Below, piece by piece: positions 1 through 64,000 of a stretch of DNA of 64,000 bases. The stretch's first letter is position 1, and each line of letters opens with the position of its first letter. The notes beneath the pieces are model-generated. The model searched no databases. It worked only from the letters and a program-made list of their open reading frames with translations, and was not told where the DNA came from. Origin of the DNA: Christiangramia sp. OXR-203 (lineage in GTDB: Bacteria; Bacteroidota; Bacteroidia; Flavobacteriales; Flavobacteriaceae); NCBI RefSeq assembly GCF_034372165.1, contig NZ_CP139698.1:3100001-3164000 (forward strand), given 5' to 3'. The position numbers and the translations under genes are program-made.

Positions 1-717
1 TGGGGACTTTTCACTCATCCCCTGCTCGATGCACATACCACCTGGGGCACGCAGCTATTTTGGCCATTCGATCTAAGACTGGCTTATAAGAATATCTTTG
101 TCATCGATCCACTTTATACCTTGCCGTTTTTAGTCCTGCTCATCATGGCAATACGCTTAAAGCGGGATGATCCAAAACGAACGAAATACAATCGGCTTGG
201 TTTAATTATTAGCAGCGTTTACCTGTTATTGATCACCCCTGCACTTAAATGGATCACTTATAACAAATTCGAAAGTGCTCTGGAAGAACAGTCGATTTCT
301 TATCAAAGAATGGATACACGACCTGCACCTATGAATAGTATTTTATGGAGTGCAAATATTGAGGCTAAGGATCATTTTTTGATCGCCGACTATTCCATTT
401 TTGACACCAAACCCATAAGTTTTCAAGAAGTACCGAAGAATCATGCGTTTGCCGACAGTCTTACAGGTGACCCCAACTTAAAGCGTTTAATTGATATTAG
501 CGAAGGCTGGTATACTTTCAGCGAGAAAAACGAGCAACTTTATTTCAATGATCTTCGCTTCGGAAAACTGGATATGAATGATCCTAATGCGCCATTTATT
601 TTCAGCTTTTTACTACAGGAAGAAGATGGAGAATTAACCGCCACTGAAACTGAGCGTTCCATGAAAAATGCAGAAAGCTTGCTTCCTGAATTGTGGAGCA
701 GAATCCTTGGAAATTGA
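1..717 (+). CDS. Membrane-bound metal-dependent hydrolase (YdjM/DUF457 type), 5' end cut off
   Basis: The open frame runs in from the window edge, so only the C-terminal ~238 residues are present. The first ~50 residues hold the recognisable part: a HPLLDAHTTWGT stretch followed by a WPF motif, as in the YdjM/COG1988 family of inner-membrane hydrolases, where the His and Asp are thought to bind metal. One hydrophobic segment (about residues 38-52) is followed by a basic loop and a second hydrophobic segment (about 68-80); the remaining ~150 residues look soluble. The family has been linked to DNA-damage-regulated membrane hydrolases, but the substrate is unknown. It ends 80 bp before the next gene on the same strand. 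Family assignment is from the motif only. Confidence 0.7.
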   Translation, partial: WGLFTHPLLDAHTTWGTQLFWPFDLRLAYKNIFVIDPLYTLPFLVLLIMAIRLKRDDPKRTKYNRLGLIISSVYLLLITPALKWITYNKFESALEEQSISYQRMDTRPAPMNSILWSANIEAKDHFLIADYSIFDTKPISFQEVPKNHAFADSLTGDPNLKRLIDISEGWYTFSEKNEQLYFNDLRFGKLDMNDPNAPFIFSFLLQEEDGELTATETERSMKNAESLLPELWSRILGN

Positions 718-797
718 ATCTATTTTACTGAAAAAGCCAGAAATTCTGAAAAAAGCATGGCTTTAAACTACCTTTGCTTCTCAAAATGTTCAAATAA

Positions 798-1373
798 ATG
801 ATTTCTGAAGATAAATTAAGAGAACGCAGTGATTCCACCTGTGAATTGTGCGGACAAACCGAACACCTGAATTTATATACAGTTTATGAAGCTCCAGAGG
901 ACCAGGAAGCAGAGATTTTGATCTGCCAGAACTGTGAGTCTCAAATAGAAGATCCTGAAAAAGTAGAACCAAATCACTGGCGTTGTCTTAACGACAGTAT
1001 GTGGAGTACCATTCCTGCCGTACAGGTCATTTCGTGGAGAATGTTGAACAGACTTAAATCTGAAGGCTGGCCGCAGGACTTACTTGATATGATGTATATG
1101 GAAGATGAGTTCAAGAACTGGGCTAAAGCAGGTATACAGACTGAGGAATCTGATATTCAACTGGTTCATAAAGATAGCAATGGGGTGGTGCTGGAAGCAG
1201 GAGACAGCGTTGTTTTGATCAAAGATCTGAATGTAAAGGGCAGCAGTCTTACCGCAAAAAGAGGAACTGCAGTTCGAAGAATATCCTTGGTTCACGATAA
1301 TGCTGAGCAAATTGAAGGTAAAGTGGAAGGCCAGCAGATCGTTTTACTAACCAAGTTCGTAAAGAAAATCTGA
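798..1373 (+). CDS. PhnA/YjdM-family zinc-ribbon protein
   Basis: Two CxxC pairs (C15/C18 and C43/C46) form an N-terminal zinc ribbon. The C-terminal ~70 residues carry the typical PhnA domain ([22 protein letters not shown]), a small SH3-like barrel. The name comes from the E. coli phosphonate locus, but YjdM-type PhnA proteins are not phosphonoacetate hydrolases and their role is unresolved. The ATG follows a 80-bp spacer and the frame has a sensible length (191 aa) for the longer Bacteroidota form, which has an extra middle segment. It is 8 bp upstream of the VF530 gene, so the two are probably co-transcribed and end at the hairpin near 1640. Confidence 0.85.
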
Positions 1374-1381
1374 TCACGCCT

Positions 1382-1612
1382 ATGGAAAATAAAAAGAACA
1401 CACAGCCAAATAATCCTTTACACGGTGTCAAACTTGCAGATATCTTAGATGACCTGCATGATCATTATGGATGGGACGGGCTTGCAGAAAGGATTAATAT
1501 CAATTGCTTTAAATCCAATCCAACAAAAAAGTCTAGCTTAAAATTTCTTCGGAAGGAACTCTGGGCAAGAGAAAAAGTGGAGCGTTTGTATCTTAAGACA
1601 AACTTCAAATAG
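1382..1612 (+). CDS. VF530-family (DUF2132) small DNA-binding protein
   Basis: A 76-residue protein with the hallmark of the VF530 family: [12 protein letters not shown] near residue 10, then a [11 protein letters not shown] segment and [18 protein letters not shown]. Structures of family members show a compact alpha-helical fold, and a DNA-binding role has been suggested from structural similarity; the biological role is not established. It lies 8 bp after the PhnA-like gene on the same strand and is followed by a strong hairpin terminator, so it is the last gene of that small operon. Confidence 0.88.
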
Positions 1613-1624
1613 AAATATACTCAC

Positions 1625-1655
1625 AAAAAAAGCGGCCAGTTGGCCGCTTTTTTTC
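1625..1655. terminator. Bidirectional rho-independent terminator
   Basis: Perfect hairpin GCGGCCA/TGGCCGC (about 1632-1647) flanked by an A-run on the left and a T-run on the right. It can serve both the PhnA-VF530 operon (plus strand) and the converging M49 peptidase gene (minus strand), which ends 18 bp further on. Confidence 0.9.
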
Positions 1656-1672
1656 TATAATTCTGCTACTGA

Positions 1673-3751
1673 CTACTCTTCAGTTTTAGCAACTTCTTTT
1701 TCTTCTTTTTCTTTCTTTTCAGTTAAGAAACTATAGTTTTCAGAATAATCAAGCATCTGCTCTTCGAAAGATCTTGGCTGAGTTACTTTGATCGAAATGA
1801 TTTCATCATTCTCATCCATTTCAGCAACCAAAACAGGATTCACGAATCCACTATATGGAGCCGATTTGAATTTGGAGTTTCTGTCCAATACCTGTTTGTG
1901 AATATCCTGATCTACCTTTACACCGTAGTTTTCTACCAGGTCTTTTGCCGCCTGGAAATCACCTTCAGACTTGATTCTCTGAGTTTCCTTAAGCAGGTCT
2001 CCGAAAAGGGAACGTAGCTTCTGGTAGTCCTTGATATCGAAATAGATCTTACCATCTTTTTCAACTTTTTCAATAACTCCTTCTTCCTGACCTTTTTCGT
2101 AAACCCATTTACTCACCCATTGCCTGTTACGCATATGAGCTTCTTCAATATCCTGACCCGGCTCAATTCTTACTAACTGAGTCATCAATCCATTACGAAT
2201 ATAATCGTTGTAAGCAGCTTTCCCCAGTTTTTCAGAATCATCGGTAAGTCCAAGTTCTTCCAGTTTTGGGTCCATCAGGTAATAAAGACCTACAAGATCT
2301 GCACGACCTTCTTCAAGTGTAGATGCATAGTTCTTTAGAGTTTCCTTGGTTTCTCCAACACCAGCATTCATTTGTCCTGAAGCGTGACCAACTACTTCGT
2401 GCAATGCAGTATGTAGCTTATCTGCCTCTTTCCCGTATTGTTCAGAAAGTTGTACTTCTTCTTCATCATGTGCAAATTCCTTCAGTTTATCTGATCCACC
2501 AGCACTTTCGTAAGCAGAAATGATGTTTCCTAAAGAAACAGATTTACTTCCATGCTCTTTACGAATCCAGTTCGCATTTGGAAGGTTTACACCAATTGGC
2601 GTACTTGGAGATGCATCACCTGCTTCACCAGCAACGATCACGGTTTTGTAAGTTACCCCTACTACAGAATCTTTTTTATGCTCATCCATAATTGGCGAGT
2701 TATCCTCGAACCACTGCACTTCATTCTCAAGAACGCTCATCTTTTTAGACATATCGAAATCCTTGATCTGAACGATATTTTCATAAGATCCTCTGTAACC
2801 TTTTGGATCATTATAAACTTCTATAAAACTGTTGATATAGTCAATATTACCTTCTGTAGCTTCTACCCAGGCAACGTTGTAATCATCCCAGGTTTTCAGG
2901 TCTCCGGTAGTGTAGTAATCAATTAAAAGACCTAAAGCATTTGCCTGCTTTTCATTTTCGGCAATAGCTTTTGCTTTTTCCAGCCATTTAATGATCTCAT
3001 CGATCGCTTCGCCGTAAAGTCCGCCACTCTTATAAACTTTCTCTACCAGTTTCCCATTCTCCTTTACAAGCTTGGAATTAAGTCCGTAAGAAAGTGGTTT
3101 ATCAGGATTTGGAGATTTCTTTTTGGCGTAGAATGCATCCACTTCCGCAGCAGTTACATCAGGACCATAGAAATTGATGGCAGAACCTTCCAGTAAACCA
3201 TCAGCTTCATTAAGATTTACCTTTTTCGCATCCTTATCATTGAAGATTACTTCGTAAGCTTCACCTGTAAGTTCGGTATTGCTTTCTTTTAAGAGCGTAT
3301 CAAAATATTCCTTACTGAATTCAGGTTTGATCTTCGCATTGGAATAATGATGGTGAATCCCGTTCGAGAACCATACTCTTTTGAGGTAAGTTTCAAATGA
3401 ACTCCATTCTTCTGAAGACTGGTCGCCTTCATAGTTTGTATAAATATTTTCTAGGGCTTCACGAATTTCCAGGTTATGACGGTAATTCTGGTCCCACATA
3501 ATATCTCTACCGGCAAGTCCAGCCTGGGTAAGATAATAGACTAATTTCTGCTCTTTCAGACTTAAGTTTTCCCAACCCGGGATCTGGTAGCGCAGTACTT
3601 TAATATCTGCAAATTCATCTACGTTTACCTCAAAATCTGAGTTCATCGCGATCTCCTGCTGCTCATCCTTATCTGCATTTTTCTTGTCCTCATTACAGGA
3701 AACGAAAGTCAATGCCGATGCTAGAAGGCAGGTACTTAATATTTTATTCAT
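1673..3751 (-). CDS. M49-family (dipeptidyl-peptidase III-like) zinc metallopeptidase, lipoprotein
   Basis: 692 residues. The N-terminus is a lipoprotein signal with the lipobox LTFVSC (Cys at residue ~20), so the enzyme is probably anchored in an outer or inner membrane facing the periplasm. The zinc site is HEVVGH (about residues 449-454) with the second glutamate motif EEGRAD about 25 residues later. This is the arrangement of bacterial M49 peptidases that have the shorter HExxGH motif in place of the eukaryotic HELLGH. The expected activity is release of dipeptides from peptide N-termini. Many database entries wrongly call this protein 'dihydrofolate reductase'; nothing here resembles that fold. 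It is a single-gene unit, transcribed opposite to the VF530 operon. Confidence 0.88.
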   Translation of the reverse strand: MNKILSTCLLASALTFVSCNEDKKNADKDEQQEIAMNSDFEVNVDEFADIKVLRYQIPGWENLSLKEQKLVYYLTQAGLAGRDIMWDQNYRHNLEIREALENIYTNYEGDQSSEEWSSFETYLKRVWFSNGIHHHYSNAKIKPEFSKEYFDTLLKESNTELTGEAYEVIFNDKDAKKVNLNEADGLLEGSAINFYGPDVTAAEVDAFYAKKKSPNPDKPLSYGLNSKLVKENGKLVEKVYKSGGLYGEAIDEIIKWLEKAKAIAENEKQANALGLLIDYYTTGDLKTWDDYNVAWVEATEGNIDYINSFIEVYNDPKGYRGSYENIVQIKDFDMSKKMSVLENEVQWFEDNSPIMDEHKKDSVVGVTYKTVIVAGEAGDASPSTPIGVNLPNANWIRKEHGSKSVSLGNIISAYESAGGSDKLKEFAHDEEEVQLSEQYGKEADKLHTALHEVVGHASGQMNAGVGETKETLKNYASTLEEGRADLVGLYYLMDPKLEELGLTDDSEKLGKAAYNDYIRNGLMTQLVRIEPGQDIEEAHMRNRQWVSKWVYEKGQEEGVIEKVEKDGKIYFDIKDYQKLRSLFGDLLKETQRIKSEGDFQAAKDLVENYGVKVDQDIHKQVLDRNSKFKSAPYSGFVNPVLVAEMDENDEIISIKVTQPRSFEEQMLDYSENYSFLTEKKEKEEKEVAKTEE

Positions 3752-3842
3752 GAAAATAATTTTAGTGCGGCAAATATACTAAAACGGGGAATCAAATTCT
3801 GCGAACCTGATCCCCCGTTATATAGAAATATTGATATATTCT

Positions 3843-5234
3843 CTATTTTTTACTCATTTCAGTAAAATGTTTGTAAAACCATGGGATGGTTTCAATACCT
3901 TTTAGATAATTCCATATTCCGAAATGCTCGTTAGGAGAATGGATCGCATCTGTATCCAGACCAAAGCCCATCAGGATGATCTTACTATCCAGTTCTTTTT
4001 CAAACAGGGATACAATGGGAATACTTCCCCCACTTCTCTGCGGGATTGGCGTTTTTCCGAAAGTCTCCTCATAGGCTGCACTGGCCGCCTGGTAACCTAT
4101 CGTGTCTATTGGAGTTACATATGGATAGCCGCCATGGTGAGGTTTCACTTTCACTCGAACACTATCTGGTGCCAGACTTTCAAAGTGTTTTGTGAACAAT
4201 TCGGTAATTTCTTTGTGATCCTGATTAGGAACCAGTCGCATGGATATTTTTGCGTAAGCCTTCGATGGAAGTACTGTTTTGGCTCCTTCACCTATATAAC
4301 CACCCCACATTCCATTTACGTCGAGAGTTGGCCTGATAGAACCTCTCTCCAGCGTAGAATATCCTTCCTCTCCATGAACATCCCTGATATCCAGCTTTTC
4401 CTTATACTCCTCAATACTGAAAGGTGCTTCTGCCATTTTCGAGCGTTCCTCATCACTAAGATTTTCTACATTATCATAGAAGCCTGGAATGGTAATATGA
4501 TTATTATCGTCCGTAAGTTTGGAGATCATTTCACTTAAGACTTTCAGAGGATTTGCTACCGCACCACCGTAAAGGCCAGAATGCAGATCCCGGTTCGCTC
4601 CGGTCACTTCCACTTCTACGTAAGATAGTCCGCGTAGACCGGTTGTGATAGATGGGGTGTCTTTGGAGATCATTCCGGTATCAGAGATCAGGATCACATC
4701 ATTCTGAAGTTTCTCCTTGTTCTCCTTAATATACCAATCCAGGTGCTCACTTCCTACTTCCTCCTCACCTTCGATCATGAATTTCACATTACATGGCAAT
4801 TCATCATTTTTGGTCATGTATTCCATGGCTTTTACATGCATATACATCTGTCCTTTATCATCACATGCACCGCGAGCGAAAATTGCCCCTTCAGGATGAA
4901 TAGCGGTTTTTTGCACAACAGGTTCAAAAGGCGGAGAATTCCATAGATCCAATGGATCTGGTGGCTGTACATCGTAATGCCCATATACAAGCACCGTTGG
5001 AAGATCTTTGTTAATGATCTTTTCAGCATATACGACAGGATGACCTGGAGTTGGTGCAACTTCTGCAGTATCACAACCAGCATCCAGTAGACTTTGCTTC
5101 ACAGCTTCCGCAGCCTTCAGCATGTCTTCCTTGTAATTTGCATCTGCAGATATCGAAGGAATTTTCAATAATTCCTTTAATTCATCGACAAATCTGTCTT
5201 TATGTTCTTCGAGGTATGATTTTATAGAATCCAT
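3843..5234 (-). CDS. M20-family dipeptidase (carnosinase-like/CNDP type)
   Basis: 463 residues with the complete di-zinc M20 pattern: YGHYDVQP (His and Asp ligands around residue 85), GACDDKGQ (bridging Asp), EGEEEVGS (catalytic and ligand Glu pair near 155), a central dimerisation domain (GLRGLSYVEVEVTG...DLHSG), and a C-terminal HSPNE motif (last His ligand near 438). It has no signal peptide, so it is a cytosolic enzyme splitting dipeptides. It is 90 bp upstream of the M49 gene on the same strand; the two peptidases may act in sequence on peptides, which is inference from position. It is the last complete chromosomal gene before the ICE. Confidence 0.92.
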   Translation of the reverse strand: MDSIKSYLEEHKDRFVDELKELLKIPSISADANYKEDMLKAAEAVKQSLLDAGCDTAEVAPTPGHPVVYAEKIINKDLPTVLVYGHYDVQPPDPLDLWNSPPFEPVVQKTAIHPEGAIFARGACDDKGQMYMHVKAMEYMTKNDELPCNVKFMIEGEEEVGSEHLDWYIKENKEKLQNDVILISDTGMISKDTPSITTGLRGLSYVEVEVTGANRDLHSGLYGGAVANPLKVLSEMISKLTDDNNHITIPGFYDNVENLSDEERSKMAEAPFSIEEYKEKLDIRDVHGEEGYSTLERGSIRPTLDVNGMWGGYIGEGAKTVLPSKAYAKISMRLVPNQDHKEITELFTKHFESLAPDSVRVKVKPHHGGYPYVTPIDTIGYQAASAAYEETFGKTPIPQRSGGSIPIVSLFEKELDSKIILMGFGLDTDAIHSPNEHFGIWNYLKGIETIPWFYKHFTEMSKK

Positions 5235-5424
5235 GTACTAATTTTCAGGTTTGCGTAAAGTTATAAAGAAGTCGGCGGAAAGTTGGTCTCAAAGCTCTTA
5301 GTGTTTTCATAAGAAAATTAATTTTTCTGAAAATCATTGAAATTGATCTTTACTGAAAATCAGAAACTTAGTTGTAGTCACTAAATTTTAGCTGAAATTT
5401 TTTTAATTTTTTTCTGGAAGACTG

Positions 5425-5454
5425 TTTGAAAATTGAAACTTATCTTTATATTTG
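5425..5454 (+). promoter_or_regulatory. Bacteroidota promoter of the split tRNA-Leu gene
   Basis: TTTG at 5425-5428 and TATATTTG at 5447-5454, 18 bp apart, match the Bacteroidota consensus (TTG...TAnnTTTG). Transcription would start near 5460, run through the tRNA 5' half and on into the intact second tRNA-Leu. Confidence 0.7.
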
Positions 5455-5517
5455 CACCCGCTTAAGTAATTAAGCAGGGAATCACAACGAGTCCTAAGTG
5501 TTGTGAAACTTTAAATT

Positions 5518-5557
5518 GCGGGCGTGGTGGAATTGGTAGACACGCTAGACTTAGGAT
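5518..5557 (+). pseudogene. tRNA-Leu(UAG) 5' half, cut in the anticodon loop by the ICE
   Basis: Acceptor strand GCGGGCG, D-arm and the 5' side of the anticodon stem are present up to AGACTTAGGAT; then the sequence becomes unrelated. The missing part is found 53 kb away: the 3' half at 58845-58897 has the matching CTAG anticodon-stem strand and CGCCCGC acceptor strand. Joined at the shared 11 bp they give an 82-nt tRNA with anticodon TAG. Confidence 0.9.
5547..5557 (+). other. attL core (crossover site in the anticodon loop)
   Basis: AGACTTAGGAT, identical to the copy at 58845-58855; the bases on either side differ between the two. The same 11 bp also occur inside the intact tRNA-Leu at 5621-5631, giving a possible alternative recombination site. 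The core covers the anticodon TAG. Confidence 0.85.
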
Positions 5558-5591
5558 TTATCCAAATAAAAAGTGTTAATTTGCACTTTAT

Positions 5592-5673
5592 GCGGGTGTG
5601 GTGGAATTGGTAGACACGTCAGACTTAGGATCTGATGCCGCAAGGTGTGGGGGTTCGAGTCCCTTCACCCGCA
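5592..5673 (+). tRNA. tRNA-Leu(UAG), complete, carried at the left end of the ICE
   Basis: 82 nt with all arms: acceptor GCGGGTG/CACCCGC, anticodon stem TCAGA/TCTGA around loop CT-TAG-GA, variable arm, and a T-arm with TTCGAGT loop; discriminator A, CCA not encoded. It differs from the split host gene at the acceptor pair, the anticodon stem and the T-stem but has the same anticodon, so it can replace it. A TTAATTTG -7-like box lies 17 bp upstream; transcription could also come from the host promoter at 5425. Confidence 0.95.
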
Positions 5674-5675
5674 CG

Positions 5676-5703
5676 AAAAGCCGAAGAGAAATCTTCGGCT
5701 TTT
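5676..5703 (+). terminator. Terminator of the ICE-borne tRNA-Leu
   Basis: Stem AAGCCGAAGA/TCTTCGGCTT with a GAAA loop, then T-run. It has the same design (AGA-GAAA-TCT apex) as the terminator behind the host tRNA 3' half at 58904-58931, suggesting tRNA and terminator were picked up together from a related bacterium. Confidence 0.88.
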
Positions 5704-5733
5704 TTATTTCAAAATTCAACCTAAATATTGCTC

Positions 5734-5754
5734 GGGTACAACATAGGTACAACA
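5734..5754 (+). repeat. Left copy of a 21-bp integrase arm-type repeat
   Basis: Contains GGTACAACA twice, 11 bp apart (5735 and 5746), starting GGGTACAACATAGG. An identical 21-bp copy in the same orientation is at 58722-58742, and a further single GGTACAACA is at 58667. Position beside both ends of the element and next to int suggests arm-binding sites for the tyrosine integrase. Confidence 0.65.
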
Positions 5755-5975
5755 TTTTCCATTTTTTTGACTCAAAATTTGTTTTAAGCACGTTCAATAT
5801 CATTTCATTTTAAATGCTATTATCTTATCCTGCATTTCATAAATTTTAAAATATGAATGATTTGATTTTCGGTTTTGTATTACCCAATATATCTTAGGCG
5901 GTTGGTATATTTTGTATTAGAAAAGACTGAAGCTAAAAATTTAACATTTTCAGAATATTTGTATATTTGCAATCG

Positions 5976-6419
5976 ATGCAAAAAGCAAATAAAATAGCAG
6001 CAGTTTTCTTCTTGGGTCTGTTTGGCCTTATGGTGCTACATCAAGCATTTCCGCATCTGCATCATCAGCATCAGGATTCGCATTCCCATTCCCATTCGGA
6101 TGTTGCCCATACGGGCGAACACCACCATCACGATAAAGGTTCGCACGAAGACGAAGAATCACCATATGGCTTTTTCGGGTTCTTTATGGATATGCACGTC
6201 CATTCCTCGGTTTCAACCGATATTATTGTCGAAAGACAAATCGTTGAACACCGTACCGATACGAATGAGAATGTTGTAAAAACCTATCCTTGTTTTCAAG
6301 AACTATATTTTATTGATAAGAGGCGAAACAACGACCCGCCGCTTTATCACCCGCCCAAACAATATTTTAATCCCTTCCTATCATCCCTCGATTTACGGGG
6401 GCCACCATCTTTAGGTTAA
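5976..6419 (+). CDS. Histidine-rich small membrane/exported protein heading the metal-efflux operon
   Basis: 147 residues. After a short basic start there is one hydrophobic segment (residues 6-22), then a His/Asp-rich stretch (about 24-60) with runs such as HLHHQHQ and HHHH that would bind divalent or monovalent metal ions. The C-terminal half is not recognisable. A frame from an upstream TTG exists, but that codon lies inside a TATATTTG promoter box (5962-5969), so the ATG used here is preferred; this would leave almost no leader on the mRNA. It precedes the TolC-like gene by 91 bp and is probably a periplasmic metal buffer or sensor accessory for the RND pump (inference). Confidence 0.65.
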   Translation: MQKANKIAAVFFLGLFGLMVLHQAFPHLHHQHQDSHSHSHSDVAHTGEHHHHDKGSHEDEESPYGFFGFFMDMHVHSSVSTDIIVERQIVEHRTDTNENVVKTYPCFQELYFIDKRRNNDPPLYHPPKQYFNPFLSSLDLRGPPSLG

Positions 6420-6510
6420 TCGTTTGGGATTATCTATCTATTAGGTAGAAATCCTATTGAATTTCAGGCCTGTCTCTTATCAGGCAAGATTAAACCTAAA
6501 TTTTCAAACA

Positions 6511-7695
6511 ATGAATACATACATCGTGTCCGCGATATGCGGATGCCTGTTCTATGTTGTCGGTTTCTCACAAGATAAAAATATAGGGGAGCTACTCAAC
6601 GAAATAGAACAGAACAATATAGAGCTGAAGGCCTATCAATCTCTTATCGATGGCCAAAAGCTTCAAAACAAGAGTGGCAACAATCTGCCCGACCCACAGC
6701 TTTCAGGATACTATCTGCCTTTTGGCGACCATCAAACCGATGACTACACCGAGTTTGAAATATCACAATCCTTTGAATTTCCTTCGGTATATGCAGCCCG
6801 TAACAAGTGGAACAACCTAAGAGCAGAACAGTTGCAGGCAGCCTATGGCGAAAAACGCCAAGAAATACTGCTAAAGGCAAAAAAAGGGCTTATAGAACTC
6901 TTTATACTTCAAAAGCGAAAAACCATTGAAGATGAACGAAAGAAACAAAGCCAAGAGGTGTATGAACAAATGCAAGAACTTTTTAACAGAGAGCAAGTCG
7001 GCATTTTAGACCTCAACAAATCTAAAGTAGCTTGGATTCAGGAGCAATTTGTGGTGGAACAACTGGAAGCGGAAATCCAAAATCAAAGAACGGCTTTGCA
7101 GGCTTTGAATGGAAATCAACCGCTTGGGTTGGACAATCTGCAATTCAATATTCCATTTCAAATACAAACCGTAGCCGATTTATGGAATGAGAAATTGGCC
7201 AAAGACCCCAAGCTTTTGGAGCTAAAAGCTTATGAAGCCGCGGCACAGCAAAACGTCCAGTTGGAAAAAAACAAACTACTGCCGGACCTTTCATTGGGTT
7301 ACAATTACCAAGGGGTCAACGGCAACAACTATTCGGGTGTTTATGGAGGGTTGACCATTCCTTTATGGAACAGTAAAAACAGGGTAAAAGCGGCACAAGC
7401 CAATTACGAATACCAGCAGTCCAACACACAAGTTGAACAACAAATGCTATATGCCAAATTACAACAAGAGTACAATCAGTATCAATTGTTGCTAAACAAG
7501 TACACGGAATATCAGGACACCATAGAAACCCTAAATAGTGAAGATTTGCTCTTTAAAGCCTACAGCTTGGGAGAATACTCGTTTTTGGAATACTATATGG
7601 AAGTGCAATTCTATCGGGACGCAACCGATAGAATGTTGCAAATGGAAAAACAGTTACAGCTTTTACAAGCACAATTATTAATACATCAGTTATAA
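6511..7695 (+). CDS. TolC-family outer-membrane channel of heavy-metal efflux system (CzcC/CusC-like)
   Basis: 394 residues from the chosen ATG, which starts directly with a signal peptide (about residues 1-20, ending VGFSQ). An upstream TTG would add 18 residues before the signal and is rejected. Long alpha-helical, Gln/Glu/Lys-rich stretches (residues ~100-200 and 310-390) alternate with beta-strand segments such as GYNYQGVNGNNYSGVYGGLTI, the duplicated pattern of TolC proteins. It would form the outer-membrane exit of the tripartite pump whose adaptor and RND subunit follow. The four genes are closely spaced on one strand, so they form an operon. Confidence 0.85.
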   Translation: MNTYIVSAICGCLFYVVGFSQDKNIGELLNEIEQNNIELKAYQSLIDGQKLQNKSGNNLPDPQLSGYYLPFGDHQTDDYTEFEISQSFEFPSVYAARNKWNNLRAEQLQAAYGEKRQEILLKAKKGLIELFILQKRKTIEDERKKQSQEVYEQMQELFNREQVGILDLNKSKVAWIQEQFVVEQLEAEIQNQRTALQALNGNQPLGLDNLQFNIPFQIQTVADLWNEKLAKDPKLLELKAYEAAAQQNVQLEKNKLLPDLSLGYNYQGVNGNNYSGVYGGLTIPLWNSKNRVKAAQANYEYQQSNTQVEQQMLYAKLQQEYNQYQLLLNKYTEYQDTIETLNSEDLLFKAYSLGEYSFLEYYMEVQFYRDATDRMLQMEKQLQLLQAQLLIHQL

Positions 7696-7715
7696 CAATT
7701 TTAAAAATTAAAAAG

Positions 7716-7976
7716 ATGAAACATTTATCAAAAATACTAATAGCACTTATAGTAATAGCGGCAATCAGCCTTACGGGATGCCGGGAAACAAAAAAGGAAG
7801 AAGCACAAGATGACCACGGTCACGAGCATAACCCGGACGGCTCTCATATGGAACAGGAAGATTTGAAGCAGGAAGAATTTATGGTAGGTCAGGACACCCT
7901 TCAAAAGCAAGAACACGGCCATAGTCACGATGACGACCACGGCCATTCCAACGATAATGACGGACACCAACATTAA
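7716..7976 (+). CDS. Small His-rich lipoprotein of the metal-efflux operon
   Basis: 86 residues: a hydrophobic signal ending in the lipobox LTGC (Cys ~22), then a charged region with three His clusters (DDHGHEHNPDGSH, HGHSHDDDHGHS and the C-terminal DGHQH). It has no domain beyond this. The composition points to binding of soft or divalent metal in the periplasm. The motif HEHNPDGSH is closely echoed at the start of the next protein (HVHNADGSH), suggesting that this gene arose from, or co-evolved with, the metal-binding N-terminus of the adaptor. It starts 20 bp after the channel gene and ends 12 bp before the adaptor gene. Confidence 0.75.
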   Translation: MKHLSKILIALIVIAAISLTGCRETKKEEAQDDHGHEHNPDGSHMEQEDLKQEEFMVGQDTLQKQEHGHSHDDDHGHSNDNDGHQH

Positions 7977-7988
7977 TAAAAGAAAAAG

Positions 7989-9494
7989 ATGAAAAAGTAT
8001 TTAATAATTGTGCTTGCCTTTATGGCAGTAGCTTGTAAACAGAATCACGAAGATGAACACGTCCACAATGCTGACGGGAGCCACGTAGGCGAGGAGACCC
8101 CGAGATTGGATTATACATTGTGGACGGACAATACCGAACTCTTTGTTGAGTTCCCGGCATTGATTGTCGGGCAACCCAGCAGATTTGCCGCTCACTTTAC
8201 AGTTTTGGACAACCACCAACCCGTACGCGAAGGCTCGGTAACGGTCAGCTTGATAAAAGGAGACAAAGGTTTGCGAACCACAGCAGATGCCCCTTCTTCC
8301 CCAGGAATTTTTTCACCCACCATTCAGCCGAAGGAAGCGGGTGTACACCAATTGGTTTTCGACCTTTCCACACCGCAATACAGCGACAACATCGTGATTA
8401 AAGACGTGATGGTCTATCCCAATTTGGAGGAAGCCCAAAAAGCGATAGGCAATGCTGGAGAAGAGGCACCCATTTCCTTTTTAAAGGAACAGGCCTGGAA
8501 AATCGATTTCCAAACGGCGCAGGCCACAAAAGGGGAAATTTACGATGTCATCACTTCATCGGGTGTTTGGAAACCTGCTCAAGGTTCTGTAAAAACGATG
8601 GTCGCCACGGCCAATGGGACGGTCAATTTTACCGCGACCAACCTGACCGAAGGGATGGAAGTGAAACAAAACCAATTGTTGTTGAACGTGAGCAGTCAGG
8701 GATTGGCGAACAATAATTTGAGTGCCGAGGTCGCTTCCGCGAAAGCGAAATTTGAACAGGCCCAATCAGAATACAACCGAAAAAAGGAACTCTACGAAAG
8801 CAAAATCATTCCAAAGTCAGAGTTTGAAAAAGTACAGAGCAACTATGCGATTGCCAAATCACAATATCAGTCCATCGCTTCGGGCGTTTCGGGTGGTAGC
8901 AAGCAAATCCGTGCACCCTTTAATGGTTTTATCAGAACCGTGAATGTATCCAATGGTGACTATGTGGACCAAGGCGCTGTCTTGATAAGTGTAGCTACTG
9001 ATGAGTCCAAAGTGTTGAAATCACAGGTGGCACCCACCTATGGCCTGACGATGCAAAACATCAAGGGGATGTGGTACCAGACTGAAACAGGTGATTGGAA
9101 AAACATTTCAGATTCCGAGGGCGAAATATTGTCCATTTCAAAGGATGTAGAAAGGGAGAATCCGTTGATATCCGTCTTTGCCAAGGTCAACGATGTTATC
9201 AATGTTCCCGACGGCAGCTTGACCCAGGTTCAGATTGCAATGGGCGATGGAGAGCAAACAACCCTGGTACCCGAGTCGGCACTTTTAGAAGATTATGGGA
9301 ATTACTCGGTAGTTCTGCAACTCGGTGGCGAAAGTTTTGAAAGACGACCCATAACCATCGGGAAGCGCAACGGTAAAAACGTGGAAGTCTTAAAAGGCTT
9401 GGAAGTTGGCGATGTGGTAGTCACTACAGGAGCCTATCAGGTAAAAATGGCATCAATGTCCGGTACCACACCGGCACACGGACACGACCACTAA
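7989..9494 (+). CDS. RND efflux periplasmic adaptor (membrane fusion protein, CusB/CzcB type), lipoprotein
   Basis: 501 residues. Lipobox near residue 16 (MAVAC), then a short His-rich segment HEDEHVHNADGSH. Residues ~35-155 form an extra N-terminal beta-rich domain typical of Bacteroidota CusB/CzcB adaptors. The rest is the HlyD-like body: barrel-sandwich hybrid (near IYDVITSSGVWKPAQG), a coiled-coil hairpin (about 250-300), the second lipoyl half (IRAPFNGFIRTVNVSNGDYVDQGAVL) and beta-barrel/membrane-proximal domains. It would link the outer-membrane channel to the RND pump and may hand metal to the pump. It lies 11 bp upstream of the pump gene. Confidence 0.9.
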   Translation: MKKYLIIVLAFMAVACKQNHEDEHVHNADGSHVGEETPRLDYTLWTDNTELFVEFPALIVGQPSRFAAHFTVLDNHQPVREGSVTVSLIKGDKGLRTTADAPSSPGIFSPTIQPKEAGVHQLVFDLSTPQYSDNIVIKDVMVYPNLEEAQKAIGNAGEEAPISFLKEQAWKIDFQTAQATKGEIYDVITSSGVWKPAQGSVKTMVATANGTVNFTATNLTEGMEVKQNQLLLNVSSQGLANNNLSAEVASAKAKFEQAQSEYNRKKELYESKIIPKSEFEKVQSNYAIAKSQYQSIASGVSGGSKQIRAPFNGFIRTVNVSNGDYVDQGAVLISVATDESKVLKSQVAPTYGLTMQNIKGMWYQTETGDWKNISDSEGEILSISKDVERENPLISVFAKVNDVINVPDGSLTQVQIAMGDGEQTTLVPESALLEDYGNYSVVLQLGGESFERRPITIGKRNGKNVEVLKGLEVGDVVVTTGAYQVKMASMSGTTPAHGHDH

Positions 9495-9505
9495 AAAGGA
9501 GAATT

Positions 9506-12500
9506 ATGTTAACTAAAATATTAGAATTTTCCCTTCATAATCGTTTGATGATTTTGTTGGGAGCAGTGGTATTGAGCGTATTGGGAATTTACTACGCCAA
9601 AACAATGAACGTAGATGTGTTCCCAGACTTGACAGCACCAACCGTAACCATTTTGACCGAAGCCCACGGGATGGAATCGGAAGAAGTGGAAAAATTGGTG
9701 ACCTACCAATTGGAAACCGCTATGAACGGGTCGCCCAATGTAAGGCGTATCCGCTCGTCATCCGCCGCAGGGATTTCCATTGTTTGGGTAGAATTTGAAT
9801 GGGGAACGGACATCTACAGAGCTCGCCAGATTGTGAGCGAGCGCATACCAATGGTACGTGAAAATTTGCCCGAGGGTATTGGTGCGCCCACAATGGCACC
9901 CATTTCATCCATTATGGGAGAGATTATGCTATTGGGCGTAACGTCCGATAGTCTGTCGCCTATGGAATTGCGAACGCTGTCCGATTGGACTATCCGCCCG
10001 CGCGTCAAAGCCATTGGTGGCATTGCCAACGTGGTGGTCATAGGTGGTGACTACAAGCAGTATCAGGTATTTGCCAATCCTGAAAAATTGAAGCACTACA
10101 ATGTGAGCTTGCAAGAATTGGTAGAGCACGTAAAGGAAGCCAATGTAAACGCACCAGGTGGTATTGTGAACCAATACGGAAATCAATACATCATTAAAGG
10201 AAGCGGTAGGGCCTACGTTTTGGAGGACTTACAGGAAGCCGTGGTAAAACAAATCAATGGGCAGACCATCAAAGTCAAGGATGTGGCGACGGTTCAAATC
10301 GGTGCGTCCGATAAAATCGGAGATGGTTCATTGAACGGCAATAAATCAGTTATCCTTACCATTTCAAAACAGCCCGATGTCAATACCCTCAAATTGACCG
10401 AAGATTTGGACGTCGCCATTGCCGATTTAGAAAGGACCTTACCAGAAACCGTAGAAATCAAAAGTCAAATCTTCAGGTCGTCGGATTTCATCAATGCGTC
10501 CATCAGCAACTTGAATTGGACGTTAATGGAAGGGGCATTCTTTGTCGTAATAGTCTTGTTTATCTTTTTGATGAACTGGCGCACCACGGTCATTTCGTTA
10601 TTGGCCATTCCCATATCCCTGTTGGTCTCTATAATTATTTTGCAATGGCTGGGCTATACCATCAACACGATGAGCCTGGGCGGTATGGCAATTGCAATTG
10701 GCGCATTGGTCGATGATGCCATTATCGATGTGGAAAATGTCTATAAACGCTTGCGCGAAAACAGCCAACTGCCAAAAGCAGAGCGCAAATCGATGATTAC
10801 GGTCGTTCGCGATGCTTCGGTGGAAATCAGGAGTTCCATCATTATTGCGACATTAATCATCATTGTGTCTTTTGTTCCTTTGTTCTTTTTAAGCGGAATG
10901 GAAGGTCGATTGTTGCAACCTCTCGGGATTGCCTTTGTAACCTCTGTATTGACCTCATTGGTCGTGGCCGTGACAGTGACACCCGTATTGTGCTCATATT
11001 TATTGAACAAGGAAAAACTGCTCAAAAAACAGGCCGAAGGCACCAAAGTAGAACAATGGTTGCAAAAACACTATGCTTCCACTTTAGATAGGGTTATTAA
11101 AATGCCAAAAACCGTGATTGCGGTAACGGTCGTTGCATTCCTGCTGAGTTTGGTCGTGGCAACCCAATTGGGACGAAGTTTTTTACCCGAATTCAATGAA
11201 GGTTCGCTGGTAATAGCCGTGGTTGGACCACCGGGAATGTCGCTGGAAGAAAGCAATAAGGCAGGCAAGCAAATAGAAAATCTACTGCTGGAGATGCCGG
11301 AGGTCGATGTGGTAACCCGAAGAACGGGACGAGCCGAATTGGACGAACACGCCCAAGGCGTAAACGCAGCCGAAATCGATGTGCCGTTTACTTTGGAGGA
11401 CAAATCAAAAGAAGAATTTTTTGAGGAAGTCCGAACCAAGTTGAGTGTCGTTCCTGGCGTAAATATCACGCTTGGCCAACCCATTGCGCACCGTATCGAC
11501 CATATGCTATCCGGAACACGAGCCAATATCGCCATCAAGATTTTTGGTTCGGATTTACAACGATTGTTCGAGTTGGGAAAACAGGTAGAACAGAATATCA
11601 AATCCATCGATGGCTTGGCAGATGTGGCAGTTGACCAACAAATTGAAGTCCCACAAATTCGTATCAAACCGAAACGTCCCATTTTGTCAGCGTATGGTAT
11701 GACCGTCGGCGACTTAATGGAACAGGTGGATATTGCGTTTGCAGGCGAAGAAGCAGGCGAAATTTATGAAGGACAGCGCTATTTCGATTTGGTGGTACGC
11801 TATGAAAAACCCTTTCGTGACAACGTGGAAAACTTTAAAAACGCCTTGATTAGCCTGCCAAATGGTGGGCAGACCGTTTTGGGCGAACTTGCGATGATTC
11901 AATCGGTCAGCAGTCCAAATACCATAAGCCGTGAAGATGTCCAACGAAAGATTGTGGTGGCGGCCAATGTTCAGGGTAGGGATTTGCGAAGTGCCGTGAA
12001 TGAGATTGAGGAAGTGGTAAATTCCACCATCGATTTTCCCGAGGGTTACCGTGTGCAATACGGTGGACAGTTTGAAAGCGAATCCAAAGCCTCACAACTG
12101 TTGTTGATTACCGCTATTTTGGCAATCGGTGTCATATTCCTGTTACTTTATTATGAGTTCAAAAATGTAAAATTGGCCTTTGTAGTGCTCATTAATCTTC
12201 CCTTGGCATTGATTGGTGGTATTCTCATTGTGTATTTCACATCAGGAATCGTAAGCATTGCGGCAACCATAGGATTTATCAGTCTCTTTGGTATCGCCAC
12301 CAGAAACGGTATCCTTTTGGTTTCTCGTTACGAAGATTTGCGAGAGGAAGGTAAGACGGATATAGAACTGATTAAAGCCGGTGCTTTGGATAGATTGAAC
12401 CCTATCTTAATGACCGCCTTTACCACAGGATTGGCATTGATTCCGCTTGCGCTAAAAGGCGGGCAGCCTGGAAGTGAAATTCAAAGCCCGATGGCGGTGG

Positions 12501-12604
12501 TCATTTTGGGTGGGTTGCTTTCTGCAACCATTTTGAATTTGATTGTGATTCCTTGTGTGTATCAATTGGTAGTTCGCAAAACGGATGCTACCGGCAAAAT
12601 TTAA
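9506..12604 (+). CDS. Heavy-metal RND pump (CusA/CzcA family)
   Basis: 1032 residues, full length for the HME-RND group, with about 12 membrane helices and two large periplasmic loops. The TM4 region (about residues 393-413) reads AIGALVDDAIIDVENVYK, which fits the AIG-x3-D-x6-EN-x2-K pattern associated with copper/silver pumps more than the DFGxxxDGA pattern of Zn/Co/Cd pumps. Other parts (RIDHMLSGTRANIAIKIFG) are shared with CzcA/HelA, so the ion specificity stays open. It uses the proton gradient to export metal through the upstream adaptor and channel. A decayed copy of the 3' end of a second such gene lies at 13902-14015. Confidence 0.93.
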   Translation: MLTKILEFSLHNRLMILLGAVVLSVLGIYYAKTMNVDVFPDLTAPTVTILTEAHGMESEEVEKLVTYQLETAMNGSPNVRRIRSSSAAGISIVWVEFEWGTDIYRARQIVSERIPMVRENLPEGIGAPTMAPISSIMGEIMLLGVTSDSLSPMELRTLSDWTIRPRVKAIGGIANVVVIGGDYKQYQVFANPEKLKHYNVSLQELVEHVKEANVNAPGGIVNQYGNQYIIKGSGRAYVLEDLQEAVVKQINGQTIKVKDVATVQIGASDKIGDGSLNGNKSVILTISKQPDVNTLKLTEDLDVAIADLERTLPETVEIKSQIFRSSDFINASISNLNWTLMEGAFFVVIVLFIFLMNWRTTVISLLAIPISLLVSIIILQWLGYTINTMSLGGMAIAIGALVDDAIIDVENVYKRLRENSQLPKAERKSMITVVRDASVEIRSSIIIATLIIIVSFVPLFFLSGMEGRLLQPLGIAFVTSVLTSLVVAVTVTPVLCSYLLNKEKLLKKQAEGTKVEQWLQKHYASTLDRVIKMPKTVIAVTVVAFLLSLVVATQLGRSFLPEFNEGSLVIAVVGPPGMSLEESNKAGKQIENLLLEMPEVDVVTRRTGRAELDEHAQGVNAAEIDVPFTLEDKSKEEFFEEVRTKLSVVPGVNITLGQPIAHRIDHMLSGTRANIAIKIFGSDLQRLFELGKQVEQNIKSIDGLADVAVDQQIEVPQIRIKPKRPILSAYGMTVGDLMEQVDIAFAGEEAGEIYEGQRYFDLVVRYEKPFRDNVENFKNALISLPNGGQTVLGELAMIQSVSSPNTISREDVQRKIVVAANVQGRDLRSAVNEIEEVVNSTIDFPEGYRVQYGGQFESESKASQLLLITAILAIGVIFLLLYYEFKNVKLAFVVLINLPLALIGGILIVYFTSGIVSIAATIGFISLFGIATRNGILLVSRYEDLREEGKTDIELIKAGALDRLNPILMTAFTTGLALIPLALKGGQPGSEIQSPMAVVILGGLLSATILNLIVIPCVYQLVVRKTDATGKI

Positions 12605-12616
12605 TTTATTACTGAA

Positions 12617-13846
12617 ATGAACTTGACAAATCTGATAGAACCCTTCCAGGCACTTCGCAATAAAGTTTTTGCAAAACTATATGTGGCGCAAACCATCAGT
12701 TTATTGGGTGATGCCATTACTTGGGTGGGCTTAGCTTTATTGTCTTATCAGTTTGGAGAGGAAAGGGCTGCGGCTATATTGGCCACGGCCCTTACTTTAC
12801 GTGTAACGGCATTTATAATTTTTTCGCCTTTTGCTGGCGTATTGGCAGACAGGATAGCTCGAAAGAAAATACTATATATAACCCATTTTATAAGGATGGC
12901 GCTTGTTGGTCTGTTACCCTTCATAAACGCCGAATGGCAAATTTATCCGCTGGTGTTCCTGATGAATGTTTTTAATGCCTTTTTCAGTCCTACATACCGT
13001 TCCGTAATTCCACAAGTGGTGGATAAAAAATTGTACCGGCAAGCCATCGGCTTATCAGCTGCCACGTATCAGGTATTAGGTGTTTTGGGGCCAGGTTTGG
13101 CAGGGATTTTAGCGGTATGGTTTGGAGCCCGTGAAATATTCTTTGTCGATGCGGTTACATTTATCATCGCAGGTATTATGCTCGTAACCTTACCAAAGAG
13201 CTTTTCAAGGCCTAATCATACGGATGTACGGAAAAAACACCCTTTTAAATGGCAGGACGTTACTAAGGGCATAAAACTTTTGTTTCAAAACAAATATGTA
13301 CGTTTCGCTCTTTTTATAGAACTCGTATCGGCGATGGCCGGAGCTTTCATTTTAGTGAACACCATTGTTCTCATTAAGAGCGGTTTGAACCTGACCGATA
13401 AGGAATATGGCTGGGTTATGGCGGCGTTTGGTGTAGGTGCCGCCATTGCGGCATTCGTATCCGGAGCTTTGGATAAGACCAAATCCAGGCAAGTATCCTT
13501 AATGTTAGGCGCTTTAGTACTTGGGCTTGCGATAAGTGCTGCCAATTATCTGTCTTTTCCGTTGCTATTGGTGTTTTGGGTATTTGCAGGTTTAGGACAA
13601 AGTCTGGCAGAAATACCCTCAGAAACACTCATAGGTGAGAACATTCCCGATGAGGAACAGGGAAAGGTGTACGGGTCTCATTTTGCTTTTTCACATTTAT
13701 GGTGGGCGTTTGCATACCCGGTGGCAGGTTATTTGGGGACTGCTTTTCCAAACAAATACTTCCTCTATGGGGGAATCCTCACCCTGTTATTGTTAGTGGT
13801 TGTCTTTTTGTTTTTGAGACCGAAAAAAAGAAATGGAATAGTGTAA
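12617..13846 (+). CDS. MFS transporter in the metal-efflux operon
   Basis: 409 residues with about 12 hydrophobic segments and the MFS loop motif GVLADRIARKKIL (about residues 72-86). It is closest in feel to the MFS_3/enterobactin-exporter or NreB-like branch, which includes nickel/cobalt exporters, but it lacks the His-rich C-terminal tail of NreB; it ends in a basic PKKRNG. It starts 12 bp after the RND pump gene, so it belongs to the operon. Substrate not determinable; a second metal or a metal chelate is plausible from context. Immediately downstream is the remnant of another RND pump gene, so this MFS gene may have been brought in by recombination. Confidence 0.82.
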   Translation: MNLTNLIEPFQALRNKVFAKLYVAQTISLLGDAITWVGLALLSYQFGEERAAAILATALTLRVTAFIIFSPFAGVLADRIARKKILYITHFIRMALVGLLPFINAEWQIYPLVFLMNVFNAFFSPTYRSVIPQVVDKKLYRQAIGLSAATYQVLGVLGPGLAGILAVWFGAREIFFVDAVTFIIAGIMLVTLPKSFSRPNHTDVRKKHPFKWQDVTKGIKLLFQNKYVRFALFIELVSAMAGAFILVNTIVLIKSGLNLTDKEYGWVMAAFGVGAAIAAFVSGALDKTKSRQVSLMLGALVLGLAISAANYLSFPLLLVFWVFAGLGQSLAEIPSETLIGENIPDEEQGKVYGSHFAFSHLWWAFAYPVAGYLGTAFPNKYFLYGGILTLLLLVVVFLFLRPKKRNGIV

Positions 13847-13901
13847 ATGTGGCGGGCATAATATTCAATTTTTACGTGCCGTGAATAGCAGAACCGATAG
13901 A

Positions 13902-14015
13902 AAAATTAAAAGCCCATTGGCCGTTGTGATTCTGTGTGGTTTACTTTAAGCAACCATTCTGAATTTGATTGTCATCCCTTTTGTGTATCAATTGGTAATA
14001 CAAAAACAGGAGTAA
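13902..14015 (+). pseudogene. 3' remnant of a second CusA/CzcA-type pump gene
   Basis: Translated in the frame ending at the TAA at 14013-14015 it gives SPLAVVILCGLL, an in-frame stop, ATILNLIVIPFVYQLV, then IQKQE. The intact pump ends SPMAVVILGGLLSATILNLIVIPCVYQLVVRK, so 31 of its last residues are matched almost one to one, with Ser changed to a stop. The rest of that gene is missing. This marks the scar of a former or tandem pump operon replaced or trimmed by recombination. Confidence 0.88.
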
Positions 14016-14037
14016 TCCTTTAGTGGTTCTGACGAAT

Positions 14038-14070
14038 AAAGCCTTCTTATTTTTAGGAAGGCTTTTTTTA
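14038..14070 (+). terminator. Rho-independent terminator behind the metal-efflux operon
   Basis: Perfect stem AAAGCCTTC/GAAGGCTTT (14038-14046 and 14056-14064) followed by T-run. It is well placed to end both the operon and its pseudogene tail, just before the first cassette repeat. Confidence 0.88.
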
Positions 14071-14076
14071 TTAGAC

Positions 14077-14218
14077 CGCTCAGCACATTCCCCTACATTC
14101 CGTTTCCCTTCATTGCGGGTAAAGAGCTTCACTACAACTATCTTGGACACATTCCCCAATTTTAGCTTTCCATTCCGCTCACCCTTCCTACTGGGCTGGG
14201 AAGGTCACCTAAATTCAT
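14077..14218 (+). repeat. Cassette-bordering repeat R1 (shortest copy)
   Basis: First of four same-orientation copies. It shares the opening GCTCAGCACATTCCCCTAC, the middle AGAGCTTCACTACAACTATC, and CCCCAATTTTAGCTTTCCATTCCGCT, and has stem CCTTCC/GGAAGG (14183-14188/14199-14204). It lacks the first hairpin and the 3' tail seen in the other copies. No reading frame is conserved among the copies. Confidence 0.9.
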
Positions 14219-14239
14219 TTTCTTTTTATATTAATTTGC

Positions 14240-14281
14240 GTAATCAAATGATTACACATATATTTGTAACCGAACAGTTAC
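14240..14281 (+). promoter_or_regulatory. Promoter and operators of the ArsR-SRPBCC cassette
   Basis: A perfect palindrome GTAATCA-AA-TGATTAC (14240-14255) is followed by the -7 box TATATTTG (14259-14266) and a second inverted repeat GTAAC-6-GTTAC (14266-14281), just before the ATG. Typical layout for autorepression by the ArsR-type regulator encoded next. Confidence 0.8.
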
Positions 14282-14288
14282 GTTAATT

Positions 14289-14615
14289 ATGAGAAGAGAT
14301 GTATTTCAAGCAATTGCAGACCCAGTAAGGCGTGATATCATTGAACTACTCGCTAAAGAGCCACTAAGCGTAAATGATGTTGCTAAAAAATTTGAAATAA
14401 GCAGACCAGCTATTTCCAAACACTTGAAAATTTTAAATGAATGCGGAATAATCAATTATGAGCAGATTGGCAGGACACGCTTTTGCTCTATTCAACCACA
14501 AGAATTAATTCCCGTTTTTTTATGGATTAAACAATACAACAAATTATGGGAGGACAGAATAGATTCTTTTGAAAACTACCTTAATAAAATACAAACAAAA
14601 AAAGATACAAAATGA
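14289..14615 (+). CDS. ArsR-family winged-helix regulator
   Basis: 108 residues. Winged-helix core: ADPVRRDIIELL, then the helix-turn-helix SVNDVAKKFEISRPAISKHLKILNECGII (about residues 27-55) and the wing (YEQIGRTRFCSIQ). It has no obvious Cys metal site (no CxC in the recognition helix), so it belongs to the branch paired with SRPBCC proteins, in which a non-metal signal is likely. It overlaps the next gene by 4 bp (ATGA), and the two are a single functional pair. The palindromes directly upstream are probably its own operators. Confidence 0.92.
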   Translation: MRRDVFQAIADPVRRDIIELLAKEPLSVNDVAKKFEISRPAISKHLKILNECGIINYEQIGRTRFCSIQPQELIPVFLWIKQYNKLWEDRIDSFENYLNKIQTKKDTK

Positions 14616-15064
14616 GTGATTTAGCAAACAGAACCCTAACGATTGAAAAAACATTTGATGCACCCGTAAAATTGGTTTGGGACGCTTGGACCAAGTCTGA
14701 ACACATTTTAAAATGGTGGGCACCAAACGGAATGGATATTAAAGTGATTGAACACGATTTTAAGGTTGGCGGAAAATGGAAATATGCGATGCCAATGCCA
14801 GATGGAAACGAATTCATTTCAGAAGGCATTTACAAAGAAATTGTAGAGTATAAAAAAATAATTACTTCAGCGGATTTTAGACCAATGACACAGGATGTGG
14901 AACTACAAACATATTTTGAGGAAGATGGAGAGAAAACCAAATTCACCTTCAGTGTTATCCACTCAACACCTAAATACTGCAAACAACAGAAGGAAATGGG
15001 ATTCTATAATGGGTGGGGTTCCGCTTTCGAACGATTGGAAAAGGTGTTGGAGAGTTTACAATAA
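14612..15064 (+). CDS. SRPBCC (AHSA1/START-like) domain protein
   Basis: 150 residues covering one AHSA1/SRPBCC fold: the N-terminal strand ending EKTFDAPVKLVWDAWT, the KWWAPNG motif near residue 35, GGKWKYAMPMPDG, and the C-terminal helix GWGSAFERLEKVLESL. This fold makes a deep hydrophobic pocket for a small ligand. In many bacteria it is co-encoded with an ArsR regulator as here (4-bp overlap), possibly supplying or clearing the ligand sensed by it; the ligand is unknown. The pair is the only content of the first cassette. Confidence 0.9.
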   Translation: MSDLANRTLTIEKTFDAPVKLVWDAWTKSEHILKWWAPNGMDIKVIEHDFKVGGKWKYAMPMPDGNEFISEGIYKEIVEYKKIITSADFRPMTQDVELQTYFEEDGEKTKFTFSVIHSTPKYCKQQKEMGFYNGWGSAFERLEKVLESLQ

Positions 15065-15116
15065 TCAATAGAAGAATTAAAAAAAATATCTGTGACAATC
15101 AACTTGTGTAAGCAAT

Positions 15117-15150
15117 AGCGGTTTGAGTAAGAACTCAAGCCGTTTTTTGA
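15117..15150 (+). terminator. Terminator of cassette 1
   Basis: Stem CGGTTTGAGT/ACTCAAGCCG with one G-T pair, then T6. Its 5' part GCAATAGCGGTTTGA (15112-15126) recurs exactly before the next repeat (16425-16439), so part of the terminator seems to belong to the repeated unit. Confidence 0.85.
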
Positions 15151-15190
15151 TTTTATTAGTCTAGAATGTGAGCAAATTGACTACTCAATC

Positions 15191-15386
15191 CACTCAGCAC
15201 ATTCCCCTACGTTCCGCGGTTTCCTGCTGAAAAATCAGGAACCCACTACACTTCGGGAAAAGAGCTTCACTACTAATATCTTGGACACAATCCCCAATTT
15301 TAGCTTTCCATTCCGCTAACCCTTCCCGCTTGGGTTGGGAAGGAACACTTCATTCCTGAGCTAAATTTGTGGATTTAGTCCGCTTC
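15191..15386 (+). repeat. Cassette-bordering repeat R2
   Basis: Second copy, 196 bp. Stem 1 is TCCTG/CAGGA (15222-15226/15236-15240), stem 2 is CCTTCCC/GGGAAGG (15321-15327/15337-15343), and an outer stem pairs AATTTTAGCT with AGCTAAATT on either side of stem 2. It is about 90% like R3 in the first 150 bp by eye. Confidence 0.92.
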
Positions 15387-15439
15387 GCATTCTGTTTAAA
15401 AGAAAAAGCTATAATTAAAATAAAGTAATAGGATAAAAT

Positions 15440-15460
15440 TATATTTGTTACAGGTGTAAC
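15440..15460 (+). promoter_or_regulatory. Promoter and palindromic operator of the AraC cassette
   Basis: -7 box TATATTTG (15440-15447) overlaps by one base the perfect palindrome GTTACA-GG-TGTAAC (15447-15460), which would cover the transcription start. This suggests direct repression, probably by a regulator of the cassette itself. Confidence 0.7.
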
Positions 15461-15481
15461 ACGTTATACAGCATTCGACGA

Positions 15482-16399
15482 ATGACCGAAACAGAAGAAC
15501 AAATACAAGCAGATTATCGAAATCGTATCAACCGGGTTTTTGAGTTTATCGATGCAAACTTGGATGCGGACTTATCGCTAAAAACTGTTTCCGAGATAGC
15601 TTTTTTTTCACCGTTTCATTTCCATAGAATTTTCAAATTTGTAACAGGCGAAACACTAAATGAATATGTAACAAGGCGAAAAATTGAGAAATCATCTTTG
15701 GATTTGTTGCACAAGAAAATAACTACAACGGAATTAGCTCATAAATTTGGATTTAGCGATAATTCTTCCTTTTCACGAACTTTCAAGAAATATTTCGGTG
15801 TAAGCCCGACCGAATTTAAAAAGCAAAACCCGAACAGACATAGCAAGATACGTCAACTCGAAAGCAAGAACGGACAAGACTATCCTGATTACGAAAAATA
15901 CATTTGCATCATTGATAATCTTAAAAAATGGATAAAAATGAATGCAAACATCGAAATCAAAGAAATGCCGAAAATGGAATTGGCTTACGTATCGAGTATC
16001 GGATCTCAAAATCTCGAAACAGCTTATGGAAAGCTGATGCAATGGGCAACACCTAAAGGTCTGATGAATGACCAAACAAAAATGGTAACAATTTACCACG
16101 ACAGTTTTAAAGTTACCCAAGCGGATAAAGTAAGAATGAGTGCCTGTATTTTGTTGGACAAACCTACCGAAACCAAAGGCGAAATTGGAACAACCTCAAT
16201 AGAAAGCGGAAAGTGTATCGTTGGTAAGTTTAAAATTGGATTAAATGAATTTGAGAAATCTTGGACAGGTTTGTTCTTGTGGATGAATGAAAACGGATAC
16301 ACTAAAACCGATAGAGAACCTTTTGAGATTTATCATAACAATTTTAATGACCATCCAGAAAGAAAGGCCATAGTAGATTTTTGTATACCAATTGAATGA
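15482..16399 (+). CDS. AraC-family regulator with GyrI-like effector-binding domain
   Basis: 305 residues. The N-terminal ~110 residues are the double helix-turn-helix of AraC/XylS (RVFEFIDANLDADLSLKTVSEIAFFSPFHFHRIFK and TELAHKFGFSDNSSFSRTFKKYFGVSPTEFKK). The C-terminal ~150 residues are a GyrI-like/AraC effector-binding domain (EIKEMPKMELAYVSSIG ... CIPIE), as in Rob and BmrR-type multidrug sensors, with the conserved acidic residue region FEIYHN. It is the only gene of the second cassette, so it either controls itself and distant targets or is a drug-sensing regulator whose partner gene was lost. Confidence 0.92.
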   Translation: MTETEEQIQADYRNRINRVFEFIDANLDADLSLKTVSEIAFFSPFHFHRIFKFVTGETLNEYVTRRKIEKSSLDLLHKKITTTELAHKFGFSDNSSFSRTFKKYFGVSPTEFKKQNPNRHSKIRQLESKNGQDYPDYEKYICIIDNLKKWIKMNANIEIKEMPKMELAYVSSIGSQNLETAYGKLMQWATPKGLMNDQTKMVTIYHDSFKVTQADKVRMSACILLDKPTETKGEIGTTSIESGKCIVGKFKIGLNEFEKSWTGLFLWMNENGYTKTDREPFEIYHNNFNDHPERKAIVDFCIPIE

Positions 16400-16429
16400 A
16401 AAAGCTGTAGAACTTGGTATATAGGCAAT

Positions 16430-16462
16430 AGCGGTTTGAATACTAAATCAAATCGCTTTTTC
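16430..16462 (+). terminator. Terminator of cassette 2
   Basis: Stem AGCGGTTTGA/TCAAATCGCT (16430-16439/16448-16457, one G-T pair) followed by T5. The left arm shares GCAATAGCGGTTTGA with the cassette 1 terminator while the right arms differ. Confidence 0.8.
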
Positions 16463-16503
16463 ATTTAATCGCTTTTTAGAATGGAATAAATTAGTACTAA
16501 ACC

Positions 16504-16719
16504 CACTCAGTACATTCCCCTACATTCCACGGTTTCCTGCTGAAAAATCAGGAACCCACTACACTTCGGGAAAAGAGCTTCACTACAAATATCTTGGACA
16601 CAATCCCCAATTTCAGCTTTCCATTTCGCTAACCCTTCCCGCTTAGGCTGGGAAGGTAAGCCTGTCCTGAGCGCAGTCGCTGGTCTTGATTCCTGTGCCA
16701 AAATTGTGGATTAAGTTCG
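16504..16719 (+). repeat. Cassette-bordering repeat R3 (longest copy)
   Basis: Third copy, ~215 bp; stem 1 TCCTG/CAGGA as in R2, stem 2 CCTTCCC/GGGAAGG (16634-16640/16650-16656). After stem 2 it carries ~25 extra bases including CCTGTCCTGAGCGCAGTCG, a string that looks like an unrelated small repeat, before the common tail GTGCCAAAATTGTGGATT. Confidence 0.92.
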
Positions 16720-16730
16720 TTTTAAATTTC

Positions 16731-16765
16731 AATACCAAAGAATGGTATTAATAAAATTATCTTTG
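16731..16765 (+). promoter_or_regulatory. Promoter and inverted repeat of the third cassette
   Basis: Inverted repeat AATACCA-5-TGGTATT (16731-16749) lies directly upstream of the -7 box TATCTTTG (16758-16765), in the position of an activator or repressor site. Start codon of the first gene follows 45 bp later. Confidence 0.65.
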
Positions 16766-16810
16766 TTTTAGAAACATCATTTTGTGGCAAAACAAACGCA
16801 AACAGTATAA

Positions 16811-17458
16811 ATGGAAATAGACCACATATTCATTTTTTCAAACAAAAAAGGGATAGAAGCCGACGACTTGGTCGAATTTGGTTTTACCGAAGGAGTCAGT
16901 CGTGTCCACCCTGGACAGGGAACAACCAACCGAAAATTCTATTTTGAAAATTTTTTCCTCGAAATTCTTTGGGTAATCAGCGAGAAAGAAATTCAAAGCG
17001 AAGTTACGGCCAAAACCAAGCTTTGGGAGCGGTCTCAATTCCAAAAAAACCGACATTCACGTTTTGGACTGTGTTTGGTAAATTCAGAATCTACCGACGA
17101 ACTTTTTCAACAAAGCGAAGTCTATCAACCAGATTATTTCCCAAAAGGGATGTCCATAGATATCATCACAAATGAAATATGCCCAAAACTTCCTTGGACA
17201 TTCAGGCTTCCCTATCGTGGTAAAACGAAAGAGCATAGCGAACCTACTGAACACCCAAACGGAATACAATCGCTTACAAAGGCAATATTTGAGTACCCGA
17301 TGGAAAATGACCATCTGGATTTTGTACAATATTTTAGAGCTGTCGATACTCTTCAGTTTAGAAATACAAAACGAACGCACTTGAACCTTGAATTTGACAA
17401 CAATGGCCAAGGAAAATCAAAAGAATTTGACGAACTGAATTTAACCATCAACTATTGA
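16811..17458 (+). CDS. VOC-superfamily (glyoxalase-like) protein
   Basis: 215 residues. The beginning MEIDHIFIFSNKKG is the first strand of a vicinal-oxygen-chelate fold with a metal-type His at residue 5; FYFENFFLEILWVISEKE gives the paired strand with the Glu ligand near residue 51, and a second half (IIT...FRLPYRG, THLNLEFDNNG) completes the glyoxalase-like-domain arrangement. These domains bind a metal and small substrates such as fosfomycin, bleomycin or dioxygenase substrates; the reaction here is unknown. The stop codon TGA is followed directly by the ATG of the first serine hydrolase gene, so the two are translated together. Confidence 0.75.
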   Translation: MEIDHIFIFSNKKGIEADDLVEFGFTEGVSRVHPGQGTTNRKFYFENFFLEILWVISEKEIQSEVTAKTKLWERSQFQKNRHSRFGLCLVNSESTDELFQQSEVYQPDYFPKGMSIDIITNEICPKLPWTFRLPYRGKTKEHSEPTEHPNGIQSLTKAIFEYPMENDHLDFVQYFRAVDTLQFRNTKRTHLNLEFDNNGQGKSKEFDELNLTINY

Positions 17459-18727
17459 ATGAAAAGACTGCTTAACTATTTGATTATCGGGGTTTTGATA
17501 ATATCCTGTAACCAACAAAAATCAAAAACACCAAAAAACAACGAGAAAACTCTTACGGCGAAAGATTTCCTAACGGCTCGACTAGATTCCATTCAAAAGA
17601 ACGGAAAACTAATCGGATTCGGAGTAGCGATGGTTAATGAAAATGGTGTCCTGTATGAAAATGGTTTTGGATTTTCTAACAACAAAACCAAAGAAAAATA
17701 CACCAAAAACACCGTTCAGCATATTGCCTCTGTCTCAAAAACGTTAATTGGCATTAGTTTAATGAAAGCGAAAGAATTGGGTAAGTTAGAACTCGACAAC
17801 CCTATTAACGACTATCTTCCCTTCAAAGTCATAAATCCCAATTACCCAAATGAGACCATCTCTATCCGCCATTTGGCAACACATACATCTGGTATAAACG
17901 ATTCGGACCAGTATATGAACAAAGCTTGGTATTTAACACCTAACCAAGACTTATCCAATGTAAGAACTGATTATCCTGCACAACAACTAAATCCAAACGA
18001 CAGCAAAGTCCCGATGGAGGACTATCTAAAAGAATATTTGGTAAAAAACGGAACCTACTATGATGTAAACAATTATATCGATTTTAGTCCTGGAGAACGC
18101 TACAACTACTCAAATATCGGGGCAACGCTTTGTGCGCTGATTATTGAAAAGGCTACCGGAATGCCTTTTGATGTTTTTACTCAAGAGCATATTCTACAGC
18201 CATTGGGGATGACTTCATCCGGTTGGTCGTTGGAAGACATAGACATATCAAAACACTCAAGACTTTACCGAAACGATTATTCGTTGTTGCCTTTTTACTC
18301 AGCAATTACCTATCCAGATGGGATGTTGATTTCTTCAAGTAGCGATATGGCAAAATACCTTACCGAATTGGTCAAAGGATATGCTGGGAAAGGCACGCTC
18401 TTAACCAAAGAGAGTTATCAGGAATTGTTTAGAGAACAACTTGATGAGGAAAATTTCGATGGCAGGGACGACACAAACCCATATAATGGGGATTACAGCC
18501 CTGGCTTGTTCATCGGGCATAGTGCAAAAGGGTATGTTGGGCACTCAGGTGGCGATGCAGGAGTTGGTACTTGGATGTATTTTGACAAAAACACCAAAAT
18601 GGGCAGGTACATCGTTATTAATACCGATATGGGAAATGATAACAGAGCTAAAGAGTTAGAATATTACGCGATTTGGGATTTGATGGATGAGTATTTTGAA
18701 AAACTGAAAGCTGAAAAAGAAAACTAA
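17459..18727 (+). CDS. Serine hydrolase of the beta-lactamase (class C/PBP-like) family, lipoprotein
   Basis: 422 residues. A signal peptide with lipobox-like VLIISC (Cys ~19) places it outside the cytoplasm. Active-site motifs of the class C/S12 group: S-V-S-K (SxxK near residue 100, in HIASVSKTLIGISL), Y-S-N (YNYSNIGATL, about 220) and H-S-G-G (in place of KTG, about 363). Members of this family act as D-aminopeptidases, esterases or PBP-like enzymes, and few are true beta-lactamases. It starts immediately after the VOC gene and is followed 26 bp on by a second hydrolase of the same family. Confidence 0.88.
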   Translation: MKRLLNYLIIGVLIISCNQQKSKTPKNNEKTLTAKDFLTARLDSIQKNGKLIGFGVAMVNENGVLYENGFGFSNNKTKEKYTKNTVQHIASVSKTLIGISLMKAKELGKLELDNPINDYLPFKVINPNYPNETISIRHLATHTSGINDSDQYMNKAWYLTPNQDLSNVRTDYPAQQLNPNDSKVPMEDYLKEYLVKNGTYYDVNNYIDFSPGERYNYSNIGATLCALIIEKATGMPFDVFTQEHILQPLGMTSSGWSLEDIDISKHSRLYRNDYSLLPFYSAITYPDGMLISSSSDMAKYLTELVKGYAGKGTLLTKESYQELFREQLDEENFDGRDDTNPYNGDYSPGLFIGHSAKGYVGHSGGDAGVGTWMYFDKNTKMGRYIVINTDMGNDNRAKELEYYAIWDLMDEYFEKLKAEKEN

Positions 18728-18753
18728 CCATCGACACCATAAATAAAATAGCA

Positions 18754-19842
18754 TTGACAAAAAGAACTCGGACACTACTAATAGCTTTAGCCTTAACATC
18801 AACTATCAGTTGCAATCAAAAGAACACCACCAAAAACAAAAGCACGGAGGAAATTGTAAAGTATTTTGCCGGGCAGTTTTTGGATGACGATAGAATTCAT
18901 TCGGTGTCCATTGCACTTGTAAATAACGGAAAAGAAGATACGTTCCATTTTGGACAACAGAACCCAAACAGGAACAACCCACCAACTGACTCAACGCTCT
19001 ACGAACTGGCTTCCGTCACCAAAACGTTTACGGGAACTTTGGTAGCCAAAGCAGTTCTCGATGGAAAAATTACGCTCGATGACGATATTCGGGATTACTT
19101 GCCAAGAGAATATCCCAATTTTGAATATGAAGGGGAGGCAGTCACCATAAAAGATATCATCACCCATACGGGAGGCTTCCCAAACTTTCCGCCTTCATCG
19201 GAAAACAAAGAGGTATTTTGGAAAGGATTGCATCAGATTAAAATTGACTTAAAACCAGGGACTGAATTTAACTATTCAAACACCGCACCTGAAATAACCG
19301 CTTATATTCTTGAACAGGTCTACGACATTCCCTACCAACAACTCGTAACAAAATTTATCCTGGAACCCAATGGAATGACGAACACAAAATTCGTCCTTGA
19401 TGAAAATGAGAAAAAATTATTGATACAGGGCTATAATGGCGATAAAAAACCCCAAGAGCACTTTAAAAATAACCTATGGGGCGGGATTTCGGGACTACAT
19501 TCCAACACGACAGATTTACTCAAGTACATCAAGTATAGCCTGAACGATTCTATACTGGAAGTAAAGGAATCGCGTAAAAACTTTTTCAGCACCCAATACG
19601 ATTTTGACATTGGCTATCATTGGAACATTGTTGAAATAGAAGATGAAATATGCTATCGGCATCACGGAGGAATCTGGGGAATGCAGAATTGGTTGATGAT
19701 TTTCCCGGAATCCAATTTCGGAATTGCCGTTTTATCGAATGCAAGCTTTGAAGGCGGACTGTTCTCAGAAGGTATAGATGACAAGCTTGAAAATTTGGCT
19801 CTAAAGATTAAAAGTGAAATGACATCAAGTCTAGAAAAATAA
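18754..19842 (+). CDS. Second serine hydrolase of the beta-lactamase family, lipoprotein
   Basis: 362 residues from a TTG start; no ATG or GTG lies in a place that would keep the signal sequence, which ends in a lipobox (LTSTISC, Cys ~20). The catalytic motifs are S-V-T-K (ELASVTKTFTGTL), Y-S-N (FNYSNTAPEITAY) and HHGG (YRHHGGIWGMQNWL). It is related to, but clearly diverged from, its upstream neighbour, so they look like an old duplication within the cassette rather than a recent copy. Substrate unknown. The gene ends 78 bp before repeat R4. Confidence 0.86.
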   Translation: MTKRTRTLLIALALTSTISCNQKNTTKNKSTEEIVKYFAGQFLDDDRIHSVSIALVNNGKEDTFHFGQQNPNRNNPPTDSTLYELASVTKTFTGTLVAKAVLDGKITLDDDIRDYLPREYPNFEYEGEAVTIKDIITHTGGFPNFPPSSENKEVFWKGLHQIKIDLKPGTEFNYSNTAPEITAYILEQVYDIPYQQLVTKFILEPNGMTNTKFVLDENEKKLLIQGYNGDKKPQEHFKNNLWGGISGLHSNTTDLLKYIKYSLNDSILEVKESRKNFFSTQYDFDIGYHWNIVEIEDEICYRHHGGIWGMQNWLMIFPESNFGIAVLSNASFEGGLFSEGIDDKLENLALKIKSEMTSSLEK

Positions 19843-19920
19843 TAGAATGTCACATACTTATCAGGTCAGATGTGATTCTTATAAGTCTATTATAAAAAAG
19901 TAAACCACTATACATCAAAC

Positions 19921-20116
19921 CACTCAGCACATTCCCCTACATTCCACGCTTACCTGCCGAAAAAGGCAGGCAATCACTTCATTTCGGGAAAAGAGCTTCA
20001 CTACAACTATCTTAGACACAATCCCCAATTTTGGCTTTCCATTGCGCTACCCCTACCCGCAGCGCTGGGTAGGAACGCTACATTCCCAAGCCAAAACCGT
20101 GAATAGAGTCCGCTTC
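19921..20116 (+). repeat. Cassette-bordering repeat R4 (last copy)
   Basis: Fourth copy, 196 bp. It keeps the same layout but changes the stems in compensating ways: stem 1 is CCTGCC/GGCAGG (19953-19958/19965-19970), stem 2 is CCTACCC/GGGTAGG (20052-20058/20067-20073) and the outer stem is TTTTGGCTT/AAGCCAAAA. No cassette gene follows; instead there is a folded non-coding region and ssb. Confidence 0.92.
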
Positions 20117-20135
20117 CACAACGGAAAGCCATCAC

Positions 20136-20564
20136 TTCGGTTTTCTTAACGGAATTTTCGGCAAGAACTTCTTGAGCCCTTGCTCGAAAATGCCTAAAAA
20201 CCGAACCGCTGTCTTACACATTTTAAGGGGTTTATAATGGATAAAGCCTTTGTTGTTTTTCGGGTCGTCGAAAAACAGGCAGTACATAACCAATTCTAGA
20301 TTAAACCCAATCGCTCGCTTCGCTTAACTTTCCGTACGCTCAGGTCACGACCAGATTTAAAAGAATTGCTAATGTCCTTATGGAACTTGTCAAGACCGTG
20401 GCAAGTTTTCGTGAAAAATAAGGTATCTACTTCCTTGAAATCCGCTAAAAATGGTCGGATTTACTACGTCGCAAACACACCTGATTTTTCCCAAAAAGTC
20501 TTGACAAAACCCACTCTATCCATTGTGCTACGCACGAAAGAAATCAAACAAACACCCCTTAAAA
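20136..20564. other. Highly structured non-coding region between cassette array and ssb
   Basis: No credible gene. Nested inverted repeats: (1) TTCGGTTTT/AAAACCGAA (20136-20144/20197-20205) enclosing ATTTTCG..CAAG/CTTGC..CGAAAAT, a ~70-nt hairpin; (2) TTTTAAGGGG/CCCCTTAAAA (20221-20230/20555-20564) bracketing the rest; (3) GTTTTTCG/CGAAAAAC with 6-nt loop (20255-20276); (4) TTGTCAAGAC/GTCTTGACAA (20387-20396/20498-20507). None has a T-run, so these are not plain terminators. Candidate roles: single-strand promoter or replication origin of the leading region, or a structured RNA. A 67-codon frame at 20366-20569 overlaps two of these stems and is not considered a gene. Confidence 0.6.
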
Positions 20565-20616
20565 TTTAATCACAGTTGAATTTGAAAGGGAAATATTAAT
20601 CTTTAAATCTTTAGTT

Positions 20617-20961
20617 ATGAGTACGATTAAAAATCACGTGCAATTGATTGGAAACGTTGGGCAGGAACCAACCGTTACGAACCTTGAAAGCGGTAAAAAA
20701 GTAGCCCGCTTCTCACTCGCTACAAATGAGTATTACAAAGACAGCAAAGGCGAAAAGCAAACAGATACCAACTGGCATACCGTAGTTGCTTGGGGTAAGA
20801 CTGCTGAAATCGTAGAAAAGTATGTTGAAAAAGGTAAGGAAGTGGGCATTGTAGGGAAACTGAAAACCAGAACCTACACCACCGATGATGGTAACCAACG
20901 CTATGTTACCGAAGTGGTAGCCGATGAAATCCTATTACTAGGAAGCAAAAATGACAAGTAG
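20617..20961 (+). CDS. ssb: Single-stranded DNA-binding protein (ICE-encoded)
   Basis: 114 residues forming one OB fold: start MSTIKNHVQLIGNVGQEPTV, middle VARFSLATNEYY, and TNWHTVVAWGKTAEIVEKYVEKGKEVGIVGKL. It stops soon after the OB fold (ending LLLGSKNDK) and lacks the acidic DDDIPF-type tip used by housekeeping SSB to recruit repair and replication partners. It would coat the transferred strand or the replicating element. It lies 1.3 kb from the candidate oriT and 50 bp after the folded region, as expected for a leading-region gene. Followed by its own terminator. Confidence 0.95.
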   Translation: MSTIKNHVQLIGNVGQEPTVTNLESGKKVARFSLATNEYYKDSKGEKQTDTNWHTVVAWGKTAEIVEKYVEKGKEVGIVGKLKTRTYTTDDGNQRYVTEVVADEILLLGSKNDK

Positions 20962-20972
20962 AACTTAAAATT

Positions 20973-21010
20973 AAAGAGGGCGTTCCTCTCGAAAGTTGCG
21001 CCCTCTTTTT
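20973..21010 (+). terminator. Terminator of ssb
   Basis: Stem AAAGAGGGCG/CGCCCTCTTT (20973-20982/20999-21008) with an 16-nt loop and following T-run. Confidence 0.88.
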
Positions 21011-21040
21011 CATTATTAATTCCATAAAACAGAAATCACA

Positions 21041-21421
21041 ATGAAAGCGCAAGTTAACGAAATAAAAGAGCGGTTGCAATATTTTACGGGAACGGAAATG
21101 TTCTACCAAATACCGCTTCTACGAACCCGATTTACCGATGGGCTGAAATACCTGTCCGAAGCTGCCGAATGTTTTTGGCTCATAACGGATGCTTCGGTAA
21201 TCGCCAAAAGTCTGATGAACCGAAGTGAATTTATCACGATTGACTTTAAAAGAATGTCCGAAGAAAGACAGGACTATACAGGGTACGAAGCTGAAATTAT
21301 TTACAGCGATGGTAACGACAATATTTTGGAAACACATCGCTACAATGCCACCGATTTTCCATTGGATGAACTACGTTTATTTTTTGTAAACGATACGCTG
21401 ATGTTACCAAGTGAATACTAA
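21041..21421 (+). CDS. DUF6876-like ICE protein of unknown function
   Basis: 126 residues, mixed alpha/beta, no signal or membrane segment. The pattern FTGTEMFYQIPLLRTRFTDGLKYLSEAAECFWLITDAS is one I associate with small proteins recurring beside ssb and mobilisation genes on Bacteroidota conjugative elements (DUF6876). No catalytic motif is seen. It lies between the ssb terminator and another small ICE gene 12 bp downstream, in the presumed leading region. Function unknown; an anti-restriction or anti-SOS role would fit the position but is only a guess. Confidence 0.7.
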   Translation: MKAQVNEIKERLQYFTGTEMFYQIPLLRTRFTDGLKYLSEAAECFWLITDASVIAKSLMNRSEFITIDFKRMSEERQDYTGYEAEIIYSDGNDNILETHRYNATDFPLDELRLFFVNDTLMLPSEY

Positions 21422-21433
21422 AATCGGGAAGCT

Positions 21434-21631
21434 ATGATTTATCTAAATTTTACCGATTTGAGCGAGGAAGCGCAAGAGCGATTAATTGCAAATTCCAAAG
21501 AAGATGTCAAGAAAAAATATGGCAAGGATTTGATGGAAAATGCTACAAAGCACCACAATAATTTGGACCAAATGCTTGACGAGGAAGCGTTACGGAATTT
21601 ATATTCCTATACCTATGTATTTAATATATGA
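21434..21631 (+). CDS. Small hypothetical ICE protein
   Basis: 65 residues, acidic and helical (LSEEAQERLIANSKEDVKKKYGKDLMENATKHHNNLDQML). No recognised domain. The start ATG sits 12 bp after the DUF6876-like gene, so they are probably co-transcribed; a hairpin with T-run follows 21 bp after the stop. The coding nature is supported by that position and the lack of an alternative frame, not by any family match. Confidence 0.6.
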   Translation: MIYLNFTDLSEEAQERLIANSKEDVKKKYGKDLMENATKHHNNLDQMLDEEALRNLYSYTYVFNI

Positions 21632-21652
21632 TTGATAATTTTTAAAGAAATG

Positions 21653-21682
21653 CACCTCTGAATTTTCAGGGGTGTTTTCATT
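21653..21682 (+). terminator. Terminator after the small leading-region genes
   Basis: Stem CACCTCTG/CAGGGGTG (21653-21660/21667-21674, one T-G pair) with TTTTC tail. Confidence 0.78.
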
Positions 21683-21689
21683 TTTAGTG

Positions 21690-22060
21690 CATTCATAATC
21701 ACGAAAAAATTGTATCTTTATTTCGCTGAAATACAGCACACAATTTAAGTACAGTTATCCATTTTTTGACTTTCGCCGATAACCGTACCCATCGATAAAC
21801 AACATATCGGAAATTTCATTTCCTAAAAAATGGCAATCAGCTTTTGAGCTGAATTGTATGGATTTTTGTCCCGCGAGCGGGACGAAAAGGAATAGCAAGA
21901 GGGTAACACGCTACGCGGTGTTACATATTCCTTTTCGTTTTCAAATCATTGAAAATCAGCTGTGTAGAATAATTTTTAATTTTTTGATTTTCAGCAATTT
22001 GCGACAAATGCCCTCAAAACGCCCATTTTTCGGGAAGGATTTGCGACAAATCGGCGAAAT
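21690..22060. other. Candidate oriT / mob promoter region
   Basis: Gene-free stretch immediately before the mobilisation genes. It holds hairpin GTCCCG-CGAG-CGGGAC (21868-21883), then a 13-bp inverted repeat ACGAAAAGGAATA/TATTCCTTTTCGT (21882-21894/21926-21938) enclosing the hairpin GTAACAC/GTGTTAC (21903-21909/21918-21924). A smaller hairpin GCTG/CAGC lies near 21727. This density of nested inverted repeats next to a relaxase gene is what an origin of transfer looks like; the nick site cannot be placed from sequence alone. Confidence 0.6.
21997..22051 (+). promoter_or_regulatory. Paired 13-bp direct repeats before the mob operon
   Basis: ATTTGCGACAAAT occurs at 21997-22009 and 22039-22051, exactly 42 bp apart (four helical turns), ending 9 bp before the first mob start codon. 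Each is itself an imperfect palindrome (ATTTG-cga-CAAAT). Likely binding sites for the BfmA-like accessory protein or another repressor; they could also belong to oriT. Confidence 0.65.
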
Positions 22061-22441
22061 ATGGACACATTTATCGGCATTAGATTCAAGAAGGGAACAG
22101 CAAAACGTTTTCAGGAATTCTCACGTACACACTTCAAGACCCATACCGAGGCAATGGAAGCTATCCTCGATTTTTTCTTCTACAACGAAATTTCACCAAA
22201 GGAAAATTTAGGACCAACTGGACGCACCATTGAAGCCAAATTATTAAAACGCATTAATGCAGTAATCGCAATTATGCGTGATGTGGAAAAGACCCAAACC
22301 AAACCTACGGTCGCAATGTTGCAATCACTATTTGAAATGGATGAACCCAAAAAGAAACCCTTGATTTTGGAAAAGAAATTCACTGAAGAGAAGAAAGAAG
22401 TCCGCTTTCGCGAAAAGCGTAAAAACTCAAATCAATTATAA
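22061..22441 (+). CDS. BfmA/BtgA-like mobilisation accessory protein
   Basis: 126 residues. N-terminal half (IGIRFKKGTAKRFQEFSRTHFKTHTEAMEAILDFFFYNEI) resembles a ribbon-helix-helix DNA-binding fold; a helical, basic C-terminal half ends KEVRFREKRKNSNQL. This is the pattern of the BfmA/BtgA family, small proteins encoded before the relaxase on Bacteroidota mobile elements that help the relaxase bind oriT. It starts 9 bp after the 13-bp direct repeats and ends 11 bp before the relaxase gene. Confidence 0.8.
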   Translation: MDTFIGIRFKKGTAKRFQEFSRTHFKTHTEAMEAILDFFFYNEISPKENLGPTGRTIEAKLLKRINAVIAIMRDVEKTQTKPTVAMLQSLFEMDEPKKKPLILEKKFTEEKKEVRFREKRKNSNQL

Positions 22442-22452
22442 AAATTACGGCT

Positions 22453-23484
22453 ATGTACATTAATATCACCGCACAAAAATTAGGGGCCAATTACAGTCAA
22501 AGTTCAGCCGATTTTGTGGACTATCTCGAAAAGGAAAATGAAGGTCTCGAAAAAGAAGAGATGGAACACTTTTTTAACCAATATGGCGATGAGATTTCAG
22601 CTAAAGAGGTGGTCAAAGAGATTGATGGCAATACCGCCAAACTCAAAAAGAAAGAACCAAAATTTTATTCCATCACGGTCAGTCCATCAAAATACGAATT
22701 GCGGAAACTCGAAAACAATAGTGAAGATTTAAAACGATATACCCGGGAATTGATGAAGGATTATGCTGCCAGTTTCAACCGGGAAATCAATGGACGAAAA
22801 GTAACTGTAGATGACATTAAATACTTTGCCAAAATCGAACACCAACGAACTTTTAAAGGCACAGATTTTCAGGTGCGAGAAAACCAACCTTTTGCTACCA
22901 AGATTCTTGAATTGAAACAAGAAGTCAGGCGCATTCAACAAGGTCAAGCAACAGGCAATATAGAACGGTTGAAATTAAAAATTAGGAAGTTAGAAAAGGA
23001 AGCACCACACCAACTCAATGGCAAGCGGATTGTCCAGGGAATGAAGAAACCTGGAAACCAAAGCCACATTCATATAATCGTTAGTCGCAAGGATGCATCC
23101 AATTCGTCCAGCCTTTCCCCAGGAAGTAAACACAAGGCATCCGAAGTCAAGATGCACGGCAAAAAAGTTAAACGTGGTTTTGACCGTGACCAGTTTTTTG
23201 AACGTACCGAAAAGACGTTTGACAAGACCTTTGGCTATAACAGAAACTATGCTGAAACCTACAAAGCCAAAAAAGATTTTATGAAAAATCCCAAACTCTA
23301 TTTTGCCGCATTAATGAAGTTGCCAGCCAATGAAAAGGCAGTGGCCTTTAAAATAATGGGCAAGTCAGGTATTCCGTTAATCCCCAATATCCCGACCAGT
23401 AAAGCAAAGTTGGCACTTCGGGTCTTTAAGCGGTTACGAAAAGGTGCTGAAATTGCGGTCAAGTCAAGCTCTATTGGGATATGA
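22453..23484 (+). CDS. mobB: MobB-type relaxase (DUF5712 family)
   Basis: 343 residues. It begins MYINITAQKLGANY; a helical, charged middle region (about 110-195) precedes the QSHIHIIVSRKD motif (about residues 200-212), the H-x-H of HUH-type nicking enzymes. The catalytic Tyr may be one of several N-terminal Tyr residues and is not assigned. The C-terminal ~100 residues (GKKVKRGFDRDQFFERTEKTFDKTFGYNR) are basic. It would nick one strand at oriT and lead it through the pore. It overlaps the coupling ATPase gene by 4 bp, so the two are co-translated. Confidence 0.85.
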   Translation: MYINITAQKLGANYSQSSADFVDYLEKENEGLEKEEMEHFFNQYGDEISAKEVVKEIDGNTAKLKKKEPKFYSITVSPSKYELRKLENNSEDLKRYTRELMKDYAASFNREINGRKVTVDDIKYFAKIEHQRTFKGTDFQVRENQPFATKILELKQEVRRIQQGQATGNIERLKLKIRKLEKEAPHQLNGKRIVQGMKKPGNQSHIHIIVSRKDASNSSSLSPGSKHKASEVKMHGKKVKRGFDRDQFFERTEKTFDKTFGYNRNYAETYKAKKDFMKNPKLYFAALMKLPANEKAVAFKIMGKSGIPLIPNIPTSKAKLALRVFKRLRKGAEIAVKSSSIGI

Positions 23485-24923
23485 GTTGGTCATTAGTAGA
23501 AATAGTCATTTATATTGTAGTGCCTTTTTTGTCATTGGCGATATTGTTTTATGCTCTTCACGATAGTGAGCCAAAGAAGAAAACTGATAAAAAGTATCAA
23601 GTCACATTCCCGACCAAATCGGGAAAGTTTAAAATAGAGAACATTAAACGCGGTGCATCCGTTATTGGATCTGCCGGTAGTGGAAAAACCGAAAGCGTGG
23701 TCTATGGATTTTTGAAGCATTTTCGTGAAAACGGTTTCTGTGGCATCATTCACGACTACAAGGATTTTGAGCTGACCGAAATGGCTTATCCGCTTTTCGC
23801 AGATTGTAACATTCCTATGAAGATCATTTCTTTTGACAAGATTGTCCATCGGGTTAACCCTATTGCACCTTGGTATTTGGAAAATGAGGAAAGCGTAAAC
23901 GAAGTGTCGAGGGTTTTGATCGAAAACCTTTTGGAACAACGAGAATCCGGAGCTAATGGAACTACCAAATTCTTTAACGATGCTGCCGAAGGTTTGATAG
24001 GTGGTTTGATTTGGAAGTTGAAAACCGATTATCCACAGTTCTGCACCTTGCCACATTTGATAGCCATTTATCAAATGCTTGATACCGATAGCCTGGTGCA
24101 ATTCTTGGAAACCAATACCACATCGAGAGCAATGGCGGACGCATTTATTAGCGGTAAGGATTCTGACAGACAGACGGCTGGTGTAAAAAGTACCCTGGCC
24201 AATGCGCTGAAACGCATCAGCACCCAACGCATTTTTATGGCATTGTCCGCAGATGAAGTACCGTTGAACATAAATAATGAAGAAAATCCAGCGGTCATTT
24301 CCGTAGTGAATAATCCCAAATTTGAGACGTCCTATTCACCCGTCATTGCCACGATAATACACACCATTACCAAGCAGATGAGTGTGCGTAATTCCAGACC
24401 CTCATTTCTATTGATGGAAGAAGCACCAACCATTCGTTTACTCAATATGCACCGGATTCCAGCAACGCTGCGAAGCTATGATATCGCCACCATTTATGTA
24501 ATGCAGGATAAGATTCAAAATGATATGATGTACGGCGATAAGGCAAGCAAGGCGATTCTCAGCAACCTATCATATCAGTTTTTTGGCAAGGTCAACGACC
24601 CAGATACGGCCAAATATTACGAGCGCTTTTTTGAAATCATAAAGAATCCAACAAAAAGCGTCAGTAAGGCTGCAAACATCTTTAAAACAGACACCCGAAT
24701 TACCAAAGGCGAAAGAGAGGTTTCCAAAAGAAGAGCGGATATTTTCTTTAGATTAAAACAAGGTGAGTTTGTCACCTTTGCTGATGGGAAGGACAAGAAA
24801 GTTAGGTTCAGGTTGTCAAAGATTCAAAGGCAACTTCCGCAGGAAACTAAGCCATATTCAGATGCTGATTTGAGAGCTAATTTTGAGCGGGTTTATGATG
24901 AGGCAAGGTCGATTTTCAAATGA
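23481..24923 (+). CDS. mobC: VirD4/TraG-type coupling ATPase
   Basis: 480 residues. One N-terminal membrane segment (residues 5-25) with a short tail, Walker A GSAGSGKT near residue 68, a central all-alpha region, Walker B-like FLLMEEAPT near 310, and the TraM-recognition-type C-terminal region with YVMQDKIQ. This is the conjugative coupling protein that brings the relaxase-DNA complex to the mating pore at the inner membrane. The N-terminal region is shorter than in VirD4, as in MobC of Bacteroides elements. It is the last gene of the mob operon; a 12-bp tandem repeat follows its stop. Confidence 0.92.
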   Translation: MSWSLVEIVIYIVVPFLSLAILFYALHDSEPKKKTDKKYQVTFPTKSGKFKIENIKRGASVIGSAGSGKTESVVYGFLKHFRENGFCGIIHDYKDFELTEMAYPLFADCNIPMKIISFDKIVHRVNPIAPWYLENEESVNEVSRVLIENLLEQRESGANGTTKFFNDAAEGLIGGLIWKLKTDYPQFCTLPHLIAIYQMLDTDSLVQFLETNTTSRAMADAFISGKDSDRQTAGVKSTLANALKRISTQRIFMALSADEVPLNINNEENPAVISVVNNPKFETSYSPVIATIIHTITKQMSVRNSRPSFLLMEEAPTIRLLNMHRIPATLRSYDIATIYVMQDKIQNDMMYGDKASKAILSNLSYQFFGKVNDPDTAKYYERFFEIIKNPTKSVSKAANIFKTDTRITKGEREVSKRRADIFFRLKQGEFVTFADGKDKKVRFRLSKIQRQLPQETKPYSDADLRANFERVYDEARSIFK

Positions 24924-24929
24924 ATTGAA

Positions 24930-24965
24930 GGTAGTACAATAGGTGGTGTAATAGGTGGTCAAATC
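24930..24965 (+). repeat. Three tandem 12-bp repeats
   Basis: GGTAGTACAATA, GGTGGTGTAATA and GGTGGTCAAATC follow one another directly, six bases after the coupling-protein stop codon. Function unknown; the rest of the 230-bp gap up to the receptor gene holds a TACATTTG -7-like box at 25113-25120 and nothing else I recognise. Confidence 0.6.
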
Positions 24966-25153
24966 GCTTAGAAATATTGAAACTATCTCTTTTAGATTTC
25001 GATTGTCAAGCAACTAGTACCTTTAGTGCTGGCTTTAAGCAGTAAATGGTTCTAGCAAAAATATTATCCAAAACCTTTCTTCATTTTGTTTAGAATAATT
25101 CCAGATAATTTTTACATTTGCACTTTATTTTTAATCAATCTAAATAAATATAG

Positions 25154-27580
25154 ATGAGATTTAGACTTTTTCTAACCACTTTTTTATTTGTTTTTACAAC
25201 AATAAACGCACAGACTGGAACCGTTTCTGGAAACGTGACAGATGGAAATAACAATCCTGTAATGGGTGTCAATATAATGCTGTTGGGAACCTCTCTTGGA
25301 GGTGAGACCGATTTTGACGGTAACTTTTCAATTGACAAAATCCCATCGGGCGATTATGTATTGAAACTGTCCTATTTGGGCTTTAAATCAAAAGAAATAG
25401 GTATTAGCGTTGGTACTAATCAAACTATCGAACTGGGAAAACTCATTCTTTACGAGGGAAACGAAGTGCTTAGCGAAGTAGTGGTACAAGGTGAGCGCAG
25501 GAATAAATTTTCGCGCAAGCAGACGGCTTATGTGGCCAAACTGCCTTTAAGGGATATTGAAAACACCCAAGTATATAGTACCGTTACGACAGAGCTCTTG
25601 GAATCCCAAGTGGTCACCAATTTTGATGATGCGCTGAAAAATGCCACAGGAGTGGAAAATCTTTGGGCTTCCACAGGTCGTGGTGGTGATGGTGCCGGCT
25701 ATTACGCATTAAGAGGGTTTTCCGTTCAACCACAATTGGTAAACGGCCTTCCTGGATTGACCAACGGAACCATCAACCCTGCAAACATTGAGCGTATCGA
25801 GGTCATCAAAGGGCCTTCAGCTACTTTGTTCGGTAATGCGGTTTCTTCGTATGGTGGTCTCATAAATGTTGTGACCAAGAAGCCATACATAGGTACAGGA
25901 GGTTCGCTGTCCTATACGGCCGGTTCCTTTGGTCTTAATCAGATTGTTGGCGATTTCAATACCGCTTTGGATAAAAACGAAAATCTATATTTCAGACTGA
26001 ATTCATCATACATAACGGAAAAGAGTTTTCAGGATGCCGGATTTAGAAAAACCTTTTTTGTAGCCCCATCACTTTCCTATCGGGTAAACAACAGGTTGTC
26101 GTTTTCATTTTATGGCGAAATCACCCAGGCCGAACAGACGAATCCCACCTTTTTGTTCTTGAACAGAAACGCACCTACCGAAGCCCAAAATCTCGATGAA
26201 CTGAATTACAACAATAAATTGTCCTTTACAAGCAATGAGTTGACACTTAAAAATCCAACACAGAATTACCGTGTGGAAATGGACTATAAGCTCTCGGATG
26301 CCTGGCAGTCTCAAACCCTTTTATCTACGAGTGCCACTTCCACAAACGGCTATTACACCTATCTTTTTGAATTTGGAATTCTTCCAGATGATGCCTTCAC
26401 ACGATTTGTGAGTAAGCAAAATTCCAAGACCAACACCACGGACATCCAACAGAATTTTATAGGTGATTTCAAGGTGGCCGGATTGCGCAATAGGATGGTT
26501 GTAGGCTTGGATTACCTAAACGTAAATACGACCGACAACAGCAGCGGATTTGTTTTCTATGGAAACACGACCCCAGAGGGTGTGGCAAGCGGCGATAATC
26601 CATTTACCCCTGATGTTGTTGAAGACGACACCTTTCCGCTATCCACCGCAGGTGTCGATGCGGCCTTGGAAGATGTTGCCATTGGAAATAACAATTCAGA
26701 ATTCAGCATTTACAGCCTCTATGTTTCAGATGTTATTAATTTTACACCAAAACTGTCATTGATGCTGGGACTGCGATTGGACCGTTTTGACAACGATGGC
26801 GATTTACTAAACGATGAGGATGATTTTGAACAAACGGCACTTTCCCCAAAAGTGGGTGTCCTTTATCAACTCATTGAGAATAAGATTTCCTTGTTTACGA
26901 ACTATCAAAATGGATTCAACAATGTCGCGCCAAGATTGGTAGGCGACCCAGAAGCGGGTCCTCAGACTCTGCAGACCTTTGACCCAGAACAAGCCAATCA
27001 ATTTGAAGGTGGTTTGAAAGCCAACCTGTTTGCGAATCGATTGACAGGTTCCATCAGCTACTATGACATCACCGTGAAAAACAGGGTCATTCAAGACCCT
27101 TCCAATCCTTTTAATTTTATCGCGAATGGGGAAATCGAAAGCAAAGGTTTGGAAGTGGAACTGAATGCCAACCCAATTGATGGTCTTAACATCAGAGGTG
27201 GCTATAGTTATAATGACAGTAAGACCACGAAAACGGACGACCCTTTGATTCTTAACAAAAGACCGCTGGAAGCAGGTCCCAAAAATCTGTATAATTTTTG
27301 GACGACCTATGCCTTCCAAAATGAAACCCTCAGAGGTTTCGGACTTGGGTTCGGTCTTAATGGTGCAAGTGAACGATTTGTTAAGAACTATACAACAACA
27401 GGCGATTTTACCTTGCCAGCCTACACGGTCTATAATGCATCCGCGTTCTATGAAGCCGACAGATACCGCATCAGCCTTAAATTGAACAATGTGACCAATC
27501 TGGAATATTATAAAGGTTGGACGACCATAAATCCGCAGCAACCACGAGGAGTTTTGGCCAATGTAACTTATAAATTTTAA
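25154..27580 (+). CDS. TonB-dependent outer-membrane receptor, siderophore type
   Basis: 808 residues. Signal peptide (1-19, ending TINAQ), then a CarboxypepD_reg-like domain (GTVSGNVTDGNNNPVMGVNIMLLG ... GDYVLKLSYLGFKSKEI, to ~105), plug domain (FDDALKNATGVENLW ... RGFSVQPQLVNGLPG ... IERIEVIKGPSATLFGNAVSSYGGLINVVTKKP, ~140-245) and a 22-strand barrel ending YKF. The plug motif series is that of ferric-siderophore receptors (FhuA/FoxA type). It lies 18 bp upstream of a PepSY reductase gene, an arrangement typical of siderophore uptake with reductive iron release. Iron-dependent control is likely but I see no clear Fur box. Confidence 0.92.
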   Translation: MRFRLFLTTFLFVFTTINAQTGTVSGNVTDGNNNPVMGVNIMLLGTSLGGETDFDGNFSIDKIPSGDYVLKLSYLGFKSKEIGISVGTNQTIELGKLILYEGNEVLSEVVVQGERRNKFSRKQTAYVAKLPLRDIENTQVYSTVTTELLESQVVTNFDDALKNATGVENLWASTGRGGDGAGYYALRGFSVQPQLVNGLPGLTNGTINPANIERIEVIKGPSATLFGNAVSSYGGLINVVTKKPYIGTGGSLSYTAGSFGLNQIVGDFNTALDKNENLYFRLNSSYITEKSFQDAGFRKTFFVAPSLSYRVNNRLSFSFYGEITQAEQTNPTFLFLNRNAPTEAQNLDELNYNNKLSFTSNELTLKNPTQNYRVEMDYKLSDAWQSQTLLSTSATSTNGYYTYLFEFGILPDDAFTRFVSKQNSKTNTTDIQQNFIGDFKVAGLRNRMVVGLDYLNVNTTDNSSGFVFYGNTTPEGVASGDNPFTPDVVEDDTFPLSTAGVDAALEDVAIGNNNSEFSIYSLYVSDVINFTPKLSLMLGLRLDRFDNDGDLLNDEDDFEQTALSPKVGVLYQLIENKISLFTNYQNGFNNVAPRLVGDPEAGPQTLQTFDPEQANQFEGGLKANLFANRLTGSISYYDITVKNRVIQDPSNPFNFIANGEIESKGLEVELNANPIDGLNIRGGYSYNDSKTTKTDDPLILNKRPLEAGPKNLYNFWTTYAFQNETLRGFGLGFGLNGASERFVKNYTTTGDFTLPAYTVYNASAFYEADRYRISLKLNNVTNLEYYKGWTTINPQQPRGVLANVTYKF

Positions 27581-27598
27581 AATGCTTCGATTATAGCA

Positions 27599-28741
27599 AT
27601 GACCTTTAAACAAATCACAAGAACCGTACATAAAATACTCGGGCTTTCGAGTGGCATCGTCGTATTTATTGTGGCGATAACGGGTGCAATGTGGGCGTTT
27701 AAAGATGAATTTAAGAGTTTGTCGGATGGTTATAAAACCGTAACGGTTCAGGATAAAATGGTGTTGTCACCTACTCAGGTCAAGGCAATAGCGAATGATA
27801 TTTTTCCCGGGAAAGCGTTGCACGGTACGGTATATAGCAGACCTGGACAAGCTATCGAAGCGATTTATTATCAGGAAGAACCGCTTTTTTATCAAAGCGC
27901 GTTTCTCGACCCGTATTCGGGAGAGGTATTGCATATTGAAGACCACTTGAGCGGTTTTTTTGCTTTTGTGCTGGACGGCCATATGCATCTCTGGCTACCG
28001 GATGCCTTAGGCGAACAGGTCGTTGGAATAGCGATACTGATATTTTTAGTGATGGTCATTTCGGGTATTATACTGTGGTGGCCGAAGAAACGGAAAAACC
28101 TTAATCAACGACTCAAGTTCAAATGGAAAGATACCACAAGATGGCGACGCAAGAATTTTGACCTGCATTCCATCGGCGGATTTTACGCTTGTCTTTTCGC
28201 GCTCATTTTTGCGGTTACGGGACTTGCAATGTCCTACGATTGGTTTCAGTCTGGGATCTATGCGGTATTGGGCGGTGACAAAAATGTAATGTTTCTGATT
28301 CCTGAAAGCGAACAAAAATTTAAAGCGACTTCTGAAGCCAAACCTATTGATAGGCTACTGCCCAAACTCTGGAAGGAAAATCCACAGGCCGAAAGTTTTG
28401 AAATTCATTATCCGCACGCTGCGACCAACAGTATTTATATAGAAGTCTCTAACACGGATGGTGTTTACTATGATTCCGATTATCTCTTTTTCGACCAAAA
28501 TAGCTTGGCACCGATACCTTCCGAAACCATTTATCGAAAATACAAAGAAATGGCATTGTCGGACAAAATCCTGCGGATGAACTATGACATTCACGTAGGT
28601 GCCATTGCGGGACTTCCAGGAAAAATATTGGTCTTTCTTATTAGCATATTGATTGCAAGTCTTCCCGTAACCGGATTTCTCATTTATTTGGGGAAACAGA
28701 GAAAAACTAGGAAAGTAACCAAGGTACTTAAAGTTGAATGA
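27599..28741 (+). CDS. PepSY-TM protein (FoxB/PiuB-like siderophore reductase)
   Basis: 380 residues. N-terminal PepSY_TM helix (ITRTVHKILGLSSGIVVFIVAITGAMWAF), a periplasmic PepSY region, the HMHLWLPDALGEQVVGIAI motif (about 128-150), two central helices (VFLVMVISGIILWWPKKRK; GGFYACLFALIFAVTGLAMSY), a second PepSY region and a last helix (KILVFLISILIASLPVTGFLIYLGK). Paired membrane His residues may bind haem, as in inner-membrane ferric-siderophore reductases. It is co-transcribed with the TonB-dependent receptor, so it probably releases iron from the imported siderophore. Confidence 0.85.
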   Translation: MTFKQITRTVHKILGLSSGIVVFIVAITGAMWAFKDEFKSLSDGYKTVTVQDKMVLSPTQVKAIANDIFPGKALHGTVYSRPGQAIEAIYYQEEPLFYQSAFLDPYSGEVLHIEDHLSGFFAFVLDGHMHLWLPDALGEQVVGIAILIFLVMVISGIILWWPKKRKNLNQRLKFKWKDTTRWRRKNFDLHSIGGFYACLFALIFAVTGLAMSYDWFQSGIYAVLGGDKNVMFLIPESEQKFKATSEAKPIDRLLPKLWKENPQAESFEIHYPHAATNSIYIEVSNTDGVYYDSDYLFFDQNSLAPIPSETIYRKYKEMALSDKILRMNYDIHVGAIAGLPGKILVFLISILIASLPVTGFLIYLGKQRKTRKVTKVLKVE

Positions 28742-28828
28742 TTGAATAAAAGTTGGAAATTGAAGTCTAGCCTTTTATGTTGCATATTATCAACAAAAAC
28801 AATTTATTTGTTGTAAATAGACATCAAA

Positions 28829-29116
28829 TTGAACTCAAAGAAAGCTATTTTACTGCCCAAGTACCAAAAGGTTTTTGAGCAGTTGGGCGAGAACATCAAG
28901 TTGGCTAGGAAGCGAAGGAAGCTCACGACCGCGCAGGTATCCGAGCGGGCTGGAATTAACCGGACTACACTTTACAGAATTGAAAAAGGGGATACCGGTG
29001 TAGCCATAGGTTCCTATTTTAACGTGTTAAGGGTATTTAATTTGCACAACGACTTTTTGAAGCTGGCCAATGACGATGAGTTTGGCAGAAAATTACAGGA
29101 CCTTGATTTGTTGTAG
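28829..29116 (+). CDS. HipB-like XRE helix-turn-helix protein without a HipA partner
   Basis: 95 residues from a TTG start; the frame contains no internal Met, so an unusual start is required. XRE domain: IKLARKRRKLTTAQVSERAGINRTTLYRIEKGDTGVAIGSYFNVLRVF (about residues 25-75). The C-terminal LANDDEFGRKLQDLDLL is typical of HipB-type antitoxins that are normally followed by a HipA kinase. Here the next gene is unrelated, so either it is an orphan regulator, it has lost its toxin, or the next gene is its partner. A TTATTTG -7-like box lies about 20 bp upstream. Confidence 0.82.
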   Translation: MNSKKAILLPKYQKVFEQLGENIKLARKRRKLTTAQVSERAGINRTTLYRIEKGDTGVAIGSYFNVLRVFNLHNDFLKLANDDEFGRKLQDLDLL

Positions 29117-29167
29117 AATGGCAGGTGCATTTAAGCAATAGCTATTTAACAAACCAAAAAGAACTTA

Positions 29168-30160
29168 ATGATAGAAACTCAAATTTCGATATTAATAAAC
29201 CGGAAATCAGACATACAAGTGATAAAAGACTGTATTATAGGTAGTAACATTCAGTTCCCTGTGTATATCTGTGAGTATGAAGAAAACTTTACTGCCAATT
29301 TCACAAGTGAATACGAAGAGTGGGAATTAGACAAGGAAATACTCAATAGCTTTCCCGATTATGAATTTACCGAAAATCTTGAAAAAGGCCGTAAGGAAAT
29401 AAGATTACAGATATCTCGACATCAATCCCAATTATGTACTGATGGCTGGGGACGTCCGTTGGAAAATCCACTAAATGAAACCAAGTACCTAGTAAAAAAA
29501 TCCAAACCTAAAACAACAAAATTCAATCCGAGAATAACGGTATTGTTCGAAGAGGATGAACGGAACTACTATGTCCATATAGTTAACGGAATAAATAAAA
29601 GTACTAACGAAAAGGGCTTCTTGCTTCTTAATGAATTTAGAAATAGGGACGTGAACGACGAGTCTGAAATTTTTAAAGATACGCTCTACAAAACACCGCT
29701 TGAGGCATTTCATTATGCTCAGAACAAGATGGAAGTTATAGTAGATAGTGACTTTGAAGAATACTTGAAGAAAAAGAAAAAAGCAATAAGAAAAAAGCAA
29801 AGAATTCCCCGAAAAAAGGTTCGGGATTTTATCAATTCCTGTAACCGAAATGATTTGGATGGCATCTTTGAAAACCTTGGCGAAAATTTCATTTTTGAAA
29901 AGAAGGTAAAGTGGAAAACCGAATCGGAATTTAGTGGCGTTGAAGAGTTTAAGGAATACATAAAATCGAGGGACCAGGACCTATGCGGTATGGGTTTTAA
30001 AATTCGTACTTCTTGGAATATCGATTTGCCATTTAGTATTACTATCGGTGTTAAATATTTTCCGGATGAGGCCAAAAAGGATAATATGACGTTACAATAC
30101 AGACAATATATCTTTGAATTTAAAAACGAAAAAATAATGCGGATTACAGAAGAAAAGTAA
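29168..30160 (+). CDS. Uncharacterised protein with NTF2/SnoaL-like C-terminal part
   Basis: 330 residues, charged, no signal or membrane segment. I do not recognise the N-terminal ~220 residues, which contain a GWGRPLENPLNETKYLVKK segment and a very basic linker (EEYLKKKKKAIRKKQRIPRKK, about 198-218; Lys/Arg-rich). The last ~110 residues (from VRDFINSCNRNDLDGIFENL to IFEFKNEKIMRITEE) have the helix-then-curved-sheet spacing of the SnoaL/NTF2-like fold. It lies 51 bp after the orphan HipB-like gene on the same strand and convergent with the tra operon end, so it is ICE cargo, possibly a partner of that regulator. Confidence 0.6.
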   Translation: MIETQISILINRKSDIQVIKDCIIGSNIQFPVYICEYEENFTANFTSEYEEWELDKEILNSFPDYEFTENLEKGRKEIRLQISRHQSQLCTDGWGRPLENPLNETKYLVKKSKPKTTKFNPRITVLFEEDERNYYVHIVNGINKSTNEKGFLLLNEFRNRDVNDESEIFKDTLYKTPLEAFHYAQNKMEVIVDSDFEEYLKKKKKAIRKKQRIPRKKVRDFINSCNRNDLDGIFENLGENFIFEKKVKWKTESEFSGVEEFKEYIKSRDQDLCGMGFKIRTSWNIDLPFSITIGVKYFPDEAKKDNMTLQYRQYIFEFKNEKIMRITEEK

Positions 30161-30287
30161 GTGCGTTACTCAAAAAAAGTGTAGCCAATTATCCATTCAA
30201 ACTCTTTATAAGAAAGCATAGGGATTGAATCCATAACGTGCTTTTTAAAGTAGAGTATTAACTAAATAAAGCTAACTAACAAGGACC

Positions 30288-30653
30288 CTAGAAAGGCCCA
30301 TTATCCCGTGGCCCATTATGCGTAACCTTCCATTGGCCATCTTCTTGAATTAGCTTAAAGACACCGGGTTTTGGGTCGTAGGCAGTTGAATATTTAATCC
30401 AGGCCACTTCCCCTTCCATTGCTTCATCGACCACCTTAAAATCTGCTGCTGAGCTTTTTTCTTGGACAAACATTTCCTGTATGCTGGATAGATTGTCATA
30501 GCCTTCGGCGGTAGTGTGCTTCTTTAGTGTGGCCTTATCGCCGTGGTAGAAGCTTTCGGCGACGACTTTGGCGGTTTCCGATGGGGTCAGGTTTTTGCTT
30601 TCTGAACACGACAGAAAGGAAACGAGCAAAGTGCAAATCAATATATGTTTCAT
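30288..30653 (-). CDS. DUF4878-like lipoprotein at the end of the tra operon
   Basis: 121 residues with a lipobox (LVSFLSC, Cys ~16) and a small NTF2-like DUF4878 domain (SETAKVVAESFYHGDKATLKKHTTAEGYDNL ... EDGQWKVTHNGP). It starts 7 bp after traN stops, so it is the last gene of the conjugation operon. Lipoproteins at this position may help seat the pore in the outer membrane or act in exclusion; neither is proven. Its fold is of the same class as the C-terminal part of the unknown gene that converges with it, though the sequences are not alike. Confidence 0.75.
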   Translation of the reverse strand: MKHILICTLLVSFLSCSESKNLTPSETAKVVAESFYHGDKATLKKHTTAEGYDNLSSIQEMFVQEKSSAADFKVVDEAMEGEVAWIKYSTAYDPKPGVFKLIQEDGQWKVTHNGPRDNGPF

Positions 30654-30660
30654 AATGCAT

Positions 30661-31500
30661 TCAATTTGGGTTATTAATCATTCGATGCGGGATTTTCAAT
30701 TTTATGTTGCGTTCCCCGTTTTTCTCGTTCAGTTCCAGAATGACCCGGCGCTCATCGGATATGGAAAATTTTGGCATCACATAAACCAATCTTGAATTTG
30801 TGCCTTCTTTTATTTTAGACGGCAGTTGATGCTTGTGAAGCGTTTCCTTGTATATACGCTGCAAGCTTTTACTTTTGCCTTTTTGCCGGGTTTCTACGAA
30901 CAGATTCAAAAAATTCAAATCATAATCCAAGGATGAATTGTTTTCGATTTGAATGACAAAATAAAGTTCCTCTTTCTCAAAAGCGATGTTCTCAAGATTC
31001 AGCACGACACCTTCCTTTCGTTTCTGTTTTAAGGCCACGCGCTTCTGATTATTCAAGAGATACGAGCAAAACCGTTCGTAATATTGACGTCTGCTTAGCG
31101 GTGCTTTCGGGATGTCCGTTACCGCTGTTTCGTCCTCAGCTGCCCTATTTTCGTTCCCGATACTACTAGCTTCCTCAATGAAATAATTCAGCTTTGAAAT
31201 TTCAGCCTTATACTTTACAATATACGAAAAAATAGATCCATCTCGGTTGATTACCAGTAGATTGCTTTCCTTTCCAGGCTTGGCTTGAAGCAGACCTAAA
31301 TGCTGTTCCTTTTCTCGGTTGAATGTAAAAACGAAGTTATCCGACCCCGTGATGCCCTGACGAATGGGTTGCGGAAAAAACAGTGCAACATTCTTGGTGT
31401 CGTTGGCATAAATGGTATCGAGGGTAACGGGTTGTTGGGCATTTGCTTCCCCGAAGACGATAAGAAACATTAGAACTGTAATTGGGATATGTGATTTCAT
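30661..31500 (-). CDS. traN: Conjugative transposon protein TraN (VirB9-like)
   Basis: 279 residues with a signal peptide (ending ANAQQ, ~22). The beta-rich N-terminal half (YANDTKNVALFFPQPIRQGITGSDNFVFTFNRE) and C-terminal half (VVLNLENIAFEKEELYFVIQIENNSSLDYDLNFLNLFVETR) match the TraN/DUF4138 family. It is the outer-membrane-complex subunit of Bacteroides-type conjugation systems and is thought to act like VirB9. It follows traM by 31 bp in the operon order E-F-G-I-J-K-M-N. Confidence 0.9.
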   Translation of the reverse strand: MKSHIPITVLMFLIVFGEANAQQPVTLDTIYANDTKNVALFFPQPIRQGITGSDNFVFTFNREKEQHLGLLQAKPGKESNLLVINRDGSIFSYIVKYKAEISKLNYFIEEASSIGNENRAAEDETAVTDIPKAPLSRRQYYERFCSYLLNNQKRVALKQKRKEGVVLNLENIAFEKEELYFVIQIENNSSLDYDLNFLNLFVETRQKGKSKSLQRIYKETLHKHQLPSKIKEGTNSRLVYVMPKFSISDERRVILELNEKNGERNIKLKIPHRMINNPN

Positions 31501-31531
31501 AAGAATGGATTTTTGATGGTCTAAATGACCC

Positions 31532-32461
31532 TCATAGTTTTGATTTTAACAGTAATCGGTAATTATTGAGTATGGTGACCTTTACGTTCCGGTTCCTTCG
31601 TCTGAAGACCTGAGTAATGCCGCTTACTTGCGGGACGGATGGAATGTTGATGTCACCAATCACATCATCAAGCACCTCGGTGGTGACCTCGGCCCTGAAA
31701 TTGTTTTCCACATAAATCCCTTCGCTACCGTCCTGCAAATCGAAGGCCTTTAAGCTGGTGGGATGGTGATTGATGTTTTCAATGTCAATCAGGGCACGGT
31801 TGGGCTGAAAACTGATAAAGCCGAAAACAGGTGTATGTGCCGGCATCAATTTTCCATTGATAAATGCGGCTTCGGTCAACCGCATCCTCAGACGGCTATT
31901 GGCCTGAACCACTTGGTCACCATCGACGACCACGCCAATTGACTCATCGGTATTTCCAAGAAGGGTCTGTTCGTTGACCTTTGGCGCAGCGGCAAAAAAG
32001 AGCTGATGTTCCAAGCCGAACTCTTTGGCCTGTATTTTCTGTTCCCGAAATACTTCAGCAGAGTCTATCTTCGGTTCTACATTTTCGGCACGTCTTCTTC
32101 GTACCGATGTACGAGTACTTCTTTCCGAATATTTTATCCTATTGGCCTTGTAGATGCTATCGACCACCCGTTGTTTTTCCAATTGTGGCAGGTCCGGATT
32201 GTAAATGCCAGCTGAATCGATGAGCTTTTCGTCATAGATGCTGGGCGCATTTGTTTCACGCACTTCCTTTAGGTCATTAATGGCATCCAGTTTGGAATCG
32301 TATTCCTTTTGGTTCTCTTCCAGTTCGGGCACTAAGGTTTGGTTCAGGTTTTCAGTTTCTGTTTCACCCCCATCCATAAGCATTACTGAATAGGATATGA
32401 GAAATATGAAAATGACAGTCAATACTGCTGCAAATACTATTTTATTCTTTTCTACTTTCAT
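31532..32461 (-). CDS. traM: Conjugative transposon protein TraM (VirB10-like)
   Basis: 309 residues. One N-terminal membrane helix (about 9-28), a long charged linker (30-150), then a beta-barrel-type C-terminal domain (ANSRLRMRLTEAAFINGKLMPAHTPVFGFI to RRRNRNVKVTILNNYRLLL). This is the TraM family, which spans the envelope like VirB10 and links the inner-membrane ATPases to the outer-membrane channel. It overlaps traK by 20 bp, showing tight translational coupling. Confidence 0.92.
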   Translation of the reverse strand: MKVEKNKIVFAAVLTVIFIFLISYSVMLMDGGETETENLNQTLVPELEENQKEYDSKLDAINDLKEVRETNAPSIYDEKLIDSAGIYNPDLPQLEKQRVVDSIYKANRIKYSERSTRTSVRRRRAENVEPKIDSAEVFREQKIQAKEFGLEHQLFFAAAPKVNEQTLLGNTDESIGVVVDGDQVVQANSRLRMRLTEAAFINGKLMPAHTPVFGFISFQPNRALIDIENINHHPTSLKAFDLQDGSEGIYVENNFRAEVTTEVLDDVIGDINIPSVPQVSGITQVFRRRNRNVKVTILNNYRLLLKSKL

Positions 32462-33065
32462 CGTTTAATTTTTTAAGCGTGTTCTCGAAATAATTGGTAA
32501 TCAACAAACCGTGTGGATTGTTAGGAAAGTTCCGGTCCACCATACTCAGGTTGCCGGTGGAAACCAGTTCGTAGGTATCGACGATACTTCCCCTATTGAT
32601 TTCAAAAATGGTAACGGTCCTAAAGGCATAAGAGCCGTTCTTCTCATCGATTTTAGAATCAATACTCAATACTTCCTGTACCAAGGAATACTGCAACAGG
32701 CGGTTGTATACACCATCCGACTTTTTTTGTCGATAAAGATTGTCTACAGAGCTGTTGCCCAGCCAGAGTGCTTTTTCCAGATTCTTTTCGTAATTACTGG
32801 CATCGATGTTATAGAAATAGGTGTGGAAGAGTTCCAGATGCGCCAAAGCCTCGACTTTGAAATTCTCTTTTTGGGTGACCAACTTTAGGGGTATGATGCT
32901 GCCGTCCGTGTTAATGGCGAAAGCGCTGTTCAGCACTTTTTTATTGGCAGAAAAGGCTGTCCACAATGCAATAGAGCTGGACAGGAAGGCAAAAATGACG
33001 ACCGCCAACACGATGAACCGATTGAGTTTTAAAACCTTGTAAATATCTTGGTATGGTGTTTTCAT
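32442..33065 (-). CDS. traK: Conjugative transposon protein TraK (VirB8-like)
   Basis: 207 residues. A short cytoplasmic tail, one membrane helix (about residues 16-35: FIVLAVVIFAFLSSSIALW), then a periplasmic NTF2-like domain (LAHLELFHTYFYNIDASNYEKNLEKALWLGN ... VTIFEINRGSIVDTYELVSTG). This is the TraK family, a VirB8-like scaffold that nucleates the secretion channel at the inner membrane. It is 12 bp after traJ and overlaps traM. Confidence 0.93.
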   Translation of the reverse strand: MKTPYQDIYKVLKLNRFIVLAVVIFAFLSSSIALWTAFSANKKVLNSAFAINTDGSIIPLKLVTQKENFKVEALAHLELFHTYFYNIDASNYEKNLEKALWLGNSSVDNLYRQKKSDGVYNRLLQYSLVQEVLSIDSKIDEKNGSYAFRTVTIFEINRGSIVDTYELVSTGNLSMVDRNFPNNPHGLLITNYFENTLKKLNDESRKE

Positions 33066-33076
33066 AAATCTTGAAG

Positions 33077-33919
33077 TTAGTTGGTAAACAATCTGAGCGT
33101 AAACGAGGTGGCACGACGGTAGAGCTTGAATTTTAGGAAGACAATAAAACCGACCGAACCCAATTGGACTACCGGTGCAAAAAATCCACTTCCAACATCA
33201 GTCCCGAAAAGATTGACCCAGAAGTTGGTATTGATTTCCGTGTAAATGGCATTTACGAATATGTTGACCAGAAAGAAGGCCGGAACCAACATATAGACCG
33301 CCGCGTATAACTTGAAAAAGGTATATGCCAAAGACCGGAACTTTTCAAAAACTGCCAAGCTGATGACCAATGGGAAAAAAGCTTGCATTATTCCTAAAAG
33401 GAAAAAGCGTTCGGCCAAAAAGAGCGGATAGATAAACAGGTCAAGAATCCATAGTATGATGCCGATGATAAACGCCAATATCTTAAAGCCGTACAAGGGC
33501 GTGACCAAGGCTTCATAAAGTAGGGTCATTGCATTTTTAGCCGCATCCATTAAATTGACATCCTCTTCAATAGGAATATCCTGCATTTGCAGGGGAAGAA
33601 GCGCAGGTGCCGTGCCGCGATATTGCCCTTCGATGGCCACTAAGATGCCATCAAAGAACCCGAGTGCTTGGGTCGAAAAAATGACCAAGAGCACAATGGC
33701 AAAATTCTTGGCGAGTTCGCTTGGGCTCAAACCCCAGGTATAGCCTTCTTTGTCCGCAACGCCTTCATTGTATTTTTTAAGGATGTTGACCAAGAAGAAC
33801 AGCACGGCAAGCGTCTTCATTCCGGCAATGGTGTATTGCGAGAAACTGCTGTTCTGTATGGTCTGGAACACCGTATCGATGTATTCCAACCCAATCCCTA
33901 AAATGATGGTAGCGGTCAT
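33077..33919 (-). CDS. traJ: Conjugative transposon protein TraJ (VirB6-like)
   Basis: 280 residues with 6-7 hydrophobic segments (near 18-38, 70-92, 150-180, 185-210, 215-240, 250-270). It carries the family features of Bacteroides TraJ, a polytopic inner-membrane channel subunit of VirB6 type. At 280 residues it is shorter than the ~330 usual in CTnDOT-like elements. It starts 3 bp after traI stops. Confidence 0.9.
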   Translation of the reverse strand: MTATIILGIGLEYIDTVFQTIQNSSFSQYTIAGMKTLAVLFFLVNILKKYNEGVADKEGYTWGLSPSELAKNFAIVLLVIFSTQALGFFDGILVAIEGQYRGTAPALLPLQMQDIPIEEDVNLMDAAKNAMTLLYEALVTPLYGFKILAFIIGIILWILDLFIYPLFLAERFFLLGIMQAFFPLVISLAVFEKFRSLAYTFFKLYAAVYMLVPAFFLVNIFVNAIYTEINTNFWVNLFGTDVGSGFFAPVVQLGSVGFIVFLKFKLYRRATSFTLRLFTN

Positions 33920-33922
33920 TTG

Positions 33923-34498
33923 TTAATAGTTGGTTTCGCGGTTGTTGATTTTGTCCTGCATTTTTCGAAAGGAAATAATATCCCGATACCGTTTCGTTTT
34001 GGTGGTGATGTTCGCCACCATTTCCCTCGATTCCAGTTCTTTTTGTTTGAGCACCTCGGCGCGTTCGGCATCGCTCATTTTCAGATGGTCGCTGGACAGG
34101 ATTTCATCCATAAAATCCACCGTGTCCAATGAGTTCTGAACAATGGCATCGAAGGATTCGACGACCCTATCGATTTCCTCGGGCTTGATGTACGGGGAAT
34201 TTAGAATGTCCTGCAGGTCGGTCTGCATCACTTGGATAAGCCGTTGATTGTTCTGTGCGATTTCTTCAACTGCCCTGAGCTGTTGGACAACGCTGGATAC
34301 TTTCTCAATGGCCTCTTTGGCATCCTTCAAGAATTTTACGGATTTAATCATTTCAGCGGTCTGCTTACCTGATTCAATGAGCTGTTTTACCAAGCTGATG
34401 AAGTTAGTGTTGTCATAAACCGGCATCCCTTGGCACGCAGCGCGTGTGGGCAGTAAAAAGATGAATGCGGTAGCGATGATTAAAAGTTTTGTCTTCAT
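33923..34498 (-). CDS. traI: Conjugal transfer protein TraI (DUF4141, VirB5-like)
   Basis: 191 residues. Signal peptide (ending RAACQ, ~23) followed by an almost entirely alpha-helical mature protein with coiled-coil-like stretches (about 35-80 and 135-180: LKMSDAERAEVLKQKELESREMV). This is the DUF4141 family, called TraI in Bacteroides elements and unrelated to the TraI relaxase of F. By position and fold class it corresponds to VirB5-like periplasmic/pilus-tip proteins. It lies 4 bp from traG. Confidence 0.85.
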   Translation of the reverse strand: MKTKLLIIATAFIFLLPTRAACQGMPVYDNTNFISLVKQLIESGKQTAEMIKSVKFLKDAKEAIEKVSSVVQQLRAVEEIAQNNQRLIQVMQTDLQDILNSPYIKPEEIDRVVESFDAIVQNSLDTVDFMDEILSSDHLKMSDAERAEVLKQKELESREMVANITTKTKRYRDIISFRKMQDKINNRETNY

Positions 34499-34502
34499 AA
34501 CA

Positions 34503-36911
34503 TTATGTTTTAGAGGTGAATTGTTTTATAGCTTCTTCCATATTATTGGTCTTGTTATAAATGGCCATTATGGCCTCGTTTTCTTTGCCATCCGTGAGGT
34601 AAGCTGCATAGACTTCCTTCGGAACTTCCAACCGGAAGATGTTGCTTTCCTTTCCGATTTTGATGAACATTTCGGTGTACTTGCGTGGTCCGGAAAGGTT
34701 GTTCTTGATGGATTTGAGTTGGTTCAGGTCGTGACTGGATAGGTTGAGCCTTTTGACCAGTTCGCCATAGCCTTTTTCATTGTTTAGGCTGTAGATTACT
34801 TGGGTATTTTCAAGAATACTCGCAGATGTGGAATTGTTCGGCAACTGATTAATGGACTGTAGAATGATACCGATGGCACCGTTCTGCTTTCGGATGGCTT
34901 GGTAATAGAATTCAACGCTTTCAAGGACGTTGTCAAACTTCAACTGTTTGGCAAACTCATCGAATAGGATGATGCCTTTTTCGGCACGGTTGCGCCAGAT
35001 GGTTCTCTGGATAGCTGACTTAATAAGCTTTAACATTACAGACAAGATTTCCTTGTTGTCCTTTACTTCGTCAAGCTCAAAGACAATCAATCGCTTATCC
35101 TCAATCTTGTAGGTCTGGTCTTCACTAACTTCAAAAAGAAAGCTGTATAGACCATCACCGACGTACTCGGACATCACGTGCAGAAAGCTTGTGACATTGA
35201 AGTAGTCGGGATGGATTTTAAGGTTGTTCAGAATATCCTTCTGATGCCTTTCTATAAAATTGTAGAAGCCTTCGAGAGAATGATTTTCCGAAGTACTATC
35301 GTAATAATGGCGCAATATCTTTTTGACCGAAACCGATTGGGCTTTGGTCACTTTTAAATCTGAAGCGAACAGTTCAAAAAGGAATACCGATAAGTCTTCC
35401 AGACGTTCTGGTGTGAGGTCATTTTTATCACTTATAAAGAATGGATTGATACCCAAATTCTTTCCGCTTTCATAACGAAGTACGGTGTACTTTTCAGGAT
35501 AGAGCTTGGCGAATTTGGTGTAGGATCCACCGAGGTCAATTATCACCAGCCGGACACCACTTTCAAAATATTGGCGCAGTATGTTATTGGCCAAAAAGGA
35601 TTTGCCTTCGCCAGTTGGCGCAAAAATGGCAAAGTTCCGAGCCTTGATGCGCTTTTTTCGTTCGTCCCAAACATCCTTTAGAACAGGGATGTTATGTTCA
35701 CGGTCATTAAAGATGATTCCGGTATCGTCAGATTTGTAGTTGGTGTTATTGATGAAGAGACAAAGCGCGTGCTTTAAATCGGTTACATACAGATCGTTGT
35801 TTGAGAAGTTGGATGAAAAACAGCAGTAACTGTTCAGAATATAATTTTTGCGTTCTTCACCTCTTGGATAGTACGGTATGATATCGAGTTCCTTAAACTC
35901 AGTTTTGATTTTCGAGGTAATGGAATCGAGGCTCTTTTTATCTTTCGCCCAATACACTACGTTGAGATGACCACGAATGATTCGGGCATTATCGTCCGCG
36001 TTTATTTGGTCGAGGATGTGCTGGATTTTGCCAAGCACGACCTTGTTCTGCGAACCGAAATTTGAACTTTTGTTCAGTTCTTCGACTTTCTTGTCGAGCA
36101 GTTTTCGCCATTTCTGTTTGTCATCCAAATACAGTATTTGGTTGACGATATGGTTCTCATTCAACGTAAGCCCTAAGCCGTCAATAAACCCCTGATGAAA
36201 CACAAAATCGTCCGAAGTGAATTTCTCATTGGTCTTGCTACTCTGTACACTTTCGCCAAAGCACAGTTCGCTGTTGACGGCCAGGGCATTAAAATGGTTG
36301 TCGCCAATAGTGACGTTCTTTTTTTCAAGTAGAATGTCGGTATCGAATCCTTCATTGAACCCGTTGAAATAGTTGGTGGTGAGTTGATGAATCTCTTCCG
36401 CTTGCAGCGAATTGAAATGCATCTTTCGGCTATTGTTGATGAATGACACTGAATCACTGACTGCGTTAGCGAATACCTTGATATTATCATCCATCTGCTG
36501 AACAATCCCTTTGGAAACCTTTCGGAACGGATTGACATATTTAGGACTATTGAGTGCCTTGTTTTTGGTCAGGATAAAGAACAGATAACATTGGTGCTCA
36601 ATATACCCTCGGCCTTTAAAGTGTTTGTGCGTCGCTTTTTCGAGAAAGGACTCGTTGGAAAGTTGTTCTGAAGTATAGGATTGCTTCAAATAGATGTCCT
36701 GCTTATGGACGACAGTTCCAACTGGTAAAGACTTTAGAGCCTGAAACCAGGCACCGTGTATGTCCTCAAAATCTTTTTCTGAAAGTGAGTAGATTTCAGG
36801 CAATTCTCCTTTGTAGCACAACACCACATTACCATTATTGGCAAACACGATATTGTCCTGAATATCTGCTATGGGTTGATATGCCGACAGGTTCATCTTA
36901 TTCATAATCAA
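34503..36911 (-). CDS. traG: TraG-family conjugation ATPase (VirB4-like)
   Basis: 802 residues. N-terminal CagE/TrbE-like region, Walker A APTGEGKS near residue 430, a GGSYTKFAKLYPEKYTVLRYE segment, Walker B GIILFDEFAKQ near 647 and IGIILQSINQLPNN. This is TraG of Bacteroides conjugative transposons, the motor ATPase that assembles and powers the mating pore (homologue of VirB4, not of VirD4). The gene overlaps traF by 14 bp, so translation is coupled. Confidence 0.95.
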   Translation of the reverse strand: MIMNKMNLSAYQPIADIQDNIVFANNGNVVLCYKGELPEIYSLSEKDFEDIHGAWFQALKSLPVGTVVHKQDIYLKQSYTSEQLSNESFLEKATHKHFKGRGYIEHQCYLFFILTKNKALNSPKYVNPFRKVSKGIVQQMDDNIKVFANAVSDSVSFINNSRKMHFNSLQAEEIHQLTTNYFNGFNEGFDTDILLEKKNVTIGDNHFNALAVNSELCFGESVQSSKTNEKFTSDDFVFHQGFIDGLGLTLNENHIVNQILYLDDKQKWRKLLDKKVEELNKSSNFGSQNKVVLGKIQHILDQINADDNARIIRGHLNVVYWAKDKKSLDSITSKIKTEFKELDIIPYYPRGEERKNYILNSYCCFSSNFSNNDLYVTDLKHALCLFINNTNYKSDDTGIIFNDREHNIPVLKDVWDERKKRIKARNFAIFAPTGEGKSFLANNILRQYFESGVRLVIIDLGGSYTKFAKLYPEKYTVLRYESGKNLGINPFFISDKNDLTPERLEDLSVFLFELFASDLKVTKAQSVSVKKILRHYYDSTSENHSLEGFYNFIERHQKDILNNLKIHPDYFNVTSFLHVMSEYVGDGLYSFLFEVSEDQTYKIEDKRLIVFELDEVKDNKEILSVMLKLIKSAIQRTIWRNRAEKGIILFDEFAKQLKFDNVLESVEFYYQAIRKQNGAIGIILQSINQLPNNSTSASILENTQVIYSLNNEKGYGELVKRLNLSSHDLNQLKSIKNNLSGPRKYTEMFIKIGKESNIFRLEVPKEVYAAYLTDGKENEAIMAIYNKTNNMEEAIKQFTSKT

Positions 36912-37176
36912 AACCTGAGTTACGCTTGTTACTGATGATTTTTGGGAATGGATTGCCCATTTGAAAGAGACTTGGGTTATGAGCTATTCGGGTCAATGCG
37001 ATGTAGAGACTTACATCGAATACCAATAACCCTATGATAATACCAAAGCTGAAGGAAAAAATGATGACCAATAGGGAAATCAAGATAGCCACCATCATCA
37101 AGGCAAAAAGCGAAATGGGCAGGCCAAATATGACCGCCCGTTTCCGCATATTTCTATAGACTTCAAACTTCTTCAT
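36898..37176 (-). CDS. traF: TraF (DUF4133, VirB3-like)
   Basis: 92 residues with two adjacent hydrophobic helices (about 13-35 and 38-58) followed by a short cytoplasmic tail (NPSLFQMGNPFPKIISNKRNS). This is the DUF4133/TraF family, a small inner-membrane partner of TraG, comparable to VirB3. Stop of traE and start of traF share one base; the end overlaps the traG start by 14 bp. Confidence 0.92.
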   Translation of the reverse strand: MKKFEVYRNMRKRAVIFGLPISLFALMMVAILISLLVIIFSFSFGIIIGLLVFDVSLYIALTRIAHNPSLFQMGNPFPKIISNKRNSGFDYE

Positions 37177-37463
37177 TACACTACGATGCCTATTAAATAG
37201 GTGAAGATGCCAACTACCGCACCTGCAATCAGTACAAAAACCAAGACACGGGTAATCCCTTTCTTGAGGTCTGCGTTTTCACCGAAGAAGTGTCCTGCAT
37301 TAAATAGAAAACCAATAAGAAAGATGACCCCTAAAATGATTGGGAAAATAGTTCTGATAGTATCGGAAACATCGTTTACCGAATCTTCAATACCCCCAAT
37401 CTGTGCAAAAAGTGATGTGGATAATAGCGAAAGAACGCTTGCCAAATAATATGATTTTTTCAT
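37176..37463 (-). CDS. traE: TraE (DUF4134, VirB2-like membrane protein)
   Basis: 95 residues: signal-like helix ending LFAQ (~20), then two membrane helices (about 38-58 and 70-92), the size and layout of pilin-like VirB2 proteins. First gene of the tra operon on the minus strand. Its start codon lies inside the 3' arm of a perfect 9-bp inverted repeat in the leader, so its translation, and with it the coupled traF and traG, may be controlled by mRNA folding. Confidence 0.92.
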   Translation of the reverse strand: MKKSYYLASVLSLLSTSLFAQIGGIEDSVNDVSDTIRTIFPIILGVIFLIGFLFNAGHFFGENADLKKGITRVLVFVLIAGAVVGIFTYLIGIVV

Positions 37464-37501
37464 AACGAATGGGTTTAAAATTTTGGTTCATTTTCGTTAT
37501 G
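37461..37501 (-). promoter_or_regulatory. Inverted repeat covering the traE start codon
   Basis: TTCGTTATG on the minus strand contains the traE ATG (37461-37469) and pairs perfectly with CATAACGAA (arm at 37493-37501), 23 nt upstream in the mRNA. If transcribed, the hairpin would hide the start codon and the ribosome landing zone. Confidence 0.55.
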
Positions 37502-37652
37502 TGAAATTTACATATATTTGAATATAAATAATTGAAAATCAAATATTTGTGAATAAAATATTATTTGATATCGTTTGGTTTTCATTGCCATTAAATAGCA
37601 TCAAATTTTATGGAGTTTTGAAACCAAACTGTTGAAAACACTAAACCTCGAA

Positions 37653-38312
37653 ATGAAAAAGTGGCTCAAAAACGTCAGTTTTATGATTTTACTTCTCAAA
37701 AGTTGCATCTTTTTGGGTCAGGATTTGGATGCAAAAAAAATCATCGTTATTGACCCTGGCCACGGTGGAAATGATACCGGTGCAATTGGTAAAAATGCAG
37801 TTCAGGAAAAAGATATAATGTTGAACCTTGCAAAGGCCATTTTAGAGCTCAATAAAAAGTCAAATTCGCCTTTAGACATCTACTTGACCAGATATGGTAA
37901 CACGCTGATTCCATTATTGGACAGAATTAAGCTGTCCAAAGCTCTAAATACAGATTTGTTTGTGTCCCTGCATTGCAATCATTCTGAAAATCCAAATGCA
38001 AGAGGTGTTGAAATCTATGTATCCAATGCACAATCTAAATTTTCTGGCGAATCTGTTTGGACGGCGTTTCAATTACAAGCTGACTTGAATGCGAAGTTGG
38101 GCTTTGAAAGTCGTGGTGTAAAGTTTGCCAATTTTCAAGTGCTTCGGGAAACGACTGACTTTATGCCTTCGGTACTTGTCGAATTGGGTTTTTTGAGTAA
38201 TCGTGATGAAGGCAGTTATTTACTGAAACCCGAATCACTGGACTCATTGGCATCGGTTTTATGGGAATATTTAATCAAAAAATTGGATAGTTATGAGAGA
38301 GTTGGGGATTGA
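37653..38312 (+). CDS. N-acetylmuramoyl-L-alanine amidase (Amidase_3), exported
   Basis: 219 residues from the ATG directly in front of the signal sequence (MKKWLKNVSFMILLLKSCIFLGQ); a TTG 21 bp upstream is possible but only adds residues before the signal. Zinc-site motifs of the AmiC type: IDPGHGGNDTGAIG (His), the QEKDIMLNLA Glu, SLHCNHSENPNARGVEIYV (His) and the late VLVELGFLSN Glu. It cleaves the peptide from glycan in peptidoglycan. Divergently placed to the tra operon (190 bp), it most likely opens the wall for the mating apparatus, replacing the lysozyme-like enzymes of other systems. Confidence 0.9.
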   Translation: MKKWLKNVSFMILLLKSCIFLGQDLDAKKIIVIDPGHGGNDTGAIGKNAVQEKDIMLNLAKAILELNKKSNSPLDIYLTRYGNTLIPLLDRIKLSKALNTDLFVSLHCNHSENPNARGVEIYVSNAQSKFSGESVWTAFQLQADLNAKLGFESRGVKFANFQVLRETTDFMPSVLVELGFLSNRDEGSYLLKPESLDSLASVLWEYLIKKLDSYERVGD

Positions 38313-38386
38313 GGTGGTTAAGTGTCTGAGAAAGTTGATTTTGGCTTTGATCCATTCGCTAAAGAAGCACAAAACTGGAAATTGAT

Positions 38387-39622
38387 TTAAAGAACTTTTG
38401 AACCCAGTATTACATTGGTTCTTTGTAAACCGACGAAGGTGTTTTTTCCTTGCTCGATGAATTTCTCTAACAACGAATCTTCGATGTTGTCAAGTTTTGA
38501 TAACAGTAAATAAGCAATAACATAATCAAATAAGAAACTGATGTAAAGCAATTCAAATTCTGAGTAAATATTCCTGTTATCGAGATTGCTATGAATATGA
38601 TAATCTCTAGCTCTAACAATCTTATTTGGGAATTCTTTCCAAACATTATCGGTAAAATCACCAATTTTCATAAAAATATCTTTATTCTCTTTGATGCGTT
38701 TGAATAGTTGATTTTTTCCTTCTTTAGAAAAGTTTTTGTAATAAGCTTCATACGCTGATATAGAATTAATAAAGCGTTTGTTATGACTAGGATGCCTGCC
38801 GATGAAGTTTTCCATCAACTTATCCAGACAAAATTTAAAGGCCTCGTTGCAGTAGGCAGCAACAAAGATTGGTAGTAAGCTAGGTTTTACTTTGCTGTAT
38901 TCCGTGTGAACAAAAGTTGAAGTAGATTTTGTGAGTTGAGTGTCGTTATAATACAGATCTTTGTCCTCACCGCAACCAAGACACTTAAAGCTAAATTTTC
39001 TAAATTTCTCTGAACGACCGAAGATTAATTGCAATACTTTTTGGAAATGGTTGTAAAACTCAATTGCAACCAAAATACTGACTGGTTCTTCTAATTCAAA
39101 TTTTATAGCACCTCGGTTAGAAATATTCAGACCTGTTTGCCTCTTCGTACTGATGTTTTGATAATGACTTATAGTGATTTTGAGATTAGTATTTTCAATC
39201 TGATATTCGTCCTTGAAAACCTTTTTATGAAGCTTATCTTCCGTATGGTCATACCAAATAGTATGATTTACCCATTTCGCAATAATATCATTTACTACAT
39301 AAAATTCCTTGATTTTGAGCGTTTTCGTGTCGATTAAGTGCCTATCACTAACAAAAGTATATTTTACTCTATAAATTCTAGTTTCAGTAATACCACTAGA
39401 TGAATGTTGTATTCTACAGTCTATAAATGTGATATACCCAAGGCCAGTTAATAATCCTAAAATCTGAGGTTCTTTATAGCTTCTTCGTTCTGAGTGTAAG
39501 TTAGTTTCTAGCCAAACTTCGTCATCATTGAATGACATTACGCAAAAATGCTTTTCATTTTCTTTTTCAGCAAGCCAGACCTCGCCATAATACTTTTTGT
39601 TCTTGTCAAAACCATCAATCAT
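38387..39622 (-). CDS. apeA: ApeA-like HEPN anti-phage protein
   Basis: 411 residues. The N-terminal ~190 residues start KKYYGEVWLAEKENEKHFCV and look like the ApeA N-terminal domain; a Cys pair (CLGCGE, ~210) follows; the C-terminal ~180 residues are all-alpha and hold the HEPN catalytic motif R-x4-H (RARDYH, near residue 341). HEPN enzymes are RNases, and ApeA is an abortive-type phage defence protein that acts alone. It lies next to the IetAS-like pair, forming a small defence island. No antitoxin-like gene is adjacent. Assigned by domain order and motif; the N-terminal match is moderate. Confidence 0.75.
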   Translation of the reverse strand: MIDGFDKNKKYYGEVWLAEKENEKHFCVMSFNDDEVWLETNLHSERRSYKEPQILGLLTGLGYITFIDCRIQHSSSGITETRIYRVKYTFVSDRHLIDTKTLKIKEFYVVNDIIAKWVNHTIWYDHTEDKLHKKVFKDEYQIENTNLKITISHYQNISTKRQTGLNISNRGAIKFELEEPVSILVAIEFYNHFQKVLQLIFGRSEKFRKFSFKCLGCGEDKDLYYNDTQLTKSTSTFVHTEYSKVKPSLLPIFVAAYCNEAFKFCLDKLMENFIGRHPSHNKRFINSISAYEAYYKNFSKEGKNQLFKRIKENKDIFMKIGDFTDNVWKEFPNKIVRARDYHIHSNLDNRNIYSEFELLYISFLFDYVIAYLLLSKLDNIEDSLLEKFIEQGKNTFVGLQRTNVILGSKVL

Positions 39623-39652
39623 ACTTAGGATGTATTAGATTTTAATAAAACC

Positions 39653-42118
39653 TTAAATGAGGATGTCAATTTGATTAAGGACAGGATTATAGAGGTCTAC
39701 AGTACTGTCGGCAGAATCAATGGAAAGAATCAGGCTGTATCGAACGGAATTATCGTAACGCAATAGTTTTTTACGTGAACGCCACCATCCGTTAACAGGA
39801 TAAATGGCTATGACATTTCTTGTGGCCAAATCGGCAGCAGTTCCTTTCCAAATATCTTTATGAACAGAGCCTTTATCTCGTACCTTATTCCCCATTATCC
39901 AGCTTTCACCGGGATACGAACCGTTTTGTCCTTCCTGTCTAGCTTCCCTATTTACTCTTTCGCGAAAGTGCTCAACAGATTCGCCTGAATCAATCATCTT
40001 AAACCTTAAACCGTGAGATTGATAATAGTAGGACTTGCTATACTGCTTGTTTCCAGGATTCGGTTCAATAAAGTAACAAAGGGTAGCGGTAAGGGTTACT
40101 TCATTATCAAAAAGTTCTGTCAAGGCCTCTCTTGGCCAAGGCAGTTCCTGTAGGTGCATTTCGTTGGTCTTGACCTCATTTCCATCTAAAACATAGGGTC
40201 TCAGATTTTCCTGTGCGATAAGGGTAAGTGAATTGTTGGCACTACGTAGAGCCTTTTCAAAGTTGGGCACGCCGTATCCGAAAATCCGCAATAAGTTTCG
40301 TTGTTCGTTATTGTTCAATTCTTGAATAGTTCTATCGCCAAGCATTTCATTGGTCCAGTCAGCGGAATGAACAAGAAGTCCTTTGATTGTTTCAGGCCAT
40401 AATGTTGGGTATCGCGCGGTTAGCATTGCCGCATATCTTGAGGCCAATGCCGTTGCACCACTCGTATCGCCAAAACTATATAGGGGCTCGGTTCTAAAGT
40501 TTTTTCCAATAGACAAAAGCTTTAGAGAATCAGGGTCTATTAGGCCGTCGTTATGGATGCCATAGTTACCACCTTCCATTACCAATTCCGGTTTTAGCGC
40601 CCAACTGTTTTCCCACATTAGCGATGTGCTGTTGCTCGGCGACATTCCACCGGTGGGAACTAGAGGCGTTGCACCGTTGAATACGGTTTGGTCAATAACG
40701 GTCTTCTCGGTATATGAACCTACGGTTAGAGCATTGAAAGCCTGGGCAGGGTCGTGGATGGATTCTTCCAAATTTCTTTGTGGATATTCATCAGGGTTGA
40801 AAATCACAGTATTTCCGCTACATACACAGAACAAAGACTTATCGTTGGATGTACCTGTTTCACCGAAAGCTATTTTGTCCACAGAACTTGACCACGAAGA
40901 AGGTTTGCCTTTGTCTCTACCATCGGTCGCAGTAATGGCCATTGTTAGCACACGCTTGTTTTCCGAATTTAAAATAATTGCCCGTGCGACAGCTTCCTCA
41001 GTAATGGCACCATATAATTCAGGTCGATGCGGATTATTGGGATGGATTAACTTAATTGACTCAAGGCGGTGGAAAATTTCAATGTTCGAGGTGTCTTGCA
41101 AGAGGTCGGTAAGGTCGCCATACAATGCTGTACCGGCCATTGGTGTACCGTGCCCGTGCCTGTCCGTATCGGCAGTACCCCATTCGGAATCAACCGAATC
41201 CATATTGCCTTCGGGAAGAAAGTCTTGTAATAAAGGATGACCGCGGTTGACACCAGTATCTAGAATACAGACAATAACGGAATCATCTGTGGTTCTATCG
41301 ATAGTACGATTTTTTAGGTCTTCTACCCAATCATTTACATCATCACTATTGAGGCCGGTAAAAAAATCGGCAGCCTCTTTGGGTTTTCTCAGCTCTGCTA
41401 ATTTATCAGTATATAATAGGGTTGTAGCCAATTCTCTGGCAGTACACCTAACCATTCTTACTATATGCTCGGGAAACAAAAGTCTTCTTTCGCTTACGGC
41501 TACGACGTTATCCGTAAGCAGGTTTATGACATCTTCGTCTTCACGCGCATCATTTTGGGTGTCCTCGCGACGCAACCAAACTTCCCACCAAATTTCCTCA
41601 TCTTGATCAGGAAATTCTATTTCATCTTCTTGCCAAAAACTTGCCAATGTTGCCTGTTGAATATCCGCTATGTTGTTCAACAGTTTTGTATTCCTTGGGT
41701 TGCCGGAATCACTATCCCTGTCAGGGTCTAGATATGCTTCAATTTTTCTAAGAAATTTGGATACCCCATTTGTATTCAGGAAAACACAAGCTCGGTACCT
41801 TTGGTGTTCTTCGCCATCAACGGTATAGGTCTCTAGTTTGGATGATACGAACCTATGGTCGCCGCTTCTACCGTCCTCAAAGCTATCGAAAGCCAAAAGA
41901 CAATCTTCTTCCGAAACGAATTCTAAATAAACGAAGTCGGTTTCAGAATCGCACCTAAAGGCTGCTTCGGCCAGTTGAAGCCGATTGCGCAATGCGTTTC
42001 CGTGAGTATTTCGATTTCTCGTTGTAGGGCGGATCCTGTCACGTCCGGTATTTGGACTTGTGTAGGACTCGGTAGATACATACCCAGATAGAATTATGTG
42101 TTCTAAGTTTCTAGGCAT
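39653..42118 (-). CDS. ietS: Subtilisin-like protease of an IetAS-type defence pair
   Basis: 821 residues. The S8 catalytic triad is visible: Asp in ILDTGVNRGH (~285), His in HGHGTPMAG (~321) and Ser in GDTSGATALAS (~549). It has no signal peptide, so it acts in the cytosol, unlike most subtilases. A ~250-residue N-terminal region and a ~170-residue C-terminal beta-rich region flank the protease domain. The AAA-ATPase gene lies 6 bp upstream on the same strand. This pair matches IetAS, first described as a toxin-antitoxin-like stabiliser of the Ti plasmid and later as an anti-phage system. The protease is probably the effector, held or directed by the ATPase. Confidence 0.85.
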   Translation of the reverse strand: MPRNLEHIILSGYVSTESYTSPNTGRDRIRPTTRNRNTHGNALRNRLQLAEAAFRCDSETDFVYLEFVSEEDCLLAFDSFEDGRSGDHRFVSSKLETYTVDGEEHQRYRACVFLNTNGVSKFLRKIEAYLDPDRDSDSGNPRNTKLLNNIADIQQATLASFWQEDEIEFPDQDEEIWWEVWLRREDTQNDAREDEDVINLLTDNVVAVSERRLLFPEHIVRMVRCTARELATTLLYTDKLAELRKPKEAADFFTGLNSDDVNDWVEDLKNRTIDRTTDDSVIVCILDTGVNRGHPLLQDFLPEGNMDSVDSEWGTADTDRHGHGTPMAGTALYGDLTDLLQDTSNIEIFHRLESIKLIHPNNPHRPELYGAITEEAVARAIILNSENKRVLTMAITATDGRDKGKPSSWSSSVDKIAFGETGTSNDKSLFCVCSGNTVIFNPDEYPQRNLEESIHDPAQAFNALTVGSYTEKTVIDQTVFNGATPLVPTGGMSPSNSTSLMWENSWALKPELVMEGGNYGIHNDGLIDPDSLKLLSIGKNFRTEPLYSFGDTSGATALASRYAAMLTARYPTLWPETIKGLLVHSADWTNEMLGDRTIQELNNNEQRNLLRIFGYGVPNFEKALRSANNSLTLIAQENLRPYVLDGNEVKTNEMHLQELPWPREALTELFDNEVTLTATLCYFIEPNPGNKQYSKSYYYQSHGLRFKMIDSGESVEHFRERVNREARQEGQNGSYPGESWIMGNKVRDKGSVHKDIWKGTAADLATRNVIAIYPVNGWWRSRKKLLRYDNSVRYSLILSIDSADSTVDLYNPVLNQIDILI

Positions 42119-42124
42119 CTATGT

Positions 42125-43108
42125 TTAAAACCGGGTCTTTTTGTTTTGAATGAAATTGTGAAGTGTAGCTGAAGATACTTTGTTCGTATTGAGAACAATC
42201 ATTTCCTTTATAGCATCTTTACAGGCATTGGAAACATCGGCAAAGCTCAGTCCGACGGCTTCTTTTGCTAGAGCATTTATGGTTTTCCCTTTTGCGAGTT
42301 CATACCCCTTAAGCTGAACCTTTATAAGTTCAGCGATTTCTTTATCACCAGGAAGAGGGTATTGTATAATGTCATCAAAACGTCTAAATAACGCTTTGTC
42401 CAATGATTCAGGGATATTTGTCGCAGCTATCAAAAGACTATTTGATTCATCTTTCTCGATATTCATCAAAAAACTGTTCAGTACCCTTTTAATTTCCCCA
42501 ACATCGTTGCCATAGCTTCGATTGGAACCAATGGAATCAAATTCGTCAAATAAGTAAACAGCACGATGCTGATACATCGAATCAAATATCAACTTGAGTT
42601 TTGCGATTGATTCGCCCATATATCGGCTTATCAACCCGTCCAAGCGGATAATAAATAGTGGTATTTCCAAATCGCCCGCGATAGCTTTGGCGGTCATTGT
42701 TTTTCCACAACCTGGTGGTCCAACGAGCATCAGTTTTCGTCGGGGTTCCAAATTATGCTGCAAAAGTTGGTCAAATTTCTTTTGTTCAGAAAGAATGCGT
42801 ACAATGGCTTCTGAGACCTGCTGGGTCAAAACCATATCTTTGGTCTTGATGTGAGGTCTGTAAACTTCAAGTAAATCTTTGAGTTCCTTTTGGGCTTCGT
42901 TAACTGGAAGAATTCTCGTTTTTGAAACTGAATCTACTTTTCTTTTTGACTTGATTTTTTCAATCAATGCCTTCAGTTCCTCGGCAAGTTTTGTGTGCCC
43001 TTTTTTAGCTTCAGCTGCGGCAATCTGCATTGCTGTGGTGTAAAAACGGTTATCGTCTTCGTCACCAAAACTTTGTAACAATGCCTTTATTTTCTCTGCT
43101 GCTGCCAA
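42125..43108 (-). CDS. ietA: AAA+ ATPase of an IetAS-type defence pair
   Basis: 327 residues. An N-terminal helical region (about 1-95) precedes one classical AAA+ module: Walker A GPPGCGKTMTAKA (~133), pore-loop-like YMGESIAKL, Walker B VYLFDEFDSIG (~186), sensor 1 IAATNIPESLD, and arginine finger ALFRRFDDIIQYPLP, with a small alpha-helical lid. It resembles the FtsH/VPS4 group. It is 6 bp upstream of the cytosolic subtilase gene, forming an ATPase-protease couple on two chains. It would unfold or present targets, or restrain the protease until infection. Confidence 0.87.
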   Translation of the reverse strand: MAAAEKIKALLQSFGDEDDNRFYTTAMQIAAAEAKKGHTKLAEELKALIEKIKSKRKVDSVSKTRILPVNEAQKELKDLLEVYRPHIKTKDMVLTQQVSEAIVRILSEQKKFDQLLQHNLEPRRKLMLVGPPGCGKTMTAKAIAGDLEIPLFIIRLDGLISRYMGESIAKLKLIFDSMYQHRAVYLFDEFDSIGSNRSYGNDVGEIKRVLNSFLMNIEKDESNSLLIAATNIPESLDKALFRRFDDIIQYPLPGDKEIAELIKVQLKGYELAKGKTINALAKEAVGLSFADVSNACKDAIKEMIVLNTNKVSSATLHNFIQNKKTRF

Positions 43109-43177
43109 ATTATTTTTAACAAAAATAGTAAAATCGGAAAATTTTTATTCATTTATTTGAATGTATATTTTTTCGAA

Positions 43178-43840
43178 TTACTTTCTCTTATCCCCAGCCC
43201 CCTTATCAAAAGCAATCAAATTAAAGAGTTCCCGCATCCGGCTACGTACACGATTGCCATAGCGTTCTTCCAGTTCTTCAGCGTTGAGATTGGTGGTGGC
43301 GTGCGTCTTTATTTTCCGTTTAGTATCAAGATAGAGTTCGTAACGAGATAGTAAAACTTCACCCATCACATTCAAGTCCTTACCATAAAAACGGCCAGCT
43401 GGTTCTACACCCAAATCATCAAAACAGTAAAATTTGGTATTGCCATATTCCTCAACGGTTTTGAAACCCAAGTGGTTAAAACTAAACGTCACGTTCCGGC
43501 AAGGAATCATTTCGTAAGGCCTTTGCAGGGGGACGATATGCCGTAGCAGCTTCATTAAACTCGTCTTGCCACAGCCAACAGGCCCGGAAAGCAGGATACC
43601 CTTTTCGACGTCGATTTCATATTTCTCACAGTTTTCCTTATCCTTGATGAAATACGAACAGAGCTTCAGCAGAATACCTTTGTCCTCATCATAAATCTTG
43701 AACTTTTTACCAAACAGCAACTTGCCTTTAGCATTCAAATAAATCAAAATTTTCGGGAAGTCGTAGAGTACGCTTTTCCCATCAAATTTGCCCAACGAAT
43801 ATTCCGTGCCGCCTTCGGTGATTTTAGAGGGGTTGTCCAT
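43178..43840 (-). CDS. DnaC/IstB-like P-loop ATPase (helicase-loader type)
   Basis: 220 residues from the Met that begins MDNPSKITEGG; a longer frame reaches 43918 but would overlap the upstream gene by 95 bp, so the inner start (17-bp overlap) is preferred. Walker A LLSGPVGCGKTS (~100), Walker B-like FYCFDDLGVEP (~145), and a sensor/arginine region ATTNLNAEELEERYGNRVRSRMRELFNLI that matches DnaC/IstB-type ATPases. With the upstream winged-helix protein it forms a likely replication-initiation module for the excised circle. It is common on flavobacterial conjugative elements. Confidence 0.8.
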   Translation of the reverse strand: MDNPSKITEGGTEYSLGKFDGKSVLYDFPKILIYLNAKGKLLFGKKFKIYDEDKGILLKLCSYFIKDKENCEKYEIDVEKGILLSGPVGCGKTSLMKLLRHIVPLQRPYEMIPCRNVTFSFNHLGFKTVEEYGNTKFYCFDDLGVEPAGRFYGKDLNVMGEVLLSRYELYLDTKRKIKTHATTNLNAEELEERYGNRVRSRMRELFNLIAFDKGAGDKRK

Positions 43841-44576
43841 AGTCTTTTGTTTTAGTGGTTCGTAGGTTGTCCTTGATTTGGGACGGTTGTTTTTTCTTTG
43901 GCTTGTTTTCTGACTCAAATAATTCGGTTCTGTCCATCCAGTTTATGGCTACCGAACGCCAATCGCGAATCGGTTCGCCATCGCCTGTTTGCCAATCTCG
44001 GTCAGCGTAGTACTGGTAGAACTTTTCAGCTTCTGCTTTATCAAAATTCTTTTCCTCAAAAAAATCAACGACAGCCAGACAGTCCTTTGGCTGTTTTATA
44101 AAGTTTTCCTGTTTGGTATTGTTTGTATTAGATACCAATGCTTGTCCACCTATGGGACGGTTTTGGTTCATTACTTGTCCATTTTTGGGATGGTGGTGTC
44201 CCTCAAGCGATACACCTCTGGGATTGTACTGTTCCGCAAGCTGTTCCAATATGGGATTGTACTGTCCCGTAGCTGGTTCATCACTTGTCCCTAAAATGGA
44301 CATCTTGATTTTACTGCCCTTGTATGGATTGTTGGAAGGAAAGTAGGATAGGTATTCCCAAGAATGAAGCTCTGTTATGCACCTGTGGTAAGTTGATTTT
44401 GACCCAATCTTGGCCACCCGCATCAATTCTCTTCGATTTACATAGAACTCGTCCATAAAGCGACAGCTGTTCCATTCCTGGAACAGCGCCATATACAGAC
44501 TGATATGGGTAGGGTTTAGGCGGTCATCAAAATAGAACGTTTCAAAAGCCGCGTTGAGTAGCTTTATATAGTTCAT
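43824..44576 (-). CDS. Winged-helix replication-associated protein (DnaD/primosomal-like)
   Basis: 250 residues. The N-terminal ~95 residues form a winged helix (LNPTHISLYMALFQEWNSCRFMDEFYVNRRELMRVAKIGSKSTYHRCITELHSWEYLSY); the middle is low-complexity, Asn/Gln/Pro-rich and contains several short near-repeats (QYNP, QALV, MNQNRP); the C-terminal segment (FFEEKNFDKAEAEKFYQYYADRDWQTGDGEPIRDWRSVAINWM) is a DnaD/DnaB2-like motif with the characteristic final W. Together with the DnaC-like ATPase gene it overlaps, this suggests helicase loading at an ICE origin. The gene starts 4 bp after the small HTH gene stops. Confidence 0.75.
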   Translation of the reverse strand: MNYIKLLNAAFETFYFDDRLNPTHISLYMALFQEWNSCRFMDEFYVNRRELMRVAKIGSKSTYHRCITELHSWEYLSYFPSNNPYKGSKIKMSILGTSDEPATGQYNPILEQLAEQYNPRGVSLEGHHHPKNGQVMNQNRPIGGQALVSNTNNTKQENFIKQPKDCLAVVDFFEEKNFDKAEAEKFYQYYADRDWQTGDGEPIRDWRSVAINWMDRTELFESENKPKKKQPSQIKDNLRTTKTKDYGQPL

Positions 44577-44580
44577 AACA

Positions 44581-44865
44581 TCAGGAATTTAGTCCGTGGT
44601 GCACGCGGTTGGCATCCATTACCTTTTGAATTTCTTCGGCATCATAATAGATGATTCCGCCTACCTTAGTGTATGGCAAGGTGCCATTGATGCGAAGGTT
44701 TTGAAGTGTTCCCGGACTCACTTGAAGCAAATCCATTACTTCGGAAGATTTTAGATACTTCTTGATTTTTCCAGAAGCCTGTTTGGCTAAAAGACTTTTG
44801 ATGTCATCGAGCAATTCCATTTTGAATTCCCGAAGGTCGTCTGTGGTGATGATACTTGTCGGCAT
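44581..44865 (-). CDS. Small helix-turn-helix (HTH_17/excisionase-like) protein
   Basis: 94 residues. A helical N-terminus precedes a MerR-like HTH_17 domain (KKYLKSSEVMDLLQVSPGTLQNLRINGTLPYTKVGGIIYYDAEEIQKVM, about residues 38-85). Proteins of this type are the first gene of regulation/excision operons in Bacteroidota elements and may act as recombination directionality factor or transcription factor. It heads the operon with the replication genes. Its long upstream region carries a leader hairpin and two CCGTA/TACGG operator clusters, and the rteC gene lies just beyond. Confidence 0.85.
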   Translation of the reverse strand: MPTSIITTDDLREFKMELLDDIKSLLAKQASGKIKKYLKSSEVMDLLQVSPGTLQNLRINGTLPYTKVGGIIYYDAEEIQKVMDANRVHHGLNS

Positions 44866-44886
44866 AATAGAACGATTTTAAAAGAA

Positions 44887-44926
44887 AAGGACTATCAGAG
44901 GTTTATAATTTTTAATGATAGTCCTT
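44887..44926 (-). promoter_or_regulatory. Perfect 11-bp leader hairpin before the HTH operon
   Basis: AAGGACTATCA (44887-44897) and TGATAGTCCTT (44916-44926) are perfect complements with an 18-nt AT-rich loop, 22 nt upstream of the start codon. Could be an attenuator/regulatory stem in the mRNA or a protein site; no T-run follows on the minus strand. Confidence 0.55.
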
Positions 44927-44985
44927 AACCCGATTTGACTTTCGTTCTACAAATTTGATATGGATTATCGGATTTTCTTCCCCAG

Positions 44986-45002
44986 TACGACCGTACTACG
45001 GT
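44986..45002. promoter_or_regulatory. CCGTA/TACGG operator cluster A (upstream of HTH operon)
   Basis: Palindrome ACCGTA-C-TACGGT (44990-45002), with a third partial half-site TACGA at 44986, exactly 11 bp before TACGG at 44997. Confidence 0.6.
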
Positions 45003-45117
45003 GAAAATTTAACATCTTTAATTCTGGTATGATTTGGTGCTATTTGACTGTATTGATTCCGAAATTTTCACTCAAAACGAACTGAATTTTATGGGAACGA
45101 GGTTAAAAATGAAATCA

Positions 45118-45140
45118 CCGTAGGTCAACCGTACTACGGT
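45118..45140. promoter_or_regulatory. CCGTA/TACGG operator cluster B
   Basis: CCGTA at 45118, then the same 13-bp palindrome ACCGTA-C-TACGGT at 45128-45140; the two CCGTA copies are exactly 11 bp apart. A T8 run follows on the plus strand, so it could also act as a terminator there, but no plus-strand gene ends here. The rest of the 321-bp gap between the HTH gene and rteC shows nothing else I recognise. Confidence 0.6.
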
Positions 45141-45186
45141 TTTTTTTAATATTTTGATTTGATGGGAAGATAGCTGGAACAAGCCG

Positions 45187-46020
45187 CTACTTTTCACTTT
45201 TATCCATTTCAGAAATAAGGGAAGTGGTCAACTCATCAAGAAACAGGGTTCGGCTTTTTTTCCTGTTTTTGATGTCCTGATAGGTTTTGTAGATGTCTTT
45301 TGGCTCAACATCGAAAATCTGGCTTAAATAATCTGAAATTTTAACAATACTCAGACTGTTTTTAGAACCGAGACCTTTAGCGTGAAGCGCATAAATTAAT
45401 TCCACATAATCTGTATTGCTAAAAGGCCACTGCAATCGTTTTATGGGGTGTTTTTTCCCATTGAGTGATTTCTTTAGTTGAAAACGTCTTTCATCTAAAT
45501 ACTTCAACAGTTTTTGATAAGCCCTATACTTACCTAATAGCATATCCCGGGGAGTACAAAATTCAGGGTCTTGAAAGTAAAATTTTGAAGTGGTGATATG
45601 ATAACTATCCAGATAGTCCCTTGTAAAATATTCCTTATCAAAATGAGTGTGTCCAGCTTCGATATAACGACCAAAATCAAGATTGTACAGAAAGAACCGG
45701 TTAATTTTGTTGACTTTCTTTTTGATGGTTTTCAGCTGGCTATGTTTGTCAGCTTTTGGAAATTGAAGTTCAAAAGAATGAATCTCAGAAAAATGAATAA
45801 GTTCAATAAGCGGTACCTGTTTCGTGTGTTTGAAAAATCTTATTTCTTTTGCCATCGCATCAAAGCCCTCTCTAAGAACCTGTTTTTTGAGTTTGCTTAA
45901 AAGGTTACGGCACACCTCGATGGAACGATATGCCCTCTCCAATATTGAGTTATTTTCAGAGGCTATTTCATTCAGTTGTGTTGTTAAGCTTTCCGATAGT
46001 ATTTCGAGTTTCATCAGCAA
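45187..46020 (-). CDS. rteC: RteC-family regulator
   Basis: 277 residues, all-alpha in the first half, with the RteC family pattern (LKKQVLREGFDAMAKEIRFFKHTKQVPLIELIHFSEIHSFELQFP ... KKVNKINRFFLYNLDFGRYIEAGHTHFDKEYF) and a C-terminal winged-helix-like part (NTDYVELIYALHAKGLGS ... LSQIFDVEPKDIYKTYQDIKNRKKSRTLFLDELTTSL). In CTnDOT, RteC turns on excision genes by binding inverted repeats upstream of them. The RteA/RteB two-component pair and tetQ are absent here, so its own control must differ. Phased CCGTA/TACGG sites lie upstream of this gene and upstream of the HTH operon. Confidence 0.92.
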   Translation of the reverse strand: MLMKLEILSESLTTQLNEIASENNSILERAYRSIEVCRNLLSKLKKQVLREGFDAMAKEIRFFKHTKQVPLIELIHFSEIHSFELQFPKADKHSQLKTIKKKVNKINRFFLYNLDFGRYIEAGHTHFDKEYFTRDYLDSYHITTSKFYFQDPEFCTPRDMLLGKYRAYQKLLKYLDERRFQLKKSLNGKKHPIKRLQWPFSNTDYVELIYALHAKGLGSKNSLSIVKISDYLSQIFDVEPKDIYKTYQDIKNRKKSRTLFLDELTTSLISEMDKSEK

Positions 46021-46187
46021 CCGCCTTGGAGTGAGACAACATAATTCGAGATTCTAGTGGGTTGGTAATTGTTGTTGAAGTCCCATAACAATCAGTAGTG
46101 TGATGCTTAAAAGACTTTAACGAATACTAAAATCATTCAAAATCCAGTAAAATTAACGAAAAGGGGTAGCTTTCTAAGCTTTAAAAG

Positions 46188-46225
46188 CCGTATTTCATTA
46201 CGGATTAATCCGTATTCTAATACGG
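46188..46225. promoter_or_regulatory. Phased array of four CCGTA/TACGG half-sites upstream of rteC
   Basis: CCGTA 46188, TACGG 46199, CCGTA 46210, TACGG 46221: alternating orientation at exact 11-bp steps, about 168 bp before the rteC start. The same half-sites occur at clusters A and B before the HTH operon. Confidence 0.7.
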
Positions 46226-46262
46226 ATATTACTTTATCTTAAGAATGTCATAGTGAAGAGCT

Positions 46263-47210
46263 TTATTTCCTCTTCCCCTTGAACCGTCGCACAAATTCGC
46301 GTCTGTTTTGTACTTCAGCTTTTTTGAAGATGTTTGAAGCGTGTTTAGAAACTGTACCTTCAGCAATAAACAGATAGCTTCCTATATTCTTGTACGATTT
46401 GCCATCGAGTATGAGGTTGGCTACCTCAATTTCTCTTTTGGATAAATCGAGGTTAGAAAAATATTTTAAGATAACAATATTTTTTGCTTCTCTAGCATTA
46501 TCGGTATATCCTAACCTGTGCAAGAATTGTTCTATTTTTAAATCTTGATATATGTTAATACGGATGAGTGCCACGGCAAGGACAAAGTAGCCAGCATTTA
46601 CAATCAACTGTTCCATTACCTGAAAATCCCCGAGTGCAACTATAATAGGCATAAGCACTATAGATAATAAAGTAAGATAACCAGTGGCAATCCTATCCCT
46701 ATAAAACCTATTTGTAGCACCCCCTTTTTCCTTATAAAGCTGAATTAACGGTGCGCTGATTTTAACGAGAAATGCAATGGCGACTGCAACAGGAATAAAA
46801 ATAAATGAATATTTAGCGATACCAATATCTTGCCAGATGATTAGCGGAAGGACAAAAAAGAAAATAAATGCGGAAATGAGAATTATCATTAAATGGCGTA
46901 GGGTAAAGAATTTTAAATGACCAATGTCAAATTCAGAATACACATAATATACATAGTACAAGGCGGTGTAGAGACCTACGCCGTAAGCCACGATATATTG
47001 AATGGTTAGCGGTATAGGAATATTTGTATCTGGGAAAATTCCCGAAAAAAAATTATACGCTATCAATGAGATTGTGAACCAAATGAAGCGGTTGGTCGAC
47101 TTACTGTCTCGTTTCTTTAATGAAATAATAACAAAATTCGTAAACAGTATTAATTGAACCGCTATGATAAAGAAAGTGACGATATGCATTTCGGAGCCAA
47201 ATACCGTCAT
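46263..47210 (-). CDS. Membrane-bound LuxR-type regulator
   Basis: 315 residues. Seven hydrophobic segments (about 10-28, 38-58, 66-90, 103-125, 132-152, 175-195, 205-222) form an N-terminal membrane domain, followed by a cytoplasmic LuxR/GerE helix-turn-helix (LSKREIEVANLILDGKSYKNIGSYLFIAEGTVSKHASNIFKKAEV, about 252-297). Such one-protein sensors are common in flavobacteria and their ligands are unknown. The start overlaps the stop of the acetyltransferase gene by one base, so the two form an operon. Confidence 0.88.
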   Translation of the reverse strand: MTVFGSEMHIVTFFIIAVQLILFTNFVIISLKKRDSKSTNRFIWFTISLIAYNFFSGIFPDTNIPIPLTIQYIVAYGVGLYTALYYVYYVYSEFDIGHLKFFTLRHLMIILISAFIFFFVLPLIIWQDIGIAKYSFIFIPVAVAIAFLVKISAPLIQLYKEKGGATNRFYRDRIATGYLTLLSIVLMPIIVALGDFQVMEQLIVNAGYFVLAVALIRINIYQDLKIEQFLHRLGYTDNAREAKNIVILKYFSNLDLSKREIEVANLILDGKSYKNIGSYLFIAEGTVSKHASNIFKKAEVQNRREFVRRFKGKRK

Positions 47211-47794
47211 CAGATTGTGGGTTTAGCCCTTTTTCTGAAAAGCATCAGTCGATAGGGTAAACCTGTATCAATATTGGCAAAGTTTTCGAAGCCATGATTT
47301 TCGTAAAAGTCTATATTCCTTTTGGTAGAAGTTTCTAGATGGATATCCTGCCCTTTCTTATCGGCAAATTCAATTATTTCTTCAAGGAGCATACCCCCAT
47401 AACCCTTTCCGGAATCAAAAGGATTTACCCCGATATACCACAAGTGGATAAATGGCTCATTTGGATGATGCTTTTTAATTAACGATTCTCGTTTAAGAAT
47501 AGTAGGCACCCTTCTTAGACCAATAACATTTATGGCCAACTTTAAGTCTTTATAAAAGGACTTGAAACTGAATTTTTTCTTTTGTGGAAAAAGTATTAGC
47601 CCAACAGCCTTTCTATTTTCAGAAATAAAAACTTTACCAGTAAGTTCGGCCATTTCGTAGCTGTAGCTCATTAGAGCGGGGATTTTTTCATTATCACCCC
47701 CAACTACCAGGTTCACGGATTTGTTCTCTTTGAAGGAACTGGAAAGTATATCAATGACTAAATCCTTATCGTTAAAAATTTCTGGTCTTGGCAT
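47210..47794 (-). CDS. GNAT-family N-acetyltransferase
   Basis: 194 residues. Acetyl-CoA site: HLWYIGVNPFDSGKGYGGMLLEEII (about residues 112-136, with the GxGxG-like KGYGG turn), followed by VHLETSTKRNIDFYENHGF typical of the GNAT C-terminal half. The N-terminal part (SSFKENKSVNLVVGG ... ALMSYSYEMAELTGKVFISEN) is that of the YycN/YkkB-type group seen in Bacteroidota. Substrate unknown; it may modify a drug or small amine. It is translationally coupled to the membrane LuxR regulator, which may control it. Confidence 0.85.
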   Translation of the reverse strand: MPRPEIFNDKDLVIDILSSSFKENKSVNLVVGGDNEKIPALMSYSYEMAELTGKVFISENRKAVGLILFPQKKKFSFKSFYKDLKLAINVIGLRRVPTILKRESLIKKHHPNEPFIHLWYIGVNPFDSGKGYGGMLLEEIIEFADKKGQDIHLETSTKRNIDFYENHGFENFANIDTGLPYRLMLFRKRAKPTI

Positions 47795-48204
47795 TGTATT
47801 TTTGGCACATTAAAGTTATCCTGGCTTTTTAGGTAAATGACACACTATCCTTAGAATAAGCTTTTTCAATGATTTAATGAGAGGAAACATTCTCGGATTC
47901 GAGAAATTTTATAATCCACTTTTTTTTTGTATCAATTTTTGGGTTTTCCTAATTCAAGCCTTCAGAGGTATCTTCGCTTACAAGAATATGATTCGTTATG
48001 TTAAGTTCACTATTTTTTAGATTTTTCATTAAATCAAACGTTTGTGTATAATCCCTTTCAGAACAAAAAAGTATAATAGAAGAATGGTAAGAACCAGAAG
48101 AATAGATAAAAAATCAACTTCTCTTTGCCGCTACGTGTTATTTGAATCCCTCCTGGTTTTTGATCTTTTCTCTATCGGGTTCTTCTTGCACTCGCTTGAT
48201 GCTG
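47795..48204. other. 410-bp gene-free gap with one palindrome
   Basis: Contains the perfect palindrome TTCTCG-GATT-CGAGAA (47890-47905), about 96 bp upstream of the GNAT start, a possible operator. A 60-codon plus-strand frame at 48042-48224 overlaps the next gene's end, has no family resemblance and is not called. Nothing else recognised. Confidence 0.55.
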
Positions 48205-48510
48205 CTAGTTTTCAGAGGCTATAATCTTTCCTTGTTTGTCGAAGTAGATTTCCAGATGTTTATCGTCAGGACTTTCCACTTCTAATTCATATAAAGTTCC
48301 CATGTCGGTTTCCACTTTTTCTACTTCTTCTATTTCCCAGTCCTTGTATTCTGAGCTCTCAAAGGCAGTCTGTACAGACGCCGGTAAGTCAGCATATTCA
48401 ATTTCCTCTTCGCTGATTTCTTTAAAATTGTGGTTCTTGTTTTCGCAGCTTACTGTTACAGCCACGAATAACAAACAAGCTATTACAAAGCATACATTTT
48501 TAAATCGCAT
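48205..48510 (-). CDS. PepSY-like (DUF2874) secreted lipoprotein, copy 1
   Basis: 101 residues from the Met starting the signal sequence (MRFKNVCFVIACLLF); a longer frame adds 13 residues before it and is rejected. Lipobox VTVSC (~22). The mature part (EEIEYADLPASVQTAFESSEYKDWEIEEVEKVETDMGTLYELEVESPDDKHLEIYFDKQGKII) is a single PepSY-like domain, a beta-lactamase-inhibitor-type fold of periplasmic binding or inhibition proteins. It is a clear paralogue of the protein at 54819-55163, which shares ELSEEAIEFSDLPKAVQDAF and IEEVEKVET. Both genes have the CTGTAGAAAT box exactly 46 bp before the start codon. Confidence 0.85.
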   Translation of the reverse strand: MRFKNVCFVIACLLFVAVTVSCENKNHNFKEISEEEIEYADLPASVQTAFESSEYKDWEIEEVEKVETDMGTLYELEVESPDDKHLEIYFDKQGKIIASEN

Positions 48511-48547
48511 AATAATCTTTTTTTTATTTCTTACTAAAACCCATTTC

Positions 48548-48579
48548 AATGATACAAACCGATTCTGTAGAAATTCGGG
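48548..48579 (-). promoter_or_regulatory. CTGTAGAAAT promoter box 1 (PepSY-like gene 1)
   Basis: Plus-strand CTGTAGAAAT at 48565-48574 within an AAACCGATT...TCGGG context. On the minus strand it sits directly upstream of a -7-like box (CAATGATA on plus, one mismatch to TAnnTTTG), i.e. in the -33 position. Confidence 0.7.
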
Positions 48580-48698
48580 ATTACAAGGAGAAGATTTATT
48601 GTCTCATCTGTGTTGCGAACTTACTTGAATTAACTATTTCAAATAAAATCAATTACCTACATTGTATCACATTAAACAGGTATCTGGTAGTTTTCTTT

Positions 48699-50852
48699 TT
48701 AGATCACAAATCTCCATATCAGTTTGCCCAAAATAGTTGTTCTTTCAAGTGTCCAGCTATTTCCCGAAGTGTCGTAAGCTTGGTTGACGATGAAAAAGAA
48801 ATCAGCTCCTATAATTGGAATCCATTGCAAACGAAAATTGAAAATTGCTTCTTCATCCTCACTGTTCCACTGGGAAAACAGTGAGCCAAATAAATTTGGG
48901 TTCAGGGCATATTCAAACCGGTTGCCGACGAGATAGGTTTCAAAGCTGCCCTCCGGTAAGTCAATCCAGTTTTTTTCAAAGTTGGCACCGATTTTTAGAT
49001 ACCGACTCGCTCTCCACGAAAGTTCATAAGTAGTCTCAGTACTCTTTCCTGTAAAAAAGTTACCCCAGTTAAAATACGTATCGAGTGCAAGGTTACGACC
49101 ACTGAAAGTAGCAGCCTGTATTTCCAAACGATTGTACCAATACTCTCCTTCTGGAATGACAATTCCTTCACTTATCTCAAATGGTTCACGCAGACCTTCG
49201 GCTCTCCTCTGGAGATTAAACTCAAAAAATTCTCCGCTGCGTGTTTCAAAGCCCAGTGGCCTGATTTCGTAGAAAAATGATTGGAGATCACCTGTGTCGT
49301 CAAAAATGAAGTAATTCATATCCAGTCCTTTAAAACTGAACTGTCGTATCCATTTCAGATGGTTTTTAGGTCGGGGCTTCCATTCAAGCTCCGCATAAAA
49401 CTCCTGGAAATTCTCCCTGCGCAAAAAACCCACTTCTGGATTGAATGGGGTGGCACTTCTTTGCCAGGCCATATCAAACTCAACTTTATCATTGGGATAG
49501 CTCAGGTAAATGCGGTGAGCATTGGCCCTGGCATCAAAATTATCAGAGTTAAAGTTTTGCGTGAATGATGCACCAATATTCAGGTTTTTGTCACCAAATA
49601 ATTCTGACGTACTGTAAAGTCCATATCCTCCGGTTGTGCTATGCCATCGTTCATTTTCGTATTTGTTGGCCGATAAAATACCTATGGAAGATTGTTTCAA
49701 AACATCCTGCCTCCAGCTTACCACGGTATAATTGGTAGAAGGAATGCTGTCCCTACTGGCTGTCTGCATTGACAAAGCGCCCAGTGTGGTATTTTTCATT
49801 TTACCTAGGATTCTCGCCCCTGCAATTAATGGAACCCTAGTACGATCTTCAGCCAATCCTATACGCCTGCTATAAAAAGGAATGATACGGTTCCCCATAC
49901 CCATATCAAAATAGTCTTGTCCTTCAAGGAAAAATTCCCGCTGTTCGGGGAAGAACAAAGGAAATCGAGTAAGGTTGATCTGCTGTCTATCAGCTTCTAC
50001 CTGAGCAAAATCTGTATTAATGGTCAGATTCATACGTAGGGTAGGTGTGATAAGGTAATTGATATCACCACCAGCGTTCAGCTGTCCCTCAGACTTTCCT
50101 GGTGTTAATTCCGCACCCCCGATTGAATAAGGCTTGATTTCAATAAAATTTTTACTTTTAATACTGTCGAGATCGGTCAAAGTACCAGCCCTGTTCAGCA
50201 GCTCCAACTCGGAATCACGAGACCAGCCTTGCCAAAGGAGTTGCTCCCGTTTTCGTCGAATATTGCGCTCAAAATTTATGCCCCAGACCTGCTGATCTAA
50301 ATTCGTTTTAAATTTTAGAGTAGAAAAAGGAATGGCTATTTCTGCGAACCAACCTTCGTTCGTTATCGCTGTTCTGGTATCCCATACACCATTCCAAAAT
50401 TTGTTAAAAGACCTACCGTTGTTTAAAATCTGCGCATCGGCACGGGCACCATTAGGATTGATCACAAATAGAAATCCGTTTCTGTCGTCATCGTAAGTGT
50501 CTATGATCACCTCAAAGTTGTCTTCTACACCCCAGTTGAAATCCCGTTTCATTTCGCGGGCTACAAGATTATCCGGCTCCCTATCGAAACCCCAGAATCC
50601 GATGTATAGGGTATTGGCCGTATAGACAATGGCTACTTCTGTTTTTTCTGTTGCCGGCTCCCCAACATTCAATTCGCGTTGGGTAAAATTGCTTATGCGA
50701 ACGGCATTTTCCCACATAGGTTCGTTTAACCTTCCATCAAGCTGAATTGCATCATCTGTATACTTTGCATAAATCGTGTTTGGTAAACTTACCTGGGCCA
50801 TGCTACATTCTACAATCATCAGTAAACCTATGACAAAGAATAGTCCTTTCAT
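48699..50852 (-). CDS. DUF5916 outer-membrane protein with CBM9-like N-terminal domain
   Basis: 717 residues. Signal peptide ending SMAQ (~20), then a carbohydrate-binding-9-like domain (DAIQLDGRLNEPMWENAVRISNFTQRELNVGEPATEKTEVAIVYTANTLYIGFWGFD ... EIAIPFSTLKFK, to ~205) followed by DUF5916, a predicted beta-barrel (residues ~225-717; alternating strands to the terminal KLIWRFVI). Known in Bacteroidota; function not established, possibly an outer-membrane channel or scaffold. Its start codon is 16 bp from a CTGTAGAAAT box, so it belongs to the same regulon as the two PepSY-like genes and the response regulator. Confidence 0.85.
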   Translation of the reverse strand: MKGLFFVIGLLMIVECSMAQVSLPNTIYAKYTDDAIQLDGRLNEPMWENAVRISNFTQRELNVGEPATEKTEVAIVYTANTLYIGFWGFDREPDNLVAREMKRDFNWGVEDNFEVIIDTYDDDRNGFLFVINPNGARADAQILNNGRSFNKFWNGVWDTRTAITNEGWFAEIAIPFSTLKFKTNLDQQVWGINFERNIRRKREQLLWQGWSRDSELELLNRAGTLTDLDSIKSKNFIEIKPYSIGGAELTPGKSEGQLNAGGDINYLITPTLRMNLTINTDFAQVEADRQQINLTRFPLFFPEQREFFLEGQDYFDMGMGNRIIPFYSRRIGLAEDRTRVPLIAGARILGKMKNTTLGALSMQTASRDSIPSTNYTVVSWRQDVLKQSSIGILSANKYENERWHSTTGGYGLYSTSELFGDKNLNIGASFTQNFNSDNFDARANAHRIYLSYPNDKVEFDMAWQRSATPFNPEVGFLRRENFQEFYAELEWKPRPKNHLKWIRQFSFKGLDMNYFIFDDTGDLQSFFYEIRPLGFETRSGEFFEFNLQRRAEGLREPFEISEGIVIPEGEYWYNRLEIQAATFSGRNLALDTYFNWGNFFTGKSTETTYELSWRASRYLKIGANFEKNWIDLPEGSFETYLVGNRFEYALNPNLFGSLFSQWNSEDEEAIFNFRLQWIPIIGADFFFIVNQAYDTSGNSWTLERTTILGKLIWRFVI

Positions 50853-50858
50853 ATTTTC

Positions 50859-50891
50859 CTAAAATAGAAACCGATTCTGTAGAAATGCGGG
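50859..50891 (-). promoter_or_regulatory. CTGTAGAAAT promoter box 2 (DUF5916 gene)
   Basis: Plus-strand CTGTAGAAAT at 50877-50886, preceded (toward the gene) by CTAAAATA (50859-50866), a one-mismatch -7 box on the minus strand. This would give an almost leaderless mRNA. Confidence 0.7.
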
Positions 50892-50911
50892 AAAAGAAAT
50901 ACAACCCTGCA

Positions 50912-52279
50912 CTAAAAAACGAAATAATAGACAATACCGCACAAAACGCTGATAAGTATGGTCTTTAGCATATCCCATTTTAGGATGAAGTAGACAAAAG
51001 CTGCAATAAGTCCGATTATCAAGGAAGTAATGTTAATAGTTTCCCATTCTGGAATTAACCATCTTACCCCAAATGAACGGCTTTCATTCACCTCCCCAAA
51101 AAGTGTATAAATGGAAAACCAAACGCCAAGATTTAGTACAACTCCCACCACGGCAGCGGTAATTCCGGACAAGGCGCTTGTCAGGTTTTTATTCCCTCGG
51201 AGATATTCAATGTAGGGTGCTCCAGTAAATATGAACAGGAAGCAAGGGACAAAAGTGGTCCAGGTTACCAATAGCGATGCTAAAATACCGGCCCAAAGGG
51301 GATCCATTGTCCCCGCAAAGCGGTAGGCTCCCATAAATCCCACGAATTGTACAACCTGTATGAGCGGCCCTGGGGTGGTTTCCGCCATACCCAAACCATC
51401 AAGCATTTCCCCGCTTCTCAACCAACCGTAGTCTTCCACGGCCTTTTGGGCGATATAGGCAAGAACCGAGTAGGCCCCTCCAAAAGTTACCACTGCAGTT
51501 TTGCTAAAAAACACGCCTTCTGCAAAAAAGATGGAATCAACTCCCACCCATAAGGCGACCATTACCAATGGCAATGCCCACAAAGAAAGATACAACAGAA
51601 CCGTCTTAATGGTATTTTTGAATGATGGTCTGAACTGCTGGATATGGCTGTCAACCAAATACTCTTTTCCCTTTTCTGAGCCATCCCCATGTCCCTTTAG
51701 AACGTGAAATTTCTCCTCCCAAAACTTGCCTCCAATGAATCCCGTTAGGCCAGCGGCAAGAACAATGTATGGAAAGTCCACTTCAAAAAAGAAGATGGCA
51801 ACAAATGCCAATGCAGCCATTAAAACCATCACTTCATTCTTAAGTGCTCTCTTGCCGATTTTTATAACCGCACCGATAACAATGGCCAGCACTGCTGGCT
51901 TTATTCCAACAAATATGGCGTCCACAATACCCAAATCCCGATAGGCGGCATAAAGAATACTTAAAACCAGTATGGATATAAATCCTGGCAGTATAAACAG
52001 TAATCCGGCGACCAATCCACCCTTTGTCTTGTGCAGGAGCCAACCAATATATGTGGCCAGTTGCTGAGCTTCAGGGCCTGGTAACAGCATGCAATAATTC
52101 AGCGCATGCAAAAAACGGTTTTCACTGATCCATTTCTTTTCCTCAACCAGAATTTTGTGCATAACAGCGATTTGTCCTGCAGGACCGCCAAAACTATGAA
52201 TGGCGACTTTTACCCAAACTTTCAGGGCCTCTCTGAAGGGTAACTCTCTTTTTTTATTTGGATTGAATTTACCTGGCAT
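50912..52279 (-). CDS. chrA: Chromate efflux transporter ChrA
   Basis: 455 residues with two homologous halves, as in long-chain ChrA. First half: FGGPAGQIAVMHKILVEEKKWI and LLPGPEAQQLATYIGWLLHKTKGG (about 30-90). Second half: FGGAYSVLAYIAQKAVEDYGWL and TTPGPLIQVVQFVGFMGAYR (about 265-330). Ten or more membrane helices. It exports chromate from the cytoplasm. Superoxide dismutase and DUF1259 genes follow on the same strand, a set that handles the oxidative stress chromate causes. Confidence 0.94.
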   Translation of the reverse strand: MPGKFNPNKKRELPFREALKVWVKVAIHSFGGPAGQIAVMHKILVEEKKWISENRFLHALNYCMLLPGPEAQQLATYIGWLLHKTKGGLVAGLLFILPGFISILVLSILYAAYRDLGIVDAIFVGIKPAVLAIVIGAVIKIGKRALKNEVMVLMAALAFVAIFFFEVDFPYIVLAAGLTGFIGGKFWEEKFHVLKGHGDGSEKGKEYLVDSHIQQFRPSFKNTIKTVLLYLSLWALPLVMVALWVGVDSIFFAEGVFFSKTAVVTFGGAYSVLAYIAQKAVEDYGWLRSGEMLDGLGMAETTPGPLIQVVQFVGFMGAYRFAGTMDPLWAGILASLLVTWTTFVPCFLFIFTGAPYIEYLRGNKNLTSALSGITAAVVGVVLNLGVWFSIYTLFGEVNESRSFGVRWLIPEWETINITSLIIGLIAAFVYFILKWDMLKTILISVLCGIVYYFVF

Positions 52280-52302
52280 TATGGTCGGATAATATTATTA
52301 CC

Positions 52303-53025
52303 TCAATTAATTTTTTTTGCGTTTGCAAAACGTTGTGCTACATTATCCCAGTTTATGATTTCCATTATAGTATCAACAAAATCACCTCTCTTGTTTTTAT
52401 GCTTTAAATAATAGGCATGTTCCCATACATCAATGACCAAAATTGGTATGACCCCCCATTGCGTAAGCTTTTGATGATTTTCACATTGCAATAGTGTAAG
52501 AGATTGTGAAAACGGTTGGTACCCAAGAATTCCCCAACCACTGCCTTCAACGCTTTTTGAAACTTTAGCTATGTAGGACTTGAGTTTATCGAATGAACCG
52601 AAATCCTTTTCTATCTGCCTCAAAAGTTCTGCTTTAGGCTCATTTTTCTTGTTCGTGAGGTTTGTCCAGAAAATCGTATGCAGAACATGGCTTGAAAAAT
52701 GATAGGACAATTTCCTGGTCCACAAATCGACACTATCCATTTCACCGGAGTCGAGATTTTTCTTGATATTTTCCAAATCCTTATTCGCACCTTTGACTGC
52801 ACCACCGTGGTGAAATTCATAATGTAAGTGCAAGGTCTCTTCGTCCATGTAAGGCTCTAAAAAGGTCTTGCTATATGGTAATGGCTTTTGGATGAAGTTT
52901 CCGTTGCTGTCTACCAGTTTGTCAATAGTTGCTTCATTAACGCTTTGTGAGAACACACTGTTGATAGGCAGAATCGTTGCACCGCCAAGGATTGCTGAAT
53001 TTTTTAGAAAATCTTTTCTGTCCAT
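52303..53025 (-). CDS. Fe/Mn superoxide dismutase, exported
   Basis: 240 residues. A leader with an RK-type, Tat-like start (MDRKDFLKNSAILGGATILP) suggests export of the folded enzyme, although the usual RR is replaced by RK. SOD domain: metal ligands in HLHYEFHHGG (N-terminal His), SSHVLHTIFW (His), and the DVWEHAYYL motif (Asp and His near 205). The GWGILGY and active-site Gln/His pattern does not settle Fe versus Mn. It dismutates superoxide, probably outside the cytoplasm. It starts 24 bp upstream of chrA, in the same direction, so it is probably co-transcribed. Confidence 0.92.
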   Translation of the reverse strand: MDRKDFLKNSAILGGATILPINSVFSQSVNEATIDKLVDSNGNFIQKPLPYSKTFLEPYMDEETLHLHYEFHHGGAVKGANKDLENIKKNLDSGEMDSVDLWTRKLSYHFSSHVLHTIFWTNLTNKKNEPKAELLRQIEKDFGSFDKLKSYIAKVSKSVEGSGWGILGYQPFSQSLTLLQCENHQKLTQWGVIPILVIDVWEHAYYLKHKNKRGDFVDTIMEIINWDNVAQRFANAKKIN

Positions 53026-53112
53026 TTTTCTGATTTTTATTATTATAACTCGTTACTTTCAATTGTAAGATGCCGAATAAGAAAGGCAAATGAAACCGAT
53101 GCCGGTGTAAAT

Positions 53113-54063
53113 TTATTCCGCATTAATTACTCCCGTTTTGTCCAAAGCCTCTCTTAATCCTATTGCTAATTTTTCGGCTGATCCAATCCCCCAATAATGA
53201 AGAAAGAAAATTCTTGGATCCTCGTGCACCATGTGATTGTGTACCGCTACCACTTCAATGTCATTCTCAATAAGTGCTTTGATAACCGGAGCTACTTCAT
53301 CTGCTAACATTGTAAAATCTCCAGCGACTGCCGCCTTTTCAGGGGTGCCTTGCCAGCTCGCCCAGGTGTTGAAGCCCATGAATGTACTTACAGGTGCTCC
53401 GTGTTCCGTCAACTTCACATCGGGTCGGCCGATGGTGATTTTATACACCCCATTGGTCATAGTCCCACTATGCCCTAAGATGCTGTCAATCTTTTTGGTG
53501 TCCAGCGTGTTCTCCACCGACGACATTTCTACGGCAGACGGGTCTGCTCCCCTAACTTCTGTTACTTTATCAAAAATGGCTTTTACACTTTTAGCCAATT
53601 TTTCTTCACTAGCCATGCCACCGATATGCATGTACATCACATCTGGCTCATTCCTTACAAAATGGTTGTGGATTGCCGTAACCGTCAATCCCTGTTGGAT
53701 TATTTCCTGTTGTACCGGTTTCAGGTCTTTTTCCGTAACCACTATATCGCCCATTACCATAGGTTGTGCCGAGGTCGGTGCAAAAGCAGCCCAACTGCCC
53801 AATCCCATCGGTGGAATAATTCTAAAACCATCGACCATTACGTTTAGGTCGTTTTGCGGAACGGTAACCTTGAATTGCCCATCTTCTTCCTTCCCTTCCA
53901 TCCCAATTTCGGATTTTAAGGTTCCAATATCCATCGCCTTTAATTCCTTATTATCATTCAAGGGTTTTTCGGCCGGTTCTTTTGAATCATCTTTCTTGGT
54001 GGATTGCTCGCAACTCAAGGAAATCAGTGAAAACATTACTGCATAAATCCATACTTTCTTCAT
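53113..54063 (-). CDS. DUF1259 (LppY/LpqO-like) lipoprotein
   Basis: 316 residues. Lipobox LISLSC (~18), a charged linker, then two tandem DUF1259 repeats of ~130 residues; each holds a matching series (GLGSWAAFAPTSAQPMVMGDIVVTEKDLKPVQQEII ... VTAIHNHFVRNEPDVMYMHIGG and FMGFNTWASWQGTPEKAAVAGDFTMLADEVAPVIKALI ... VVAVHNHMVHEDPRIFFLHYWG). The HNH-M/F...H pattern could bind metal. Function unknown; the family often occurs with chromate-resistance genes. Upstream of sod and chrA on the same strand. Confidence 0.9.
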   Translation of the reverse strand: MKKVWIYAVMFSLISLSCEQSTKKDDSKEPAEKPLNDNKELKAMDIGTLKSEIGMEGKEEDGQFKVTVPQNDLNVMVDGFRIIPPMGLGSWAAFAPTSAQPMVMGDIVVTEKDLKPVQQEIIQQGLTVTAIHNHFVRNEPDVMYMHIGGMASEEKLAKSVKAIFDKVTEVRGADPSAVEMSSVENTLDTKKIDSILGHSGTMTNGVYKITIGRPDVKLTEHGAPVSTFMGFNTWASWQGTPEKAAVAGDFTMLADEVAPVIKALIENDIEVVAVHNHMVHEDPRIFFLHYWGIGSAEKLAIGLREALDKTGVINAE

Positions 54064-54112
54064 AATTCATTTTTTGTTAATTGTGTATTCGGTTATACTT
54101 AATTCTAGAGTT

Positions 54113-54688
54113 TCAAAATAAAATGCCAAATTGAAATGCAAATGTTACCGATGTAGGCAATTCGTTACCAAAACGGATAGGTATAGGCGTGGCCAGAAAA
54201 TAGGTCACTTTATCCCTTTTGACTATCGGCCTGTTGATAACGGCTGTTATACCGTATCTCCCATTCGTATTATAGGCGAGTCTCGTCAAGAAATTAAACC
54301 CGGCAATATTTCGGTAGATTACCCCGGGATGAAAAAGCAAACCACTTACCTTGGATGTGCCGTCCTCGGCACTAATAAAAGGAACGAACTCAAGGCTAAA
54401 GGCAACTTTTTCACTTTGCAAAAAATTGATGCCCGTTGGGAATCCAATTGTATAACTGCTATCGAAATTGAAGTTCCGACCGCTGTCGGAAAACGTGACA
54501 ATGGGGTGAACTATACTGAAATACGTTTTGGTTATAGGAAAACCATTTTCTGATACGGTCTGTGGAGTTTTCGGGTTTTCTGTATCCAGTTTGGATTGCG
54601 CATTGCAATCCACATTGCAATAGCATATCGCGAGAATGCCGATTAGAACGTTCAGTTTACAAATATTCTTCGTAATGTTTTTAATCAT
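54113..54688 (-). CDS. Exported protein of unknown function, probable small beta-barrel
   Basis: 191 residues. N-terminal signal (about 1-31, ending DCNAQ) then a beta-strand-rich protein with alternating aromatic residues (FSIVHPIVTFSDSGRNFNFDSSYTIGFPTGINFLQ ... VTFAFQFGILF) and a terminal Phe, typical of outer-membrane barrels. It has no recognised domain. It is 49 bp upstream of the DUF1259 gene and runs with the chromate cluster, so it may be the first gene of that operon. Confidence 0.65.
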   Translation of the reverse strand: MIKNITKNICKLNVLIGILAICYCNVDCNAQSKLDTENPKTPQTVSENGFPITKTYFSIVHPIVTFSDSGRNFNFDSSYTIGFPTGINFLQSEKVAFSLEFVPFISAEDGTSKVSGLLFHPGVIYRNIAGFNFLTRLAYNTNGRYGITAVINRPIVKRDKVTYFLATPIPIRFGNELPTSVTFAFQFGILF

Positions 54689-54726
54689 ATTTTAGTTAGG
54701 CCCATATTAAATCACGAGATAATTAA

Positions 54727-54778
54727 AAGCTGGGAAATGTAAAAGCCATCAATCACTCTTTCCAACATTTCCCAGCTT
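54727..54778 (-). terminator. Perfect 14-bp hairpin between PepSY-like gene 2 and the chromate operon
   Basis: AAGCTGGGAAATGT (54727-54740) and ACATTTCCCAGCTT (54765-54778) are perfect complements with a 24-nt loop. On the minus strand it is followed by TTTTAATTAT, so it can end the PepSY-like gene 2 transcript before the chromate genes. Confidence 0.7.
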
Positions 54779-54818
54779 ATATCAATTATTAAAATAATTA
54801 GACTTTATCATCGCAATA

Positions 54819-55163
54819 TTATCGATGATCGTCATCGCCGTCCGAGTGGCTTTCCTCTCTTTTAAGCACCAATTCTCCTTTGGGACTAAAATAGAGTTCA
54901 AAATACGTCTCGTTCTCGTTCTCGACCTCAAGTTCATACATTGTACCCTTATTGGTCTCGACCTTTTCCACCTCCTCAATTTCCCATTTGGCATATTCGG
55001 AATTCTTAAAGGCATCCTGTACGGCCTTTGGAAGATCGGAGAACTCAATGGCCTCCTCACTTAGCTCTTTTATATCGGATTGTGCCGTAGCCGTAAACAT
55101 TCCGCCACCAATAAATATCAGGGATAACAGCACAATGCGAAAAAACTTCTTACTTGTATTCAT
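54819..55163 (-). CDS. PepSY-like (DUF2874) secreted protein, copy 2
   Basis: 114 residues. Signal peptide (MNTSKKFFRIVLLSLIFIGGGMFTATAQ, cleavage ~28; no lipobox, unlike copy 1), then one PepSY-like domain (ELSEEAIEFSDLPKAVQDAFKNSEYAKWEIEEVEKVETNKGTMYELEVENENETYFELYFSPKGELVLKRE) and an acidic tail with two His (SHSDGDDDHR). It is the closest relative in the window of the lipoprotein at 48205-48510. Located directly downstream of the sensor kinase gene with a CTGTAGAAAT box between them; probably induced by, and perhaps modulating, that two-component system. Confidence 0.87.
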   Translation of the reverse strand: MNTSKKFFRIVLLSLIFIGGGMFTATAQSDIKELSEEAIEFSDLPKAVQDAFKNSEYAKWEIEEVEKVETNKGTMYELEVENENETYFELYFSPKGELVLKREESHSDGDDDHR

Positions 55164-55199
55164 AGCATTAAAATTTAAAGATTAACATTTAACTCATAT

Positions 55200-55232
55200 C
55201 AAATGTAAAAACTGAATCTGTAGAAATTTGGG
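55200..55232 (-). promoter_or_regulatory. CTGTAGAAAT promoter box 3 (PepSY-like gene 2)
   Basis: Plus-strand CTGTAGAAAT at 55218-55227; toward the gene a perfect -7 box lies at 55200-55207 (TACATTTG on the minus strand). Distance from box to start codon is 46 bp, as at PepSY-like gene 1. Confidence 0.75.
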
Positions 55233-55236
55233 ATAG

Positions 55237-56511
55237 TCAAAAATCGACGGTGAACGTGTGAAGCGCATCTTTGTGACTGTACGTTAACCTCCAATTGCCC
55301 TTATCGGCAATCTTGTGTGCAATGGCCAACCCAAGGCCCCACGAATCCGGATTATTGGAAGATTTATAGAACCGTTGGAACAATTTTTCCTTGTCAACCC
55401 CCTTTTCGCTACCGGTATTGGTAATAACCAATCGTTTCCCGTCCAGCTTTATGATTACTTTTCCATCTTTCACGTTGTGCAGGAAGGCGTTTTTGAGCAG
55501 GTTTTGGATGAGAATCTCGATAAGCAACCTGTTTCCCTGGACAATTGCCTCATTCCTGATATCAATCTCGGTCTTAATGTTTAAGGCTTCCTTCTGCTCC
55601 TCATAAAATTCCAGCGACCTACCTATTATTCCATCAACATTTACCTCTTCCGTTGTTAGGAACTGGTCATTCTCTATTTTCGCCAGCAGCAACAGGGTTT
55701 TGTTCAGTTTTTTTAGCCTTTGTGTGGAACCGATGATACCTTCCAGTATGTCAGACTGCTTTTCGGAGAGCTGTGTTTGGCCTATTAGCGCCTCCAGTTT
55801 TGACTGGATTATGGACAAGGGGGTCTGCATTTCGTGGGAAGCATCCCCGATAAACTGTTTTTGGTTATCGAAGACTTCCTTGTTTTTCATGGTCAACTCT
55901 GTCAGGGCAACATTGAGCAATTGGAATTCCTTGATCTTGGAATTGGGAAACTTGGGCACGCTTTCTTTGTCCACACGATAATCCTCAAGTTTTTTGAGCA
56001 TTTCGTAGAAAGGGAGCCATATTCTTTTTGAAAGTATTTTATTTGAAAAGTAGACACAAATTGCGAGACCAAAAAACAACCCGCTCAACGTAATGGCAAT
56101 CGTATTAATGACTTCGTTCGCTTCAAGGTGGGGTTTTACCACCTCAAGCTTATAGTATCCACCATTTAGCGCAACATAAGAGGTCAGTTTTCGATATTCA
56201 TCCAGCTCGACATCCGTCGGTTCGTAAATAAGTGTATCAGTATATCTTTCAGCGTTTATCGCATTTTTTTCATACAAAGCTTTGTTTACGGGGTGAAAGA
56301 TAAAATCATCTAGAGGGTTATCTTGTTCTATGGTCGTTTTAGGGTATTTCTCAATATACGCCAACAAGTTCATTTTGCGATTATATAGAACTTCATCCAC
56401 GTTTTGCATTATGTTCCATCTTAGTACCAAATAAAACAAGGCCGAAAAAACACCGAACAGTAACAGGAAAATGAACAACTGGGTACGAGTGGTGTAGGAA
56501 AGTAACCTCAT
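55237..56511 (-). CDS. Sensor histidine kinase of the right-end two-component system
   Basis: 424 residues. TM1 (about 10-30), periplasmic loop (30-140), TM2 (about 143-165), a short HAMP-like linker, then HisKA with SHEMQTPLSIIQ (phospho-acceptor His ~225) and a HATPase_c domain with the N box (LIQNLLKNAFLHN), a short G1 (TNTGSEKGVDK) and G2 (WGLGLAIAHKIAD). The ~110-residue periplasmic loop is a probable signal input. It overlaps the response-regulator gene by 4 bp. The signal may be metal, envelope stress or the PepSY-like proteins induced with it (inference from the regulon). Confidence 0.92.
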   Translation of the reverse strand: MRLLSYTTRTQLFIFLLLFGVFSALFYLVLRWNIMQNVDEVLYNRKMNLLAYIEKYPKTTIEQDNPLDDFIFHPVNKALYEKNAINAERYTDTLIYEPTDVELDEYRKLTSYVALNGGYYKLEVVKPHLEANEVINTIAITLSGLFFGLAICVYFSNKILSKRIWLPFYEMLKKLEDYRVDKESVPKFPNSKIKEFQLLNVALTELTMKNKEVFDNQKQFIGDASHEMQTPLSIIQSKLEALIGQTQLSEKQSDILEGIIGSTQRLKKLNKTLLLLAKIENDQFLTTEEVNVDGIIGRSLEFYEEQKEALNIKTEIDIRNEAIVQGNRLLIEILIQNLLKNAFLHNVKDGKVIIKLDGKRLVITNTGSEKGVDKEKLFQRFYKSSNNPDSWGLGLAIAHKIADKGNWRLTYSHKDALHTFTVDF

Positions 56512-57191
56512 ATTGACTTAATTTGATAACCGACTCCATAAATATTCATGATTTCCACCTGGGCTCCGGCATCCTTTAGTTTGCGTTTCAGGTTTCTTAT
56601 CTGGGAGAATAAAAAATCAAAGCTCTGGGCTTCATCCACGAAATCACCCCAAATGTATTCCGCCAACGCGACTTTGGTAAGTACCCGTTTGTGATTGTTT
56701 ATCAAGTAGGTGAGAATGGCATACTCTTTTTTGGTCAGGGAAAGCGTATTTTCACGTTCATTGACCCCGACGGCATACTGATCTGGTTCTATTACCAGGT
56801 TTGAATAATGAACAATTTTATTTGTTTTGTATTGTTTCCTTCTGATAATTGCTTTTATACGGGCATTCAACTCAGAAAAGTAAAACGGCTTGGTCAGATA
56901 GTCATCCGCCCCTAACCCCAGTCCTTTTAATTTATCGTCAAGGGAATTACGTGCGGAAAGTACGATTACCCCATCGGACTTATCTTCCTTATGGAGCACT
57001 TCGAGTAGATCGAACCCACTGCCATCCGGGAGATTAATGTCCAAAATAATACAGTCATAATCATAAAGAACGATGCGTTCCAGACCTTCCGAAAGAATAC
57101 CAGCGACATCGCAGAGATAACCTTCCTCCGCGGCGAATTCTTCGAGGCTTTTTAGCATTTCAGGTTCGTCTTCTATAATGAGCAGTTTCAT
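56508..57191 (-). CDS. OmpR/PhoB-family response regulator
   Basis: 227 residues. Receiver domain with acidic pocket E7-D8, phospho-acceptor D51 (IILDINLPDGSG), the Thr/Ser at SARNS and Lys in LTKPFYFSEL (~100). The C-terminal winged helix (NTLSLTKKEYAILTYLINNHKRVLTKVALAEYIWG ... FSQIRNLKRKL ... VGYQIKSI) is OmpR type. Such regulators bind tandem half-sites near -35. A CTGTAGAAAT box lies 15 bp before its own start, and three more precede likely targets, so it probably controls itself and that set. Confidence 0.93.
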   Translation of the reverse strand: MKLLIIEDEPEMLKSLEEFAAEEGYLCDVAGILSEGLERIVLYDYDCIILDINLPDGSGFDLLEVLHKEDKSDGVIVLSARNSLDDKLKGLGLGADDYLTKPFYFSELNARIKAIIRRKQYKTNKIVHYSNLVIEPDQYAVGVNERENTLSLTKKEYAILTYLINNHKRVLTKVALAEYIWGDFVDEAQSFDFLFSQIRNLKRKLKDAGAQVEIMNIYGVGYQIKSI

Positions 57192-57196
57192 GTTTT

Positions 57197-57229
57197 CAAA
57201 ATACGGAATTAAATCTGTAGAAATTTTGT
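57197..57229 (-). promoter_or_regulatory. CTGTAGAAAT promoter box 4 (response-regulator gene)
   Basis: Plus-strand CTGTAGAAAT at 57215-57224; CAAAATAC (57197-57204) toward the gene is a one-mismatch -7 box on the minus strand. Indicates autoregulation of the two-component operon. Confidence 0.7.
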
Positions 57230-57418
57230 ATTATGTTTTAACTGACAACTACGATAAATAGTAAAATTATTAAATCTGTTTTTTTCGCTTTTTACCAGTA
57301 CATTTTTCGAATTGATTGGGAAAACCTTAAAAAATTTGTGATTAATATTAACCCTAAAATAATTTTTAATAATTAGATTCAACCCGAAGATTTTTAAGGG
57401 TCAATCAATCAGTTTATT

Positions 57419-58633
57419 TTAAAAATTCACTACACTTTCAAGAGCGTCATCAGCATCTTTGTGAATAAAATTTGCTTGGTAGTTGATCGTGGTTTTCAAA
57501 TCGCTATGTCGATATAATTTTTGAAGCATAAGCGGGTGGATGCTATCGCCTGCAATATTGCCAAAGGAATGTCTGGCAATATGCATCGTTACTTTTTTCT
57601 GAATGCTTGCTCTTTTCGTAATTTTTTTTAGGTGGTCGTTGAATTTTTTGTTTGCTACCTTTTTCTTGCGGTAAATATCTTTCGCATCAGTTAAGTCTGC
57701 CTTTTTCATTTCTGGAAAGACAAAATCATCATCATTTACTCTGTCATCAATATATTGCAATAATATTCTTTCAACCTTAGCTGGAATCTTTAAGGACAAT
57801 AACTTTGAGTTCTTGCTCATCCTGTAATGCAATCGCCCATCATAAATTTGGGACCACCTTATGAATAAGACGTCTGAAACTCTCATTCCTGCAAAATAGA
57901 AGCTAAACAACCAAATGTTCAAAGAATGCCTTTCCATATCAGTAAGCTCAGAAACATTTTCCAAAGCTTTTATCTCTTTACCAGATAGCCCTGTTTTGTT
58001 GGTTTCTGGAAACTTGATTTTAAATTTGCCCTTGCCAAAGGGATATATTTCTTTACTCACAACCTTGTCGCGAATAGCTCTGTTAAACAATAACCTTATT
58101 AAAACCATCACATTCATAGCTGTGGTTTCAGTTAATGAACAAGAACCTTTTAAATGAATTTTGAACTTTTTGAGAAATCGCTCATCAATTTCTTGGAAAG
58201 TAAGATGCCGGCCAGAGCTATACTTTTCTATATAACTCACCCAAGCTGAATCTGTAGAGTGGCGATTGATTTTCTTTTCAGCCTCTAAGGCTTCAAGATG
58301 CTCGTCAGCAAAATCAAAAAAAGTTAAGCTCGAAGTTGGCTTATATATTTCTTTTTTGATTTGTCGAGCAGTAGCAGCTTTATTATCAGTCTGTAGTGCA
58401 ATAAGCCCTTTTCTGGCTTCGGATAGTTTGAAAGCTATCAAATTGTTCAGGCTTTCAGCTTCAGAATGCGATTTTTTTACCTTTAGATTTTTAGAGTCCC
58501 AATCCTCTAATTCAATATAATGGCCTATATGTTTGTAAGTTGAACGACGGTCTTTGGTAATCCTAATTGCAAGCGGATAAAGCCCTTTTGCGTTAGGCTT
58601 TTTGCGAAGAATTATTTTTGCACTCGTTGACAT
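57419..58633 (-). CDS. int: Tyrosine recombinase/integrase of the ICE
   Basis: 404 residues in the Bacteroidota layout: N-terminal arm-binding domain (ITKDRRSTYKHIGHYIELEDWDSKNLKVKK, to ~100), SAM-like core-binding domain (FFDFADEHLEALEAEKKINRHSTDSAWVSYIEKYSSGRHLTFQEIDERFLKKF, ~105-215), and catalytic domain with Arg in FYFAGMRVSD (~250), Lys in the beta-hairpin, HIARHSFGN (HxxR, ~353), RHSDLKTT (His) and the nucleophile Tyr in TTINYQ (~384). It catalyses crossover at AGACTTAGGAT in the tRNA-Leu anticodon loop. It is transcribed away from the right end, ~210 bp from the attR core. Confidence 0.95.
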   Translation of the reverse strand: MSTSAKIILRKKPNAKGLYPLAIRITKDRRSTYKHIGHYIELEDWDSKNLKVKKSHSEAESLNNLIAFKLSEARKGLIALQTDNKAATARQIKKEIYKPTSSLTFFDFADEHLEALEAEKKINRHSTDSAWVSYIEKYSSGRHLTFQEIDERFLKKFKIHLKGSCSLTETTAMNVMVLIRLLFNRAIRDKVVSKEIYPFGKGKFKIKFPETNKTGLSGKEIKALENVSELTDMERHSLNIWLFSFYFAGMRVSDVLFIRWSQIYDGRLHYRMSKNSKLLSLKIPAKVERILLQYIDDRVNDDDFVFPEMKKADLTDAKDIYRKKKVANKKFNDHLKKITKRASIQKKVTMHIARHSFGNIAGDSIHPLMLQKLYRHSDLKTTINYQANFIHKDADDALESVVNF

Positions 58634-58666
58634 TTTGAACCTGGTTTAGATACGAAAGCCAAATCA

Positions 58667-58742
58667 GGTACAACATTTTGTCAAAAACTCACTCTAAAGA
58701 TACTACTTTATTGGAACTTTTGGGTACAACATAGGTACAACA
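58667..58742 (+). repeat. Right-end integrase arm-type repeats
   Basis: The 21-bp repeat at 58722-58742 is identical to the left copy (5734-5754), and a single GGTACAACATTTT at 58667-58679 matches the left sequence 5746-5758. All are in the same orientation. The gap from the 21-bp copy to the attR core is 102 bp, the same as the gap from the left copy to the core inside the intact tRNA-Leu. Confidence 0.65.
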
Positions 58743-58844
58743 AATGTTGAAATCAACTGATATTAATTGACTTTAAATAAAATGATGGAAAACATAAACC
58801 ATTGAAAATGAGTAAATTTATGTTTTATTAGTGCAATATATACC

Positions 58845-58897
58845 AGACTTAGGATCTAGTGCCGCAAGGTGTGGAGGTTCGAGTCCTCTCGCCCGCA
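58845..58897 (+). pseudogene. tRNA-Leu(UAG) 3' half with attR core
   Basis: Begins with the core AGACTTAGGAT (58845-58855) and continues with the 3' anticodon-stem strand CTAG, variable arm, T-arm (TTCGAGT) and acceptor strand CGCCCGC plus discriminator A. The sequence before the core is unrelated to tRNA. It complements the 5' half at 5518-5557 in both stems, so excision would rebuild the gene exactly. Confidence 0.92.
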
Positions 58898-58903
58898 CAA
58901 CGG

Positions 58904-58931
58904 AAAAGCTTCAGAGAAATCTGAAGCTTTT
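58904..58931 (+). terminator. Terminator of the original host tRNA-Leu
   Basis: Stem AAAAGCTTCAGA/TCTGAAGCTTTT with GAAA loop and T-run. Now separated from its promoter by the ICE. The ~210 bp from here to the next gene hold a TACTTTTG -7 box (59111-59118) for that gene and nothing else recognised. Confidence 0.88.
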
Positions 58932-59142
58932 TTTATTTCTTCTTTCGAAGTAATCTTTACGGTCAGAAATAACCTAATTATTTTTTTACGAGCTGTCTGG
59001 ATTCCTGAATCTATCAATTTTGCCAATTGCTTTTAGAAAATCTTCTACAGCTTAACATGCTTTAACAAGTCCTGTTATTCCATGTCAATTATTTTCCCTT
59101 CCACAGGCCATACTTTTGTATTCAATTTTTAAGAATCAAATC

Positions 59143-60258
59143 ATGAGTACACAAGCATTATTAAAAACATATAAATTAGGCGATCTGGAACTGAAAAATC
59201 GTGTCATCATGGCTCCTATGACCCGTGGTCGTGCAGATAATCCAGAGAAGAAAGCTATTCCTGAACTCCATTCAGAATATTACCGACAAAGAGCGAGCGC
59301 TGGTCTTATAATTTCTGAAGGTTCCCAGGTTTCCAAAGATGCCGTTGGATATATTAATACGCCCGGAATTCATACAAAGGAACAGGTTGAAGCCTGGAAA
59401 GACGTGACCTCAGCAGTTCATAATGCCGATGGAAAGATCTTTATTCAGCTATGGCATGTGGGTAGAATGTCACATCCAGATTTTCATGGCGGTGAATTGC
59501 CATTGGCGCCATCTCCCATCAATCCGAATTCAAAATCGTTCACACCAGATGGTTTTAAGGATACGGTTGTGCCCAGAGAAATGACCATAGAACATATCAA
59601 GCAAACCATTGAAGATTTTAAGCAGGCTGCTAAAAATTCTATGGAAGCAGGATTTGACGGAGTAGAAATACATTCCAGTAATGGATATCTTTTTCACCAG
59701 TTTTTCAATGCGACTTCCAACCACAGAAATGATGAATATGGCGGTTCTATAGAAAAAAGGTCAAGAATACTTTTTGATGTTCTGGATGCGGTGAAGGAAG
59801 TAATGCCGGAAAATCGTATCGGGCTTCGCTTAAATCCTTCCATGCACGGCCTATTCGGGATGACTATGGATGAAGAAACGATCCCTACTTTCGATTATAT
59901 CATCAAGAAGCTGAACGAATACGATCTTTCTTACCTTCACCTCTCTGAACCTTTTACAGACGTTTCTGAAATTTCTTTTGCTGAAACAGATATCGCTAAA
60001 CGTTATCGACCTATCTACAAGGGAACATTAATGATCAACACGAATTTTGATCAGGAAAAAGGGAATGCAGTGCTTGAGGATGGTGATGCAGACCTTGTTG
60101 CCTTCGGAAAACCATTTATCTCTAATCCAGATCTTGCTGAAAGATTTGCACAGGGCGTTGAACTGGATTCCTGGGATGAGGATACATTTTACTCGGGAGG
60201 AGCAAAAGGCTATACCGACTACGAGGTTAAAACTGAAAGAGCTACAGTGCTTCAGTAA
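59143..60258 (+). CDS. Alkene reductase, old-yellow-enzyme family (NADH:flavin oxidoreductase)
   Basis: 371 residues from the ATG before STQALLKTYKLGDLELKNRVIMAPMTR; an upstream TTG is inside the TACTTTTG promoter box and is rejected. FMN-binding and catalytic features of OYE: RVIMAPMTRGRAD, IISEGSQVS, QLWHVGRMSHP, GVEIHSSNGYLFHQFFN (His/Asn pair for the substrate carbonyl near 180) and YGGSIEKRSR; C-terminal FGKPFISNPDLAERF. It reduces activated C=C bonds of enones and nitro compounds with NAD(P)H. First chromosomal gene right of the ICE. Confidence 0.93.
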   Translation: MSTQALLKTYKLGDLELKNRVIMAPMTRGRADNPEKKAIPELHSEYYRQRASAGLIISEGSQVSKDAVGYINTPGIHTKEQVEAWKDVTSAVHNADGKIFIQLWHVGRMSHPDFHGGELPLAPSPINPNSKSFTPDGFKDTVVPREMTIEHIKQTIEDFKQAAKNSMEAGFDGVEIHSSNGYLFHQFFNATSNHRNDEYGGSIEKRSRILFDVLDAVKEVMPENRIGLRLNPSMHGLFGMTMDEETIPTFDYIIKKLNEYDLSYLHLSEPFTDVSEISFAETDIAKRYRPIYKGTLMINTNFDQEKGNAVLEDGDADLVAFGKPFISNPDLAERFAQGVELDSWDEDTFYSGGAKGYTDYEVKTERATVLQ

Positions 60259-60285
60259 AAAAACCTGAAGTTTAATACTATAAAA

Positions 60286-60313
60286 AAGTCCTTCAGAAAT
60301 TTCTGAAGGACTT
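60286..60313. terminator. Bidirectional terminator
   Basis: Long near-perfect stem AAGTCCTTCAGAAA/TTTCTGAAGGACTT with A-run before and T-run after; shared by the converging alkene-reductase and SDR genes. Confidence 0.92.
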
Positions 60314-60342
60314 TTTTTTTTGCTTTGGTATAAATAGATAAA

Positions 60343-61086
60343 CTAGAATTCCTGAACCGTAGGTCTAATTACGATCTCATTCACGTCCACCTCTTTTGGT
60401 TGCTCAATCGCATACGCTATAGCTCTGGCGATAGAATCCCCAGGAATTGCCTGCTTGTAAAATTCTTTTACATTTTCTGAACTTTCATCATGGCTAGAAC
60501 CATATTTTAATTCAGAATCTATAGCTCCAGGCTCTATGGTCGTTGTTCTAATGTTTCCACCAACCTCGTGACGTAAACCATCAGAAATTGCTCTTACTGC
60601 ATATTTAGTTCCGCTATAAACGGTTCCTCCAGGACTAAATACTTTGATTCCGGCAACTGAAGACAGGTTTATAAAATGACCAAATCCCTGTTCCTGGAAT
60701 ACTGGTAGCGCTGCGGAAATTCCGTAAAGAACACCTTTAACATTAATATCAATCATTTTATCCCACTCCTCCACTTTATCTTCGGCAAGGGGTGCAATAG
60801 CCATCAATCCGGCATTATTGATAAGAACATCAATTTTACCATATTCTTTTTTACTAAGTTCAATGAGATTTTTCAGGTCTGCTCTCTTAGTAACGTCTGT
60901 TTCTACGACAAGAGCTTCACCTCCATTTTTCCTGATATCATCTGCAATGGCCTCCAGTTTTTCCTTACGTCGAGCAGCAATTACTACCTTTGCTCCACGT
61001 GAAGCTAAATGACGGGCTGTATTTTCACCAAGTCCACTACTACCACCTGTTATAATTACTACTTTTCCTTTAATATTATCTTCCAT
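60343..61086 (-). CDS. Short-chain dehydrogenase/reductase
   Basis: 247 residues. Rossmann motif TGGSSGLG (about residues 13-20), NNAGLMAI (NNAG), catalytic SSVAG Ser (~142), and YSGTK (Tyr/Lys ~157-161). The closing segment (EPGAIDSEL ... VDVNEIVIRPTVQEF) is typical of the YdfG-like/COG4221 group acting on 3-hydroxy acids or similar alcohols with NADP. The exact substrate cannot be told from sequence. A single-gene unit converging on the alkene reductase. Confidence 0.92.
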   Translation of the reverse strand: MEDNIKGKVVIITGGSSGLGENTARHLASRGAKVVIAARRKEKLEAIADDIRKNGGEALVVETDVTKRADLKNLIELSKKEYGKIDVLINNAGLMAIAPLAEDKVEEWDKMIDINVKGVLYGISAALPVFQEQGFGHFINLSSVAGIKVFSPGGTVYSGTKYAVRAISDGLRHEVGGNIRTTTIEPGAIDSELKYGSSHDESSENVKEFYKQAIPGDSIARAIAYAIEQPKEVDVNEIVIRPTVQEF

Positions 61087-61267
61087 AATTGTGAGTTTTA
61101 GATTTCACTTAAATTCGGAGACAAAAATACAAGAGGATAAGGAGCTGTATAAATTTGGCTAGTAGGTTTGTAAATAGTTTAACCTGGTTGATTGACCTGA
61201 GTTAATAATATAAAATTGATAAGAAGTATTTTTAGAAGATAAAGGTTATTAAACCATGAATATTGTA

Positions 61268-61474
61268 TCAGACGGTTTGCTCTTCTGAAGTAGTAGTTTT
61301 AATTCCAGAGATGGTATTATCATGTTTTCGACCGAATCTACCGGTTATGGTCCATCCTACACCGAGGCCCAGCATGATCCCTGACACTAAATGAAAATTA
61401 GTACTTGTACTTAGGTAGCCAATGAGGATTCCAAAGATGATCATCCCCAATCCCAACAACCTCACTTTGTTCAT
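61268..61474 (-). CDS. Small two-helix membrane protein, hypothetical
   Basis: 68 residues: two hydrophobic helices (about 4-22 and 27-44, both Gly-rich: GLGMIIFGILIGYL and GIMLGLGVGWTITG), then a charged tail with RKHD and TTTSEE. No recognised family. It stands alone, ~180 bp from the SDR gene. The called start MNKVR precedes the first helix as expected. Confidence 0.6.
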   Translation of the reverse strand: MNKVRLLGLGMIIFGILIGYLSTSTNFHLVSGIMLGLGVGWTITGRFGRKHDNTISGIKTTTSEEQTV

Positions 61475-61651
61475 GACGCAATTTATTATGGTCTTAATAA
61501 ATGCGGATTAGGGCTGGCATTTGTAGGTTTAGACCTGATTTGGATGGTAAATTTAAGAATTAAATCCTGAGAAATAAAAAGAAAATTGGTTAAAATACTA
61601 GTATTCAACGATCAAGTTAACGCTAGAAGCTCTATCTTCTAATAATAATAA

Positions 61652-62182
61652 CTATTTAGTACGAATTCCCTGCGTAGTAAAGGAAAGGCCTTGCTGTCCG
61701 GAAGTGGAGATCATCACAGCATCAAATACCGGCTCGGTAGCGTTTAAATTTGCTTGCCAGTCAAAAACAAAATTAGCTCCGGTTCCACCAGATCTATCGG
61801 TTTCATCGATCACAATTTCGATCGTTTCCAGTGGTGCGATAAAAATGGGAGCATCAAAATAAGTTCGGATGAGCTTTCCATTAGTAGCGTAATAGTCGGC
61901 TCTTTCAACGTAGATGGTATCCTCACGACTGGTGTTCCTCATGCTAATAGTAGCAGTTAGATCGTGAGTAATATGCTCCGTCTGACTATAGATTTCAGAA
62001 TAGATAGAGAGATAAGTTTCCCCGGAAGCTAAGGAATCATTCTCCGGAATAGCAATTTGTCTCGACTCCCAACTAATAGGGTCTATAGAACTGATCTCCT
62101 TCTTATCCTCGCAGGCTTGCAGCACGAGAAAAACTATCAAAAAGCCGAAGAAATGTTTATGTAGATATTTTTTTTTAGTCAT
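61652..62182 (-). CDS. DUF3124 lipoprotein
   Basis: 176 residues with lipobox (VLQAC, Cys ~24) and a DUF3124 domain (ETYLSIYSEIYSQTEHITHDLTATISMRNTSREDTIYVERADYYATNGKLIRTYFDAPIFIAPLETIEIVIDETDRSGGTGANFVFDWQA in outline, about residues 57-150), an Ig-like beta-sandwich of unknown role. It lies 17 bp downstream of the MarC gene on the same strand, so the two may be co-transcribed. Chromosomal. Confidence 0.85.
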   Translation of the reverse strand: MTKKKYLHKHFFGFLIVFLVLQACEDKKEISSIDPISWESRQIAIPENDSLASGETYLSIYSEIYSQTEHITHDLTATISMRNTSREDTIYVERADYYATNGKLIRTYFDAPIFIAPLETIEIVIDETDRSGGTGANFVFDWQANLNATEPVFDAVMISTSGQQGLSFTTQGIRTK

Positions 62183-62199
62183 ATCAATTAGGCCTTAGG

Positions 62200-62814
62200 C
62201 TATTTTAAAACTACAAAAAAGTCTCTTAATCCTGCCAGTATGGATTGGGTTGCATAGGCTGCCAGTATAAGACCCATGATCTTGCTTACCACGGTGATCC
62301 CATATTCCCCCACATGATCTTTCACACGATTGGCCGTTAATAGCAATATGCAGGTAATAGCAATAACCACGAGCACCAATGCTGTGGTCACAGCCTGCTG
62401 CTGTATTGTATATAGATTATTATCTGTCATTAGCACTACCGCCATGATGGCACCCGGAGAAGCAATAGACGGGATGGCAACCGGAAAGATCACCACATGC
62501 TTGTAATCTTTGATAAGTCCTTTTTCAGATTCAGGTTTACCATCGCCAAAGATCATCGTAAGTGCGAACAAGAAAAGGATCACACCACCCGAGATCTGGA
62601 ATGCATCCAGGGAAACATCCATTCCATCAAGAACAAGCTGTCCTACGATAATAAAGAAAAGGAGTATTAGAAAAGCGATGATAGAAGCTCTGATGGCCAC
62701 TGTCTTACGTTTCTTCTCGGGAATGTTCTTAGTTGCTTCCAGGTAGACCGGTACTGACCCAAGCGGATCGATCACGGCAATAAAAAAGAAGATAGTAGTG
62801 ATGATTTCATTCAT
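62200..62814 (-). CDS. MarC-family integral membrane protein
   Basis: 204 residues from the Met that begins MNEIITTIFFFIAVIDPLGSVPVYL, the canonical MarC N-terminus (an upstream start adds six residues). Six hydrophobic segments and the conserved second-half motif VAIPSIASPGAIMAVVLMTDN. MarC/UPF0056 proteins were once linked to antibiotic resistance, but this was not upheld; function is unknown, perhaps transport of a small molecule. Confidence 0.92.
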   Translation of the reverse strand: MNEIITTIFFFIAVIDPLGSVPVYLEATKNIPEKKRKTVAIRASIIAFLILLFFIIVGQLVLDGMDVSLDAFQISGGVILFLFALTMIFGDGKPESEKGLIKDYKHVVIFPVAIPSIASPGAIMAVVLMTDNNLYTIQQQAVTTALVLVVIAITCILLLTANRVKDHVGEYGITVVSKIMGLILAAYATQSILAGLRDFFVVLK

Positions 62815-63071
62815 TGTTCCAGTGTCTGGCAACTAAATTAAATAAATGGATCGGAATTCAGGTTCAATTACCATGGGTATCGCCTTAGACCCACGATTTG
62901 TATATTATTTTTAAGATGATAGCCCCAATTGGTAAAAGAATAAAAATGATTTTGCAATAAGTAAGTTTCGCTATGACACTTCATAAAGTTTTATCGATTC
63001 CGAAGTCTATGAAAACTTCAATCAACTCCACTACTTTTTCTGTATACACTAAAATTTTAATTCTCAAATAT

Positions 63072-63512
63072 TCAGCTGGCCTTCTTCAATTCATAATAAC
63101 AAGACGTGCAATACCGATTAAAAATGTTTGCAATTCGCTCTCTATCTACCAACGAAACATGCTCAATATCAAAAATTGAAGTTTTTCCGTAGCGCGCAAT
63201 AATAATAAGTTCACTATCTGTAATTTCTACCGAACGAATTTTTTCAAAACTAAACTGCTTCCCCCATATTCCCTTCATTTTGATATTTATTCCAAGCTTG
63301 TTCCAGGAAACTACCGACTTGTAAAAAATCATTCGGCTCCAAAATAATAAAAGAATTAAGTGAGCACTGAACAACAGAACACTATCGAATCTTCCAAACA
63401 TGTCATTGAAATAGTCCACACCATACAGCACGAGACATACTAATGCCAGGGAGATAAAGATCTTGCTGGATCTACCGTGGATTTTGTGAAATAACACTTT
63501 ATTCTTTTGCAT
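63072..63512 (-). CDS. Membrane protein with bacterial PH-like domain, hypothetical
   Basis: 146 residues. Two membrane helices (about 17-36 and 42-60) are followed by a soluble domain (SWNKLGINIKMKGIWGKQFSFEKIRSVEITDSELIIIARYGKTSIFDIEHVSLVDRERIANIF in outline) whose strand pattern, including the FSFEKIRSVEI segment, is that of bacterial PH-like domains. No function known. It is isolated, with ~240-bp gaps on each side that show nothing recognisable. Confidence 0.65.
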   Translation of the reverse strand: MQKNKVLFHKIHGRSSKIFISLALVCLVLYGVDYFNDMFGRFDSVLLFSAHLILLLFWSRMIFYKSVVSWNKLGINIKMKGIWGKQFSFEKIRSVEITDSELIIIARYGKTSIFDIEHVSLVDRERIANIFNRYCTSCYYELKKAS

Positions 63513-63702
63513 ACTGAATTAATAAACAGCGTATTTTCAATGGATTAGAATTCAGATTTACTAATCTACAAATCAATTAACCATAAGATAATACTGCATA
63601 AAAGATATTAATAATTTCTGAACCTTAAGCTCTAGATGCAAACATACATTTGCCCTCAAATTTGAGCTATGAGGTTGAGATTATTCAGGGAGCATTTTTC
63701 GC

Positions 63703-63710
63703 TATCTTTG
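63703..63710 (+). promoter_or_regulatory. TATCTTTG -7 box of the last gene
   Basis: Exact TAnnTTTG match 15 bp before the ATG at 63726; decides against the longer frame that would start at 63669, upstream of the promoter. Confidence 0.6.
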
Positions 63711-63725
63711 CCCAAAAGGAAGGGA

Positions 63726-63962
63726 ATGTTTTGCTTTTATCTTGAGAACAGAAAACGCTTTGGTAATCAACATGTGGTTCACCTTAAAAGCTGTGATCTC
63801 CTGCCCGAGAAAACTGGAAGAACCAAACTTGGTTTTTTTAACGATTTCCAGGAACTGCACGCACAGCATGATCCAGCTGAATCTTCTTTAATAGCCTGTA
63901 CTTATTGCTGTAAATCATTTCAAATGAATACGGACCAAAGGATCACACCTACAGAAAACTAA
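63726..63962 (+). CDS. Small Cys/His protein, hypothetical
   Basis: 78 residues. Start chosen because the TATCTTTG promoter box lies inside the upstream extension. The pattern H-x3-C near the start (VVHLKSCDLLPEK) followed by FFNDFQEL and C-x2-CC near the end (LIACTYCCKSF) recalls the zinc-binding Ada-type N-terminal domain (HxxxC ... F.s..eA ... C..C), so it may be a small zinc protein. The match is weak. Confidence 0.5.
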   Translation: MFCFYLENRKRFGNQHVVHLKSCDLLPEKTGRTKLGFFNDFQELHAQHDPAESSLIACTYCCKSFQMNTDQRITPTEN

Positions 63963-64000
63963 CTGGTAATCTGCCGGTTTTCAATCACTTCCAGAACCAC

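Follow-up and report, generated by a model that had tools for sequence, protein, structure and literature searches.

Two operators in one conjugative-element cascade: a proposed path from a membrane LuxR-type protein through RteC to an HTH/replication operon

Half-sites of the form CCGTA/TACGG lie at two places in the window, the 64,000-nucleotide stretch of Christiangramia sp. OXR-203 DNA analysed here: between a luxR-like gene and rteC, and before an operon of HTH and replication genes. Do the two sets answer to one protein or to two? The preliminary description placed all of them in one class as RteC sites, through which RteC would activate the HTH operon and regulate its own gene. We compared the locus with related loci and found that the two sets differ in geometry and follow different proteins.

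Repeats of two geometries around rteC

The window contains an integrative conjugative element (ICE), with domain matches to TraG, TraM, DUF4138 and a tyrosine integrase inside it (Table 1). RteC scored 204 bits against PF09357, for which the gathering cut-off is 25.3, and no sequence relative of it was found in the PDB. The model of its C-terminal domain had a pLDDT of 93.6, and the best matches of this domain to DNA-binding folds were weak (MarR and DtxR, Z 3.3-3.4, Foldseek E >2); the full RteC model matched helical bundles only (such as Translin, with Z no higher than 6.6).

Table 1 Features of the rteC region and the surrounding element, in window coordinates
Feature	Position	Strand	Remarks
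DUF4138	30661-31500		conjugation gene
TraM	31532-32461		conjugation gene
TraG	34503-36911		conjugation gene
Third operon gene, 246 aa	43178..43918	-	P-loop ATPase, weakly DnaC/DnaI-like
Second operon gene, 250 aa	43824..44576	-	no Pfam match
HTH_17 gene, 94 aa	44581..44865	-	first gene of the predicted RteC-controlled operon
Leader hairpin	44887..44926	-	11-bp perfect arms AAGGACTATCA/TGATAGTCCTT, then TTCTTTT; before the HTH start codon
Putative -7 box of the HTH-operon promoter	44950..44957	-	CAAATTTG, then conserved TAGAACGAAAGTCAAAT
Proximal predicted RteC operator	44980..45001	-	palindrome CCGTAGTACGG at 44991-45001 plus third half-site
Distal predicted RteC operator	45118..45139	-	CCGTA 45129-45133 and TACGG 45135-45139, inverted
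rteC	45187..46020	-	PF09357, E 2.8e-60
Putative rteC promoter	46148..46177	-	TTA 46175-46177, N19, -7 box TAATTTTA 46148-46155
Proximal array dimer	46188..46203	-	CCGTAATGAAATACGG on the - strand; 22 bp from the distal dimer
Distal array dimer	46210..46225	-	CCGTATTAGAATACGG on the - strand, CCGTA-N6-TACGG; predicted LuxR site
luxR-like gene, 315 aa	46263..47210	-	C-terminal GerE domain, residues 256-308; directly upstream of rteC
Tyrosine integrase (Phage_integrase)	57419-58633		domain match

The four half-sites upstream of rteC, described earlier as alternating in orientation at exact 11-bp steps, were confirmed at 46188(+), 46199(-), 46210(+) and 46221(-). They form inverted pairs with an N6 spacer, and the whole array (46188-46225) sits between the luxR-like gene and rteC. 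The sites before the HTH operon pair inverted half-sites at a step of 6 bp (N1) and have a direct repeat at 11 bp, so the single class of the preliminary description had merged two geometries, an N6 array of step 11 and an N1 palindrome of step 6 with an 11-bp direct repeat. CCGTA-N6-TACGG was observed twice in the window against 0.02 expected by chance, and CCGTA-N-TACGG twice against 0.00; across the 3.4-Mb genome the former was confined to the array before rteC, with two sites, and the latter to the pair upstream of the HTH operon. The array and the HTH-operon repeats are real and not a chance occurrence.

RNA or transcription-terminator hairpins after luxR would also fit the palindromes, which have 8-bp arms and score as terminator-like on the + strand, a reading that we consider scarcely credible, because the hits lie on the strand opposite luxR, rteC and the HTH operon and the half-sites are kept in phase with the promoter. 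It was rejected on the ground that the matches are on the wrong strand.

The array between luxR and rteC

The protein encoded upstream of rteC carries a GerE domain (PF00196, E 2.5e-14) and, in its N-terminal part, five hydrophobic segments in a simple Kyte-Doolittle scan. GerE was the only domain found among its Pfam matches, with no autoinducer-binding domain. LuxR-type proteins bind the lux box, ACCTGTA-N6-TACAGGT. The array resembles it in the inner GTA-N6-TAC, in being an inverted dimer site near the target promoter and in its association with a GerE domain, but differs in its CCGTA half-site, in having two dimers in tandem and in a LuxR that lacks an autoinducer-binding domain match. The LuxR-like protein is predicted to be the activator of rteC.

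The array also appears to abut an rteC promoter of the Bacteroidetes type. In an alignment of 32 dereplicated loci, most had TAnnTT at +33 to +38, counted from the final array half-site, and a weaker TTG-like element occupied +11 to +13. The proximal array dimer stops 10 bp short of this promoter's -33 position. Hits of a sigma-70 promoter scan were no more frequent than in shuffles, an outcome that is expected for Bacteroidetes promoters.

Of the 397 Flavobacteriaceae genomes sampled, 17 carry a full array, in every case between luxR and rteC, and more carry variants; the listed counts for the reversed-pattern control contained none. The window LuxR shares only about 34% identity with the LuxR of L006 and of most other array loci. 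In 33 of 33 dereplicated loci whose LuxR recognition helix reads TVSKH, TVTKH or TASKH, the array scored 9-10 of 10 as a match to CCGTA-N6-TACGG, whereas all six loci with a TVRKH helix scored 5-6, which is the shuffle level, and had in common a different array of the form TGTGTATAAAATTCACAT...TACRC-N6-TACRC. Residues E284 and S288 of the window LuxR separate these two array classes.

The comparison set comprised 202 non-duplicate RteC loci from whole genomes and named genome contigs. Among the 73 loci with CCGTA RteC operators, 65 have luxR, of which 57 show the exact array pair, and eight lack luxR, of which none shows it; in several of the eight luxR loci that lack the exact pair the arrays were variant, not absent. 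Sequence inspection of two of the loci without luxR (L131 and L150) showed an integrase-like gene upstream instead. Absence of the half-sites from related ICEs that keep rteC, named in the preliminary description as grounds for refuting its reading, was therefore seen for the array and was not seen for the HTH-operon sites.

We then examined co-variation by partial Mantel tests on 38 dereplicated loci, with the best CCGTA-N6-TACGG match taken for each array, as the 11-step array picker mis-registers some variant arrays. The array was correlated with LuxR given RteC (r=0.55, p=0.0005) and did not follow RteC given LuxR (r=0.13, p=0.13); these permutation p-values, like those for the operators below, are optimistic, because the loci share descent. 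Natural swaps were found in both directions. CCGTA arrays are present in L182, L183 and L189, yet their RteC operators read TCCGG, and in L166 and L172, yet the RteC operators there read TCGGG. L146 shows the reverse: its RteC belongs to the window's clade (62% identical to that of L006) and its RteC operators are CCGTA, but its LuxR shares 78% identity with the L160 protein, and its array is of the L160 or TVRKH type. These swaps indicate that array and operators evolve independently of each other, each alongside its own protein.

That RteC reads all the sites, controlling both the HTH operon and itself, has in its favour that the CCGTA half-site occurs in both places in the window's clade and that both kinds of site adjoin the gene or the target of RteC. 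Given the different geometries, the eight luxR-less loci, the loss of coupling once LuxR is controlled for and the CCGTA arrays beside RteC proteins with other operators, we regard it as very unlikely, and autoregulation through the array found no support, as the array tracks LuxR, not RteC. The natural dissociations and the partial Mantel results led us to reject this single-protein reading; RteC is most likely not the protein that reads the array. The luxR module may travel with the array simply by linkage.

Candidate RteC operators and the HTH/replication operon

The preliminary description had also reported two clusters before the HTH operon, each a 13-bp palindrome with one more half-site 11 bp away. 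The palindromes (ACCGTACTACGGT, at 44990-45002 and 45128-45140) and the half-site at 45118 were borne out. The half-site placed at 44986 was not: it reads TACGA, with one mismatch, and L006 and L009 have TCGTT there, on the other strand, so it is not kept. In the distal operator the third half-site is a clear CCGTA at 45118-45122, 11 bp from 45129. In the proximal operator a multi-clade alignment placed it at 44980-44984, where a degenerate TGGGG (- strand) lies 11 bp from 44991-44995 in the same orientation and adjoins the -33 position of the HTH-operon promoter. Outside the window's clade, the third half-site at +11 matched on average 2.82 of 5 positions, compared with about 1 at most other offsets.

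The distal copy sits just after rteC. Downstream of rteC, a promoter element with AACGAAAGT was found in 131 of the 202 loci, and the proximal palindrome precedes it by about 50 nt. The palindrome varies by RteC clade, reading CCGTAnTACGG in the window's clade and CCCAACTTGGG, TCGTAACTACGA, TTCGTAATTACGAA, ACCGGAGTCCGGT and others elsewhere; operators were read by fixed register after the automatic palindrome picker had taken a conserved neighbour, GTTAAATTTTAAC, in some loci. Within a locus, the distal and proximal copies agreed at 10.96 of 13 positions; when the two came from loci whose RteC proteins are distant, the figure was 8.90. The operator tracked RteC given LuxR (partial r=0.557, p=0.0005). 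Since the operator varies with the RteC clade and keeps a fixed distance to a conserved promoter in many clades, we think it very probable that RteC uses the HTH-operon sites as its operators, in line with the RteC control of this operon proposed earlier.

A residual correlation of the operator with LuxR given RteC (r=0.23, p=0.04) appears to leave some coupling. Together with the shared CCGTA letters, it would fit an array read by both proteins, in which LuxR activates rteC and clade-A RteC also binds there and represses or boosts its own gene. We hold this to be improbable: the array geometry is unlike that of the RteC operator, and the reading is impossible where the RteC half-site differs (L182, L166) or the array differs (L146). 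Keeping LuxR as the reader of the array and RteC as the reader of the HTH-operon sites, we treat the CCGTA letters common to the array and the clade-A RteC operator as coincidence or convergence. A broader version, in which Flavobacteriaceae ICEs have exchangeable input modules, with a membrane-embedded LuxR sensor and its own matching operator swapped before rteC irrespective of RteC and its operators, and the clade-A RteC half-site convergent and open to cross-talk, seems to us possible but doubtful.

OmpR/PhoB-type sites are 11-bp direct repeats. The second and third RteC half-sites likewise form an 11-bp direct repeat adjoining the -33 position, but the RteC operator has an extra inverted half-site, and neither sequence similarity nor firm fold similarity of RteC to OmpR was found. 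No clear -33 box is visible in the HTH-operon promoter where the proximal third half-site ends, from which we infer that RteC activates the HTH operon.

Between this promoter and the HTH gene, the leader hairpin covaries across 14 diverse loci (10 pairs, five with changes on both sides), and 89% of its cells are paired there, against 32-57% when the pairing is slid. It looks like a conserved attenuator.

Several observations concern the surroundings of these sites. Proximal and distal operators often differ in L166, L172, L182, L183 and L189 (CCCGACTCGGG vs CCGTAGTCGGG, for example), which may reflect graded binding. Two more RteC genes are present in the same genome (G000:C1:1968046-1968699 and 1668521-1669162), and the operator type of one of these loci, L012, is TCGTAACTACGA; with this second operator type, RteC systems of different DNA specificity appear to coexist in one cell. 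An IetA/IetS anti-phage pair (39653-43108; PADLOC E 8e-75 and 8e-38) follows the HTH/replication operon on the same strand after 69 bp and is possibly co-transcribed with it. Beside it, an ApeA-like protein with a HEPN domain (38387-39622; PF18862, PF18739) is likely encoded by another defence gene.

A proposed regulatory cascade

Taken together, we consider it probable that the ICE uses two operators in one cascade, leading from a membrane LuxR to rteC and from RteC to the HTH/replication operon. The membrane-spanning LuxR-type protein would bind the two CCGTA-N6-TACGG sites as two dimers, with the site centres preceding the predicted rteC start point by about 54 and 76 bp, and would activate rteC. 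RteC would in turn bind the distal and proximal operators and then activate the HTH/replication operon.

In CTnDOT of Bacteroides, rteC is switched on by RteA/RteB, and its product controls the genes for excision and transfer (PMC1976400; PMC10865816). The proposed cascade has the same order of an upstream regulator, rteC and RteC-controlled genes, and RteC here is also a PF09357 protein; the parallel is functional, and the first regulator differs in kind. RteA/RteB genes are absent directly upstream of rteC, where the neighbours are GerE/LuxR and a GNAT acetyltransferase; the adjacent gene encodes a single membrane-spanning LuxR/GerE protein, and the controlled operon begins with HTH_17 and replication-like genes. 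Our literature search turned up no publication that describes RteC next to LuxR in an ICE of flavobacteria.

If correct, the switch of these widespread conjugative elements would be a one-component membrane sensor and not the tetracycline-linked RteA/RteB pair, and the leader attenuator, if true, would add a control step after RteC. The comparisons offer testable operators for LuxR and for several RteC clades, with E284 and S288 predicted to set the half-site. The natural swaps make the specificity of RteC, a little-studied regulator family, directly testable.
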